IMG/VR virus record: IMGVR_UViG_3300025127_000066
Span: 1 to 48,167 of that record
Direction: 5' to 3' (one strand)
From: a virus
DNA: 48,167 nucleotides
This document shows positions 1-48,167 of the stretch, piece after piece. Numbering within the stretch: position 1 is the stretch's first letter; each line of letters opens with the position of its first letter. A model generated the notes under the pieces. The model was not told where the DNA came from. It did no database searches and saw only the letters and a list, made by a program, of their open reading frames with translations. The position numbers and the translations under genes were made by a program.

Positions 1-1450
1 TAGACGTGCCTCTATCATTCACACGTAACGCCATTGCAAAACCACTACCCTCTACAGGTTGTCTAATTATTGGGTTTATGTTACCCCCATAAGTAGCTGT
101 GCCATATAAAGATGAGCCATAAACAGCTACCACTGATGTACTATTAAATGGGTATGCTGCAGGTCTGGGAGCATTACCTGTTTCATAGTCATATCTAAGA
201 AACAAATCTGCGTTTACGAGACCTTCAGGCGCATAATTTATAGTTACTCTTTGAAATCTTTTTCGTATGCCAGCATCACCCATTATAAAATCTGGAGAAC
301 GATACCTGCCCGTTACGTCACTACCATCAAAGTTATTACCTTTTTCTTGACGATATACAAATCCGTCAAAGTCTCCATGTAATACTATACTATCACCTGA
401 CACAACTATACTATCTGTGCTATTTGCTCGTATACCTCGTAGGTCTGCAAACTCGTAGTTATTTATTTTGCGAACACAGATTAAACCTTTTGTTGTGGCT
501 CTAGGAATACTAGCGTTAGAAAAGAAAATTCTATATTGCGTTTTGTCTGGTATGACAACACTATTAAACTCATCTACATCAGATACACCTGAAAATCTTT
601 CTTGCACAGGTTTACTAATTGTACCTAGCTCAACATCTCCAATTTTTTCTGTACCTGCAATAGTTCGTAAGCCATCTTTACTTAGGAATACAACATCTCC
701 TGCAAACTCTTGTATAGTAAAACCGTTAGAGCAACCTATCTCGCGTGTTATGGGTTGAACAGTAAAGTCAGCTATTGTATTTCCTGCTAGTCTAAATATT
801 CTTTCTTCACAGAAGATATATAAAAAGTCTCTAAACGGAACTAATCCAGTTATGGGACTATCTACACCTATAGTGCCTGCACCATTTGCTACAGAAAAAT
901 CATCATCAGTAAATGGTGCAGTAAATACTAACTCTTGTGGGTTACTTGACATGCCTGCAAAAAACAAGGCATCTTTAAATCCTGTAACGATGGATGGGTC
1001 TGCTGGTGCGCCTGTGCCTGTTAAATCTGTAACTGTTGTATTGTCATACTTAGATGCTGGGTTAGACCCATCTGCCCATACTATAAAATCTGTGCCTGCT
1101 AAATTATATCTAAAAAATGTATATCTGCCTGCGCTTGTTCTGCCTGAATCAATCTGTGTCCAACTACCTGTAGTACCGCCTTTGTGTACCTTGCCGCCTC
1201 TAGCTGCAAGCACGTTACCTTTAAAATATGCTGACATTAAAATAGGCTCAGAAGAACTTGCATCTTGCGGAACTATATTACTGTTCCATTTTTGATATCC
1301 AGATATTCTTCTGTAACCACCTGTAATAGATGGCTCAAAGTTTTCTAACTCTGTGGCTGTACCCGGTTGTTGTGCAAATGGAGTTTGGTCTAAGACTAAC
1401 CCACCCTCACATGCAAATATAAATGGATTAACGCCAGATGCATCTGCCAT
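1..1450 (-). CDS. Tail protein, beta-propeller-like (partial, 3' end outside window)
   Basis: An ATG at 1450 opens a frame that stays open for 483 codons to the left edge, so the C-terminus is missing. The product is rich in short beta-strand repeats (many VFF, YIF, FRL and GDF turns) and has no membrane segment. It follows the adaptor gene by 9 bp. That order (portal, scaffold, capsid, adaptor, then a propeller-like protein) matches P22-type short-tailed phages, where the P22 gp10-like hub or T7 gp12-like nozzle sits in this slot. The family call rests on position and fold impression, not on a diagnostic motif. Virion structural is secure; exact tail role is inferred. Confidence 0.7.
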   Translation of the reverse strand, partial: MADASGVNPFIFACEGGLVLDQTPFAQQPGTATELENFEPSITGGYRRISGYQKWNSNIVPQDASSSEPILMSAYFKGNVLAARGGKVHKGGTTGSWTQIDSGRTSAGRYTFFRYNLAGTDFIVWADGSNPASKYDNTTVTDLTGTGAPADPSIVTGFKDALFFAGMSSNPQELVFTAPFTDDDFSVANGAGTIGVDSPITGLVPFRDFLYIFCEERIFRLAGNTIADFTVQPITREIGCSNGFTIQEFAGDVVFLSKDGLRTIAGTEKIGDVELGTISKPVQERFSGVSDVDEFNSVVIPDKTQYRIFFSNASIPRATTKGLICVRKINNYEFADLRGIRANSTDSIVVSGDSIVLHGDFDGFVYRQEKGNNFDGSDVTGRYRSPDFIMGDAGIRKRFQRVTINYAPEGLVNADLFLRYDYETGNAPRPAAYPFNSTSVVAVYGSSLYGTATYGGNINPIIRQPVEGSGFAMALRVNDRGTS

Positions 1451-1459
1451 TTAAAACTC

Positions 1460-2176
1460 CTAAAATGTAGCTACGTTAATACCATATCTTTGCGAGTGTG
1501 GCATATATGTTGACCTAACATAATCTGTTCTATTCAAGAGAATAGATTGCATATGCTTTATGCCCTCTTCAAACCTACTAAAGTTTAGTCCATACTGCTG
1601 TGCTTCACCCCTGTACTGATAGCCATACGCAGTAGCACCATCTGCGATAACTTGCCTAAACTGCTCTGGTATAGTCGGAACATCTGTAGCTGCAGTTAAA
1701 GCTGTAGGGCGAGAATATCTTTCGTACTTTAATTCAAATGCTTTATCGGGAAAAGGGTATAAGCCGTAGTTGTTATCAGGTGTACGAAATACATACGTAG
1801 GAATACCACCTGAACCGCCTGTTGTTTCTTGGTCTATAAATCTATCTACATATTCTTTGTAATCAAGAACTCTTAGAGTAACGCCTGCTGTTCCCAGTGT
1901 ATCATCTTTGCTTATACGAAATGTTTCATAGTCTACGTGTTGCGTTCCTGTAGGTATAGTATAACGAGTTTGACTTGCAACTAATGTTTCAGTGTGTGTT
2001 GCATGACTAAAGGGCCAGCCATACTCTCGTTGATTAATATAATTAATAGCATCGTTTACTGCGTTTTGACACTGTATTTGAAACCCTCTAGCAGATGTGA
2101 AATTAGATGCTGTTAGGGCTGGCTCATTCATACGAGCAAGAACTTCATTTGTCAAACCAAGGTAATCGTATGCCAT
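1460..2176 (-). CDS. Head-to-tail adaptor / tail tubular protein A-like
   Basis: The 238-residue product starts MAYDYLGLTNEVLARMNEP, an N-terminus I recognise from adaptor (tail tubular A, P22 gp4-like) proteins of marine podoviruses. These proteins form a ring under the portal and connect head to tail. An amphipathic helical first 60 residues is followed by a strand-rich middle and a helical C-terminal half, as in that family. It lies between the decoration-protein gene and the propeller-like tail gene, as expected for a connector. No catalytic motif is visible. Fairly sure of the class; the name could equally be written head completion protein. Confidence 0.7.
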   Translation of the reverse strand: MAYDYLGLTNEVLARMNEPALTASNFTSARGFQIQCQNAVNDAINYINQREYGWPFSHATHTETLVASQTRYTIPTGTQHVDYETFRISKDDTLGTAGVTLRVLDYKEYVDRFIDQETTGGSGGIPTYVFRTPDNNYGLYPFPDKAFELKYERYSRPTALTAATDVPTIPEQFRQVIADGATAYGYQYRGEAQQYGLNFSRFEEGIKHMQSILLNRTDYVRSTYMPHSQRYGINVATF

Positions 2177-2198
2177 AGCAAATCCTTTAATGAAAGTG

Positions 2199-2222
2199 AG
2201 GGGGCAAGTTGCCCTGCCCCAT
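2199..2222 (-). terminator. GC-rich hairpin between decoration and adaptor genes
   Basis: In the 55-bp gap, GGGGCA and TGCCCC can pair (2201-2206 with 2215-2220), with an alternative inner stem GGGCA/TGCCC. On the minus strand it follows the decoration-protein stop and is followed only by a weak T-rich stretch. It may attenuate transcription below the abundant capsid genes, or stabilise the mRNA 3' end. It is a poor canonical terminator because no T-run is present. Confidence 0.35.
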
Positions 2223-2231
2223 CACGTTATG

Positions 2232-2726
2232 TTATGCGAGTGTGTCGCGGTCTACCTCATCGGCGGTCAATGAACCGGGGTCATCGACATCCATGCAGAC
2301 AGCAAACATGCGGATTTTACCGCCTGTTGTCGTACCTGTCATTGCTTGAATTTCAACATCGATAGTGTCTGAAGTGCCACCAATAAGAACAGGAGTTTGT
2401 CCTGCCTTAAATGCATAGTCACCTACAGATGCGCCATCAAAGTCAAATCCGTCAACAAAGTTATCCAAGTCCCCACCAGTAACACCAAAGTCAAAATCTG
2501 TGTCGGTAGAAGTACCAGCGTGAGCTTCAGTAACTTCAAAACCAGCACACATGATGAGTGTATTAGCTGGGATAGTCAGACCCGGAATCACATCGTTAGC
2601 AGCAAGGGCAGTACCCTTATCTGTAACAGCTTGTGAGAAATCCAACTCTGCTGAAAGCAGGTAAGGTTTACGACCACGTGCATCATTTCCACGTGCTACA
2701 GAAGTAGTATTATCACCTAAAGCCAT
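2232..2726 (-). CDS. Putative capsid decoration / structural protein
   Basis: A 164-residue acidic protein encoded directly after the major capsid gene (13 bp gap). It is Gly/Thr/Asp rich with strand-like segments and several D/G turns (FDFGVTGGDLDNF), has no signal peptide and no membrane segment. Small strand-rich proteins in this slot are usually head decoration or stabilising proteins made in large amounts, and it would share the promoter at 4018-4045. The assignment is by position and composition; I do not recognise a named family. Confidence 0.5.
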   Translation of the reverse strand: MALGDNTTSVARGNDARGRKPYLLSAELDFSQAVTDKGTALAANDVIPGLTIPANTLIMCAGFEVTEAHAGTSTDTDFDFGVTGGDLDNFVDGFDFDGASVGDYAFKAGQTPVLIGGTSDTIDVEIQAMTGTTTGGKIRMFAVCMDVDDPGSLTADEVDRDTLA

Positions 2727-2739
2727 AATTCAGTCTCCC

Positions 2740-3837
2740 TTACGCCAAGCAATAAGCCGCAGTTGCAATTGCTTCAGGACGAAGAATCTTGCGGCCATAC
2801 AGATGCATACCACGGACGATATCAGCAAAGCTGTCCGGGTCGCGATAAGTCTCAGTCTTGTTAATCTGCTCTGCAGTTGCAACAGCAGAAGAATGACCAG
2901 CCACGATTATGCCCATGTTTGACGTGTTAGGACCGCCTGTAGTTGCAGGGCCAGTACCCAGCGAAGGCAAGTTGTTAGACGAATAAACTTGGAAACCGTG
3001 AAGGTTGTTTATTACAAGACCATTCTGAAGACCAGAGCCACCAAAGTCGGAGTTCAGAAGACGTGAATCTTCATCCTTCAACACCTCAATGAAAACTGGG
3101 TCAAGAACGAGCCAGCGTCCTTGGGTATCAACATTTTGTTGGTCCATCAGACGTGACATACGTGCAATGATTTGCAGTGGGAATGCGTTACCAGCAGTGC
3201 TGGACTTAGCAGCCGTTGCGCCACCTGCACGTGGCTCAATACCAATACAGTTATTTGCAGAACCTGCAGAACCTGATGTATTAGTAAAGTCAGATGCGTC
3301 CAAAGACATAGACGCAAGCAATTCAGCACCAACAAGGTTAGCACCGCTAGAAGCAGTAGTTACAGCCTTACTACCATTAACAGAAGTGTTAACAGCGTTA
3401 GGTGCGCCATGAATGGCTGATTGCTTAAAGCCTGACAGATAGCCAAGAACTTCTTGGTCCATCTGGTCAGCGAGGCGATACGCAGCACGGTCACTTGCCA
3501 AAGATTGGAAGTTTACGTGTGAGTGTGCCTCTTCGATGTCGTCAACCTTAAATGCAAAGTAGTTAGCTTTGTCAATAGTAAGGTTGAAATCTTCATCGTC
3601 AAGGTCTTGCGGCGTGATAGTTGTACCACGTGCATATTCCTTAACGGTGATTTCGGGTTCCTTGATAATCTTAACGGAATCCCCCATCTGCGCGATTTCA
3701 CCAAAGTAGTCATTGTTGGTGATTGCTTCAACAATAGATGCCTTGCGGAAAGCAAGCTGCACCTGTTTGCTGTATATAATGGGAGAGAAATTACCATTAG
3801 GAAGATTACCATAACCACTAGCAGTAGTAAATGCCAT
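2740..3837 (-). CDS. Major capsid protein
   Basis: The 365-residue product has the character of HK97-fold capsid proteins of marine podoviruses: an N-terminal stretch with FSPIIYSKQVQLAFRK, a conserved middle with AYRLADQMDQEVLGYL, a PVFIEVLKDEDSRLLNSDFG segment and a C-terminal strand/turn region ending in Ala-rich sequence. It is preceded by scaffold and portal genes and has its own promoter and long leader. The start is taken at 3837 (MAFTTASGYG), because GGAG sits 8 bases upstream there, whereas the ATG at 3858 contains that ribosome site inside its own codons. Capsid shell subunit, likely the most abundant phage product. Confidence 0.88.
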   Translation of the reverse strand: MAFTTASGYGNLPNGNFSPIIYSKQVQLAFRKASIVEAITNNDYFGEIAQMGDSVKIIKEPEITVKEYARGTTITPQDLDDEDFNLTIDKANYFAFKVDDIEEAHSHVNFQSLASDRAAYRLADQMDQEVLGYLSGFKQSAIHGAPNAVNTSVNGSKAVTTASSGANLVGAELLASMSLDASDFTNTSGSAGSANNCIGIEPRAGGATAAKSSTAGNAFPLQIIARMSRLMDQQNVDTQGRWLVLDPVFIEVLKDEDSRLLNSDFGGSGLQNGLVINNLHGFQVYSSNNLPSLGTGPATTGGPNTSNMGIIVAGHSSAVATAEQINKTETYRDPDSFADIVRGMHLYGRKILRPEAIATAAYCLA

Positions 3838-3887
3838 GATTAAATCTCCGTTTAGCATTATTTTACAGATGCAAACTCACAAGACTA

Positions 3888-3971
3888 TTAGAGGCTGATT
3901 TGCTTGGGTGTGACTGTACGGGTCAGGCCAAGGTCTTCAGGTAATCCGTAAGACTTTGCTGTTTGCGACAT
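3888..3971 (-). CDS. Possible 27-aa leader ORF before the capsid gene
   Basis: Within the capsid mRNA leader an ATG at 3971 opens 27 sense codons (MSQTAKSYGLPEDLGLTRTV and seven more residues). It begins inside the palindrome at 3974-4005 and ends about 50 bases before the capsid start. No Shine-Dalgarno sequence precedes it. It could be a leader peptide or chance; there is no direct support for translation. Confidence 0.22.
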   Translation of the reverse strand: MSQTAKSYGLPEDLGLTRTVTPKQISL

Positions 3972-3973
3972 TC

Positions 3974-4005
3974 AGTGTAACAATATTGCGCAATAAAGTT
4001 ACACT
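3974..4005. promoter_or_regulatory. 32-bp near-perfect palindrome in the capsid-gene leader
   Basis: AGTGTAAC and GTTACACT form the outer arms and ATTGCGCAAT the inner self-complementary core; only the AA pairs next to the outer arms fail to match. It lies just downstream of the -10 box at 4018-4023, so it would be at or near the 5' end of the capsid transcript. It may be a 5' stem-loop that protects the mRNA or an operator bound by a dimer. Confidence 0.6.
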
Positions 4006-4017
4006 AATCTGACTATA

Positions 4018-4045
4018 GTTATACCCATATATAACTATTTGTCAA
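4018..4045 (-). promoter_or_regulatory. Sigma70-type promoter for the capsid genes
   Basis: On the minus strand TTGACA (4040-4045) is followed after 16 bp by TATAAC (4018-4023). It overlaps the 3' end of the 2OG-oxygenase gene and points at the major capsid gene about 180 bp away. A dedicated promoter would raise capsid and decoration output over the upstream portal and scaffold genes. Predicted from sequence only. Confidence 0.65.
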
Positions 4046-4703
4046 CACTTTTTTCTTTCGGCACTTCAATAAAGTTCATATTCATGCTGAAAGACCTACG
4101 CTCACCCTTCGTGTAGAAAGGATATACGCAGTGAAATAATTGTGAAGGAAATACATAGAAGTCTCCCACTCGGGGTTTGACTACAAAGTTTGTACAGGTA
4201 TATCCTGATGGTGTACCTGATGCAAACTGTATGTGTCCATTAGCAGGATGATGGTCTTTATAGTCCTCTTCCCACTCTTCTTCTATACCTTCAGGTAGCT
4301 GCAGATAACCCACACAAGACAATCTTGACCCTGTGTGTATATGTAATGGATTGTATTCGTTTTCAAATTGTCTAACAAACCAACCTGAAATTACCTGCAG
4401 TCCATAGTTATAGTTTTCTACATCTAATGACTTTGCACCAAGAGAGTTTCGTATTTCTGAGTAGGCTTGATATTTACCTACAAATTGTCCCAAACCCTCT
4501 TGTGCAATCTTTATTATTTCATCATCAAATGCTAACTCTGCTTTTACTTTGCCTACTAAATTATCTGAATAGTCCTCTAGTCTATCCGACATTTTACTAT
4601 TCAAACTTTCGACTAACTCATCTGGCATACGGTAGTATCCCATAGTTGGGCCGAAAGGGGCAAAGAGTTCCATTTCTTTTTGTGGTTTATATATGATACT
4701 CAT
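4035..4703 (-). CDS. 2OG-Fe(II) oxygenase (PF13759-like)
   Basis: The 222-residue product fits the small 2-oxoglutarate/Fe(II)-dependent dioxygenases common in marine phages. The distinctive core is NPLHIHTGSRLSCVGYLQLP with H121-x-H123 as likely metal-binding region, then PRVGDFYVFPSQLFHCVYPF with distal H191, and R202/R203 before SFSMNMNF for 2-oxoglutarate binding. Such enzymes hydroxylate proteins, nucleic acids or small molecules; the substrate is unknown. The ATG overlaps the scaffold stop by four bases (ATGA), so it is co-translated with head genes, which makes a virion protein substrate a reasonable but unproven idea. Family confident, function open. Confidence 0.8.
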   Translation of the reverse strand: MSIIYKPQKEMELFAPFGPTMGYYRMPDELVESLNSKMSDRLEDYSDNLVGKVKAELAFDDEIIKIAQEGLGQFVGKYQAYSEIRNSLGAKSLDVENYNYGLQVISGWFVRQFENEYNPLHIHTGSRLSCVGYLQLPEGIEEEWEEDYKDHHPANGHIQFASGTPSGYTCTNFVVKPRVGDFYVFPSQLFHCVYPFYTKGERRSFSMNMNFIEVPKEKSVDK

Positions 4704-5581
4704 CGTGCAGAACCACTTACATCATATACAAACTTACCAGAGCGAATAGCTTCCATGATTTCATCGGAATGCTTTTCGTATTCTTGTGCAGACATTCTCT
4801 GTACCTCTGACTCTTTTATGTAGGTAGAAGTTTCGTCTTGTTGTGGCTTACTTCTTGAGTTTTTTGTCGATACAGATTTAGCTGCAGCTTTGTCTTCTTT
4901 AGGCTTTTCTTTTTTATTAAGACCCATATCAGCTTTATACAAGTCAATGGCTCTAGCAGCAGAACGTGCATCATTGTCATTGTCATACAGCGCATCTTGT
5001 ACCCACTTAGGCTGTTCTTCTGCCCAGTCGTGAAACTCATCACTGTCACGTATCTCACCAAAGTCAGGATGTATACGCATTAGTTCTGCTTCAGCTTTTT
5101 CTTTTGAAGCACTAGACTGCAACTCATCAATTGCTTTCATTCTTTCTTCAAGGGCAGTAGATTGCTCACGTGCCTTCTTCATAGCAATTGTTTCTACTAT
5201 CGCTGCCACATCTGGATATTCTTTTGCCCACTCTTCAATGTCTTCATCAGACTTAGGCAATTTCATTTCTTTTTGTGCAGCTTGGCTTAGTTGAGATTTA
5301 AGTGTTTCTATTTCTTTTTTAAACTCTTCAGCCTGTTGCTGTTGATGTCTACGCAAATCAGAGTAACGCTTTTTAAATGTTCGCTCTTCTGCGTTTGTAG
5401 GTTCAGCTTCTTCTGGTTCAGCAGCTTCTTGTTCTACCTCGCCCTTCTGTTCCTTCATCAACTGTTCTAGTTCTTCCTCTTCCATCTTGCGTTTTTCTTC
5501 GTTAGTGTACTTACGATTTGCAAACGCAACTTTCTTTTCGGGCTTCATTTCTTCAGCCATAATTGTAGCTTGTTCAGCCAT
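4700..5581 (-). CDS. Capsid assembly scaffolding protein
   Basis: A 293-residue, highly charged, mostly helical product with long Glu/Lys/Gln coiled-coil stretches, low aromatic content and a short ordered C-terminus (YEKHSDEIMEAIRSGKFVYD). This is typical of phage scaffolding proteins, which template procapsid assembly and are then removed. It lies between the portal side of the operon and the capsid gene. The start is placed at 5581 because GAGGAG lies 8 bases upstream; the longer frame from 5605 has no such site. The helix-turn-helix C-terminal tail would contact capsid subunits by analogy with T7 gp9 and P22 gp8. Confidence 0.78.
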   Translation of the reverse strand: MAEQATIMAEEMKPEKKVAFANRKYTNEEKRKMEEEELEQLMKEQKGEVEQEAAEPEEAEPTNAEERTFKKRYSDLRRHQQQQAEEFKKEIETLKSQLSQAAQKEMKLPKSDEDIEEWAKEYPDVAAIVETIAMKKAREQSTALEERMKAIDELQSSASKEKAEAELMRIHPDFGEIRDSDEFHDWAEEQPKWVQDALYDNDNDARSAARAIDLYKADMGLNKKEKPKEDKAAAKSVSTKNSRSKPQQDETSTYIKESEVQRMSAQEYEKHSDEIMEAIRSGKFVYDVSGSAR

Positions 5582-5663
5582 TGTACTTCTCCTCGTTGGG
5601 GCCAACCGTAGCCACGCCGGGGTGGGGGATTAGGTAGCCAACATATTGTAAGATTTAAGCCTC

Positions 5664-7610
5664 TTACGCAGCTTCTTGACGCACTTCTCTGTATCTACCG
5701 TGGACAGTGTATGTGTTGCCCTCAGTGTATACATCGAAGCTGTCACCATCAATTACGATGGATACTGTTGGTGTCATGCGGTCAATGTAATTTAAAGATG
5801 TGACCTTAACACCACTAATAGTGTCTCCTACGACTAACTGTTCTGGACGTGTCCAGTCAGCTTTACCAAGACCACCAGACTTAGCCCATACAGGGTGGTC
5901 GTTAGTTATTTCTAGTTCATTGTTGATTACGAAGTAGCCGCTACGCATATGCTTGTGCAGAACTTCTTTAACAACAGAGCCATCAATAATGTCACCGACT
6001 TTGATGTTTGTTACAAAGTCAATTACGCCGTTGAGTTTGACTTTCATGTTTTCTGTCAAGCAGTCTGTACCAGAACCAAAGCCTACATCACCTTGACCAG
6101 ACATACCTCTATCCGGTGCTGAATCACTTCTATCACCTTGGTCTCCGCTTGTGTCTGGGTCACGGTCAGGAGCAGCAGCAGCAGCAGCCTTTGCCGCCGC
6201 TACGTCAGCATCTGTAATATCCTTGCCAACCAGTCCCGCATCTCTAGCTACGTTACCTATAGCTTCAGCCGCCCTAGCTTTTCCGCTTGCCTTAACAGCT
6301 TTTTCGGCTGTCATTACGTCTCTAATTATATCTAAATCATACGTATTGTCTTTGTTGTTTAACCCTTTTCCGTATTTTTCTTCCATATAATTTATTATTT
6401 CTTCCATTTCTTTTCTGCTCGTTACAGTTTTGTCTGTAAATAAATCATTATATGTTTTTCCCTTCATTGTAAATGACGCTGTGTAAACTTCTGGCTTCCC
6501 TGCATATACACCAGCAGGTCTAATAGGCTCAACATTTGTAAGGGTAGCTATTGCATCATTTGGTAAACTAAAGCTACTAGGTTTTCCAAGCAGTTGTCCT
6601 AGACCAGATAACCCTGCATTTATTGCAGTGCCTCGTATATTACCTACATTATCAAAAGATATGTCTGCTCTAAACCCACCAGAAACTCTACCTTTGCTAT
6701 CTAAACTACCACCAAAAGCTGTAGTTGTACCTGTTGGAGAAGCGTCTTCTCTACCACCGTCATCACGAACTGTGGCTGTTTGTACGCCCGTACCTGTGGT
6801 TGGTGTAGTTTCTACTTGTTCTTCTTCTTTAGCTTGTTCTGTATAACCTTCAGGTACTACAGTCGGATTACCACTTAAATCAAATAATTGTCCTGTCTGT
6901 TTATTACGTTTAAAATTAAGTATTTGTCCCTGCTCGTTTACATAAGTAACATCCTCAAACTCTACACCCTCTGGGCCAAATCCAGTTGTGCCATACAACG
7001 TAGGCTGTTGATACTGGACTTCAGGAGTAGTTGGTGTAAACAATGTACCACCTAAACGTGGGCTGTATGCAGCAGAAGCTGCTGTCGGGGGTGTAAATGC
7101 TGTGCCTAGCGGCTGTGGTTGAGTTAAACCCATATTAGCAAATGGCTGGAACTGATTGGTAGCAGGATTATATGAACCGCCTGTAGTCGTAGCACCCATA
7201 GCTGTGGACATAGGCGTCGGAACCATACCACCTGTTTGCATTTCTAGTCCGTCATCTTCTACCTCAAGGTCATACATGTCAAACGGCAAATCATCTGGCA
7301 TAGTAGCCTCTTCGCTATTACCCATCTGACCCATAGCTTCCATCTGTGCCAAGCCTTGCTTTGCTTCTTGGCGCATACGCATTAATGTTTCAAGACCGAT
7401 GTAACGCACTACATCTGCAGGAAAAACAAACTCGCCTTCGCTTAACTGAGCAGGAATGTCATCACGTACTTCCTCACGTAATGAACCGGGTGGCACTTCG
7501 TTACCAGACACAGGGTCTGTTTTGCCACCTTCATCTTTAAGGCCACCTTCTTGAAAGCCACGTTCTACTGGCTCAAAGAGTTCCATTTGTTCTGCTATAC
7601 GTTTAGCCAT
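5664..7610 (-). CDS. Large virion-associated protein with C-terminal Hint domain
   Basis: A 648-residue protein. Residues 1-110 contain a conserved marine-phage block (VSGNEVPPGSLREEVRDDI, then GEFVFPADVVRYIGLETLM) of unknown function; 110-300 is Pro/Thr/Gln-rich and probably disordered; 300-510 is mixed. Residues 517-648 form a Hint (hedgehog/intein) domain: it begins with Cys517 (CLTENMKV, splicing block A), has T569-N-D-H572 (block B) and ends with DVYTEGNTYTVHG (block F/G-like). The intein C-terminal Asn is replaced by Gly638 and there is no extein after it, so only N-terminal self-cleavage is expected. Start at 7610 gives AAGG about 10 bases upstream; ATG 7619 is an alternative. Head or tail role inferred from its place between portal and scaffold. 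Confidence 0.72.
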   Translation of the reverse strand: MAKRIAEQMELFEPVERGFQEGGLKDEGGKTDPVSGNEVPPGSLREEVRDDIPAQLSEGEFVFPADVVRYIGLETLMRMRQEAKQGLAQMEAMGQMGNSEEATMPDDLPFDMYDLEVEDDGLEMQTGGMVPTPMSTAMGATTTGGSYNPATNQFQPFANMGLTQPQPLGTAFTPPTAASAAYSPRLGGTLFTPTTPEVQYQQPTLYGTTGFGPEGVEFEDVTYVNEQGQILNFKRNKQTGQLFDLSGNPTVVPEGYTEQAKEEEQVETTPTTGTGVQTATVRDDGGREDASPTGTTTAFGGSLDSKGRVSGGFRADISFDNVGNIRGTAINAGLSGLGQLLGKPSSFSLPNDAIATLTNVEPIRPAGVYAGKPEVYTASFTMKGKTYNDLFTDKTVTSRKEMEEIINYMEEKYGKGLNNKDNTYDLDIIRDVMTAEKAVKASGKARAAEAIGNVARDAGLVGKDITDADVAAAKAAAAAAPDRDPDTSGDQGDRSDSAPDRGMSGQGDVGFGSGTDCLTENMKVKLNGVIDFVTNIKVGDIIDGSVVKEVLHKHMRSGYFVINNELEITNDHPVWAKSGGLGKADWTRPEQLVVGDTISGVKVTSLNYIDRMTPTVSIVIDGDSFDVYTEGNTYTVHGRYREVRQEAA

Positions 7611-7812
7611 TGACTGCATCCCTTAATGTTTGGATATTACGCAACACCGCAATCGCCCCTTGCGCACGATGCATTAATACGGTGTTATCACCCTGTTCTA
7701 ATGTACGATGCTGTTGTTCAATTAAAGCATCTAAATAATTATTGAAGTGGTCCCACTGGCGTTTGTTGCTCACCAGCGGCTTGAGCTTGCTGAGTAGTTC
7801 CTTGTTGTCCAT
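7603..7812 (-). CDS. Small helical protein overlapping the portal gene end
   Basis: A 69-residue mostly helical protein starting MDNKELLSKLKPLVSNKRQW. It overlaps the last 74 bp of the portal gene in another frame and its stop overlaps the start of the Hint-domain gene. Small helical genes right after the portal are common in this phage group and are usually unnamed. The start was chosen at 7812 because the longer frame (from 7902) would be embedded far into the portal gene. Function unknown. Confidence 0.6.
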   Translation of the reverse strand: MDNKELLSKLKPLVSNKRQWDHFNNYLDALIEQQHRTLEQGDNTVLMHRAQGAIAVLRNIQTLRDAVNG

Positions 7813-9874
7813 TTGCACTAAATCCTTGTTCACCCGGCACTGGTACTTGCCCTGTGCCAATGTTACCGCCGCCTGCACCTGTTGGGTCCATAGCATCAGC
7901 ACCCGGTGGTACTTGCCCTTGCTCTGTCATTGGTGTTTGGAACCCTTTCATAATTTCTGCTTGCAGTGCAGCTTCATCCATATTGTTAGTAACTTTGTCG
8001 GGGTCTAAGTCCATAGACTTTGCAATCTCACGGATTACATATTGGAACTTAGCAAAAGGTGCGAGTGCAGGGTTACTTGCAATTTGCAAGAACTGCATAA
8101 GTCTCTGACTACGTATTTCATTTGCCATCAGGCTTTCTGTGCCACGAGCTTTAACTTCTAAGTCACCCTTAATTTCTGGGTCAAAATCAAACTGCATATT
8201 AAATCTGAATAGACCCTCGCCTAAAGGTCTTAACAAATAATCGTCTACATTTTTAATTATAGTTTTTGTGCTACCCTGCGCTGCTCCCATCAACATAGAT
8301 ATACCAGACGCTGTTCTACCAACGCCCTGAACACCAGTTTGCCCATGAGCAAATGATGGGAAGCCCGTACTTTCATCTGCAAGCACACGAGCTTTGTCAA
8401 ACAACATCATGTTTTCTTGTGCTACATTAGGGAACTTAGTACCAAAAATAGCTTGGCCCGGTGCGCCACCCTGTCGCCGGAATATCTTACCGGGATATAG
8501 TGATAAGTCTTGACCCGGCACCAAGTTTGTTTCATCAACCTCTACAATTAAGTTGCCTGATAGAACAGCATTGTCAACAGCCATACGCATGAAACCATTC
8601 ATCAATGTCTGCGTATCATCCATGTTTTCGGCAATACCAACACCAAAGAATGAGTATGGGTTTAGTTCATACGGTGCAGCAGAATATGGTATCTTAGCTG
8701 GCTTAAATGGATTAAGAACCATACGCAAAAGTTTATTATTGCATACCCATATGTTTGCCTGTAGTTCATCAAATTCTTTTAATTCATTTGGTATGTCTAC
8801 ATCTTGCTCTTCAAGAAGCTCAACATCAACCATGCCCCAGTACTCAAGAACTTCAAAGCGGTCAATACCATGTTCTGGTGCATAGTCAGTTAGGTCTTCT
8901 TCCCAATACTTTTTAGTATAGTTTTCGCCCATTTGAATAACTTCATCAATAACTCCGCTTCTAAAGTATGGACGTTTTTTCAGATTACGCAATTGAGTGC
9001 GAGACATTTTGTGACGCTCAATTATATACTGTGCTTCATCCATATTGTTAGCGTCTGGGTCAGGATAAAAGTTCCAAACGGATACATGATTTACTTGTGG
9101 TATTGTTTTAAATAGTGGGTCGTAATTACCATCATCACCCCAGTTAGGATATTCTTTGTCTATAGCAAATGGGCCTTTCATTACGCCTGTGCCAAACAAC
9201 GCCATCTCAAATGCTGCACTACGTAAATGTTTGGTTGCGCCAGACTCTTCTAACTGGTCATGTATTTTCTTTTGCATTTTTTTAGCGGCAATCATAGCTG
9301 GACTAAATGCAATAGCTGTAGGTGTTTTACCCGGACCCTCTTTTAATTTATCTTGTACTGGTTCAAGTTTGTTTTCCAGTACCCCAAGTTTTTCTTGAAG
9401 ACTTTGGGCGGTTGCACCCACTGGGAAATCCATGCCGTCTCCTTCAAAACCATAGGGACTTGAAAGCATAGTTTCACTACGCAATTGTTCTGGTTCTTTA
9501 GGGTCAAAATGTACATCAGCTACAACTCCTTCTGGTAATTCAGTAGGCTCTATAGACAAAGGAAAACGCTGGTTAGCAAACAGAACATCTACAATTTGTC
9601 CATATGCTGCCAGCGTTTTAGTCTTTGTAACTTTAATAAATACTCTAGATTTTTCTGCTTCAGTAAACTGAACGTCCGGGCCGTACAGACCCCGATAATT
9701 ACGATATGCACGTAACCAACGCTCCTCATCTTGATACCTATAGTCCTCAGAACGCTTATACCTATCTATAATAAATGGTATAATATTTGTTACGTCAGTG
9801 TCAGTTTGAGATGTATCGTCTGTATCTTCCAGAGCGATAGCATCATCTTCAATCATAATTTCATCTTCAGCCAT
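7739..9874 (-). CDS. Portal protein (P22-like)
   Basis: The 711-residue product resembles P22-type portal proteins: an acidic N-terminus, a helical clip/stem region, a conserved middle with FGTGVMKGPF and NFYPDPDANNMDEAQYIIER, then YSFFGVGIAENMDDTQTLMN, and a Gln/Gly/Pro-rich C-terminal tail like those that extend into the capsid. Twelve copies would form the ring at the packaging vertex that binds terminase and the adaptor. It lies 11 bp after the large terminase gene, the usual order. Length fits the P22 portal (about 725 residues). Confidence 0.88.
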   Translation of the reverse strand: MAEDEIMIEDDAIALEDTDDTSQTDTDVTNIIPFIIDRYKRSEDYRYQDEERWLRAYRNYRGLYGPDVQFTEAEKSRVFIKVTKTKTLAAYGQIVDVLFANQRFPLSIEPTELPEGVVADVHFDPKEPEQLRSETMLSSPYGFEGDGMDFPVGATAQSLQEKLGVLENKLEPVQDKLKEGPGKTPTAIAFSPAMIAAKKMQKKIHDQLEESGATKHLRSAAFEMALFGTGVMKGPFAIDKEYPNWGDDGNYDPLFKTIPQVNHVSVWNFYPDPDANNMDEAQYIIERHKMSRTQLRNLKKRPYFRSGVIDEVIQMGENYTKKYWEEDLTDYAPEHGIDRFEVLEYWGMVDVELLEEQDVDIPNELKEFDELQANIWVCNNKLLRMVLNPFKPAKIPYSAAPYELNPYSFFGVGIAENMDDTQTLMNGFMRMAVDNAVLSGNLIVEVDETNLVPGQDLSLYPGKIFRRQGGAPGQAIFGTKFPNVAQENMMLFDKARVLADESTGFPSFAHGQTGVQGVGRTASGISMLMGAAQGSTKTIIKNVDDYLLRPLGEGLFRFNMQFDFDPEIKGDLEVKARGTESLMANEIRSQRLMQFLQIASNPALAPFAKFQYVIREIAKSMDLDPDKVTNNMDEAALQAEIMKGFQTPMTEQGQVPPGADAMDPTGAGGGNIGTGQVPVPGEQGFSANGQQGTTQQAQAAGEQQTPVGPLQ

Positions 9875-9885
9875 ATTGCTTTTCC

Positions 9886-11445
9886 TTAGTATCCAAAGGT
9901 CGCATCTGCCACTTGCATACCGCCACCGGGTCTACCCATTGGGTCATAGTCAAATACACTAAATCTTGGTCGTGACATTATACCATATCTAAGAGCATCA
10001 TACAAGTGGTCTTCACTCTTTGTGTCAATGTCTTCTGGGTTTTTTTTGTCCAACGGTATTGAGGGAAGTTGGGATATGACATGTGTGCAAGTATCAAAGA
10101 AAACAAGTCTAGGCTCCTCTGTAAATTCATCTATCTGCAGTCTACGATGCACTTCGTTTTTACCTGCTACGCGACTGCCCCTACTTCTATCTGATGGTCT
10201 CCAACGACATCCTCTGCTAATCATTTGTTCTGCCAAAGAAGGACCAGTATCGCCACGTTTATGCCACAAAGAGCTATCCAGAACACCGTACTTAATATTA
10301 CCATCTTCCGCTTCCGCTTCTAAAATCATATCTGCCAAGTCTGTGGCAAGGACTTTAGAAACGTATAGTTCTCTATATACCACAAGTTGTTCAGAAGGCG
10401 CAACGGCAAACCAAACAACACCACTATAGCTGCCGTAGCCATAGTCGCAAGCGCGAAACTTAACCCAGTTACTAGGTATACGATAAGGTTCAACAACATG
10501 AACGCGCCTATCAAACTCAGTGAATGCTGCACCTTCTTTGATGTCCCAATCCCCTTCAAGAAGCTGCCTACGCTGCTGCTCTGGAAGTGATAGGAGCATG
10601 GCTTCGTAATCACCAGCTTCCGCAAGGTATGGATTATCAGAAAGTCTTGCGGGTATAAATCGTCTTTTAAATAAAGGCTTTCCTGCCTTGCTATGTCCTG
10701 CTGGATACCGTAGGACTTCGGTTGTTTCAATATCGGTTGCATCAAAGGCTCTGTCGTATGGCGAAGGGTCAATGAACATCTTCTTGACCCAGTGATGACC
10801 TCTACCGCCGGGGTTGGTCGTAGCCCTCATAAAAATTGGCAAGTCGCTTGCAGTGGACCGTAGACGTGACCGCATGTAATTCCATGCATACGGTGTGGCC
10901 CATTGTGTCAACTCGTCAAAGCCTATCCAGCTAAATGCCAGACCCTGATAGCGCAAGACATCCTCATCCCTATCAAGGTAGGACATCCACAACCTTGCAC
11001 CAGATGGCGCAGTCCACTGCATCTTTCTTTCTGACCACTTAATACCGGGCCAGATTTTTGGGTACAACTCCTGCGACTTAAATATAAGTTCGCGCAACTC
11101 CTCTGTGGTGTGTCGCAGCAGAAGCCCACTAAACTGTGGATGCCCCATGTATCGTAAAGGGTCTGCAAGCATAGCGTAGCTTTTGCCACCACCTGCAGAA
11201 CCACCGTACAAAACTTCTCTTTCACTTGCAGCCAAGAACTCCGTCTGTGGTCCGGGGTTTGGCTTGAACAACACATTAGCATGTTCTTCTATGCTTTGTG
11301 TTTCATATGAAACCTTTTTAGTCTTAGCTGCTGGCTCTTGAGCCTGTTCTTTGCGTGTGGATTTCTTCCGCTTTGGCGATTGCCTTTTCCGCATATTCTG
11401 CCCACTTGCGGAGGCTTGCAGCTTGATTCTTACGTCTTCGCTCAT
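9886..11445 (-). CDS. terL: Terminase large subunit
   Basis: The ATPase/nuclease motor that packages DNA into procapsids. Walker A is GGSAGGGKS (81-89), Walker B is SWIGFDE with D177/E178, and the coupling motif is RATTNPGG (208-215). The RNase H-like nuclease has acidic residues D334 (RACDYGYG), D390 (GVLDSS) and D479/D483 (SEDHLYDALRY). All core parts are present in 519 residues. The first 45 residues are very basic and are encoded in the 122-bp overlap with the upstream gene; an alternative start at 11394 also lies inside the overlap. I expect headful or cohesive/terminal-repeat packaging but cannot tell which. Confidence 0.95.
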   Translation of the reverse strand: MSEDVRIKLQASASGQNMRKRQSPKRKKSTRKEQAQEPAAKTKKVSYETQSIEEHANVLFKPNPGPQTEFLAASEREVLYGGSAGGGKSYAMLADPLRYMGHPQFSGLLLRHTTEELRELIFKSQELYPKIWPGIKWSERKMQWTAPSGARLWMSYLDRDEDVLRYQGLAFSWIGFDELTQWATPYAWNYMRSRLRSTASDLPIFMRATTNPGGRGHHWVKKMFIDPSPYDRAFDATDIETTEVLRYPAGHSKAGKPLFKRRFIPARLSDNPYLAEAGDYEAMLLSLPEQQRRQLLEGDWDIKEGAAFTEFDRRVHVVEPYRIPSNWVKFRACDYGYGSYSGVVWFAVAPSEQLVVYRELYVSKVLATDLADMILEAEAEDGNIKYGVLDSSLWHKRGDTGPSLAEQMISRGCRWRPSDRSRGSRVAGKNEVHRRLQIDEFTEEPRLVFFDTCTHVISQLPSIPLDKKNPEDIDTKSEDHLYDALRYGIMSRPRFSVFDYDPMGRPGGGMQVADATFGY

Positions 11446-11725
11446 TATTTAACCGTTTCCTCAAACCTACATGCGAGATGTATCTGCCAGTCTGCGTACT
11501 CAACCAGTTTGCTACTTCACGATAGCTATATTGATTTACGTGCGACCTAGCCTTCTCTAGCAAATCCAATTCAATTGGTATAGGTTGAAGAATGTCGGGG
11601 TCTTCATCATCCTGTTTATATCCGAATGGTACTGTACGTGCAATACGTGGAATAGGTATCCACTCGTTATCTTCTTTGATGTCTGTTGGCTGTGGTAGCT
11701 TCCACTTGCCTATGCTTCTACTCAT
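11324..11725 (-). CDS. Helix-turn-helix protein upstream of terL
   Basis: A 133-residue basic protein with a likely helix-turn-helix in YSYREVANWLSTQTGRYISH, followed by an Arg/Lys-rich helix. It overlaps terL by 122 bp and the upstream gene by four bases. It may help DNA recognition in packaging, beside or instead of the TerS candidate at 12279-12653. The alternative is a late-gene regulator. The N-terminal third (IPRIARTVPFGYKQDDEDP) is a sequence I have seen in other marine phages without a function. Confidence 0.55.
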   Translation of the reverse strand: MSRSIGKWKLPQPTDIKEDNEWIPIPRIARTVPFGYKQDDEDPDILQPIPIELDLLEKARSHVNQYSYREVANWLSTQTGRYISHVGLRKRLNNERRRKNQAASLRKWAEYAEKAIAKAEEIHTQRTGSRASS

Positions 11726-12279
11726 TTGTTTTTACGGTGATCTACTGTAGACAGAACCATACCACCTTTTCTATAATCAACAGAGCCGCCTTTATTTAGC
11801 ATTTTTAATTTTCTTGTTGGGCCGGAAACGGGTGGTCTTATACCCATTCCAACAGCAGATTTACCGCCGCCACCAGCAACAGTTTTTAACTTCTTTTTTG
11901 TTTTCTTTTTAGCTTTTTCTCGTTTTTCCTGTTCTTTCTTTTTTTGTTTCTCTTCGTATTCTGCTTTTCTTTGTGCCGCTAATTCATTTATTTCTTTATC
12001 CGAAGGTTCTTTAGTTAATAAATCTGATTTTCCTTCTTTTCCAGAAAGCGCATAATCTATACCCATAGCTTGAGTTTTCATAGAAAAAGGAACTTTGCCC
12101 TTTGCTCTAAACTCTAAACGATGATTATCTGATGGTGTAAAATAATGAAGTCCTCTATTATCTACCCCTGTGCTTTTAGCAGATACAGTTTTACCATCTG
12201 GGGTTTCCATAGTTCTAGTTATTCTATTTTCTTGATATATTGCACTAGAAGAACGCTTTCTTTTATTTGGTGGGGCCAT
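11722..12279 (-). CDS. Basic coiled-coil hypothetical protein
   Basis: A 185-residue protein with a long Lys/Glu helix (residues about 90-135, dominated by EKQKKKEQEKREKAKKKTKK), a glycine patch and a C-terminal GG-x-V/M repeat (NKGGSVDYRKGGMVL). It overlaps the small terminase gene by one base and the HTH gene by four. Composition suggests nucleic acid or virion DNA contact. Not recognised. Confidence 0.5.
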   Translation of the reverse strand: MAPPNKRKRSSSAIYQENRITRTMETPDGKTVSAKSTGVDNRGLHYFTPSDNHRLEFRAKGKVPFSMKTQAMGIDYALSGKEGKSDLLTKEPSDKEINELAAQRKAEYEEKQKKKEQEKREKAKKKTKKKLKTVAGGGGKSAVGMGIRPPVSGPTRKLKMLNKGGSVDYRKGGMVLSTVDHRKNK

Positions 12280-12653
12280 CAGTCATCATCCTCTACTGGT
12301 GCTTTAGGTGGCATAAGCATAACACCGCCACTTGCTTCTACCTGCATCTTTTCTGTCTTCACTAGACCTACACGGTCAAGCAGTTCTTTCGCTGCAGACA
12401 TCTTATCACGAATACCCAACTCAGTCGGGTCATACAATGCACCTGTCATCGCCATCGCAGCCTTCGGCGCATTACGAGCCATGTACATTTGTGTTGCCTC
12501 AAGTATTTCTTCTTTGAGACCTTTAACAATATCCGAAGTGCTAGAAGTGTCGGAATATCCTGCCATCTTTTTTGCCTGTACCATATCACCACCTGCTTCT
12601 TCAAACAGGACGTTTAAGAACGCTTGTTGTTTTTCTGTAAGTTCTCTAGCCAT
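12279..12653 (-). CDS. Putative terminase small subunit
   Basis: The N-terminus ELTEKQQAFLNVLFEEAGGD followed by a helix-turn-helix (MVQAKKMAGYSDTSS) matches the opening of Terminase_2-type small subunits, which bind the packaging site. A helical middle (GIRDKMSAAKELLDRVGLVK) resembles the oligomerisation region, and the tail is acidic. At 124 residues it is within the normal size range. It sits two genes upstream of terL. An unspecified DNA-binding protein is the alternative. Confidence 0.65.
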   Translation of the reverse strand: MARELTEKQQAFLNVLFEEAGGDMVQAKKMAGYSDTSSTSDIVKGLKEEILEATQMYMARNAPKAAMAMTGALYDPTELGIRDKMSAAKELLDRVGLVKTEKMQVEASGGVMLMPPKAPVEDDD

Positions 12654-12826
12654 TATTTACTCTTTTTAATAAATTTTTTGAACAACCCGTCCAAATATCT
12701 AGCATCACCAAATCTTGGTTTACCTGATGATTTTCCCATGTATTGCTGACCAGATGCTGTTTTACTAGCTTTAAAAATACCACCTTCACCTTGATACTTT
12801 GACTTATAAGTTCTTGCACTAGACAT
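12653..12826 (-). CDS. 57-aa basic hypothetical protein
   Basis: A short frame joined by TAATG overlaps to both neighbours: its ATG shares a base with the lysozyme stop and its stop shares a base with the small-terminase ATG. The product is basic and Gly/Ser/Lys-rich (MSSARTYKSKYQGEGGIFKA at the start). The exact stitching on both sides is strong evidence that it is translated. Function unknown. Confidence 0.6.
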   Translation of the reverse strand: MSSARTYKSKYQGEGGIFKASKTASGQQYMGKSSGKPRFGDARYLDGLFKKFIKKSK

Positions 12827-13311
12827 TAAAACTCTCCGTTGTGCATAGCATTAGCTAACTTAGTAGCTCTGCCTTTTACCTGCGTTGCCCACCTGCTATC
12901 AAGCATCTCTTTTGCTGCAGTAGGATAGTCACCACATTCTACAGCAGCCCACATCTTCTTAAACTTACACAGTCTAGGCACACCCATATTAAATGCCATA
13001 TCTATTAATATAAGCTGACGTACAGAGTCTAACCTGTCTACGCAAGGGTGCGCACGTACCAGTTCTTCCTCAACAATCTGTACGTCATTCGTTGCTAGAT
13101 AGACCGCATCAGCTTCGGTGATTCCCCATTCATATACGTGGTCAATAGATGGGTAGTCCATCCAGTCAAGTTCTTCCTTGCTTATGCCACGGTCTTCTAG
13201 GTTTCGTCCAATACCAATAGTATCAATTCCTAATGTGTCTTTATATACTTGTAGGCGTAGTCCCTCTGATACTATAAGTTTTTCTATTAAATCTTGTCTA
13301 TCATATTTCAT
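12826..13311 (-). CDS. Endolysin, T4-type lysozyme (GH24)
   Basis: Cleaves the beta-1,4 bond of peptidoglycan to release progeny. The N-terminal catalytic block SEGLRLQVYKDTLGIDTIGI has E16, D25 and T31 with the same spacing as E11, D20 and T26 of T4 lysozyme, and GIGRNLED follows. The C-terminal part (DMAFNMGVPRLCKFKKMWAA) matches the family helices. Length 161 is close to T4's 164. The start at 13311 forms an ATGA overlap with the upstream gene; the longer frame from 13338 adds nine residues with no obvious site. No signal peptide, so it depends on a holin. Confidence 0.93.
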   Translation of the reverse strand: MKYDRQDLIEKLIVSEGLRLQVYKDTLGIDTIGIGRNLEDRGISKEELDWMDYPSIDHVYEWGITEADAVYLATNDVQIVEEELVRAHPCVDRLDSVRQLILIDMAFNMGVPRLCKFKKMWAAVECGDYPTAAKEMLDSRWATQVKGRATKLANAMHNGEF

Positions 13312-13502
13312 GTACCAATAGCCCCTACTATACCACAACTATACTCAACAGTTTTCCAGTCGCCATCTCTTGGTATTGATTCGTGTATGGCTTTAAACTC
13401 TAAACATTCAGGTTCATTTTCAAACCACTGAATGGTCTGACTAAAACACTGACCATTTTCAAAACAAACATTTAACATCAACGCCCATATTATATGTGTC
13501 AT
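13308..13502 (-). CDS. Small cysteine-containing, possibly exported protein
   Basis: A 64-residue protein with a hydrophobic start (MTHIIWALMLNVCF), two short Cys-spaced segments (FENGQCFSQT and EPECLEF) and an SCG near the end. The shape (hydrophobic N-terminus, GxxxS, E-C, helix, W, SCG) recurs in the product at 18776-19015, so they may be paralogues. Placed between holin-like and lysozyme genes, it could act in lysis (spanin-like) or the periplasm. No lipobox is evident. Confidence 0.5.
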   Translation of the reverse strand: MTHIIWALMLNVCFENGQCFSQTIQWFENEPECLEFKAIHESIPRDGDWKTVEYSCGIVGAIGT

Positions 13503-13750
13503 TCTGAACGACTTTCTCTTTCTAGGCGTTTTGCTTGGGTTTGATGTGCATTACCCTCGTGGCTCATCCATACCGCAAATGCACCTGTCATGGCCCCCGT
13601 GACTACACTCACCAGTGCCGCTTGTTGACTTGTCGGATTTTCCAGTGTCATAAACCATTCCACCACTCTCCATGCTGACACTGACATCATTAGCATCATT
13701 AGTCGTGGTAGTAGCTTCCACGCCAGCACTCTTTCCATTACGCCTGTCAT
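13499..13750 (-). CDS. Holin-like membrane protein
   Basis: An 83-residue protein with two hydrophobic segments (about 12-34 and 43-62) and a charged C-terminal tail (QTQAKRLERESRSE), the layout of a class II holin. It is next to the endolysin with a four-base overlap into the intervening small gene. A second, better recognised holin lies at 14169-14552, so one may be an antiholin or pinholin. The call is from topology and context. Confidence 0.55.
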   Translation of the reverse strand: MTGVMERVLAWKLLPRLMMLMMSVSAWRVVEWFMTLENPTSQQAALVSVVTGAMTGAFAVWMSHEGNAHQTQAKRLERESRSE

Positions 13751-13763
13751 AGTTATTCACTTT

Positions 13764-14090
13764 TTATCTGCGTCTTCGTCTTCTAACTGCTCTGCCGCGT
13801 TGACCACCGCCACCGCCGCCTCCAAGAAGTTTAGCTGCTCCCATGCCGCCTATGCCTATGCCCTTTTTAGGTCTTGGTCTTTTAACCATACCAACGTCCG
13901 AGGCTTTAGTACCCGTACCCATACCGGGACGAACAGCTTTTGTTACTGGTCTTTTTGCTTTTGCTTTTGCCATTAATGCAGCCAAAGCTGCTGGCGTTTT
14001 AGTAGGTCTTCGTTTTGGTCTTCCCATTCCCGGTCTGACTGCTTTTTTTATGGGGCGATCTGTTGGTCGCATGGTAAATTTTCGTCTCAT
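13764..14090 (-). CDS. Arg/Lys-rich protamine-like protein
   Basis: A 108-residue protein with about 34 Arg+Lys, only two acidic residues (both Asp) and no Glu. It carries two KAVRPGMG repeats, an AKAKAK run, a seven-Gly run and ends in six Arg. Such composition suggests tight nucleic acid binding, for example DNA condensation in the capsid or coating of host DNA. The start at 14090 is preferred since AAGGGG lies upstream; a GTG at 14108 would include that site. No homologue recognised. Confidence 0.55.
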   Translation of the reverse strand: MRRKFTMRPTDRPIKKAVRPGMGRPKRRPTKTPAALAALMAKAKAKRPVTKAVRPGMGTGTKASDVGMVKRPRPKKGIGIGGMGAAKLLGGGGGGGQRGRAVRRRRRR

Positions 14091-14168
14091 TATTCTTCCC
14101 CTTTTCACGATTTTTCCTTGCTTGTTCTTCTGTGGTTAGGTTGGACATACTCCACATCTGCACTAGGA

Positions 14169-14552
14169 CTACCTCTTACCAAAGAATTTTGTAGCACTGC
14201 GTACACCAAAGCTGGCAGCAACAATAACACCAAGGCTGTATTGATACCACTCAGGCATTTTGTTGAGTTGTTCAAATCCATTCTGCACTATACCTTCCAT
14301 ACCGGGAATGAACGCCAGTATTAATGGTATGCTAAATAAAACTACTAGCCACTCATCCTTCCAACTTGATGCCGAAGAACGAGCCATTTCAATGTCCCAA
14401 TCAATTTCGCCAGTGGCTTTCTTTTCCATGATAGCCGCTTCAGCTTTAGCTCTTGCGACATTAGCATTTGCTTTCGCCTTTGTCTGCTCAACTTTGCCAT
14501 CCATCCAACTCCCTGCAATATTTGCAATTGGACCTATCAATGCTGTCCACAT
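14169..14552 (-). CDS. Holin, GTA-type three-TM family
   Basis: A 127-residue protein with an N-terminal helix rich in Ala/Lys, then SWKDEWLVVLFSIPLILAFI (hydrophobic), a short amphipathic loop, MPEWYQYSLGVIVAASFGV (hydrophobic) and a basic end. This pattern matches the GTA_holin_3TM family found in alphaproteobacterial gene transfer agents and marine phages. It would permeabilise the inner membrane so the lysozyme can reach the wall. It precedes the holin-like and endolysin genes in the same operon. Confidence 0.78.
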   Translation of the reverse strand: MWTALIGPIANIAGSWMDGKVEQTKAKANANVARAKAEAAIMEKKATGEIDWDIEMARSSASSWKDEWLVVLFSIPLILAFIPGMEGIVQNGFEQLNKMPEWYQYSLGVIVAASFGVRSATKFFGKR

Positions 14553-14806
14553 TAGCTTCCTACTCCTCGCCTAAACTTGGCTGTTTTCTTTTGTATCTTT
14601 TTAGGCTGCTTGACGAACTGCTTACCAGCACGAGTTCCTGCTCTTTTAGCACGGGTGGTAGCTGCGTATTCTTGCGGCGATAACGCCTTGATAGCAGCGG
14701 TTGGTAAATAACGCTCACCTGTTTCGGAAGACTTTTTACCACTCTTGGTTCTCCACTTTTGACCTGTCCAAGTTTTTAAACTTTTTTGTGATTTTGCTAG
14801 TGCCAT
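14552..14806 (-). CDS. Small basic conserved phage protein
   Basis: An 84-residue very basic product (SLKTWTGQKWRTKSGKKSSE, then GERYLPTAAIKALSPQEYAA) of a kind I know from many marine phages and some giant viruses (from memory a DUF5872-like protein, no known function). It is the first gene after the promoter at 14813-14841 and overlaps the holin start by one base. DNA or RNA binding is plausible from charge. Confidence 0.6.
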   Translation of the reverse strand: MALAKSQKSLKTWTGQKWRTKSGKKSSETGERYLPTAAIKALSPQEYAATTRAKRAGTRAGKQFVKQPKKIQKKTAKFRRGVGS

Positions 14807-14812
14807 GTTTAA

Positions 14813-14841
14813 GTTATACCATCATATTACATAATTGTCAA
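14813..14841 (-). promoter_or_regulatory. Sigma70-type promoter for the holin-lysozyme-terminase block
   Basis: On the minus strand TTGACA (14836-14841) and TATAAC (14813-14818) are exactly 17 bp apart. It overlaps the end of the gene at 14827-15300, and the predicted start site is at the beginning of the next gene, leaving almost no leader. If active, the first gene would start from a nearly leaderless message, or the promoter mainly serves genes below it. Confidence 0.6.
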
Positions 14842-15300
14842 GAGAAAAATAAATAAACCTATACCTACAGCTATTATAGCACCAATTCCTGTGGCTATTT
14901 TTATATTTTCCATCATCTCTTGCTGCCGCCGAATAGCTTCTCTTCTAGCTTTTGCTTGTGCTTCTTTTAACTTTTTTATGCGTTCTTTTCTTAAATCTAC
15001 TATAGACTGCCATGTACCGGGACCAAAGCGTAGGTCAATCAATGTGCGCATCTCTTGTATTTTTTCTTGCGCTATACGAGCGTCTATGACTTCTTGAGCC
15101 ACTGACTCTATTCCTAGTTGATCTCCTAAACCTAACCCAGATTTTTTAGATCTTTGTTGTTGTACTTGTTTTTCACCCTCAAGCAGATTGTCTACATACT
15201 TAGCAATCTCGCCTATATCGTTGGCGGTATTGATGGTAGACTTAATACCATCTACGGCACTCTTCACCAGTGCGATACCCGCAAGGGTTTCTGCAATCAT
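14827..15300 (-). CDS. Membrane-anchored helical hypothetical protein
   Basis: A 157-residue protein with a helical N-terminal region (AGIALVKSAVDGIKSTINTA), a long Arg/Lys/Gln coiled coil (about 95-133) and one C-terminal membrane segment (about 135-156, ending FLLTIM). The tail-anchor topology suggests an inner membrane protein or a virion protein that contacts membrane during ejection. Similar proteins occur in marine phages without assigned role. Confidence 0.5.
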   Translation of the reverse strand: MIAETLAGIALVKSAVDGIKSTINTANDIGEIAKYVDNLLEGEKQVQQQRSKKSGLGLGDQLGIESVAQEVIDARIAQEKIQEMRTLIDLRFGPGTWQSIVDLRKERIKKLKEAQAKARREAIRRQQEMMENIKIATGIGAIIAVGIGLFIFLLTIM

Positions 15301-15336
15301 CTCTGTTCCTCTTTAATTGGTTAATTATCATAATTT

Positions 15337-16419
15337 TCATGCTGCTAGTGCGGGATTACTAGCATCTACCTGCATCCATTTAGACCACTCGCTGTAGTAG
15401 TGACGCATACCTACTTCATCGTGGATTGTACTATTCTCATGCCTACCATGCAAAATGTTACGAGGTTCTGTGCCTTCTCGCATTGTAGTGCCTTGACCTG
15501 CGACACCAATCAGGTCTTCATGTAAGTTTCTACCAAACGGTCCCCATATAGAGTTGTGATGTTTGATACGTGTCTGTCTTTCTTCTTCTGTATCTTTACG
15601 CAAGCCGTAGCCACGAAACTCAATCAATACTTTGTTTGGTCCTAGTGGTGTTACAATGTCACTACGATATGCACTGCCGCGTAAATTAAAATTATAGCCG
15701 GGGAATAAGTCTACCATATACCATTGGTTAGGTGGAAGGTTAGGAAAACTAAGTTCTCCTCTGTCTTCAAAACCATCGTACTCTTCGTAGTTAACTGTAA
15801 AGCTACTGACATTGACGTGTCCGTTATCAAATGGGATATTTTTTCTAGCAAAATATTCATCATTGAATCCTGACACGCGATTAAAATAGTGCATGAAGTC
15901 ATGGTAAAACTCTGAATTAGTATCGTGCCATAGTTTGTAGTTTGTATCTATGACTGCCTTATGATAGTGAAATACTTCTAGTTCTTCTGTATCAATGGCA
16001 TCTGCAATACAGTCAAACGCACCACACGTCCATTCTTCTACACTCTGCGTTGGATTAGGATCTAATGTAACCCAGACCATGCCACCGTGTTTTACCTCAC
16101 AGTGCAAAGGTTTTTCCACAGTGGCAAAGTCATAGGTAATAGTTCCAGCAGGTTTACGATGATCAATGTCATTAGTATTATAATAGGCTTGTACATTTTC
16201 ACCATCAATATTAATTGCAATAACCCTCTTATCTGCAATACGTATTGTTCTAAAATCACCTTTGTTTCGCATCTCACTAATGTGACACATAGGCACCCAG
16301 ACCTTAGAAAATATGTTTTCCATTTCCTGCTCGTATAAACTGCGATCAGAATATATAAGAGAGTTTACATACTCTACTTTAGGTTTCTTTGTCCAATCTT
16401 TATAATTACGTGGTGGCAT
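15337..16419 (-). CDS. Rieske-type ring-hydroxylating oxygenase alpha-subunit homologue lacking intact cluster ligands
   Basis: A 360-residue member of the Rieske non-heme iron oxygenase alpha-subunit fold. The N-terminal frame (ENIFSKVWVPMCHISEM, GDFRTIRIADKRVIAIN) aligns well. Where the first cluster half-site should read CxH it has I85-D-H87, and the second reads C107-E-V-K-H111 instead of CxxH, so a [2Fe-2S] centre is unlikely. The mononuclear iron site looks intact: NSEFYHDFMH with H173 and H177 (Hx3H, as in carbazole dioxygenase) and D302 in HEDLIGVAGQG. HMO-2011 is reported to carry a methanesulfonate monooxygenase homologue, the closest named relative I can suggest. No reductase or ferredoxin gene is adjacent. 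Substrate unknown. Confidence 0.78.
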   Translation of the reverse strand: MPPRNYKDWTKKPKVEYVNSLIYSDRSLYEQEMENIFSKVWVPMCHISEMRNKGDFRTIRIADKRVIAINIDGENVQAYYNTNDIDHRKPAGTITYDFATVEKPLHCEVKHGGMVWVTLDPNPTQSVEEWTCGAFDCIADAIDTEELEVFHYHKAVIDTNYKLWHDTNSEFYHDFMHYFNRVSGFNDEYFARKNIPFDNGHVNVSSFTVNYEEYDGFEDRGELSFPNLPPNQWYMVDLFPGYNFNLRGSAYRSDIVTPLGPNKVLIEFRGYGLRKDTEEERQTRIKHHNSIWGPFGRNLHEDLIGVAGQGTTMREGTEPRNILHGRHENSTIHDEVGMRHYYSEWSKWMQVDASNPALAA

Positions 16420-16604
16420 TACCTATAACCGCCGCCTTTGGCTTTATATTGTTTTGCAAGCATCTGAGCTTTTCTAGCACTCCACTGACCTGCACCACCA
16501 CCTTTTGTGCCAGCCTTAATGCGGTTAAACAAATTCTTCCGCATTGTAGGCTTGGTGTAGTTTCCGGCTTTGTTGACAGTGCTTTTTGGTTTATGTCCTG
16601 CCAT
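16419..16604 (-). CDS. Small basic conserved phage protein
   Basis: A 61-residue basic protein (NYTKPTMRKNLFNRIKAGTK, then GQWSARKAQMLAKQYKAKGG). The sequence type is widespread in marine phages (I recall it as DUF6321-like) with no known function. It ends in a TAATG overlap with the oxygenase gene, so the two are probably translated in a coupled way. Confidence 0.6.
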   Translation of the reverse strand: MAGHKPKSTVNKAGNYTKPTMRKNLFNRIKAGTKGGGAGQWSARKAQMLAKQYKAKGGGYR

Positions 16605-16607
16605 AGC

Positions 16608-16781
16608 TTACTTCTTCTTTTTTGCCATACCGCCGCGCATCATTTTCTTTTTCATCATGCCGCCGCCGCGCATTTTCTTCTTAGCCATTTTAGCCATACC
16701 GCCGCCAGCCATACGCTTTGGCATTACAGAACCACCGCCCCGCATTTTCTTTGCCATCTTCTTTTTACCGTGCATTGCCAT
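16608..16781 (-). CDS. 57-aa Met/Lys/Gly repeat protein
   Basis: A very low complexity product of Met, Lys and Gly with few other residues. It is built from repeats of the type KKMRGGG, RMAGGGMAK and KMMRGGMAKK. The ATG at 16781 has AAGGAG 9 bases upstream, a good ribosome site. It overlaps the preceding gene by 17 bp. Roughly a third of residues are Lys or Arg and about a quarter are Met. It may bind nucleic acid or membrane surfaces; no family is known to me. Confidence 0.55.
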   Translation of the reverse strand: MAMHGKKKMAKKMRGGGSVMPKRMAGGGMAKMAKKKMRGGGMMKKKMMRGGMAKKKK

Positions 16782-17298
16782 TTCTAAGTCTCCTTCTCTC
16801 TATGACCAAACTCTGATAAACCCATTCTGGAAACTCTTTATAGTATCCAGACTTTTCTAAACTCAAAGCCGCATCGTCTAGCTTTGATAGTAATTGCACG
16901 AACACCATGCAATATTCTAAAGTGTCATCTGTGACACCATCTTGTACTAAAAAGTCCAGACCTGCTTCTTCTGCATCATAGTCTGGATGAAACACCATAA
17001 GGTGCATATCTACACCAGCGATTGACATGGCTTCGTTTACGCCATCACACCATCCATCAAGATAGCCCATCTCTGGTAAGTCTTCTTCTGCCCATACAAC
17101 TATATCATAGTCGTGAGTAGAAAACTTTTTTATTTCTTCTGCTAGTCCATCCAGCCCCGTGTTAATGCTAAAGATAACTTTATCTTCTAGCCATGCTTGT
17201 TTAGCATATGGGCATGGTGGCAGTCCGTTGAGTTTATCGCTAGGCTTTTCAAGAAACTCATGTGACCACTTGCGTATATCAGCTTCTACGGGATGCAC
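16765..17298 (-). CDS. Conserved hypothetical protein, possibly DUF1415-like
   Basis: A 177-residue acidic protein. It has NGLPPCPYAKQAW early, a strand VVWAEEDLPEMGYLDGWCDG, then MVFHPDYDAEEAGLDFLVQD and a helical C-terminus. The order CP(Y/F)AK, a dyad of acidic strands and FHPxY recalls bacterial DUF1415 proteins, but the match is weak. No initiator ATG exists; GTG 17298 is chosen because the frame from TTG 17352 would run deep into the upstream gene. It sits two genes from the oxygenase, which may hint at a shared pathway. Confidence 0.5.
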   Translation of the reverse strand: MHPVEADIRKWSHEFLEKPSDKLNGLPPCPYAKQAWLEDKVIFSINTGLDGLAEEIKKFSTHDYDIVVWAEEDLPEMGYLDGWCDGVNEAMSIAGVDMHLMVFHPDYDAEEAGLDFLVQDGVTDDTLEYCMVFVQLLSKLDDAALSLEKSGYYKEFPEWVYQSLVIERRRLRNGNAR

Positions 17299-17581
17299 GT
17301 GTCTTCTTCTTTTGTGACTCAATAAATCTTCGGTACACGTTAGCTGCAGCAATCTTCCCTGCTGCCCTAGCCCGTTGCTCCATTGCGATAGCTGCCTGTG
17401 TCTTATGATTGTGACTTCTGTTAGACGCTTTTATTTTACGCACAGATGCTTCTGCATCTTTGACTGTGGCAAACTTTAAACCTCTGATTGTACCTTTAGG
17501 GTTTTCATCCGTGTACAGGTCACTGTGTTTCTTAGACCCGGCGGGTTGTCCCTTTTTTCTTGGTATTCTTTTTTGCGACAC
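17279..17581 (-). CDS. Conserved small basic phage protein
   Basis: A 100-residue basic protein containing KKHSDLYTDENPKGTIRGLK and QAAIAMEQRARAAGKIAAAN, a family I have seen often in marine phages and giant viruses, unnamed. It starts with GTG at 17581 inside the 3' end of the preceding small gene. Its end overlaps the next gene's start. Probably nucleic acid binding from its charge. Confidence 0.6.
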   Translation of the reverse strand: MSQKRIPRKKGQPAGSKKHSDLYTDENPKGTIRGLKFATVKDAEASVRKIKASNRSHNHKTQAAIAMEQRARAAGKIAAANVYRRFIESQKKKTRASRRS

Positions 17582-17681
17582 TTGGTAACAATCCTTTGTT
17601 TACTGCTCTTGCTCTTTCACTGAAGCCTAGCTTTTGGCCTGAACGTATCTTACGTTTTATTGTGGATACTTTAGCAACCAT
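17532..17681 (-). CDS. 49-aa basic hypothetical protein
   Basis: ATG at 17681 shares a base with the stop of the preceding gene (TAATG) and the frame runs 49 codons to a stop at 17532, overlapping the next gene by 50 bp. The product is Lys/Arg-rich (VSTIKRKIRSGQKLGFSERA). The precise junction supports translation. Function unknown. Confidence 0.5.
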   Translation of the reverse strand: MVAKVSTIKRKIRSGQKLGFSERARAVNKGLLPSVAKKNTKKKGTTRRV

Positions 17682-17908
17682 TATTTTTTTAGAATCTTTT
17701 TAACTACGTCTGGTCTTTCTTTAGCCAATGCTTTTAAGCCCGGATTTAAATTTTCTGTTACTAATGCACCGTCATTTAAATACATATGCTTCTTTCCATT
17801 AGCCATGCCACCCATAGCCATTTTCATTGGACCCTTTTTACCTTTAGGCATATCAGCCATACCTACAGATATAGCAATGACGGGGACTTTTTTCTTTTTA
17901 TCTGCCAT
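17681..17908 (-). CDS. Met/Lys/Gly-rich small protein
   Basis: A 75-residue protein with a hydrophobic strand (VPVIAISVGMADM), a Met/Gly/Lys-rich middle (KGPMKMAMGGMANGKKHMY) and a helical end (LKALAKERPDVVKKIL). The middle resembles the 57-aa protein at 16608-16781. It is joined to both neighbours by TAATG overlaps. Function unknown. Confidence 0.5.
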   Translation of the reverse strand: MADKKKKVPVIAISVGMADMPKGKKGPMKMAMGGMANGKKHMYLNDGALVTENLNPGLKALAKERPDVVKKILKK

Positions 17909-18474
17909 TACTTTTTCCTTCCTGTGCGTCTGCTAGGCTTCTTCTTTGGTTTTGATTTTGGTGTAGCCATCTTAGTGCCATTTTTACTTGCAACCTTTTT
18001 ACGTAGTGCAGCTAGTCTCTCTCTATTCTTTTTCTGTCTTTCTTTTTCTTTTGCAGCTTCTGCACGTTTTTTAGCTACACCAGATACTGGCAGCTTACCT
18101 TCTTTTTGTAGCTTCTTCGTTTTTGCTTTTGCCAAAAGAGCAGAACGTCCAGATTTTTCATCTACAGTTGTTCTAGCTTTCTTTGGTGTTGGTGTTGTTT
18201 CTGCGCCAGCTTTCATTTTAGCACGTACACCACGAGCAAACGCTTTACCATCATCGCGCATCATGCTCATTTCAGTTTGTGATACACGACCAAATGGACC
18301 TTGTGAGCCAATGTTTTTACCAGTGCGAGGCTTTGGTATTTTTAAACTTTGTCCAACGCGAATTTTATTTACATCTTTTAAGTTGGGATTAGCTGCTACA
18401 ATATCTTGAATACGAACACCAGCATCTTTTGCAATTTGTGATACAGTGTCTCCGCTTTTAACTTTATACGCCAT
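17908..18474 (-). CDS. LysM-domain protein
   Basis: A 188-residue protein whose first 48 residues form one LysM module (YKVKSGDTVSQIAKDAGV, AANPNL, IRVGQSLKIP), which binds N-acetylglucosamine polymers such as peptidoglycan. The rest is very basic and Lys/Arg/Ala-rich, probably helical and disordered at the end. No signal peptide or catalytic domain. It may be a virion or lysis accessory protein that targets the cell wall. Joined to neighbours by TAATG overlaps. Confidence 0.75.
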   Translation of the reverse strand: MAYKVKSGDTVSQIAKDAGVRIQDIVAANPNLKDVNKIRVGQSLKIPKPRTGKNIGSQGPFGRVSQTEMSMMRDDGKAFARGVRAKMKAGAETTPTPKKARTTVDEKSGRSALLAKAKTKKLQKEGKLPVSGVAKKRAEAAKEKERQKKNRERLAALRKKVASKNGTKMATPKSKPKKKPSRRTGRKK

Positions 18475-18776
18475 TAGTATTTTCCTTTCCTTGCTTTGGG
18501 GCTAGACTGTTTTGGTTTACCTGCCCCACCCCACAAGGTACGACATGCCCAATATCGTGCTGACAATATGTCACTAGCTGTATCACACTTGTGTCTGGCA
18601 CGAAAAGACTTACGTGCTGCAGCACTATAGTTGTGACCATAGCCTGTAGCACCAAAATGAATTAATCTGATTGTCTCACCCTTCTTGGCAAGAACCATTT
18701 TCTTTTTACCCGGACGATTAGACTTAATAGGTTTGTTATATCCGGGAAATGTTATGCCACGATATTTGACAGACAT
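18474..18776 (-). CDS. Small basic conserved phage protein
   Basis: A 100-residue basic product (RGITFPGYNKPIKSNRPGKK, then KKGETIRLIHFGATGYGHNY and RKSFRARHKCDTASDILSAR) with two Cys (C76 and C90 region). The pattern is known from other marine phages, where a nearly identical FG-x-x-G-x(n)-SF-x-x-RH block is conserved, but I know no function. TAATG overlaps on both sides. Confidence 0.6.
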   Translation of the reverse strand: MSVKYRGITFPGYNKPIKSNRPGKKKMVLAKKGETIRLIHFGATGYGHNYSAAARKSFRARHKCDTASDILSARYWACRTLWGGAGKPKQSSPKARKGKY

Positions 18777-19015
18777 TACGTAGACAACTCCTCTACAGGT
18801 GGTTCAGGCATTTTAGGTGGTTCGTTAAACATCAAAGTCATTGGACCACAAGATGCTGCCCAATCTCTTATTTCGCCTTTGTCTAATCTATGCTGATGCA
18901 TCTGTAGCACAGCTTCTTCTGTAGGGCATTCAACTACATTTTCTGTGTAGCTTTTAAGGGTGCCATCTGGCATGACTATTACGGATAGGAATATATAAAA
19001 GGTAATAGGTATCAT
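18776..19015 (-). CDS. Small, possibly exported Cys-containing protein
   Basis: A 79-residue protein with a hydrophobic N-terminus (IPITFYIFLSVIV), PDGTLKSYTENVVECPTEEA, a Trp and an SCG, then a Pro-rich end. The layout recalls the gene at 13308-13502. The start is ATG 19015, which overlaps the upstream stop (TGATG); a GTG at 19018 is also possible. The hydrophobic start could be a signal peptide or anchor. Function unknown. Confidence 0.5.
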   Translation of the reverse strand: MIPITFYIFLSVIVMPDGTLKSYTENVVECPTEEAVLQMHQHRLDKGEIRDWAASCGPMTLMFNEPPKMPEPPVEELST

Positions 19016-19233
19016 CACTCATCTTTCTCTCTCCACCCCTCAGCCCTCATTGCATCTTCTACGTGCTTTAAAGTAAATGAACGACCATAGTGCGCCTCTA
19101 CTGCCTGTCGCACATAGAAGACATCACTGTGGGGGATATGTAAACGGTCTAATGAATTAGTACAGATAGCACGATAAAATGCTTCTAGTACATTATCTGT
19201 GTATAGTTTTACAGATTTTTTAGCCAATGTCAA
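19015..19233 (-). CDS. Conserved small protein, first gene of the leftward late operon
   Basis: A 72-residue protein (KLYTDNVLEAFYRAICTNSL, HSDVFYVRQAVEAHYGRSFT, EDAMRAEGWREKDE) of a type seen in other marine phages. It has no ATG; the likely initiator is TTG at 19233 or 19227, and the ribosome site is weak. It is the first gene after the promoter at 19402-19430, with a leader of about 160 bases. Function unknown. Confidence 0.5.
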   Translation of the reverse strand: MTLAKKSVKLYTDNVLEAFYRAICTNSLDRLHIPHSDVFYVRQAVEAHYGRSFTLKHVEDAMRAEGWREKDE

Positions 19234-19401
19234 GAACTTTCTTTTATTTAATTACAGATATAGGCAGTTAAGTGTATTAACAAAGAAAATTTAGTAGCGA
19301 CTAACTTATAATTCAGTTAAATGTTATAGTTAAGAGTATTTAATATCTATTCTATAAACAGTTTAAATGTAGTCACTTTAAGTGTTCCTTAGTTATACAT
19401 A

Positions 19402-19430
19402 ATTATACCAGATTTTGTCAACCCTGTCAA
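19402..19430 (-). promoter_or_regulatory. Consensus sigma70 promoter of the leftward late operon
   Basis: On the minus strand TTGACA (19425-19430), 17 bp, TATAAT (19402-19407): all twelve consensus bases and the optimal spacing. A second TTGACA lies between the boxes (19413-19420 region). It points at the gene chain starting at 19233. Such strength implies transcription by host RNA polymerase unless repressed. Confidence 0.8.
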
Positions 19431-19511
19431 CCCCCAATAGTAAAATAAATAATGCTTGAGCATATGTAACTGTCAGTTTAACTTGTGGTTAACACTTAAT
19501 TTTCCTGATCT

Positions 19512-19531
19512 GTGTATTTCTATGTATACAC
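19512..19531. repeat. Inverted repeat GTGTAT...ATACAC
   Basis: Six-base arms (19512-19517 and 19526-19531) around an 8-base spacer, about 80 bp upstream of the leftward promoter. The size suits a dimeric repressor site. No regulator gene is obvious nearby. Confidence 0.4.
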
Positions 19532-19687
19532 GTACGGTAGACCCCCCACTGGCTGCTGCCCGGCCTAGCTTCCAGCCTCAAAAAAATAGATAATCAATGC
19601 TTTTTAAATAAAAAAACCAATAAAACTTCGCCATTGTGGTGATAAACCATTGTTTTTGCGGATAAATATGGGGCATATAGTATGAAT

Positions 19688-19712
19688 ATAGACTGATAAC
19701 ACAACAGTCTAT
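19688..19712. repeat. Perfect 8-bp inverted repeat ATAGACTG...CAGTCTAT
   Basis: Arms at 19688-19695 and 19705-19712 with a 9-base loop, in otherwise plain A/T-rich non-coding DNA. Possible operator or RNA hairpin. Confidence 0.45.
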
Positions 19713-19810
19713 GCCAGAATAAATGTGACTGAATATATGTTTATGCAAAATGGGTACCGGATGAAGAGGCGCAGCACATACCCCTCAAAAAATATGTATA
19801 CTTATATAAT

Positions 19811-19860
19811 ACAAAAAAAAATTTTTATCTTTTTTAATTTTTTTTAAAAATAATTATTCA
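19811..19860. other. A/T-tract segment, candidate unwinding element
   Basis: Nearly pure A and T with alternating tracts (nine A, five T, then T and A runs), next to two partial direct repeats of a CAAT-GCTATTTTA type at 19868-19898. Such tracts bend DNA and melt easily, as at replication origins or UP elements of promoters. Confidence 0.4.
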
Positions 19861-19878
19861 ATAAAATCAATAGCTTAT

Positions 19879-19907
19879 TTTACTCAATGCTATTTTATCT
19901 TTATAAA
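19879..19907 (+). promoter_or_regulatory. Candidate rightward promoter
   Basis: TTTACT (19879-19884), 17 bp, TATAAA (19902-19907): four and five consensus matches of six, preceded by the A/T-tract segment that could act as an UP element. It would transcribe the ORF-free region and the early genes, giving a leader of about 585 bases. Confidence 0.4.
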
Positions 19908-19929
19908 TCAATATGTTAGTTGGGGGTTT

Positions 19930-20345
19930 ACTTTATCAATCACTTGGTGCTAGTGTTTAGAGACTGAAGCGAACAAAGCAAAGCATTAGCGACAAGCCCT
20001 AGGGGTAGCGACAAGATGCCTAGCAGAAACAAAGACCGATAGAGCCAACGGGCGAGGGTACAGTTTCAGATAACAACGATACTAGCACGGTGTAAGCTAG
20101 GCGGTTAAACCCACGAATTGCACCACTACATTAGAGCGGATAGGCAAATACTAGAAAGCTACTGAGACAATAAGACGGAAGAACACAAAAACAAAAAGAA
20201 TAAATACTGTCTCTTAATCTTGAATCGTGCCAACGACAAGATAGCCAACTTAGCCACAAAGCGAAGCTCTTAAATACATAGGTTAACTGCCTATGGTAAG
20301 CAATGTCCATGAGAGCGGGGGCTATAGAGCTATGATTGAGTTACA
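19930..20345 (+). ncRNA. Candidate structured non-coding RNA or long leader
   Basis: About 415 bp without a usable ORF and with a base composition unlike the A/T-rich flanks. It contains short hairpins such as CTAGC/GCTAG around 20092-20110, CATAGG/CCTATG around 20278-20296 and GGCTAT/ATAGCC around 20319-20350. TAGCGACAAG occurs twice 18 bases apart (about 19987 and 20007) and ACGACAAGAT once later. This fits a structured RNA or iterated origin sites. No known RNA family was recognised, and no tRNA, tmRNA or RNase P core was seen. Confidence 0.35.
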
Positions 20346-20370
20346 TAGCCAAAAGGTGTCCTAGTGCAAT

Positions 20371-20423
20371 AATACGGGTGGGATATACACTACAAAAGTG
20401 ATGCCATATATCCAGCCCGTATT
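20371..20423. promoter_or_regulatory. 17-bp inverted repeat with nested hairpin
   Basis: Arms at 20371-20387 and 20407-20423 match at all but two central positions (AATACGGG and GGATATA blocks). The 19-base spacer holds CACTACAAAAGTG, which can fold on itself. CTAGTGCAATAA upstream and CTAGTGTAATTA downstream form a partial direct repeat. It sits about 75 bp before the first early gene and looks like an operator or a leader RNA stem. Confidence 0.55.
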
Positions 20424-20429
20424 ATATTA

Positions 20430-20470
20430 TTGACTAGTGTAATTATGGGGTGTAATGTAATACCCATAAC
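20430..20470 (+). promoter_or_regulatory. Weak promoter-like site with inverted repeat TTATGGG...CCCATAA
   Basis: TTGACT (20430-20435) is followed by a weak -10 candidate TAATGT (20453-20458). TTATGGG and CCCATAA (20443-20449, 20463-20469) surround the candidate -10, as an operator would. The same arm sequence recurs at 20654-20698. The promoter reading is tentative; the inverted repeat is clear. Confidence 0.4.
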
Positions 20471-20498
20471 GTAACCAACAATCTAGGAGATTTTTAAA

Positions 20499-20654
20499 AT
20501 GATTGTAACACAAAACAACGGTTTCTTATCAGTATCACGCAATAAGCAAGGCCAGTTTGTACCTATTACAACGGTAAATGCAAAGCCTATTATTAGCGAG
20601 TTAATTGAAAAGGAACGTGCTATCATGTTTGAAGCAAAACGTGATGCGGCATAA
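20499..20654 (+). CDS. 51-aa first early-gene product
   Basis: ATG at 20499 with AGGAG 9 bases upstream; the frame runs 51 codons. The product begins MIVTQNNGFLSVSRNKQGQF, has a central Pro and a helical, charged C-terminal part (ELIEKERAIMFEAKRDAA). No membrane segment and no known family. It is the leading gene of the rightward module and is bracketed by two related inverted repeats, so it is expected to be made very early and may be autoregulated or act on host functions. That role is inference only. Confidence 0.55.
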   Translation: MIVTQNNGFLSVSRNKQGQFVPITTVNAKPIISELIEKERAIMFEAKRDAA

Positions 20655-20698
20655 GTTATGGTGCAATGTGCTATCGTGGTGCATTGCACCCCATAACT
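20654..20698. promoter_or_regulatory. Long inverted repeat directly after the first early gene
   Basis: AGTTATGG-TGCAATG (20654-20668) and CATTGCACCCCATAACT (20682-20698) pair with a two-base bulge and a 13-base loop. It begins on the last base of the stop codon. No T-run follows, so it is not a typical terminator. Its arms match the repeat at 20443-20470, and AACCAACAAT follows both copies (20473-20482, 20707-20716). Confidence 0.6.
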
Positions 20699-20727
20699 AC
20701 ACTATCAACCAACAATAGAGGTATATT

Positions 20728-21327
20728 ATGTCTGTAGAAAATATCTTAGCCATTTACAAAATGGCAACACCGGAAGAAAAGCGTGACGGTATCGTATGGT
20801 ATGCCAACGCGCTATCTGAATGCAATCGCATATCACTAGACCTAGACATACCGTTGCATATTGTGACGGGTGTTTGTGCGGCATTATCGCCTAACAATAA
20901 ATGGGATAGAAACATTGTTAACGCTAGGGATTTGTGCCAAGCGTTTCTCAATGGTGATGACATAGACAGCGTGAAAGTGTCTACATATCATGCCATGAAA
21001 CGCAAAGCATGGTCTATATTGGAAGCTATGCCTAATCATAGCGGGGTGATTGACATATTGAACGGTCAAAAGATTGTCTCATTCTATCGTAACATTATGG
21101 GCGATGACACATGCACGATAGACGGTCATGCGCGTAATATCGCATATGCTGAGCGTGTAGGCTTGACCGATGACAAAACAAACATTGGCGTAAAAGAATA
21201 TCGCGAACTTCAAGCGCAATATGTGCAGGCGTGTAAGCGTACCCGTGTCAATGGTCGCGCACTCAAGGCGTTTGAATTGCAAGCTATCACATGGGTGACA
21301 TGGCGTAGAATACATAACATAACATAA
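20728..21327 (+). CDS. HhH-GPD DNA-glycosylase-like protein
   Basis: A 199-residue helical protein. GVCAALSPNNKWDRNIVNAR (48-67) resembles the substrate-cavity helix region of base-excision glycosylases, and TCTIDGHARNIAYAERVGLT has D132 where Nth/MutY enzymes carry the catalytic Asp of the VDTHxxR segment. A canonical helix-hairpin-helix Lys and an iron-sulfur Cys cluster are not visible, so catalysis may differ or be lost. It could excise modified bases or bind DNA. I have seen related proteins annotated only as hypothetical. The ribosome site AGAGG lies upstream. Confidence 0.5.
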   Translation: MSVENILAIYKMATPEEKRDGIVWYANALSECNRISLDLDIPLHIVTGVCAALSPNNKWDRNIVNARDLCQAFLNGDDIDSVKVSTYHAMKRKAWSILEAMPNHSGVIDILNGQKIVSFYRNIMGDDTCTIDGHARNIAYAERVGLTDDKTNIGVKEYRELQAQYVQACKRTRVNGRALKAFELQAITWVTWRRIHNIT

Positions 21328-21443
21328 TAGAACAGTCGGGTGAGTATAAACACGGTTAAGCTGGATAGCGACTATAAATAACATACCAGTGGGTTTAGCC
21401 AGCCCTCGCAAGAAATGGCCTAACAATTTAGAGAGGTGATGAA

Positions 21444-21743
21444 ATGAATAGCGCAAACACACTAATTGAAAACCTATCTATCAATAGGCTTGTGCCTTAC
21501 TATCTTATGAGTAGTTATCTATACTACAAAGAAGATAGGCAGGTGTTGACAGATGATGAATTTGACGCATTATGCAAGCGGTTATTGGATAACTGGGACA
21601 GCATAGAGCATATGCACAAACATCTAATTACTAAGGGTGACTTGACTGCTGGCACTGGGTATGCTATCAAATACACCAACATGATAATAGGTGCTGCCAA
21701 TAGGTGGTATGAATTAACACAAACAGAAAGGCAAACAACATGA
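21444..21743 (+). CDS. Small protein resembling a DNA-ligase N-terminal (Ia) domain
   Basis: A 99-residue protein. The segment YYKEDRQVLTDDEFDALCKR resembles the YYxxDxPxxxDxEYDxL element of domain Ia in NAD-dependent ligases, which binds the NMN half of NAD. The remainder lacks an adenylation domain, so it is not a ligase by itself. It could be a stand-alone helical module with another role. Good ribosome site (GAGAGG) upstream. Confidence 0.4.
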   Translation: MNSANTLIENLSINRLVPYYLMSSYLYYKEDRQVLTDDEFDALCKRLLDNWDSIEHMHKHLITKGDLTAGTGYAIKYTNMIIGAANRWYELTQTERQTT

Positions 21744-21898
21744 CATCAAAAGAGTTTAGACAATTAAAACGCAACGCTGATGGTGACATTGTAAATCTTT
21801 ACAATATATTTCATCTGTTAACAGATAAACAGATTGACAGATTGACCGATGATGATTGGTCTAGGGTAAATGAATATCAGCTAGAATTTACACTTTGA
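21740..21898 (+). CDS. 52-aa hypothetical protein
   Basis: ATG at 21740 overlaps the previous stop by four bases (ATGA). The product starts MTSKEFRQLKRNADGDIVNL and ends in a Asp-rich helix (DRLTDDDWSRVNEYQLEFTL). Acidic overall, no membrane segment. Unknown. Confidence 0.5.
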   Translation: MTSKEFRQLKRNADGDIVNLYNIFHLLTDKQIDRLTDDDWSRVNEYQLEFTL

Positions 21899-21917
21899 AA
21901 TATTGGGAAATAGACTG

Positions 21918-22109
21918 ATGAAAAAATTTGAAATGCTAGACTTGTTTCTGATTGCAATGCTAATGGTGGGCATATTCTTTGGGCTTGCCATGCTGTCGCT
22001 ACATGGTGTAGGCTCTATGACATGGCTATCATGGACACTGTTTGGATGCAGTGCATGGTGTCTAGTCGTAGGCTGGGGCATTGTAGCATATAACTTAGAG
22101 AAGAAATAA
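21918..22109 (+). CDS. Small two-TM membrane protein
   Basis: A 63-residue protein with hydrophobic segments at about 8-28 and 34-58 and short charged ends. The start is ATG 21918; a TTG at 21903 is less likely. Possibly modifies the host membrane early in infection; function unknown. Confidence 0.5.
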   Translation: MKKFEMLDLFLIAMLMVGIFFGLAMLSLHGVGSMTWLSWTLFGCSAWCLVVGWGIVAYNLEKK

Positions 22110-22110
22110 C

Positions 22111-22272
22111 ATGGTAACAATTAGACCCATCAATCCTGTAGCCCGTATCATGGCACAGAATAGGCGCAGAACTGCAACACAAATTGTGCCAAACAAGAAA
22201 CAATACAACAGAAAAAAGGATAGAAAAAATGCGAGTAAAGACAACGAAGTTTCGTACCAAAAGGGTGAATAA
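22111..22272 (+). CDS. 53-aa basic hypothetical protein
   Basis: ATG at 22111, one base after the previous gene; 53 codons. The product is rich in Arg, Lys and Gln (MVTIRPINPVARIMAQNRRR). It overlaps the start of the next frame. No clear ribosome site beyond GAGAAG. Unknown. Confidence 0.42.
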   Translation: MVTIRPINPVARIMAQNRRRTATQIVPNKKQYNRKKDRKNASKDNEVSYQKGE

Positions 22273-22408
22273 AAGACGCATGACAAGTGCAGAGATAGAA
22301 CGTGCTAATGCCAAGCGTCAAAAATTTGTCATGCTAGATTATTGGTTTGACAAAGATGAAACTACTGATTATGCTGTAGCTACACACTTAAAAAGGAGAT
22401 ACCCATAA
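22229..22408 (+). CDS. 59-aa basic hypothetical protein
   Basis: Starts at ATG 22229 with AAAGGA about 8 bases upstream, overlapping the previous frame by 44 bp. The product has a basic first half (MRVKTTKFRTKRVNKRRMTS) and a more acidic end. The stop overlaps the next ATG by one base. Unknown. Confidence 0.5.
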   Translation: MRVKTTKFRTKRVNKRRMTSAEIERANAKRQKFVMLDYWFDKDETTDYAVATHLKRRYP

Positions 22409-22569
22409 TGAGTAACATTTACAACGAGGCAATCTTAGAACAACTGTATGAAGAGGCATACGAGCAGTTGGTAAAACAGCATCAGAGCTGGAAGGCATAT
22501 ATGACTGAAGACCAACTGCACAATGCAGCAGTTGAACTAGCTAAGAAACGCTGGACTGACCATGACTAA
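22408..22569 (+). CDS. 53-aa hypothetical helical protein
   Basis: ATG at 22408 overlaps the previous stop by one base and has AAGGAG upstream. The product is helical and Glu/Gln-rich (EAILEQLYEEAYEQLVKQHQ). Soluble. Unknown. Confidence 0.5.
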   Translation: MSNIYNEAILEQLYEEAYEQLVKQHQSWKAYMTEDQLHNAAVELAKKRWTDHD

Positions 22570-22693
22570 GTGCGTGACAGCACTGTGCGTATACAATCAG
22601 ATGCCGTGGGATGATGTATTCATTGGCGGTTATCTGGTTGCATGTGTAGTTGGAATATTTTATATAATGTATAAACTGTATAAGGATGAATGA
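22562..22693 (+). CDS. 43-aa single-TM peptide
   Basis: ATG at 22562 lies inside the end of the preceding gene. One hydrophobic stretch (FIGGYLVACVVGIFYIMYKL) followed by a charged end gives a C-in, single-pass peptide. Weak ribosome site. Unknown. Confidence 0.42.
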   Translation: MTKCVTALCVYNQMPWDDVFIGGYLVACVVGIFYIMYKLYKDE

Positions 22694-22694
22694 T

Positions 22695-22883
22695 ATGACT
22701 GACCCAAACCAAATAATAGTTGTGCGTGAAATACACACAGGAAAACTATTTGACATGACCATAAAAGAAATGCTATCACTGGTAAATGAGATGCAGCCCT
22801 ACGACTATCCATACAAACTACATGAATGGGAAGAGGGCTGGTATGGTCATTGTGAGGGGGACTATTATGAAATTGTCACCTAG
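22695..22883 (+). CDS. Small acidic hypothetical protein
   Basis: A 62-residue protein (MTDPNQIIVVREIHTGKLFD) with a Tyr/Trp/Glu-rich C-terminal half (HEWEEGWYGHCEGDYYEIV). ATG 22695 has AAGGA about 8-10 bases upstream; ATG 22686 would abut that site. Soluble and acidic. Unknown. Confidence 0.5.
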   Translation: MTDPNQIIVVREIHTGKLFDMTIKEMLSLVNEMQPYDYPYKLHEWEEGWYGHCEGDYYEIVT

Positions 22884-23106
22884 TTGGAAGCCCACTGAAA
22901 AAACGTGGTCTGATGCCCAGCTATACCGTTGTGACCTATACGACACACGCTATCCTGTATGTGGCACACGCCTTGTGTGGGTAGTGGTGGGCAGGAAGTG
23001 GGTGCGCTTTTGCACACCTGTCCAGCATGACAAGTGGCGTATCAGACGTGCTGAGTGGGATAAGATACCACATGAACTATTCGTAAAGGAGAATGATGAT
23101 GCCTAA
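22867..23106 (+). CDS. Trp-rich small hypothetical protein
   Basis: A 79-residue protein starting MKLSPSWKPTEKTWSDAQLY with GAGGGGG 8 bases before ATG 22867. It has Cys/Trp/Arg-rich segments (RLVWVVVGRKWVRFCTPVQH) and a charged end. No known motif. Confidence 0.5.
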   Translation: MKLSPSWKPTEKTWSDAQLYRCDLYDTRYPVCGTRLVWVVVGRKWVRFCTPVQHDKWRIRRAEWDKIPHELFVKENDDA

Positions 23107-23272
23107 GTATAGAGTGACTGCCACAATGGATGTGGGATTTGAAACTACCATTGAAGCACCTGATGAACATACTGCGTGGAGTATAGCACCATCATGTGTA
23201 GGATGGATACAAGTTGATGAGGGGCATGACTGGACGCTAGAAAGTATACAGGAGATTGATGACGATGCGTAA
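23099..23272 (+). CDS. 57-aa hypothetical protein
   Basis: Three ATG codons in a row (23093, 23096, 23099); the last has AGGAG seven bases upstream. The product is acidic with alternating strand and helix (MPKYRVTATMDVGFETTIEA), a shape like small beta-alpha-beta proteins. Unknown. Confidence 0.48.
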   Translation: MPKYRVTATMDVGFETTIEAPDEHTAWSIAPSCVGWIQVDEGHDWTLESIQEIDDDA

Positions 23273-23546
23273 CACATACAAACTAATTATGGACAGTAGA
23301 TACAATCCGCTGTCCAACATACCTGACACAAACACAAGGCATCTGGTCATGCAGATACTGGCATGGATGTGGTGTATTATCTTCAGCATGTGGGTAGGCT
23401 CTGTCGTTGTGTTCGGTATCAGTGCTGCGTTACACGCCTTGCTGATAGCAGGTGTGTTCATTACGGCAGGTGTATTTGAAACAGCCAAGCGTAAGCCACA
23501 GTATTTTGGTGGGCTTGGCAGAGGAAATGGAGGTGAGCATGAATAA
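23259..23546 (+). CDS. Small two-TM membrane protein
   Basis: A 95-residue protein with a soluble start (RNTYKLIMDSRYNPLSNIPD), two membrane segments (about 31-55 and 61-78) and a charged Gly-rich end. The sequence around NPLSNIPDTNTRHLVMQ is familiar from other marine phages. Start at 23259 or 23265. Function unknown. Confidence 0.55.
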   Translation: MTMRNTYKLIMDSRYNPLSNIPDTNTRHLVMQILAWMWCIIFSMWVGSVVVFGISAALHALLIAGVFITAGVFETAKRKPQYFGGLGRGNGGEHE

Positions 23547-23682
23547 ATATTGGCACAAAGTGAAATATTATTACCTTACGCATGATGGCATTGAAATGTT
23601 CGTGTTCTTTTGCATTTTTTTATTTTTAGGCTGGGCAGGTTATCATGCCATAGCTGGTATCATAGAAAGGATAATAGGATGA
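23539..23682 (+). CDS. 47-aa single-TM peptide
   Basis: ATG at 23539 with GGAGG about 7 bases upstream, overlapping the previous gene by 8 bases. Product MNKYWHKVKYYYLTHDGIEM followed by one membrane segment (FVFFCIFLFLGWAGYHAIAG). Unknown. Confidence 0.5.
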   Translation: MNKYWHKVKYYYLTHDGIEMFVFFCIFLFLGWAGYHAIAGIIERIIG

Positions 23683-23870
23683 ATAGCATAACAGTAGTGC
23701 TTGCCTGTTTAGGCACAATCAATGCGTATACCGTAGAACTAGAGGTGTGGTCTGGCCATGCTTGGATGTCGCAGTGCCACTATGAATCTACCATACGTAG
23801 TTTTGAGTATCCAGAACAGCAATGCTTTTGCATAGAAAGGAGTGATGACGATGGAATGGATGATAACTGA
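23679..23870 (+). CDS. Small, possibly exported Cys-rich protein
   Basis: ATG 23679 overlaps the previous stop (ATGA). The product has a short hydrophobic start (MNSITVVLACLGTINAYTVE) that could be a signal peptide, then four Cys (including CFC) and an acidic end. It may work in the periplasm; compare with the genes at 13308-13502 and 18776-19015. Unknown. Confidence 0.48.
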   Translation: MNSITVVLACLGTINAYTVELEVWSGHAWMSQCHYESTIRSFEYPEQQCFCIERSDDDGMDDN

Positions 23871-24018
23871 GTATGACGAGTTACACGAATGGCTTATGGA
23901 TTGTCCAGTTAAATGGGATTTAATTGAAGATAAAGAAAACAAGGGTCAAAGAATTGTACAAGCTAGATTTTATGCCATTGACTATGACCCAAATGAGGGC
24001 TATAATTACAGCACATAA
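23851..24018 (+). CDS. 55-aa acidic hypothetical protein
   Basis: ATG 23851 with AAAGGAG upstream, inside the end of the previous gene. The product is acidic with several Trp and Tyr (MEWMITEYDELHEWLMDCPV). Soluble. Unknown. Confidence 0.48.
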   Translation: MEWMITEYDELHEWLMDCPVKWDLIEDKENKGQRIVQARFYAIDYDPNEGYNYST

Positions 24019-24041
24019 TAAACATGAAAGGAGTGACGACA

Positions 24042-24245
24042 ATGTATATAGATCCAATATATCCAGACAAGGCCAGTGATAAACGACTGCTGCACGTGGC
24101 AGACGAGAGGCGTAGGCTGATGCGTGAACATGGTGACCTAATATTTGAAGGTGCAGACCAAGCCCTGATAGATGCTAAGTGGAGAGAATACATGGCTATG
24201 AGACAATTAGACAAAGAGGGTGTCACTTTAGTTACCAAGTTTTGA
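24042..24245 (+). CDS. Small charged helical hypothetical protein
   Basis: A 67-residue protein (MYIDPIYPDKASDKRLLHVA, then REHGDLIFEGADQALIDAKW). ATG 24042 has AAAGGAG 9-10 bases upstream; the earlier ATG at 24024 lies before that site. Unknown. Confidence 0.5.
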   Translation: MYIDPIYPDKASDKRLLHVADERRRLMREHGDLIFEGADQALIDAKWREYMAMRQLDKEGVTLVTKF

Positions 24246-24256
24246 GAGGAGTGGAG

Positions 24257-24316
24257 ATGGAAGCAGTGCTAATTATATTTATTGTTGCACCCATACTGGC
24301 AGCAATTATTTTGTAG
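24257..24316 (+). CDS. 19-aa hydrophobic micro-peptide
   Basis: ATG 24257 is preceded by GAGAGGAGTGGAG, one of the strongest ribosome sites in the region, and is followed by 19 codons reading MEAVLIIFIVAPILAAIIL. The peptide is a single membrane helix. The start site quality argues that it is translated, although such a short frame could also be a spacer. Unknown. Confidence 0.42.
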   Translation: MEAVLIIFIVAPILAAIIL

Positions 24317-24328
24317 ACAAATATTTTT

Positions 24329-24356
24329 TTGTGTGGTACAACTCACACAAGATAAT
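24329..24356 (+). promoter_or_regulatory. Promoter-like site with palindrome between the boxes
   Basis: TTGTGT (24329-24334), 16 bp, GATAAT (24351-24356). The 7-bp inverted repeat TTGTGTG/CACACAA (24329-24335 and 24344-24350) overlaps the -35 and fills the spacer. This would suit control of the DUF932, integrase and replication genes by a repressor. The -35 has only three consensus matches. Confidence 0.4.
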
Positions 24357-24385
24357 CGTCAGTTGACATGAAAGGAGACAATAGA

Positions 24386-24625
24386 ATGAATATAACACAT
24401 GAAGAGAGACTTGAATTTCTCAATGCTCGTAATGACTTACGCAGCACTCTTGATACATTACTAGAGTGTCAAGATGTGTGGTTGTCTGATGTGAGCAAAC
24501 TAGAAAAACTTGATAGCTTAATGTGTAAAGTGTTAAAATTTGCACCACGAGAAGATGATAATGGCAAGCAACTATATTATGCAGATTGGGTGCTTGCTGA
24601 TGATAACAACGAGAAAGGAGAATAG
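24386..24625 (+). CDS. Small acidic hypothetical protein
   Basis: A 79-residue helical acidic protein (MNITHEERLEFLNARNDLRS). ATG 24386 has AAAGGAG nine bases upstream. It is the first gene after the promoter-like palindrome. No family recognised. Confidence 0.5.
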   Translation: MNITHEERLEFLNARNDLRSTLDTLLECQDVWLSDVSKLEKLDSLMCKVLKFAPREDDNGKQLYYADWVLADDNNEKGE

Positions 24626-24627
24626 AT

Positions 24628-25461
24628 ATGCCATTAGATTTTTTACCAGAGAACCTTGACTTTGACCCAGTGTTTGAGCCTACCAAGGTGAGAGACAAGA
24701 AGTATGTCATCAACAGTAGCACTGGTGAATACATTGGTGTGGTGGGTGACACGTTCAACTGTGCCAGCCATGATGCTTTTTTCACTGGTGTAGTGGACAC
24801 TATCACAGAAAATCTCAGTTATGTAGCTAGAGATGGCATGACCACAAAATGGAATGTCGCACGTCAAAATGCATGGGCTATGCTTGACATGACCCTGCCC
24901 AATGTGACTGCTCGTATTGAGACAGACAAACACAGCACCACCATCGCACAGCGTATCATTGCCTTGCATGGTATTGATGGTAGCTGTTCCAACCAGACAT
25001 ACTTTGGTGCTATAGATTTCTTCTGCACCAACGGTATGATTCGTGGTGAGCATGACAAGGTAAGGCGTAAGAACTCTGCTAATTTTAGCATGGCTAGATT
25101 TATTCGTGACCTGCGTGAATCTACGCAGTCATTCTATGCGCAGTCAAAGCGTCTACAAAGCTGGGCTAACAAGCCATTGTATATTGGTGACGTTAAGTCT
25201 ATGCTTGAGACTTTGCTCAAGTCGGATCGCACTTCAGAAAAGATGCTTAACTTGTACAACCAAGAGGCATCAGTTCGTGGTCAGAATGTCTGGGCTTTGT
25301 ACTCTGCGTTCACTAACTATGCAAGCTATGCTGATGATCGCAATGGTTTTACCCTGCGCAACACTGGCAAGGATACTAACGCAGTGTCTATGTTCCAGCG
25401 TGAGAGCAAGGTGTCCCAATGGATTGACAGCAAGCCATTCAAAGAGTTGATTGCAGCATGA
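24628..25461 (+). CDS. DUF932-type phage protein
   Basis: A 277-residue protein resembling the DUF932 (phage/plasmid-like TIGR03299) family: VRDKKYVINSSTGEYIGVVG early, an Ala/Thr-rich strand region (IETDKHSTTIAQRIIALHGI), SCSNQTYFGAIDFFCTNGMI, and a helical C-terminal half. The family is common on phages and plasmids next to DNA metabolism genes; its biochemical role is not established. It overlaps the integrase start by four bases, which suggests coupled expression. Confidence 0.7.
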   Translation: MPLDFLPENLDFDPVFEPTKVRDKKYVINSSTGEYIGVVGDTFNCASHDAFFTGVVDTITENLSYVARDGMTTKWNVARQNAWAMLDMTLPNVTARIETDKHSTTIAQRIIALHGIDGSCSNQTYFGAIDFFCTNGMIRGEHDKVRRKNSANFSMARFIRDLRESTQSFYAQSKRLQSWANKPLYIGDVKSMLETLLKSDRTSEKMLNLYNQEASVRGQNVWALYSAFTNYASYADDRNGFTLRNTGKDTNAVSMFQRESKVSQWIDSKPFKELIAA

Positions 25462-26336
25462 AGACGGTAAAACATCTTGTGGATAAGTACTATAATTCCA
25501 ATGATTTCAAGATGTTACGAAGCAGAACTAAGAAAGACTATCAATATTTTCTTAGTGTAATGCTGGATGATTTTGGCTCTGTGAATTTTTGTGAACTCAC
25601 AAGCAAGCAAGCCAAACACGCATATGAAGGTTGGGTTGTGCGAGGCATCAGTCTCGCCAACCACGTCTGCACTGTATCATCCATCGTGTTTCGTTACGCT
25701 ATTGAAATGGAATACACGCACATTAATCCATTTGCAAACATCAAACGTAAAACACCACCACAACGAAAGGTAGTGTGGACGGATGAAGATGTGTGTCAAT
25801 TTCTTGACACTGCTTATTCTAAGTTTGAATGGCGCAGTATCGGATTGATAGTTCACATGGCATACGAATGGTGTCAACGTCTAGGTGACATGCGTATGTT
25901 GACATGGGATAATATAGATTTTGAAGAGCGTAAGCTGCATCTTCAGCAGTCTAAGCGTAGGGCAGAGGTAACTTTACCTATACAAGATGATCTGCTTGAG
26001 ATGCTAACACAACAGGAGCAAGAGTTTGGTTTTCAACAGTACGTTGCGCCCCGAATAAAGCCCGTACACGGCGTCTACCATCCCTATGGTATAGATAGAC
26101 TAGGCCAAGCTGGAAGGCTTGTCATGCGCGAAGCTGGGCTGTCTGATGAACTACGCCTGATGGATTTACGCAGGACAGGTACAACACAAATGGTTGAAGC
26201 TGGTGTTCCTATGGGACAAATCATGTCGGTTACAGGACACAGTAACCCACAGTCAGTAAAACCATACATGAAAAATACGTATGCAAGTGCAAATAATGCG
26301 TTGACAGCACGTAAAATACATGGTAAAAGCAATTAA
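25458..26336 (+). CDS. int: Tyrosine recombinase (integrase)
   Basis: A 292-residue site-specific recombinase. Residues 1-100 form the helical core-binding domain; the catalytic domain has R141 (QRLGDMRML), probable K166, R238 in LMDLRRTGTTQ, H261 in TGHSNPQSVKPY and nucleophile Y270 nine residues later. The usual His of the HxxR motif is Met235, an uncommon change that I recall in other marine-phage integrases. It implies the capacity to integrate, or another role such as resolving genome ends. No excisionase or repressor gene was recognised, and no attP with a tRNA-like end was seen beside it. Confidence 0.9.
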   Translation: MKTVKHLVDKYYNSNDFKMLRSRTKKDYQYFLSVMLDDFGSVNFCELTSKQAKHAYEGWVVRGISLANHVCTVSSIVFRYAIEMEYTHINPFANIKRKTPPQRKVVWTDEDVCQFLDTAYSKFEWRSIGLIVHMAYEWCQRLGDMRMLTWDNIDFEERKLHLQQSKRRAEVTLPIQDDLLEMLTQQEQEFGFQQYVAPRIKPVHGVYHPYGIDRLGQAGRLVMREAGLSDELRLMDLRRTGTTQMVEAGVPMGQIMSVTGHSNPQSVKPYMKNTYASANNALTARKIHGKSN

Positions 26337-26360
26337 CTGCCAACAAGGAGAGTGTATATA

Positions 26361-27131
26361 ATGAATAATATATATAACATTATAACTGATTTAGATTTGT
26401 CTAATGGACAAACTAAAAGAATGGATTGTCCTAATTGTGGTGGTAAGAATACTTTTACTGTGACTAATAATCTTGGTAGTCTTGTATGGAACTGCTACAA
26501 AGTATCTTGTAATGTTCGTGGTGGTAATCGTGTGCATTTAACTGTAGATGATATACGTGCTAGTATGGGTAATGCGCAGCAGTTTGCTGAAGAAGAATTT
26601 AAATTGCCTGATTACATTGTACCACATGGAAAAACAAATGATGTGTTACAGTTTTGTTGTAGCTATCAGCTTGACCCAGATGAGTTGGGTGTGTTGTATG
26701 ATGTGAAAGAAGATAGGGTTGTGTTCCCCATATCACACAACGGTAGACTTGTAGATGCTATAGGGCGAGCATTGGGCAAGCGTTTACCAAAATGGAAAAG
26801 ATATGGAAAAAGTGGCTTGCCATATGTGTATGGTTGTGGTAAAGTCGCAGTAGTTGTTGAGGACTGTGTGAGTGCAGCCGTTGTTGGTTACGGTTCCTTT
26901 GTCGGGGTTGCGCTTCTTGGCACCTCTTTACAGGAAGTGCATAAAGGGTATCTTGCACAGTTCTCAACAGCAGTCATAGCGTTAGACCCCGATGCACTAC
27001 CTAAGACGCTACAGATGGCTAAAGAATTACGTGGTCATGTAAACGATGTTCGTGTACTACGTTTGAATGATGATCTTAAATATCGTAACCCGACAGATAT
27101 GGAGAAGCTAAATGGAATTATCAATAATTAG
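26361..27131 (+). CDS. DNA primase (T7 gp4 primase-like, separate from helicase)
   Basis: Makes RNA primers for replication. Zinc finger C23-x2-C26 and C45-x4-C50 near the N-terminus, followed by a Toprim-like catalytic region: GRALGKRLPKW, then VVEDCVSAAVVG with E167 and IALDPDA with D209/D211. At 256 residues it equals the primase half of T7 gp4. Its 3' end overlaps the helicase gene by 20 bp, so the two activities are on separate but coupled proteins. Start at ATG 26361 (AGGAG 10 bases upstream). Confidence 0.85.
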   Translation: MNNIYNIITDLDLSNGQTKRMDCPNCGGKNTFTVTNNLGSLVWNCYKVSCNVRGGNRVHLTVDDIRASMGNAQQFAEEEFKLPDYIVPHGKTNDVLQFCCSYQLDPDELGVLYDVKEDRVVFPISHNGRLVDAIGRALGKRLPKWKRYGKSGLPYVYGCGKVAVVVEDCVSAAVVGYGSFVGVALLGTSLQEVHKGYLAQFSTAVIALDPDALPKTLQMAKELRGHVNDVRVLRLNDDLKYRNPTDMEKLNGIINN

Positions 27132-28335
27132 AAGTCTGATGGACAAGTCATTCTACGATGACCATCGTGGTAGCAAATGCCCACCACGTTTGTTCAGCAA
27201 AGATGCACGTAAGATTAAAGAAGCTATTGACACAGCTATGGACAGGTACGAGCGCACTGTCACACCCGATGAGGTTGAGGCTCTGTTTATGTCTAACAAT
27301 CCTACGCTAACCACTGCACAGAAGCAGGGCTATGCATCTATGTTTGCTACGATCAAACGTGAGGAGCCAATGGGTAGTGATGTAGCACAAGAGGTGTTAT
27401 CAAAACTATTCCAGCAGGTTGTGGGCGAGGATGTTGCCAACATAGGATTTGATATGGTCAATGGTGATGCGTCTACGCTAGAGCGTTTGCGTAATCTACT
27501 TGAGCAGTATGGTGATGACTTCATACCCAACATGAATATTGAGTGGGAAGATATCAGCATTGAAAGCATCATGGCTGCAGCAGAGCTTGAGGCCAAGTGG
27601 AAGTTTAACATACCATCTGTCGTGCGTAAGATAGAGGGTGTGAGTGGTGGACACTTGATTGAGGTAGGTGCTAGACCCAATGTGGGCAAGACATCTTTTC
27701 ATGCCAGCTTGATCGCTGCTCCGGGTGGATTTGCACATCAGGGTGCGCAGTGCATTATCTTGTGTAACGAAGAGTCTGGCAAGCGTGTGGCAGAGAGATA
27801 TCTTAATGCTGCGTCAGGCATGTCACGCCATGAGATAAGCAAGGACTTTGCCAAAGCATCTGCTAAGTATTACCCTATATCACAAAACATTCGTATCAAA
27901 GAATGTCAGGGTAGGGATATGGCTTGGGTTGAATCTATTTGCAAGTCTTATAATCCTGATATACTTGTATTAGATATGGGTGATAAGTTTAGTGCAGGTG
28001 GCAACTATTCAAGGCCAGATGAAGCACTCAAGGCTTGTGCTATATATGCAAGGCAGATTGCTAAGACCTATGACTGTGCTGTGTTCTATATGTCACAGCT
28101 ATCTGCAGATGCAGAGGGTCGGGCGCAATTGAACCAGAGCATGATGGAAGGTAGTCGCACTGGTAAAGCAGCAGAGGCAGACTTAATGATATTGATTGGT
28201 AAGTCTCCATCTGTTGAGGGGCAGGAAGAAGAAAGCCCACTGCGACATGTCAACATTGTTAAGAATAAGCTCAATGGCTGGCATGGCATGGTTAACTGTG
28301 AACTTAACTACCTTAACGCGAGGTATGAAGGTTGA
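27112..28335 (+). CDS. Replicative DNA helicase (DnaB/gp4 family)
   Basis: A 407-residue RecA-fold helicase. An N-terminal helical domain (1-140) precedes the motor: Walker A GARPNVGKT (186-194), an acidic catalytic Glu at about 220 (CNEESGKR), Walker B DILVLDMGD with D288, the H4-type QL at 329-330 (FYMSQL) and an arginine-finger region GSRTGKAAEAD (R349). Expected to form a ring that unwinds DNA ahead of the phage polymerase. Overlaps primase and endonuclease VII genes. Confidence 0.9.
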   Translation: MELSIIRSLMDKSFYDDHRGSKCPPRLFSKDARKIKEAIDTAMDRYERTVTPDEVEALFMSNNPTLTTAQKQGYASMFATIKREEPMGSDVAQEVLSKLFQQVVGEDVANIGFDMVNGDASTLERLRNLLEQYGDDFIPNMNIEWEDISIESIMAAAELEAKWKFNIPSVVRKIEGVSGGHLIEVGARPNVGKTSFHASLIAAPGGFAHQGAQCIILCNEESGKRVAERYLNAASGMSRHEISKDFAKASAKYYPISQNIRIKECQGRDMAWVESICKSYNPDILVLDMGDKFSAGGNYSRPDEALKACAIYARQIAKTYDCAVFYMSQLSADAEGRAQLNQSMMEGSRTGKAAEADLMILIGKSPSVEGQEEESPLRHVNIVKNKLNGWHGMVNCELNYLNARYEG

Positions 28336-28790
28336 GTCAGTTAGATTTCTTCAACGATAACACTATTGAAGATCTATGTGAGGACGGTCTTGTCTGCATA
28401 AAGTGTGACATAAGACAACCAATACAGAACTTTCAACAGATGTCATATACAAAAACAGGTGATGCAGAAATAAAAAGAACTTGTAAGTCATGCCAGAAAG
28501 GACATAGGCAAGTCATAGCAGAACTTAGAAAGACAAATGTATATCCTCAAGAGGCAAGCTATCAGTGTCCAATCTGTACACGTACAATAGATGAGGTAAA
28601 TAAGTATGGACAAAAGTTATTAGGAACTTGGGTACTAGATCATTGTCACGATACTAATACGTTTCGTGGGTACATATGTAAACATTGCAACGATGGACTA
28701 GGTGGGTTTCGTGATGACTTGACAACAGTTAAAAATGCTGTTAAGTATCTTGAAGAACATAAGGAGAAATTAAATGAAACTGACACTTGA
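28332..28790 (+). CDS. Recombination endonuclease VII-like (HNH)
   Basis: A 152-residue protein with two zinc-binding pairs (CIKC and CKSC early; CPIC and CKHC later) and the HNH core LDHCHDTNTFRGYICKHCND followed by GLGGFRDD, a close match to the endonuclease VII family. These resolve branched DNA or act as homing-like nucleases. It starts with TTG at 28332, overlapping the helicase stop, and overlaps the polymerase start by 17 bp. Confidence 0.85.
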   Translation: MSQLDFFNDNTIEDLCEDGLVCIKCDIRQPIQNFQQMSYTKTGDAEIKRTCKSCQKGHRQVIAELRKTNVYPQEASYQCPICTRTIDEVNKYGQKLLGTWVLDHCHDTNTFRGYICKHCNDGLGGFRDDLTTVKNAVKYLEEHKEKLNETDT

Positions 28791-30816
28791 TATAGAAAAT
28801 ACTGTCACAAAGCGTGATGGCAAGATGCATCTTGATCCCTTTGAGCCAGAGAACTCACTGACTATGATCGGTGTGTTGACTGACCAAGGTGTGGAGAGAC
28901 ACTTTCCATTTGACCATTGTGACGTACCCAACCAGCAGGACTACTACGAGCGTGTGCAGTGGTATCTAGACGAAGCTACTATACTTATCTGCCACAACGC
29001 TGCATACGATTTGATGTGGTTGTGGGAGTCAGGCTTCAAGTATGATGGCCCTGTGTTTGACACGATGCTTGCAGAGTATGTGCTGCAGCGTGGTATTAAA
29101 GAGCCGTTGTCTCTTGAGGCATGTGCAGAGCGTTACGATTTAGATACTAAAAAACAGGATACTCTAAAAGAATATTTTAAGAAGGGTCTTAGCACTCGCG
29201 ACATACCATACAACGAATTGTGTGAGTACCTGTCTGCTGACCTTAATGCTACGCAGCAGTTGTGTGATAAACAAGTAAGGCGTTTGCATAGTTGTGATGA
29301 TGCTGGGCTGTTGAATACTGTAGTCCTAACTAATGAGGTGGCTGTGTGTCTTGCACGTATCTATCAGCGTGGTTTCACTGTTGACAAGAACGCACTAGAA
29401 ACTGTGCGTGAAGAATTTGAACAAGAAAAGAAGCAACTAATAGATGACCTACAAGCCCATGTTCGCAGGCTAATGGGAGATACCCCAATAAATCTAAACA
29501 GCCCAGAGCAATTGTCTTGGGTAATATATAGTCGTAAGGTTAAAGACAAACAGCATTGGATTAATGCTATTGATCCATACATGGACGACAAAGACTTTCG
29601 TAGATTAATTAAAAAGGATACAGATCGTTTGTATAAAACAAGTGCTGAACAGTGTGTCACTTGTAAAGGAACAGGATACATTAGAAAAACTAAAAAGAAT
29701 GGTATGCCATTTGCTAGGGATAGCAGGTGTCCACACTGTGATGGTGCTGGCTACCATCTACTTTCGTGTGAAGATGTAGCTGGCTTAAAGTTCAAGCCAC
29801 CATCACCGAAGTGGTCAAGTGCAAATGGGTTTAGCACATCTAAACAAAACCTAGAGATATTAGAGTCTGCTGCGAAGCAACACGGTATGGATGATGCTGT
29901 TGACTTCTTGTACAAGGTACGTAGACTATCTGCTGTAGATACATATCTATCCTCTTTTATTGAGGGTATCCAGATGTATACTAAGCAGGATGGTAAGCTA
30001 CATGTGCGTCTATTGCAGCATCGTACAGCCACTGGACGTTTCTCTGGTGCAGAACCTAATATGCAGAACATGCCTCGTGGCGGCACGTTTCCTGTTAAGA
30101 AAGTATTTGTGTCACGATTTGCTGGTGGCAAGATTATGGAAGCTGACTTTGCACAGCTTGAGTTTAGAACTGCTGCCTATTTATCACAGGACAAGGTTGC
30201 AATAAATGAAGTATCTACTGGATTTGATGTACACTCATATACCGCTAAAGTTATTACCGATGCTGGTCAACCTACGGATCGCCAGACTGCGAAGGCTCAC
30301 ACGTTTGCACCGCTTTATGGCGCAACGGGCTTTGGGAGAACGCCAGCGGAAGCAGAGTATTACACACACTTTACACAAAAGTACAGAGGAGTCGCAGAAT
30401 GGCACTCCCGACTGGCTAAAGAGGCTATAGAGACACGAAAGATTACAACGCCAAGTGGCAGGGAGTTTTCATTTCCTGACGTTGTGCGTAAAGTAACTGG
30501 TCGTGTGTCACACTTTACACAAATAAAGAACTACCCTGTTCAGTCATTTGCCACAGCAGACATAGTGCCTATCGCTTTGCTGCACATAGATGACTTGCTA
30601 CAGGACATGAAATCGTGTATAGTAAATACAGTGCATGATAGTATTGTTATTGATGTACATCCTGACGAAGAGTCACAGGTAATCAATGTGATAGACGAAA
30701 CTAATAAAGCATTGCCTTATCTAATTACCCAGCGTTGGGGTGTAGAATTTAATGTTCCTCTACTTTTAGAGGCAAAAATTGGTCCGAATTGGCTTGACAC
30801 GAAGGACATAACCTGA
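28774..30816 (+). CDS. Family A DNA polymerase with DnaJ-type zinc insert
   Basis: The replicative polymerase. Residues 1-175: DnaQ-like 3'-5' exonuclease with D6/E8 (LDIEN), HNAAYDLMW and D156. Residues 290-335: insert with C294xxC297xGxG and C319xxC322xGxG, as in the DnaJ central domain, here two repeats instead of four. Residues 400-680: polymerase with motif A EADFAQLEFR (D458), motif B R503-x3-K507-x3-F511-x3-Y515-G and motif C VHDS (D622). F511 aligns with E. coli Phe762. No 5'-3' nuclease. This layout is the hallmark I know from SAR116 phage HMO-2011. Insert role unknown; it may hold a host chaperone-like or DNA contact. Confidence 0.93.
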   Translation: MKLTLDIENTVTKRDGKMHLDPFEPENSLTMIGVLTDQGVERHFPFDHCDVPNQQDYYERVQWYLDEATILICHNAAYDLMWLWESGFKYDGPVFDTMLAEYVLQRGIKEPLSLEACAERYDLDTKKQDTLKEYFKKGLSTRDIPYNELCEYLSADLNATQQLCDKQVRRLHSCDDAGLLNTVVLTNEVAVCLARIYQRGFTVDKNALETVREEFEQEKKQLIDDLQAHVRRLMGDTPINLNSPEQLSWVIYSRKVKDKQHWINAIDPYMDDKDFRRLIKKDTDRLYKTSAEQCVTCKGTGYIRKTKKNGMPFARDSRCPHCDGAGYHLLSCEDVAGLKFKPPSPKWSSANGFSTSKQNLEILESAAKQHGMDDAVDFLYKVRRLSAVDTYLSSFIEGIQMYTKQDGKLHVRLLQHRTATGRFSGAEPNMQNMPRGGTFPVKKVFVSRFAGGKIMEADFAQLEFRTAAYLSQDKVAINEVSTGFDVHSYTAKVITDAGQPTDRQTAKAHTFAPLYGATGFGRTPAEAEYYTHFTQKYRGVAEWHSRLAKEAIETRKITTPSGREFSFPDVVRKVTGRVSHFTQIKNYPVQSFATADIVPIALLHIDDLLQDMKSCIVNTVHDSIVIDVHPDEESQVINVIDETNKALPYLITQRWGVEFNVPLLLEAKIGPNWLDTKDIT

Positions 30817-30853
30817 TATAACTATGCATCTTACAATTGAAAGGAGTAAATAT

Positions 30854-31723
30854 ATGAGTGAACTTACTACAATAAATACTAATAACTTTGCTGAAATGGC
30901 TAAAGCTATGGGTATGGCTAATGATACTACTGCTAAGAAAGGTATGTTCCTATCTAGGCTACGTATACAGCATAAAGCTATTCTTGGTGCTGAATCTATT
31001 TTAGTTAAAGCTGGTACATACAAGTTAGAAATACCAGATGGGCCTACACACTACGCAGAGTCTGCTGTTATTCGTCCCTTCCTGCAACGCTATATGTATA
31101 AGAAGTTTGTTATGGGGCAGGGTGGCTCACCCAATCGTTATGTTAAAACTGTTATGGCTGATAACCTAAACATTGACTTGAAGGATGACGATGGTGGATT
31201 TAACTGTGGCAAACCTGCTGGTTGGATACAAGACTACAACGCCTTGCCTCAAAAGGATAAGGACTTAATTAAATCTATTAAGCGCGTACGTGTAGTCTTT
31301 GGTGCTATTCATTTAGTAAATCCTAAAGATGAGAATGGTAAACCTGTAGAAGAGACTACTAGCAACTTTATTTGGGAAGTAGAAAATAAAGAAGCATTTA
31401 AGACTGTTGGTGGTATCTTTACACAGCTTGGTAAGATGAAGCGTCTACCACCACAGCATAATGTAACTCTTAATACTGAGTTGCGTAAGATCCCAAGTGG
31501 TAATGACTACTATGTGCCATCACCATCTTTAGACATTACTAATTCTATTGAGATCACCGATGAAGATCAGCTTTTGTTTGGTGAGTTCATGGGTTGGTTA
31601 CAGAACTATAATGAGTATATTATCAACAAATGGGCAGAGAAATCTTCACAGGTAGAAGATGATGAAGACTTTGACATGCAGTTAAATGACATCATTGACA
31701 TTGAAGAAGATGAGGTAGCCTAA
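30854..31723 (+). CDS. Probable single-stranded DNA-binding protein
   Basis: A 289-residue protein with a strand-rich body and a very acidic C-terminal tail (VEDDEDFDMQLNDIIDIEED), the signature by which phage and bacterial SSBs contact replication partners. It lies between DNA polymerase and an exonuclease, the usual slot of gp2.5-like proteins. No direct sequence match to gp2.5 was made. Start at 30854, with AAAGGAG eight bases upstream. Confidence 0.55.
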   Translation: MSELTTINTNNFAEMAKAMGMANDTTAKKGMFLSRLRIQHKAILGAESILVKAGTYKLEIPDGPTHYAESAVIRPFLQRYMYKKFVMGQGGSPNRYVKTVMADNLNIDLKDDDGGFNCGKPAGWIQDYNALPQKDKDLIKSIKRVRVVFGAIHLVNPKDENGKPVEETTSNFIWEVENKEAFKTVGGIFTQLGKMKRLPPQHNVTLNTELRKIPSGNDYYVPSPSLDITNSIEITDEDQLLFGEFMGWLQNYNEYIINKWAEKSSQVEDDEDFDMQLNDIIDIEEDEVA

Positions 31724-32580
31724 TGAATCACCCTGCTGAACTGGCGTTACATCAATACATGGAAAACGCTGTAAAAGGTAAGTCATCTATGGCTGACGAT
31801 ACCATAAAACAAGTAGCGTCTGACGTGGCCTTCGCACTCAAACGTCAGTTCGGTGGGGGGAGCAAGCGTGACAAGTTTGGTCTGCGTATGTCTAATGTAG
31901 GTAGACCAACTTGCCAACTTTGGTATGACAAGAATAAACCAGAGGCAGCTATACCTCCACCAACTACATTTGTTATGAACATGATGCTTGGCGATATCGT
32001 TGAAGCAGTGTTTAAAGCTATACTAAAAGAAGCAGGAGTTAAATATGAAGACACGGATAAAGTTTCTCTTGACCTTGGTGACGATAGCGTTTCTGGTAGT
32101 TATGACCTCATCATTGATGGTGCAGTTGATGATATTAAATCAGCTTCAGACTGGTCATACAGAAACAAGTTTGAATCCTATGACAGTCTTGCCAGCGGTG
32201 ATGGCTTCGGGTATGTGGCCCAGTTAGCTGGTTACGCAAAAGCGTTAGGTAAAAAGGCTGGTGGTTGGTGGGTTGTAAACAAAGCTAATGGGCAGTTTAA
32301 ATATATACCAGCTACAGGTCTTGACATTGACAAAGAGATATCACATATTAAGAATACTGTTGAAACAGTAAAGGAGAATAAGTTTGAAAAGCGTTTTCAA
32401 CCAGTACCAGAGAAGTTTAGAGGCAAGGAGACAGGCAATACTGTGCTTAATACTGGCTGCAAGTTTTGCTCTTATCGCTTTGACTGCTGGCCTTCTTTGG
32501 TGGAGAGACCTGCTGTAAAATCACAGGCAAAAAACCCGCCCATCGTGGCATATGTTAAATTAGCAAAGGAGTATGTATAA
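31723..32580 (+). CDS. Cas4/RecB-like PD-(D/E)XK exonuclease with predicted Fe-S cluster
   Basis: A 285-residue nuclease. Catalytic core GSYDLIIDG...VDDIKS has D128, D137 and K139, and GYVAQLAGYAKAL supplies Q167 and Y171 (motif QxxxY). C64 (GRPTCQLWY) and C246-x2-C249-x5-C255 (CKFCSYRFDC) match the split four-Cys 4Fe-4S arrangement of Cas4 and AddB. It likely processes DNA ends for recombination or degrades host DNA. No CRISPR genes are nearby, so it is not a Cas adaptation protein. It overlaps the SSB-like stop and is expected to work with it. Confidence 0.82.
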   Translation: MNHPAELALHQYMENAVKGKSSMADDTIKQVASDVAFALKRQFGGGSKRDKFGLRMSNVGRPTCQLWYDKNKPEAAIPPPTTFVMNMMLGDIVEAVFKAILKEAGVKYEDTDKVSLDLGDDSVSGSYDLIIDGAVDDIKSASDWSYRNKFESYDSLASGDGFGYVAQLAGYAKALGKKAGGWWVVNKANGQFKYIPATGLDIDKEISHIKNTVETVKENKFEKRFQPVPEKFRGKETGNTVLNTGCKFCSYRFDCWPSLVERPAVKSQAKNPPIVAYVKLAKEYV

Positions 32581-32790
32581 ATGGAGATTGAAGTAAATGA
32601 ACTCGCAGAACAAATTAAAGAAGCAGAGGCACATCTTGCGGAACTTAGGAAGGAGTATCGTGAACGGAAGACTGCAGGTTTACGTGCGGCGATATCAGCG
32701 CGTAATGAAGCAGATAAGGTCTTGCGCGAAGAGCTACAGGCTTTAGGATATCGGGGTAGCCCTTTTATCTCATGGCGTGACGTTGGTTAA
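32581..32790 (+). CDS. Small coiled-coil hypothetical protein
   Basis: A 69-residue helical protein (VNELAEQIKEAEAHLAELRK, then RAAISARNEADKVLREELQA) that ends with SPFISWRDVG. It directly follows the nuclease stop and its end overlaps endonuclease I by 14 bp. A DNA-binding or protein-protein role is possible. Not recognised. Confidence 0.5.
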   Translation: MEIEVNELAEQIKEAEAHLAELRKEYRERKTAGLRAAISARNEADKVLREELQALGYRGSPFISWRDVG

Positions 32791-33241
32791 CGGTAATCAA
32801 TTTAGAGTAGCACGTAAGTATGGTTTTCGCAGTGGACTAGAGCTAACCATATCTGATAAGCTGAAGTCGGACAAGGTTAAGTTTAGATACGAGTCTATCA
32901 AAATAGAATGGGAAGACGTAGCGTATAGAACTTACACCCCCGACTTCATTCTTTACAACGGTATCATTATAGAAGTTAAGGGAAGGTTTACTGCTGCAGA
33001 CCGCCGTAAACATTTGTTAGTGCGTAAACAACATCCTCATTTAGATATACGTTTTGTGTTTGAAAATAGTAATGCAAAAATTAGAAAAGGATCTAAGACA
33101 AGTTATGCAATGTGGTGTGTAAGACATAAGTTTAGATACTATGACAGGATCATACCCGAATGTTGGATAAAAGAAAAAGGTAAAGATAAACATCCTAAGT
33201 TTACACTTCACCCTAGTTCCACAGTGAAAAGGAGAATGTAA
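32777..33241 (+). CDS. Endonuclease I, T7 gp3-like Holliday junction resolvase
   Basis: A 154-residue nuclease that cuts DNA branches and helps degrade host DNA. It aligns closely with T7 gp3: FRSGLELTISDKL with E22, YTPDFILYNGIIIEVKGRF with D56, E66 and K68, then RKHLLVRKQHPHLDIRFVFE and YDRIIPECWIKE. Catalytic spacing equals that of T7 (E20, D55, E65, K67). Slightly longer than the 149-residue T7 protein. Strong call. Confidence 0.93.
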   Translation: MTLVNGNQFRVARKYGFRSGLELTISDKLKSDKVKFRYESIKIEWEDVAYRTYTPDFILYNGIIIEVKGRFTAADRRKHLLVRKQHPHLDIRFVFENSNAKIRKGSKTSYAMWCVRHKFRYYDRIIPECWIKEKGKDKHPKFTLHPSSTVKRRM

Positions 33242-33612
33242 TGGACAAAGAACAAATGATGAAAAAACTAAACGATGAGGATTACATAATAAGAGTTCGT
33301 CCTTTTTTAGACGAAGAGGATGTTTGGTCTGGTGAGATTGATTTATCTATAATAACTTTATCTGGTAATCCTCTTGATGATGATGCTTATAATAGTGTAA
33401 TGCATTTAGTTAAAATGATGTGTGCTTCAGTGCCTATTATGGAAGAAGTAGAAACCATTAGAAATGTAATGCACGAGTATGTAAAATCTATGGATGATGA
33501 AGTAGATATTGAAGTACAATTAGAAAAAGAACTTGAAAATAAAGTTGAAAAGGTGTATGATGGCAACGTCATTAAGATAGATTTTTCAACTAGAACTAAG
33601 GGGTCAGCATGA
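33241..33612 (+). CDS. Acidic hypothetical protein
   Basis: A 123-residue acidic protein with a strand-rich first half (DEDYIIRVRPFLDEEDVWSG) and a long helix (VDIEVQLEKELENKVEKVYD). The ATG overlaps the endonuclease I stop by one base. Not recognised. Confidence 0.55.
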   Translation: MDKEQMMKKLNDEDYIIRVRPFLDEEDVWSGEIDLSIITLSGNPLDDDAYNSVMHLVKMMCASVPIMEEVETIRNVMHEYVKSMDDEVDIEVQLEKELENKVEKVYDGNVIKIDFSTRTKGSA

Positions 33613-33920
33613 GTAGACATGAAGATTTTATGAAAGCAATGATAGCACATGAGGAGTTACGTATGGCACAAGCAAATAAACAGAGTGATAATGTTGTTGA
33701 TATGGTAAACAGCCCACCCCATTACAATCAAACAGGTATTGAGTGTATACATGCTATCTCTGCAGCCACAGATACAGGGTTTAAGTATTACTTGCAGGGT
33801 AATGTTATGAAATATTTATGGAGATTTGATTACAAAGACAAGCCACTAGAGGATCTGCAAAAGGCTAAGTGGTATTTAGACAAGTTGATAGAAGAGGTTA
33901 TGGCAAGTGATAAAAGTTAA
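33609..33920 (+). CDS. DUF3310 family protein
   Basis: A 103-residue protein. NSPPHYNQTGIECIHAISAA and YYLQGNVMKYLWRFDYKD with a DLQKAKWYLDKL tail match DUF3310, a small family frequent in phages and sometimes annotated as nucleotide kinase-like. The biochemical role is not established. It overlaps its neighbours and sits in the nucleotide metabolism segment with the reductase. Confidence 0.8.
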   Translation: MSRHEDFMKAMIAHEELRMAQANKQSDNVVDMVNSPPHYNQTGIECIHAISAATDTGFKYYLQGNVMKYLWRFDYKDKPLEDLQKAKWYLDKLIEEVMASDKS

Positions 33921-34068
33921 AATGTTCATAACCATTGAGGTAGATGATGATGAGTATCCCGTACCTGCAGATGGTAGGGTAGGAGAAGAATTAGAAGATA
34001 GCCTACAAGAATATTTCCATGATATAGATGGGGCTAATATTAAACACATTAGAACAATTACGGAGTGA
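33907..34068 (+). CDS. 53-aa acidic hypothetical protein
   Basis: GTG at 33907 overlaps the DUF3310 end; ATG at 33922 would give 48 residues. The product is acidic with a strand-helix-strand pattern (MFITIEVDDDEYPVPADGRV). It ends three bases before the reductase start. Unknown. Confidence 0.48.
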   Translation: MIKVKMFITIEVDDDEYPVPADGRVGEELEDSLQEYFHDIDGANIKHIRTITE

Positions 34069-34071
34069 GAT

Positions 34072-36003
34072 ATGATAAACAACCAATTACCAACAGACTA
34101 CCAAAACTTTATAGCCCTATCACGTTATGCACGTTGGAAAGAAGACGAGCAACGTAGAGAGACATGGAGTGAAACTGTATGCAGATACTTTGATTATATG
34201 GAACAGCATCTAGCAGACAAATGTAACTATAAACTATCTGATGAACTACGGGCAGAGTTAGAAGAGGCTGTGCTTAATATAAGCGTCATGCCCAGCATGA
34301 GGGCGTTGATGACTAGTGGCCCCGCACTAGACAGATGCCACGTTGGTGGATACAACTGTTCCTATGTGCCTGTAGATAGCCCACGTGCGTTTGACGAGAC
34401 TATGTACATTCTCATGTGTGGCACAGGTGTAGGCTTTAGCGTAGAGCGTCATAACATTGAAAAGCTACCTATAGTGGCAGAAGATTTTTATAAGACAGAC
34501 ACAGTGATTAAGGTAGGTGATAGCAGACCGGGTTGGGCAAAGTCTCTAAAAGAACTTATTGCTATGTTATACGCTGGACAAATTCCAGCATGGGATGTAT
34601 CAGAAGTGCGTCCTGCAGGTGCTAGACTGAAGACGTTTGGCGGCAGGGCATCAGGTCCACAGCCTCTTGTTGAGTTGTTTGAGTTTTGTGTACAGAAGTT
34701 TAAGGGTGCAGCAGGTCGTAGACTATATCCTATTGAGTGTCACGATATCATGTGTAAGATTGGTGAGGTTGTAGTCGTAGGTGGTGTACGCCGTAGCGCA
34801 CTTATCAGCTTGTCTAATCTGAATGATGACCAGATGGCACACGCTAAGTCAGGTCAGTGGTGGGAGCATGAAGGTCAACGTGCATTGGCTAATAACTCTG
34901 TAGCTTATAAAGTTAAGCCAGAGATGGGTACGTTTATGCGTGAGTGGTTATCTCTTTACGACAGCAAGTCTGGTGAGCGTGGTATCTTTAATCGTCAATC
35001 TGCAGTTAAACAAGCAGCTAAAAATGGTAGGCGAGATACAGAACATGACTTTGGTTGTAACCCTTGTTCTGAAATTATCCTACGCCCCTATCAGTTCTGT
35101 AATCTATCTGAAGTAGTTATCCGCGAGAATGACACGATGGACACGTTAAAAGAAAAGGTGCGTCTTGCCACAATACTTGGCACGTTCCAAGCTACATTGA
35201 CTAACTTTAAATATCTACGCAAGGTATGGAAAGATAACACAGAGGAAGAGCGTTTACTTGGCGTGTCTTTGACAGGTATCATGGACAATGCCATGACCTC
35301 TACGACAGGTGAGAAGTTGCCTGTATTGCTTGGTATATTAAAAGATGAAGCAGTTCGCACTAATACAGCTATGGCAAAGCAGTTAGGAATACCACAGTCT
35401 ACGGCAGTAACTTGCGTTAAGCCTAGTGGCACAGTATCACAGCTTACTGACGCAGCGTCTGGTATCCATGCTAGACATAATCCATACTACATACGCACTG
35501 TACGTGGTGATAACAAAGATCCACTTACACAGTTCCTTGTATCACAAGGCATACCTTCTGAACCTGACGTAATGAAACCCGACTCAACGACAGTGTTCAG
35601 CTTTCCTATGAAGTCACCCTTGGGTGCTATTACACGCACACAGATGAACGCAATAGAGCAGCTAGAGTTATGGCTTACCTATCAGCGTTACTGGTGTGAG
35701 CATAAGCCATCTGTTACTATCTCTGTAAAAGAACACGAGTGGATGCAGGTGGGTGCTTGGGTGTACGAACACTTTGATGAGGTATCTGGTATCAGCTTCC
35801 TTCCGTTTAGTGAGCATACGTATCAGCAAGCACCATATCAGGACATAGATAAAAATGAGTACAAAAAGTTCTTGACAAAGATGCCAAAAAATGTAGACTG
35901 GTCATTGCTGCAAGAGTTTGAGAAGGAAGATACTACAACAGGTGGACGCGAGTTAGCGTGTACTGCTGGTGTGTGTGAGATTGTAGACATAGAAGCAGCA
36001 TAA
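34072..36003 (+). CDS. nrdJ: Ribonucleotide reductase class II, adenosylcobalamin-dependent
   Basis: Converts ribonucleotides to deoxyribonucleotides with a B12-derived radical. The catalytic loop is FGCNPCSEIIL with N330, C332 and E334; C96 (GYNCSYVP) and C343 are the redox pair, the latter eleven residues after C332 as in Lactobacillus leichmannii triphosphate reductase. The C-terminal shuttle pair is CTAGVC. At 643 residues it is near the monomeric class II type and needs no small subunit. The host must supply or import cobalamin. It lies in the middle genes with DUF3310 and MazG. Confidence 0.93.
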   Translation: MINNQLPTDYQNFIALSRYARWKEDEQRRETWSETVCRYFDYMEQHLADKCNYKLSDELRAELEEAVLNISVMPSMRALMTSGPALDRCHVGGYNCSYVPVDSPRAFDETMYILMCGTGVGFSVERHNIEKLPIVAEDFYKTDTVIKVGDSRPGWAKSLKELIAMLYAGQIPAWDVSEVRPAGARLKTFGGRASGPQPLVELFEFCVQKFKGAAGRRLYPIECHDIMCKIGEVVVVGGVRRSALISLSNLNDDQMAHAKSGQWWEHEGQRALANNSVAYKVKPEMGTFMREWLSLYDSKSGERGIFNRQSAVKQAAKNGRRDTEHDFGCNPCSEIILRPYQFCNLSEVVIRENDTMDTLKEKVRLATILGTFQATLTNFKYLRKVWKDNTEEERLLGVSLTGIMDNAMTSTTGEKLPVLLGILKDEAVRTNTAMAKQLGIPQSTAVTCVKPSGTVSQLTDAASGIHARHNPYYIRTVRGDNKDPLTQFLVSQGIPSEPDVMKPDSTTVFSFPMKSPLGAITRTQMNAIEQLELWLTYQRYWCEHKPSVTISVKEHEWMQVGAWVYEHFDEVSGISFLPFSEHTYQQAPYQDIDKNEYKKFLTKMPKNVDWSLLQEFEKEDTTTGGRELACTAGVCEIVDIEAA

Positions 36004-36179
36004 TGGAGTGTTGGCATTGTGACACAGAGTTAAGGTGGGTTGGGGACCACGATGCAGATGAACTTACGGACAAACGATATACTATACTCAGTTGTTTAGA
36101 GTGTCCTGAATGTAAGTCATGGGTTGAGGTTTACTATCCTAATATTGAACACGAAGATCATAGAAAGGAGAAAATATGA
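36003..36179 (+). CDS. 58-aa zinc-ribbon protein
   Basis: ATG 36003 overlaps the reductase stop by one base and the stop overlaps the next ATG (ATGA). C3-x2-C6 (MECWHCDTEL) and C31-x2-C34-x2-C37 (SCLECPECKSW) suggest one zinc ribbon. Small zinc ribbons of this sort are widespread in cyanophages and marine phages without function. Confidence 0.6.
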   Translation: MECWHCDTELRWVGDHDADELTDKRYTILSCLECPECKSWVEVYYPNIEHEDHRKEKI

Positions 36180-36430
36180 GAGACGTAATAATACGAGGAG
36201 CAAGAGCGCATTTTATTGGACATATTAATAAGCATCTAGCTAACATTGAAATATACATGAACAACACAATTGGTATCGGGGAACACTCTGATATTATAGA
36301 GACTGTAGAACTAGAACTTGCACAAGTTGCTGACTATCACGATAAGTTAGAGATGCTTGAGAAATATTTTATCAAACCACAACAGAAACAGAATGAAGGA
36401 GTTGAGGATGAGGTGGAACAATCTGACTAA
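36176..36430 (+). CDS. Helical hypothetical protein
   Basis: An 84-residue protein (RARAHFIGHINKHLANIEIY, then AQVADYHDKLEMLEKYFIKP) with an acidic end. It overlaps both neighbours. Not recognised. Confidence 0.5.
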   Translation: MRDVIIRGARAHFIGHINKHLANIEIYMNNTIGIGEHSDIIETVELELAQVADYHDKLEMLEKYFIKPQQKQNEGVEDEVEQSD

Positions 36431-36665
36431 ATATGATGCGCCTTTGCGTATACAATATCAATCAGGTTATGATGCATTTTATAGGGGTGGGGACTTTGTT
36501 CCTGACCCCGATCATAAAGATAGATTTGTATTTATAGAAATGCGTCCTAAGATTAGTCGGAATACTATGCAGTATCGTGAGTGGCAGCGAGGCTGGAATA
36601 CTGCGTACTTTGAGAATCTAAGAAAGGTTAAGAGTCGTGAACAAGCTAGAGCAAGACGCAAATAA
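36408..36665 (+). CDS. Small basic protein, weakly RMF-like
   Basis: An 85-residue basic protein. YQSGYDAFYRGGDF and MQYREWQRGWNTAYFENLR recall the GYxAxxxGR and RxxWxxGWxxA parts of ribosome modulation factor-like phage proteins. If so it might bind ribosomes; the similarity is weak. ATG 36408 has AAGGAG six to eight bases upstream. Confidence 0.4.
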   Translation: MRWNNLTKYDAPLRIQYQSGYDAFYRGGDFVPDPDHKDRFVFIEMRPKISRNTMQYREWQRGWNTAYFENLRKVKSREQARARRK

Positions 36666-36684
36666 CTGGATGAGGGAAAGATAT

Positions 36685-37023
36685 ATGAGTAACATTACAG
36701 CAACGGAGTACCAAAGAAAGGCTGCAGAAACGGCAATATTCCCTAAAGAAAAAGCCCTTGAGTATTTAACTCTGGGGCTTACTGGTGAGGCTGGTGAGAT
36801 TGCCAACAAGGTCAAGAAGTTGATTCGTGACGGTGCAGATAGAGAAGAGCATCACGCTAAACTAAATGCTATTGGTCACGAGATTGGAGATGTTATGTGG
36901 TATTGTGCAATGATAGCAAGAGAAGTGGATATGAATCTTGGTAGGGTCATGGAAGATAACTTGGACAAACTGGCAGACAGGAAAGCTAGGAACCGCCTAC
37001 AGGGTGACGGTGACAATCGTTAA
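36685..37023 (+). CDS. MazG-like nucleotide pyrophosphohydrolase
   Basis: A 112-residue helical enzyme. LGLTGEAGEIANKVKKLIRD has the paired Glu of the MazG motif, and HEIGDVMWYCAMIAREVDMN gives E and D for metal binding. It hydrolyses NTPs or alarmones to monophosphates; in phages it may supply nucleotides or lower ppGpp. Start ATG 36685 (GAGGGA upstream). It is the last rightward gene and ends one base before the convergent stop of the 37025 gene. Confidence 0.85.
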   Translation: MSNITATEYQRKAAETAIFPKEKALEYLTLGLTGEAGEIANKVKKLIRDGADREEHHAKLNAIGHEIGDVMWYCAMIAREVDMNLGRVMEDNLDKLADRKARNRLQGDGDNR

Positions 37024-37024
37024 A

Positions 37025-40000
37025 TTATTCTGCAGTTCTTGCAAGTCTACGCCCAATTGCTATGGCCTTTTTTAAGTGATTAACATTTGGCTGAAACTCT
37101 TGCATTTCAAGAACAGTTCTTCCACCGTAATCAGGATGATTCATATAATATTCATCTGCTAAACGTGTGGCTAAGTCAGACATCTTAGTGTACTGTGCGC
37201 GATCAAAAGGTGTGAATGGTTTACTTGTATCTTTTTTAGCTTCAATTTCTGCAATTTGTTTTGCTCTTGATCTATACATTTTCATGTATTCATTTAACAT
37301 TGCTCTCTTTTTATTATCTGACTTATTTAAATATCTTTCAGATGTTACTAATTCACTTATGCGTTTTTCAACTATTGGACCTAAAGATTTTTTTACAGCA
37401 GCGTCTGCTACCTTGTCTCCTGATCCCGGCACTATTTGAAATCTTTTAATTCCAAATCTATCAAATTCTATTTCTGCTGCATTTCTTTGTGCCTCTCTTC
37501 TACCACCCATAATTTGAGCAGCTAAAGGGCTTTGCCTGTATATATCACCTTCCCGTGTAGGACTTTCTAAAGCAGGTAAACTTTTAGATAATTCTGGTAA
37601 GTCTTTTATTACTGTATTTTTTAAAGCACTAACAAATCTATCTTCCGCTGATACACCGTCTGTTTGTTTAGCATCTCTTACAATGGCAGCTTCTGTATCG
37701 TAAGCAGCTTGTATGTCACGAACTACACGTAGAGGAGTAGCGCCGCCACCAAATAATTCTCCTACGTAGCCGCCTACCATTTCATATATTCTTTCTGTTG
37801 TTCTTGCATCCTTTTCTTTAATTAATTCTGCAAAATTATCTATGATAAATGAACTTGCTCCTGTTCTAAATTGTGCGCCAGTAAACGCTTCTAAAAATTC
37901 TTTTCCATCTATGGGTGCGGGTTGATCTGAGGTTAATTTTACAATTACATCTGCTAACGCTAGGTATGGAGTTAGGGGGAAGAAAGGTCTAAGGTCTGTA
38001 GTAGAACCATCATCATTCTTACCCTGATAAAATTTTATATCTTGATTATTAGCACGATACTGCACTGCCATATAAAGTGCGGCAGATCCCATTATACCTT
38101 TTGAAAAATCTTGTCTTGCTTCGTCAAAAGCTCTTTGGGCTATCAACGCTTGTTTTTTAGATAGATCTGTTTTACCTAAAGCCTCAGATGTAGCAGCTAA
38201 TCTTTTAGTGTACGTACCCATCATCGTTCTGTAACCTGCTGTTACTAAACTTGTTGGCATATACTTCATCTGAAATTGTAAAGCGTTTACCATAAACCTA
38301 GCAAATGGAAAAGCTGCTGTGCCTACTGGTCCGGGTACAGGTCCAATAGCCTCATTAAACTTTATAAAATAATGTCCCACAGTATCCCCAGCCTTACCTG
38401 TGCCGGGTTTAGGCATACGAGCAAATGTAAATGCTAATGAATCATCAACGGCATCAGCCAAAACTTTTGCTGGTAAAGCTCTACCAGAGGCAGCAAACTC
38501 TTCTAAACTTTTAAATTGTCCTTTACCCGGATTGTCTACAATTACACCCGCACGGCGCATCCTTTTATCTATAGAATCTGTAAATATAGCGCGTCTAAAA
38601 AATAAATCTTGAGCAATGTTTAGACCATTTAAAGTTCTAGTTATATCACTCAAAGACTGATCTGAACCCACTTCCTGTAATGATCTATCCATTCTATTGG
38701 CAAGACGAGGATTGTGTTTTAACAAAGCATCAGCTAAATCTGCTGTATCTGTTGTTTGTGCAAGTCTTGCAATTTTTCCAAAAGCATCTCTAATAATACT
38801 TGTCGGATGCTGCACTGCAACAGTAGGAGCATTTCCAGTCATCCCTGCATCAGCACCTCTACCTATTTGATATAAAGCAGACTCCATTAAGTCAGCCGCT
38901 GTATCCATAGTAAGACGTACACCTGCTGTAGCTACGTTACGAACTGTAGTGCTAATTTGTGTAACCATTAACGCTCTACGCTCACGGTCAAGCCTTTGTA
39001 TAAAACCATGAGCTTTACCCATTGGTCCTATGATAGTATCTGCACTTTTATTTCCTACTATAGCCTCTGCTAGTTCTTCATCTACTTCTCTAATACCCTT
39101 TAATATTTTGCCTACCTTAGATGCTGTCTGTAAATACTTACCAGCGTCACTAAAACTTGTGCCAAAGGCATCAACAAACTGTTTGTTTGTAATACCTGCT
39201 TTTGATATAGCACTTTCTAATGTGTCTGCGTCAATATCTAATGCTGCTAATTCATCAACTAAACCTTTTTTAGTATCAGTTCCTCGTAGCATTTCTACTG
39301 TCTGTCTTCTTACTTCTTCCGCACCTTTTCCTTTAGCACCTTTTAGTGAATCAGTTACAATTTTACCTATCAGTTCAGATGCTTTTATATCCGCATCTAC
39401 CATTGATCCAAGTTTGCCGCTTTCTGCCAAGTCTTCAACAATGTTAGTTACGACTCTACCCATGCGTTGCATAAGTTCTGTCCTAAATTGTGCCTCTGTT
39501 AGACCACTTTCAGCTTGCTCTCCTAACATATTTAGTGTTTGTCTACCAGCTTCAGTGTCAAAAACTTTTTGATTTGAGTTAGAAATACTTAAATCTTTAG
39601 ACGTAGCTTCAGCGGTTCTTTTTACAGCGTCTGCTGCAGCCTCTTTTTTCTCAGCAGCTAAACGAGAATTTAAACCTCTTGATATTTTTAATTGTTTAGC
39701 ACGTGCATCTCTAGCATTTTGTAGTAGTTTATTACCAGATAATCCACCAGACAACTTAGTACCTAATGCGCCAGCACCTAAACCCACAGCACTAACCAGA
39801 CCAGCACGCATTAAACTTTTTTCTTCCGGTGTTTCATTGCCATATTTTTTAGACAATATTTCTACTTCTTGTAATTTTAAGTCTGCTACACCAGCAACAC
39901 CTGCTTCCACAGCTATCCCACCAGCAGCTATCTTACCAGCTTTTGTACTTAACATTTTTTTAGCTGATAATTTTGCAGCTTCTTCAATAGCAGCTTTTTT

Positions 40001-40726
40001 TCCACCTTGTTTTAATGCGGCTACTATCGCACGTGTACCCACGGTTTTTGCAACAGCACCTGCACCAAAACCTATGTAATTTAAAGGATCTGTCAAAAGT
40101 GCTTTACCAAAATCACGCATAGCAGAAATTGCACTCGTGCCGCCTTCCTCATAAAATGACGGAAGTTTATCTAATTGGCTATACAAGTAACCAAACTTCA
40201 TGCGTTCTTCTTCACTTGCGTTACGCACCCAATCAAGTTGTTGCCCTAAATCTATACTATTAAATTCAAACTCGCGAGTGTGGGATAAAAAACGCTCTAA
40301 ATACTCTTGATCTGTTTCATTCTCTTGTTGTTTCCCCTCTTCTCCTAATCTATCTTCACTATATTCTCTAAGCATTTCCATATAGTCTGCATCTGATGAC
40401 AGTTCTTGAAATGATAAAGTGTCTTCTTCATCCTTAGAGATTACATCAACTACAGCACCAGCAGGTCCAAAAGCATCTTGAACTCCGCCGCGTCTGCCTC
40501 GTCCCCTATTTTTAGGGGGTGGTGGTGGAGATAATACTTGAGTTACTTCACTAATTTCTTCGTCAGAAACTTCGTCATCTGAATCAAGAGGCGCATCAAC
40601 GTCATCTGCTTCAGGACGAAGCAGTGCGTCAAAATCAAAGTCTGCTTTTTTCTGCTGCTCTTCTTCCTCTTCAGGTTTTAAGAGTGCATCAAAATCAAAG
40701 TCTGTGGTCATGTTAAGAGTCGTCAT
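37025..40726 (-). CDS. Large internal virion (ejection) protein
   Basis: A 1233-residue protein. It starts with two DFDFDALL(K/R)PE repeats, then acidic and PPPPPK/RGRGRR stretches. A helical body holds Ala/Gly-rich segments (ALLTDPLNYIGFGAGAVAKT, IAAGGIAVEAGVAGVADLKL), which look membrane-active. The second half is helical with HPTSIIRDAFGKIARL and RFMVNALQFQMKYMPTS. Size, composition and position by another large protein match ejection proteins (T7 gp15/gp16 type) that form a DNA-translocating channel. No transglycosylase motif was seen. Confidence 0.65.
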   Translation of the reverse strand: MTTLNMTTDFDFDALLKPEEEEEQQKKADFDFDALLRPEADDVDAPLDSDDEVSDEEISEVTQVLSPPPPPKNRGRGRRGGVQDAFGPAGAVVDVISKDEEDTLSFQELSSDADYMEMLREYSEDRLGEEGKQQENETDQEYLERFLSHTREFEFNSIDLGQQLDWVRNASEEERMKFGYLYSQLDKLPSFYEEGGTSAISAMRDFGKALLTDPLNYIGFGAGAVAKTVGTRAIVAALKQGGKKAAIEEAAKLSAKKMLSTKAGKIAAGGIAVEAGVAGVADLKLQEVEILSKKYGNETPEEKSLMRAGLVSAVGLGAGALGTKLSGGLSGNKLLQNARDARAKQLKISRGLNSRLAAEKKEAAADAVKRTAEATSKDLSISNSNQKVFDTEAGRQTLNMLGEQAESGLTEAQFRTELMQRMGRVVTNIVEDLAESGKLGSMVDADIKASELIGKIVTDSLKGAKGKGAEEVRRQTVEMLRGTDTKKGLVDELAALDIDADTLESAISKAGITNKQFVDAFGTSFSDAGKYLQTASKVGKILKGIREVDEELAEAIVGNKSADTIIGPMGKAHGFIQRLDRERRALMVTQISTTVRNVATAGVRLTMDTAADLMESALYQIGRGADAGMTGNAPTVAVQHPTSIIRDAFGKIARLAQTTDTADLADALLKHNPRLANRMDRSLQEVGSDQSLSDITRTLNGLNIAQDLFFRRAIFTDSIDKRMRRAGVIVDNPGKGQFKSLEEFAASGRALPAKVLADAVDDSLAFTFARMPKPGTGKAGDTVGHYFIKFNEAIGPVPGPVGTAAFPFARFMVNALQFQMKYMPTSLVTAGYRTMMGTYTKRLAATSEALGKTDLSKKQALIAQRAFDEARQDFSKGIMGSAALYMAVQYRANNQDIKFYQGKNDDGSTTDLRPFFPLTPYLALADVIVKLTSDQPAPIDGKEFLEAFTGAQFRTGASSFIIDNFAELIKEKDARTTERIYEMVGGYVGELFGGGATPLRVVRDIQAAYDTEAAIVRDAKQTDGVSAEDRFVSALKNTVIKDLPELSKSLPALESPTREGDIYRQSPLAAQIMGGRREAQRNAAEIEFDRFGIKRFQIVPGSGDKVADAAVKKSLGPIVEKRISELVTSERYLNKSDNKKRAMLNEYMKMYRSRAKQIAEIEAKKDTSKPFTPFDRAQYTKMSDLATRLADEYYMNHPDYGGRTVLEMQEFQPNVNHLKKAIAIGRRLARTAE

Positions 40727-41990
40727 CCATACTGGCTAATATTTGACTAATTTTTGCTTGGGGAACTCCAGCCGCTACTAAAGCTGCCTGTATTGTTGCT
40801 GGTGGTGTGTTAGGGTTTGCCGCCATAACATTAGATACATATGTATCGGGATCAGCTTTTACAGTGGCTGATGTGTTTTGTGGTTGTGAAACTTTAGGTG
40901 CATCTGCAATTTGTTTTTGCACACTCTCTACAATATTACCTAAACCTAAAGCATAAGATATTTCTTGCGCATCATTACTTTTAAATGATCCGTCATCATC
41001 TAAAATGCTGGTTTTTACAAAGTCTGATTTTAAATCTGAGAGCATTTGATTCCATTGTGTAACTGCCGCATCTCCCTCTAGTATTTCACCGCCTTTAGGT
41101 TGCAAAGTAACTACTCCATTTGAATTTATATTATATCCTGAATTAGTTGTTAGTTCTGAAACACGTTTAGAAAATGCGCTTGATATGGTTGCTGCAGATA
41201 AACCACCTGTGGCAGTATCTTTGGCCCTGTTAAGAGTTTTGAGTCCAGTTACTAATCTTGCTTGTTCAACTAATAATTTGGGATCATTTATATTTACAGT
41301 TCTGCCCATGTGATCTTTACCAGTGGTTAATTTAAGAACATTATTTGAAAGAGCTTTTTCTAAATCCGGCATACTGTTTAACATGTCTTGCTCAAATTTA
41401 GTAGCAGGTAACATACCACTGCGATCAATAACAGCACCTGTTATACCCTGAATAGATGTTCTTTCTCTTGGTGTAATAAGAGAATTTACATTTTCAGATA
41501 TTCCCTTACCTATATTTTTCATACCTAGTCCTATTCTAGAAAGACCACTTGTATCTTCCAAATTTAATACAGGCGCACCCGTAAGCTCAGTTCTTATAAA
41601 GTCACGCCCTGTCTGTAAGTCTATATTTCCTAAGTTTGCTAGGTCAACTTTACTAAAGTCCACACGATCTTCTATATTAAAATCTAATCCTGCTCTACGT
41701 GTTTCTTTTATATCGTTTAAGAATACTCCAACATCCTCTGGATTTCCACCTGCAGCTTCATATATAGCTACCGCTTTCGTTATATCACCCTTTGTTTCAT
41801 TAATTAAAGTATCTAAATGATCAAAAGCCATCTTATCTCTTTTATCTGCTAAGTCTTGCTTGTCTGCTTGTCTTTGCATAATGAAATCTTCAGCTTTACT
41901 GATTTGTTTTGATCTTTTATCCATAGCAGTTTGCAAGCCTTTATCCAGACTACTGGCTAATCCTGTCGCAAATCCTGTAAAAAAACTCAT
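40713..41990 (-). CDS. Internal virion protein
   Basis: A 425-residue mostly helical protein (FFTGFATGLASSLDKGLQTA at the start, a Gln/Asp/Lys coiled coil, then Asn/Ser/Thr-rich middle). The C-terminal 30 residues have a small Ala/Pro/Gln helix pair (PPATIQAALVAAGVPQAKIS) like a UBA-type fold. It overlaps the large internal protein by 14 bp and probably forms part of the same ejection complex. Not recognised by motif. Confidence 0.55.
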   Translation of the reverse strand: MSFFTGFATGLASSLDKGLQTAMDKRSKQISKAEDFIMQRQADKQDLADKRDKMAFDHLDTLINETKGDITKAVAIYEAAGGNPEDVGVFLNDIKETRRAGLDFNIEDRVDFSKVDLANLGNIDLQTGRDFIRTELTGAPVLNLEDTSGLSRIGLGMKNIGKGISENVNSLITPRERTSIQGITGAVIDRSGMLPATKFEQDMLNSMPDLEKALSNNVLKLTTGKDHMGRTVNINDPKLLVEQARLVTGLKTLNRAKDTATGGLSAATISSAFSKRVSELTTNSGYNINSNGVVTLQPKGGEILEGDAAVTQWNQMLSDLKSDFVKTSILDDDGSFKSNDAQEISYALGLGNIVESVQKQIADAPKVSQPQNTSATVKADPDTYVSNVMAANPNTPPATIQAALVAAGVPQAKISQILASMDDDS

Positions 41991-42505
41991 TTTGTTCTCC
42001 GTGACATAAGCCCTTTAGACTCCTCTACATCTTCTTCTTTTTCTTCTTTAGGTAAGTCCATTAACTTTTTATCAGTTTCATTTATTCTTTTTTCGTACTG
42101 CTTAACAGCTTTTGCTATCAATGACTTTCGTGTTTTATTTTTGTCAGGATTTTCTAATCCTGTTTCGTATTCAATTTTTGCACTGTCTGCTAATAACATC
42201 ATCATTTCCATTAACATAGGAAGAACTAGCATACCAACATCTAAACTATGTATGCCATCCATAACACTAGCCATCTGTATTGTATTTGCTAATACAGTTA
42301 CAGGAACACCCGATTCTAACACTTCTACTACTTGTAATATAAATTCTTCACTACTCATGCGTTCCATGTAGTAGTCTATTGCATCATCTACATTAGTATG
42401 TTGCGCTGGTGTTTGCCAAGGGCGATCTCCTAACTCATGTGTTAAAGACATGCCCGGTATTGGAGCGTCAAATGCGGGTTCATTATTTTTAAGCATTGAT
42501 TTCAT
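41987..42505 (-). CDS. Virion-associated hypothetical protein
   Basis: A 172-residue protein that begins with FDAPIPGMSLTHELGDRPW, a stretch I recognise from structural proteins of marine phages (including T4-like cyanophages), then a Met/Leu-rich helix (GMLVLPMLMEMMMLLADSAK) and a charged coiled-coil end. Four-base overlap with the next gene. The ATG at 42496 (AGGA nine bases upstream) is a better start than 42505. Role unknown. Confidence 0.55.
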   Translation of the reverse strand: MKSMLKNNEPAFDAPIPGMSLTHELGDRPWQTPAQHTNVDDAIDYYMERMSSEEFILQVVEVLESGVPVTVLANTIQMASVMDGIHSLDVGMLVLPMLMEMMMLLADSAKIEYETGLENPDKNKTRKSLIAKAVKQYEKRINETDKKLMDLPKEEKEEDVEESKGLMSRRTK

Positions 42506-42716
42506 TCCTACGGTTACGTATTACTTGCATCTGTTTTGCTACTCTTACTGCAGGGTTTTTGTAATCTATATTTGAACCTGATTGTTCACCCATTGAACTA
42601 CGCACAAGAAGACCGCCCCCTGTTTGATTTGTTTTTTGAGGCGCTTCTAATTCAGCAAGATCATCTAAATTAATACGATTGTATGCAGATATTGCAGGAT
42701 TATACTGTCTGGACAT
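42489..42716 (-). CDS. Small virion-region hypothetical protein
   Basis: A 75-residue protein (MSRQYNPAISAYNRINLDDL) with GGAG eight bases before the ATG. It overlaps the next gene by 17 bp. Hydrophilic, no motif. It is in the operon with internal virion proteins and may be a small structural component. Confidence 0.5.
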   Translation of the reverse strand: MSRQYNPAISAYNRINLDDLAELEAPQKTNQTGGGLLVRSSMGEQSGSNIDYKNPAVRVAKQMQVIRNRRNEINA

Positions 42717-45186
42717 TATGCTTTCTCCGTTTGTTTTCTACTACCATATCCATCAACTTTTTAGTTGCCCATTTTAATGGTGGTGCTTTAGATATTAGTT
42801 TAGCATACGATTGCCCATGTTTAGTATATAGTTTCTTAAACCATTTAGGGGCATCATACTGTAACCATATGCGGAATACAAACCACTCAGAGTTTTGTTT
42901 ACCATATACTTCTCTTGCAACCCAACACATAATAAGAGCAGATCCAAGTGTGCCAATCAAACCACCAATAGCACTACCTGCTGCAGTCTTACTTGCTGCA
43001 CTTGATGCAGCTTGAGATGTTTTGGCGTCTAGTTCTGCAATAGCCATAGCACTGTATCTGTCTAGTTCACTTTCTGCAGATGTCCATGCCCACTCCATAG
43101 TGTCTGCATAGTAACTCCACAAGTTGTTGTATGCTTGTTTGCTTATATCAAGCACGTTGTTAGCATTTATTTCATTCGCCCTGTTGATAGCAGCGGTATC
43201 TGCTGTAGCTATTTGCTTACGCCACTGTGCATTTGCTTGTGCAATCACTAACTGGTTCTGTGCGTTAAACTGATCACGTTGGTTGTTTAGTTCTGCGTTG
43301 AAACGCTCAATGGTATTTTCTTGACCTGCGTTAAACTGTGACTGTGCATTTTGTTGTGACGCATTAAACTGTGCAGTTGAACTTGCAAGGTTAGCAAAGA
43401 ACTGATCTACCTGATTTTGTGAAGATGCGTTAAACTGCCGTGCAGCATTTTCTGCAGCCTGATCTGTAAAAAGTGACTGCACTCTCTGCTGTGCCTTAAA
43501 CATATCTGTCTGCTGCTGATTAGACAAGTTAGCCATATCCATCTGCAAGAAAGACTGTGCGTTTTGCACTGCAGCTTGTTGTCTGTTGTTAAGATTAGCA
43601 GCATCTAGTTGTGCTAGTGCAGCAGCCTCTGACATAACAAGAGCTTGATTGTTAGACAGATTATTTAAGTTCATTGTATTGGCAGCACGTGAGTTTTCTA
43701 ACTGCACCTGTTGCTCTGCTGTAAAGTTCTGGTTGGCAATATCACTAATCTTACTAGCGTTCATTACCTTTGCTTGGAACGCCTGATCAAACTCCATGCC
43801 AGCAAACTTAGCACGTTGCTCTGCAGCAAGCATTGCTGATTGCTGTCTGTTAGATAAATTTTGTGCTTCAAACTTAGCTACTGTTTGCGCATCTGCCATT
43901 GCAATAGGCATTGCTGATTCCATAGCAGCCTGTACAATAGCTTGTCCTGCCATAGAGGATGCACCCAGACCACGTGCAGCCATCGCTGCTGTAGCACTAC
44001 GCATAGCCCCTGCAGCCCATGCTGGTGTAGCACCACCTTGGAACTGTTGCATTAAGCCATCAAGTTGTTGTGCCACCATAGTCTGTTGACTTGGATTAGC
44101 TGTAGCTGCTGCAGCCTGTGTCTGTGCAGTTACCTGTGCTGCTTTTGTAGCATCTACACCTGTGCCTGTTACAAGTTCACCAGCCTGTATCTGTCGTTGT
44201 ATAGGATTGTTTATAAGAGTGGCATTACCCTGTGCTGCTTGTAGGTTACCTACTGAAGACGCCGTTTGCTGTGCAGCGGTAACTTGTGAGCGAGGGTCAT
44301 TAGGGTCTGTCTGCGCAGCTTGTGTAGCTTGTAAAGCAGAGTCTATACCTGCCGCTGCTGTTGTTGCTTGCATAGTATTTGCAGCAGTTTGTTGTTGAAC
44401 AGCAGCCTGTGCTGTTGTAGCTTGTGCAGGGTTTATATTTACAGTGGCACCTGTAAGTTGTCCAGTGCCAGCAGCTATTTCTTGACTAGGATCAAAGCCT
44501 ATCTTTTCTGTCATAGTAACCCCGCCTTGTGGTAAACCAGGATTATATATTTGTTCTGTTGTAAATGCGGCTATGCCCGGTGTAGTTGCTGTTTGTGTCA
44601 CTGGGTTGCCTTGAGCGTCTAATACTGGATTACCACTAGCATCTAACACAGGAATTTGTGTTGTTTGTGATGTTGTGGGTTGTGTAATTACAGGTGCAGT
44701 TTGAGTTCCTGCGGTAGAAACATTAGCACGATTGCCACTACGAGGTTGAACCGGGGAGCCTGTAGCACCCACTGTCATGCCGCCAAAACCCGGCGCAGTA
44801 AGTTGTGTGCTGCCTTGTGGAGTGGGTTGAGGTCGTGTAGTGCCTGTTTGAGTAAATGGTATTGCACCAGTGCCGGGTACAGCAGTGCTTGTAATTTGAA
44901 CACCACCTAACATTCCTCCAAAACCCGGTGTGGGTGGTTGTACTTGTTGCACTGTTTGTGATGGGGGAGAACTGCCCGGAGGAGTTACCACACCGCCACC
45001 AGTTTGCATCTTAACTACACCACCCCGTGCCATATTAACTGCAGCACGTGTGTATTTATTCATTTGTTCCTGACGCTGTGGATCTTCTTCAAGAAAAGAT
45101 TGGAACTCGTTCATGTTTCCTTGATATCCCATAGCCTTTGCTATTTTATTCATAGCTTCAGGTTTAAATCCTTTAAATATAGCCAT
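42700..45186 (-). CDS. Q/A/N-rich virion protein with conserved C-terminal module
   Basis: An 828-residue protein. Residues 1-60 include FKGFKPEAMNKIAKAMGYQG; 60-250 is Thr/Pro/Gly-rich; 250-640 is a long helical zone of Ala, Gln and Asn with repeated motifs such as NLNNRQQAA, NLSNQQQTD, QFNASSQNQ and QFNAGQENT, which recur in register as in filamentous internal proteins. A hydrophobic Gly-rich segment (AAGSAIGGLIGTLGSALIMC) is followed by CWVAREVYGKQNSEWFVFRI, a C-terminal module shared by virion proteins of many phages. ATG 45186 overlaps the upstream stop (TAATG). Probably part of the ejection or tail apparatus. Confidence 0.6.
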   Translation of the reverse strand: MAIFKGFKPEAMNKIAKAMGYQGNMNEFQSFLEEDPQRQEQMNKYTRAAVNMARGGVVKMQTGGGVVTPPGSSPPSQTVQQVQPPTPGFGGMLGGVQITSTAVPGTGAIPFTQTGTTRPQPTPQGSTQLTAPGFGGMTVGATGSPVQPRSGNRANVSTAGTQTAPVITQPTTSQTTQIPVLDASGNPVLDAQGNPVTQTATTPGIAAFTTEQIYNPGLPQGGVTMTEKIGFDPSQEIAAGTGQLTGATVNINPAQATTAQAAVQQQTAANTMQATTAAAGIDSALQATQAAQTDPNDPRSQVTAAQQTASSVGNLQAAQGNATLINNPIQRQIQAGELVTGTGVDATKAAQVTAQTQAAAATANPSQQTMVAQQLDGLMQQFQGGATPAWAAGAMRSATAAMAARGLGASSMAGQAIVQAAMESAMPIAMADAQTVAKFEAQNLSNRQQSAMLAAEQRAKFAGMEFDQAFQAKVMNASKISDIANQNFTAEQQVQLENSRAANTMNLNNLSNNQALVMSEAAALAQLDAANLNNRQQAAVQNAQSFLQMDMANLSNQQQTDMFKAQQRVQSLFTDQAAENAARQFNASSQNQVDQFFANLASSTAQFNASQQNAQSQFNAGQENTIERFNAELNNQRDQFNAQNQLVIAQANAQWRKQIATADTAAINRANEINANNVLDISKQAYNNLWSYYADTMEWAWTSAESELDRYSAMAIAELDAKTSQAASSAASKTAAGSAIGGLIGTLGSALIMCWVAREVYGKQNSEWFVFRIWLQYDAPKWFKKLYTKHGQSYAKLISKAPPLKWATKKLMDMVVENKRRKHNVQTV

Positions 45187-45392
45187 TACCCAACCCCTAC
45201 AAGTACAGTGCCAGCCAGTCCTATTATAGTTACTGTAGATGCCATAATCATAGCTTCTAAACGCCATAGACGTTTATCAACACTTTCTAATTTATCATTC
45301 ATCATTTGATAACGGACAGCACATTCTTTTTCGTGTGCGTCTAATTCCATTTGAACTTTAAGTTCTGGCTCTAAAGATTGTGTCAGCTTCAT
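45186..45392 (-). CDS. Coiled-coil membrane peptide (XhlA-like)
   Basis: A 68-residue protein with a charged coiled coil (EPELKVQMELDAHEKECAVR, DKLESVDKRLWRLEAMIMAS) and one C-terminal membrane segment (STVTIIGLAGTVLVGV). The layout recalls hemolysin XhlA-type phage accessory proteins that assist holin or bind the membrane. It is the first gene after the promoter at 45420-45448 and is joined to the next by TAATG. Confidence 0.5.
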   Translation of the reverse strand: MKLTQSLEPELKVQMELDAHEKECAVRYQMMNDKLESVDKRLWRLEAMIMASTVTIIGLAGTVLVGVG

Positions 45393-45419
45393 TTGTCAAT
45401 ACCTAATTTGTATGTTCTA

Positions 45420-45448
45420 ATTATACCACATTTATGTGTAAAAGTCAA
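45420..45448 (-). promoter_or_regulatory. Sigma70-type promoter for the ejection-protein operon
   Basis: On the minus strand TTGACT (45443-45448), 17 bp, TATAAT (45420-45425): eleven of twelve consensus bases. It lies in a 60-bp gap between the fibre-associated gene and the coiled-coil peptide and points at the five-gene virion operon ending at 37025. Almost certainly a genuine host-type promoter. Confidence 0.75.
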
Positions 45449-45452
45449 GTTT

Positions 45453-46019
45453 TTATATCTCATCAGGCCAGTCGTTGATTTTAGCAATCGTCTTCACACT
45501 ACCGTCTGAATTAAGCTCATCTTCAAATAAAGCCATAAAAGCTGCAAGATCGGCTGCATTATTTAATGCTGTTTCTATTTCTGCACATTTAGTGCGAACA
45601 GCATCTCTATACGTAGTTATAGAACTGGGTATCGCTGTGGACTTTTCTGCGTTACGAACTATGTACCAGTCATGTACTGCAAGCTTGCTGTTTGCCGTGC
45701 GTTTTGTCTGTGCAATCCATGTGGTTTTTAGTCCGGGTGTTACGATTTGATTGCCCTGTGGATCTTTTAAAGCATTACCGTCTTCATCTACTTCGTTAAT
45801 ATCTGTTAGGCTTCTTGGAATCAGAGTGCCATCAGTCTGTCTACCCCAGTAAAACTTATTGTTATATGGAGCCTCTGACGCTGGTGGGTCTTCCCATATT
45901 AAACCATATTGTTTTTTTAAATCATCACTGTAACGCATCCAAGTTTTTGGGTGCTGGATATTATTATGTACCCAACCACGCCCTTCCTTGATTATGCTAC
46001 CATTTAGTTTCCACGGCAT
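45453..46019 (-). CDS. Tail-fibre-associated protein (assembly or cap)
   Basis: A 188-residue protein. YNNKFYWGRQTDGTLIPRSL and PGLKTTWIAQTKRTANSKLA, plus a helical C-terminus, match a protein type encoded directly after tail fibre genes in marine phages, where it may aid fibre trimerisation or assembly (DUF4376-like at best). GGAGAG precedes the ATG. It lies 10 bp after the fibre gene. Assembly function is inferred from position. Confidence 0.55.
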   Translation of the reverse strand: MPWKLNGSIIKEGRGWVHNNIQHPKTWMRYSDDLKKQYGLIWEDPPASEAPYNNKFYWGRQTDGTLIPRSLTDINEVDEDGNALKDPQGNQIVTPGLKTTWIAQTKRTANSKLAVHDWYIVRNAEKSTAIPSSITTYRDAVRTKCAEIETALNNAADLAAFMALFEDELNSDGSVKTIAKINDWPDEI

Positions 46020-46028
46020 TAGTCTCTC

Positions 46029-48167
46029 CTATCGTCCGTTTGCAAATTTAAATGGGTCATCGGCAAAAGCGAGATAAACGTATGTATGTGAACTATTATT
46101 AAAGTTAGTAGATGATCTACGAAATTTTAACCCGTTACTAACAAAGTCTACATCGTCATCTGTTTGTTCTGTGGCGCTAGTACCCGAACCAATCCGCTGA
46201 AGATTATTATCAACATTGTATCCTAACCGCTTGTTATCAAAAATGCACCAGCTTGTACCTGAACTGGTGGACTTTATCAGAACCCACGCTGGCCTAAAAC
46301 CTAGATAAACAAACGTGCCATCTGAACTGGAGTTACCTTTATAACTTCCTGCTTTACTGTAACCCTCAACACTATGGAAACAGTAGGCTATCATTTCATC
46401 TGAGCTTTCATTAGCAGATGCATTTGATCCTACAGAAAATACAGTAGATGTTGGTACAGTATCATTCCAAATATCTGCATTATCTACCACTGACCCCGTG
46501 CCATTCAAACTTAGATAATCAGTCTCAGCATCACTCGCTGCTGCTTTAACGTAGTTAAGCCATATACGACCTGCGGTAGAGTCTCTGTTTTTCACAATGA
46601 TATATTCTGGCGCAGATGACAAGCCATGCCCGATTGTTCCTGCCGACCCTGTGCCAGTCCAAGACACAATTGAAAATCCTGCATCTTGATTAGCCGACAC
46701 ACTTGAAGTTATGCTGCCATTAGAATTACTTGATGCACTGCCACCAGCTTTCCAATTCCAAGCCACATATGTTTCTGAATTGTAGTTTATAAGTTCATTG
46801 CCTAAAGTGCCATCTTCTAATGTATAACCATCTGAGTTTATCGTTCCTACAAATCCATATTCGTCAGTAGGCACTTCAGATTCTGCTGAGGCTGCGTTTG
46901 GACGTAAGACTTTTGTCCCATCATTAAATCCACGAACAACATCTTGAACATGATGACTTCTAGCCACACTTCTAGACTTAGTCCAGACCCAATCAGCGGC
47001 AAAATTTACCCCCGTTATAGTTCTACCATCAGTCCCATTGCCCGTCCAAAGCACCGTATTAAAGTTATCGTCAGCTTGGCTGCTCTGTGTTGGGCCGATT
47101 GCTGGGGTTGTAAGATTAGCGGCACAAAGACAAACATAATCTGTCGGGACTGCATATTCAAACGTGCCAATACCCTCGCTATCTGAATTTGCGCTGGCTA
47201 CGTTTTGACCATCTTGCCCAAAGTTTACAAATATAGCTGATGCGCTTGTGTTGCCACCAATAACTACAAATAGATCCTCTTCTGGCACATTATCTATAGT
47301 TGCTACTGGGTCTGAATTTGCGCTTGGGTCGCCAACATTCCCTGTTGATCCGTTGTTTGAAGCAATCGTTTTGAAGTACGAACCGTTCTTATGGAACCAG
47401 ACATTACCATTTGAGCCGTCCACAGCCATGCCAAAAACATCACCAGCGGCAAGTGGTGAAGTACCGCCACCTAAACCACCAATTCCACTACTGCTTGAAT
47501 ATTGAAACTGTGTGCCATTTTTCATCACCGCACGATTGTAAAATGTAACAGCACTTGCACCACCAGTTTGAGTGCTTGATGTACCGCTTTCTAAACCACT
47601 TTGTGTGGCGAATCCAGCATACCAATTTGCTCCAGTTGCATCAGTACACTCAACCTCTAGGTAAATCTTTTTATCTTTTGGTATGGCAAATGTTGATACT
47701 GCGCCGTAATTATTTGCAGCATTATTAAAACCAGCAGTGTCACACTTTAAGTTCCCTTCCGACAAAGTAGCTTGTCTAGAAGAGTGATATATCGGATTCA
47801 TCGTAGCAAAGTTATTGGTCGGGCTATCAGGCATAACATCACGGGTAAATATATTGTTTGGGGTAAAATTATTTAGATTGCCAGAGTTGTCTTTATAAAA
47901 AGCAGAGTCCCTAGTATCAGCAAACGCCATAAAAATATATTCGCCGCTTGAAGCATTCATATTGTCAAAGCTGGTCAGTAAAGTAAAACCATCACTATCA
48001 AACTGTATATCAACGGTTGCATCAGAATTTTCCGCTTCAGCGTTATCCCACTCAAGCCGTTTATCTATTGGGTTGCTTGGGAATCTTACACTGTCAAACA
48101 CATGCCAGCCACCACTAGAGTCTGTGCGTTTTACCATTACAAACACAGGTCTAAACCCTAAACCTGT
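46029..48167 (-). CDS. Tail fibre / receptor-binding protein, SPRY-like (partial, 5' end outside window)
   Basis: The frame is open to the right edge, and in-frame codons (TGLGFRP) precede the GTG at 48146, so the real start lies beyond the window. At least 712 residues are present. It has a repeated module: segments GFRPVFVMVKRTDSSGGWHV and GFRPAWVLIKSTSSGTSWCI, and a NGTDGRTITGVNFAADWVWT type unit, a family I recall as DUF7483 and common on marine phages. In the middle is a SPRY/concanavalin-like domain (KIYLEVECTDATGANWYAGF, GDVFGMAVDGSNGNVWFHKN). Many Ser/Gly/Asn. It should bind the host surface. Followed by a probable assembly gene. Confidence 0.7.
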   Translation of the reverse strand, partial: TGLGFRPVFVMVKRTDSSGGWHVFDSVRFPSNPIDKRLEWDNAEAENSDATVDIQFDSDGFTLLTSFDNMNASSGEYIFMAFADTRDSAFYKDNSGNLNNFTPNNIFTRDVMPDSPTNNFATMNPIYHSSRQATLSEGNLKCDTAGFNNAANNYGAVSTFAIPKDKKIYLEVECTDATGANWYAGFATQSGLESGTSSTQTGGASAVTFYNRAVMKNGTQFQYSSSSGIGGLGGGTSPLAAGDVFGMAVDGSNGNVWFHKNGSYFKTIASNNGSTGNVGDPSANSDPVATIDNVPEEDLFVVIGGNTSASAIFVNFGQDGQNVASANSDSEGIGTFEYAVPTDYVCLCAANLTTPAIGPTQSSQADDNFNTVLWTGNGTDGRTITGVNFAADWVWTKSRSVARSHHVQDVVRGFNDGTKVLRPNAASAESEVPTDEYGFVGTINSDGYTLEDGTLGNELINYNSETYVAWNWKAGGSASSNSNGSITSSVSANQDAGFSIVSWTGTGSAGTIGHGLSSAPEYIIVKNRDSTAGRIWLNYVKAAASDAETDYLSLNGTGSVVDNADIWNDTVPTSTVFSVGSNASANESSDEMIAYCFHSVEGYSKAGSYKGNSSSDGTFVYLGFRPAWVLIKSTSSGTSWCIFDNKRLGYNVDNNLQRIGSGTSATEQTDDDVDFVSNGLKFRRSSTNFNNSSHTYVYLAFADDPFKFANGR

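Follow-up and report, generated by a model that had tools for sequence, protein, structure and literature searches.

Type B BIL domains lack block G and cleave without splicing, and in inteins the N-S acyl shift is served by the threonine and histidine of block B together with the aspartate of block F (F:4) (PMC4031507). Hedgehog proteins carry a C-terminal Hint domain that uses the N-S acyl shift only and does not splice (PMC7664689), and Vint, likewise C-terminal, is Hint-like and has motifs A and B (PMC2362128). In phage fibres, Peptidase_S74 chaperones remove themselves from the fibre (PMC10579305). The literature on phage Hint domains that we found deals with genuine inteins, located in TerL or ribonucleotide reductase; for C-terminal Hint proteins of the kind present in Phage NCTB, no role is described in the literature searched.

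Here we describe a phage gene whose product ends in a Hint module predicted to retain the first step of this chemistry and to have lost the splicing end. The window, that is, the whole stretch of DNA analysed, is the 48,167-nucleotide IMG/VR record IMGVR_UViG_3300025127_000066. The gene lies on its minus strand at 5664-7619 and encodes 651 amino acids counted from the first ATG. Residues are numbered from this ATG (7619); an alternative start, the ATG at 7610, shifts them by three, and the Cys517, Thr569 and His572 of the preliminary description are present as Cys520, Thr572 and His575 in the 651-residue numbering. The features of the gene and its surroundings are as follows.

5664..7619, minus strand: whole gene, with an N-terminal conserved domain, a low-complexity middle, a linker and a C-terminal Hint module (from sequence)
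7302..7577, minus strand: N-terminal domain, residues 15-106, ...VRDDIPAQLSEGEFVFPADVVRYIGLE..., conserved in HMO-2011-type phages
6063..6182, minus strand: Gly/Ser/Asp-rich linker, residues 480-519, ending ...GFGSGTD right before Cys520 (from sequence)
5667..6062, minus strand: Hint module, residues 520-651, up to the C-terminus (predicted from alignment, Pfam, AlphaFold2 and Foldseek)
6060..6062, minus strand: Cys520, block A nucleophile, conserved in 44/44 and the sole cysteine of the protein
5943..5951, minus strand: H557-x-R559 pair upstream of block B, 44/44, particular to this Hint family
5895..5906, minus strand: block B, T572-N-D-H575 (T in 37, S in 7; N, D and H in 44/44)
5733..5735, minus strand: Asp629, putative block F aspartate (F:4), D in 37 and N in 7, assigned by motif
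5697..5705, minus strand: V639-H640-G641 turn (KlbA alignment, AlphaFold2 model, tail survey)
5667..5696, minus strand: C-terminal tail RYREVRQEAA, 10 residues long in 40/44 relatives, where the model ends with low pLDDT
7739..9874, minus strand: portal gene, matching PHROG 332 (head-tail adaptor, 9.6e-82) and PHROG 1216 (portal, 1.7e-37)
4700..5605, minus strand: scaffold-like gene, matching PHROG families of unknown function; 'scaffold' from position alone
2740..3858, minus strand: major capsid protein gene, matching PHROG 267 (3.1e-66)

The gene is flanked by the portal and scaffold-like genes, after which come genes for a 2OG-Fe(II) oxygenase (4035-4703, minus strand, between the scaffold-like and major capsid genes) and the major capsid protein. 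It had initially been placed between portal and scaffold. The portal is indeed adjacent, identified by PHROG and by Pfam (SU10_portal, 6.6e-27), whereas the scaffold assignment falls back on position, its PHROG families having no assigned function. Relatives among named phages are Puniceispirillum phage HMO-2011, the CRP roseophages and one environmental podovirus, with similarity confined to a stretch within the N-terminal ~160 residues; these relatives point to an HMO-2011-type marine podovirus as the source. The N-terminal domain was found in 14 phage records, shows 36 invariant columns in 20 sequences, and is encoded by 588 of the 600 stretches matched in our sampling of this domain family.

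The Hint domain is present in many marine viral contigs: two viral scans returned 80 loci, parsing of which yielded 74 viral ORFs, and the non-redundant Hint alignment comprises 44 sequences. Cys520, His557, Arg559, Asn573, Asp574 and His575 are among the residues invariant in all 44; position 572 is threonine in 37 and serine in seven, and position 629 is aspartate in 37 and asparagine in seven. The Hint-domain family Vint of Pfam is matched by every member (best E 1.2e-8), Intein_splicing by 24 of the 44 (best E 7.4e-5) and Pfam Hint by two (best E 0.063). The window copy on its own matches Vint weakly, at E 0.038-0.051, scoring 14.2 bits against a 27-bit cut-off. The four best PDB matches of the profile, with E-values from 0.013 to 0.2, are a Vint protein (8r2c, E 0.013), a BIL domain (2lwy, E 0.016) and two inteins.

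Structure prediction agrees with these comparisons. On a narrow alignment of 22 sequences, AlphaFold reached a pLDDT of 50.6, whereas the 44-sequence alignment gave a confident AlphaFold2 model of the module (pLDDT 90.4, pTM 0.83). The best Foldseek matches of this model in the PDB are all inteins or intein-like domains, led by gp41-1, BIL2, class 3 inteins and a Clostridium BIL domain (E 9.2e-5 at best), and the top BFVD matches include phage proteins labelled Hint. The model thus bears out the C-terminal Hint domain that had been proposed from the letters of the sequence, and predicts a Hint fold for the last 132 residues, which constitute the module. Judged by sequence, the combination of a cysteine nucleophile, a block B T/S-N-D-H and VHG lies far beyond chance.

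What follows block F sets the module apart from splicing domains. HN was found after block F in none of the 44 relatives, and in every complete relative a stop codon closes the module, leaving no C-extein and no +1 Cys, Ser or Thr. This stop stands at a near-constant position about ten residues past VHG: exactly ten residues follow the VHG glycine in 40 of 44 sequences, most of these tails ending in AA or AS, and two fibre copies have only two residues beyond the glycine of the turn. Nor is the module inserted within a conserved host protein, since it is always C-terminal. Because both HN and C-extein are absent, splicing in cis is excluded, as the preliminary description had stated. Its further proposal, that VHG replaces the HN of inteins, is rejected. 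When the module is aligned with the KlbA intein by phmmer, 'tvhgr' falls opposite 'yiagk' (chain residues 163-167 of 186), a segment that lies ahead of the C-terminal end of KlbA, and in the AlphaFold2 model the last strand of good confidence ends with VHG, the later residues, where HN would sit, being modelled with low confidence. Alignment and model therefore place VHG at the turn before a missing last strand, and not as an equivalent of HN.

As blocks A to F are all there and the loss is limited to the last strand and its HN, the module might instead be the N-terminal half of a split intein, spliced in trans to a C-terminal piece with HN and extein encoded elsewhere. We consider this highly improbable. 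The near-constant stop some ten residues after VHG and the conserved AA or AS ending argue against it, as does the absence of a partner ORF by pattern: no ORF of the window, which is not a complete genome, has HN followed by Cys, Ser or Thr within its first ~50 residues.

Among described Hint domains, type B BILs (bacterial intein-like domains) offer a close likeness, having Cys1 and block B but neither block G nor an insertion of the intein kind. However, the phage module differs from them in being strictly C-terminal on virion-region proteins, with a fixed tail of about ten residues and the invariant H-x-R. It differs from type A BILs in lacking a C-terminal HN. The eukaryotic VWA-Vint domain (PF14623) is the best Pfam match of all 44 members, yet no VWA match was found in the window protein or in four other carriers scanned. 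With Hog the module shares a C-terminal Hint domain and, by prediction, first-step chemistry, but no clear sequence kinship beyond the fold and no sterol context. The closest solved folds are those of class 1 and class 3 mini-inteins (gp41-1, DnaB), at TM about 0.6-0.75, which unlike the phage module have HN, a C-extein and a +1 nucleophile. In contrast to PT-HINT, there is no toxin domain and nothing downstream of the phage module. A phage parallel is provided by the 'intein domain' tail proteins of Phage NCTB, where a C-terminal Hint follows Gly-rich or collagen-like repeats in tail-region genes; these copies, however, end in HN and a short tail. Phage NCTB (L086) has three nearby tail-region Hint genes, one of them apparently without the block A cysteine.

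The distribution of cysteine in these proteins is unusual. The 651-residue protein has no cysteine besides Cys520, and among 59 complete relatives there are 37, one as long as 1452 residues, whose sole cysteine is that of block A. In the 58 HMO-type relatives without any module, there is no cysteine at all across 42,734 residues. Together these counts imply that the family avoids cysteine, its exceptions lying mainly where a C-terminal module begins. The Hint module always lies downstream of a Gly/Ser/Asp-rich linker: in 57 relatives, the 40 residues before the cysteine are 56.7% G, S, D or N, against 29.6% in the protein bodies. The residue immediately preceding the cysteine is variable (D, I, A, W, L, V, E or K). 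At one locus (L065:7845-8369), the frame is broken exactly at the junction of linker and Hint module, where the upstream protein would stop at the linker; the break may be a true loss or reflect faulty assembly.

The module is under purifying selection, with a median dN/dS of 0.14 at dS near 0.9, and the relatives differ by synonymous changes at the key positions, where the cysteine is encoded by TGT or TGC and both histidine codons are used. Selection of this strength, such synonymous changes at Cys and His codons, and about 60 distinct intact copies in a constant C-terminal place on unrelated proteins make it very hard to regard the module as a decaying intein remnant or a functionless chance resemblance, an idea that the sub-threshold Vint match of the window copy (E 0.038-0.051) might otherwise encourage. 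A purely structural role is less remote, though we think it doubtful. Many phage fibres bear non-catalytic C-terminal domains, and the module could act in trimerisation, as a chaperone or in adhesion, with its cysteine serving a disulfide, a metal or packing in a role common to all Cys-start modules at this C-terminal place; other modules found at the same place, the helical-looking CT and CFI-box modules, likewise start with cysteine and are not known as enzymes. Yet the joint retention of the cysteine, T/S-x-x-H and the block F aspartate, along with the frequency of single-cysteine proteins, is what chemistry predicts and not what a fold predicts, and a second type of Hint at the same place has also retained its GSH motif.

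The Hint module is found on three kinds of protein: the HMO-type protein described here, DUF4815 proteins and a collagen-repeat fibre. The DUF4815 carriers have 1330-1660 residues (Pfam DUF4815, 1.4e-47 and 2.7e-51), and in annotated phages the DUF4815 gene comes after a baseplate wedge gene. The fibre carrier has 2089 residues, with collagen repeats and a Phage-tail_3 domain. The bodies of HMO-type and DUF4815 proteins are unrelated (best local E 0.34), yet the Hint module and 12 linker residues are 83% identical between an HMO-type copy (L036) and a DUF4815-type copy (L045). In the Hint tree, three DUF4815 copies are nested among HMO-type copies, and the well-supported branches cannot be reconciled with fewer than two carrier changes for the HMO-type label. 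By these sequence comparisons, the Hint module is an exchangeable C-terminal cassette common to unrelated virion-region proteins. The one relative from bacterial genomes lies on a contig labelled Opitutia (L081), which is probably viral. At nine loci (L004, L036, L040, L041, L047, L050, L051, L052 and L055) the gene is split, the N-terminal domain forming a separate upstream ORF that overlaps the Hint-bearing one. Two further relatives (L031 and L033, 1366-1455 residues) have an additional N-terminal part of ~700 residues with a VFHG motif; L033 has no Pfam match.

A Hint query found no match in the records of the cultured HMO-2011 and CRP phages. Where the C-termini of these relatives were inspected (that of CRP-345 lies beyond the stretch compared), they carry other modules, basic tails or no module. 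More generally, in both the HMO-type and DUF4815 families the C-terminal slot, when not occupied by this Hint module, holds another module, a basic tail or nothing. The other modules are the CFI-box, helical 'CT' modules, a second Hint type and one Peptidase_S74. Sampling of the N-terminal domain family covered 80 loci, of which 68 complete ORFs were classed. A Lys-rich GGL tail ends 47 of these, four have Cys-start modules, three have Hint, three are split or short, and the remaining 11 show no recognised module. Most HMO-type relatives (within L121-L199) end in a Lys-rich GGLASKK...KVKKMKRGGLASKK tail with zero cysteine. Complete ORFs of the DUF4815 family carry CT-like Cys-start modules (22), a CFI-box (4), Hint-A (5), the second Hint type (7) or a weak Peptidase_S74 (1), and the rest have linker ends (7), long C-termini (21) or another ending (1). 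Both samples are best-hit lists sorted by ad hoc patterns, with several loci near-copies of each other, and are not estimates of prevalence; the sorting of the DUF4815 sample also put some HMO-type proteins (L147, L179, CRP1 and CRP13) in the 'long' class by length, and for the HMO-type family we relied on its own sampling and on the inspected C-termini.

Several occupants of the slot are common to HMO-type and DUF4815 proteins, with identities between the two of 73% for the VCTEMYRQ module, 52% for HCCTA, 36% for the CFI-box and 61% for Hint. The CFI-box of ctYwJ313 was assigned by NCBIfam (CFI-box-CTERM, NF041770; E 2.2e-15). The CFI-box and CT modules share with the Hint module the same slot, a similar linker and a cysteine start, but they are short and have no detected relationship to Hint. 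The CT subgroups are interlinked, with hhalign probabilities of 89-96 for four pairs, and no relationship between CFI-box and CT modules was detected. The second Hint type (CFLAGT...GSH) matches Hom_end_hint at E 3.7e-5; its fuller pattern, CFLAGTxVxMADG...GSH, is seen on the DUF4815 proteins L201, L203, L208, L222, L228, L241 and L254. The Peptidase_S74 case (L211, a DUF4815 relative) is a weak match under the Pfam cut-off. Like the Hint module, S74 is C-terminal, and in phage fibres it removes itself, but it has a different fold and cuts after a serine. Elsewhere in the window, an 855-residue protein (42700-45267, minus strand), which has a relative in HMO-2011 at 60% identity, also ends in a Cys-start module, placed after an Ala/Gly-rich stretch (LIMCWVAREVYG...). 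Its Cys781 is the sole cysteine if translation begins at M28 and not at the first ATG, and no relationship of this CWVAREVYG module to the CT modules was detected.

These occupants could be viewed together. Several virion proteins of tailed phages, unrelated to each other, might have a standard cassette slot as their C-terminus, in which self-processing or self-ligating modules (the two Hint types, CT and perhaps the CFI-box), swapped between phage families, act through a cysteine at the linker junction. As stated in this general form we regard the proposal as unlikely.

For the Hint module itself, sequence and model suggest that it probably trims or attaches virion proteins. The preliminary description had likewise named self-cleavage or ligation as possibilities, which might give timed release or covalent attachment of a virion component. 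We speculate, tentatively and at a little less than an even chance, that it is a C-terminal self-processing cassette in which a thioester at Cys520 leads to detachment of the putative virion protein by hydrolysis. The module would fold at the end of the chain and activate Cys520, and the Asp519-Cys520 bond would then be converted to a thioester by an N-S acyl shift, assisted by Thr572, His575 and Asp629. With HN, C-extein and +1 nucleophile all lacking, water or a small thiol would resolve the thioester. Residues 1-519, with their flexible linker end, would be freed from the 132-residue module; the latter would either help in folding or assembly and then be discarded, or act as a switch for release. 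In mechanism the module would resemble a type B BIL domain or the opening half of Hedgehog processing. The outcome would be comparable to that of the self-removed intramolecular chaperones of phage fibres.

Several observations support this cleavage reading. The residues of the thioester step are kept, while the splicing end is lost, in all 44 sequences; Cys520 is the sole cysteine, and relatives without a module have none; and the dN/dS of 0.14 indicates purifying selection. In both families, module-less relatives end at the linker, as expected of cleavage products, and a chaperone of the self-removing type appears once in the slot, in the weak S74 match. The variable residue before the cysteine and the existence of inactive Hint folds speak against it. 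Furthermore, simple hydrolysis does not account for the conserved ten-residue tail and the H-x-R pair, and the Lys-rich GGLASKK tail in 47 of the 68 HMO-type ORFs suggests, from sequence, a C-terminus used for binding rather than one that is disposable.

These latter features lend plausibility to the main rival, transfer, in which residues 1-519 are handed over from the thioester to a second molecule, at an amine or thiol either of a neighbouring virion subunit or of a molecule of the host surface, much as Hedgehog does with cholesterol. The module would then be a ligase cassette for covalent anchoring. Transfer needs the same conserved residues as cleavage; other occupants of the slot (the Lys-rich GGLASKK tail and the small Cys-start modules) resemble attachment elements, and the invariant H557-x-R559 and fixed-length tail could form an acceptor site. 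On the other hand, there is no known acceptor, a common one would be needed across podovirus-type, myovirus-type and fibre proteins, and hydrolysis takes fewer assumptions. We consider transfer possible but rather improbable. Our literature search found no experiments on these proteins, and the paper on HMO-2011-type phages contains no proteomics or mass spectrometry text.

The Hint cassette is the slot module whose chemistry is predictable, and it comes with a natural comparison set, consisting of one module in one slot on several unrelated carriers, together with relatives that lack it, which allows a direct test. Through it, the CFI-box and the other C-terminal modules that start with cysteine, for which this analysis turned up no function, become open to a first mechanistic approach. 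A compact Hint domain predicted to keep the thioester step without the splicing end may also find use in biotechnology. If the slot reading is true, it would represent a general and undescribed route to trimming or covalently attaching virion proteins. As judged from sequence and model, the module is probably a Hint cassette that does not splice and has been domesticated on virion-region proteins of phages. If active, it would bring the chemistry of inteins to the structural gene region of abundant marine phages, as a domesticated form of processing and not as a selfish insertion.
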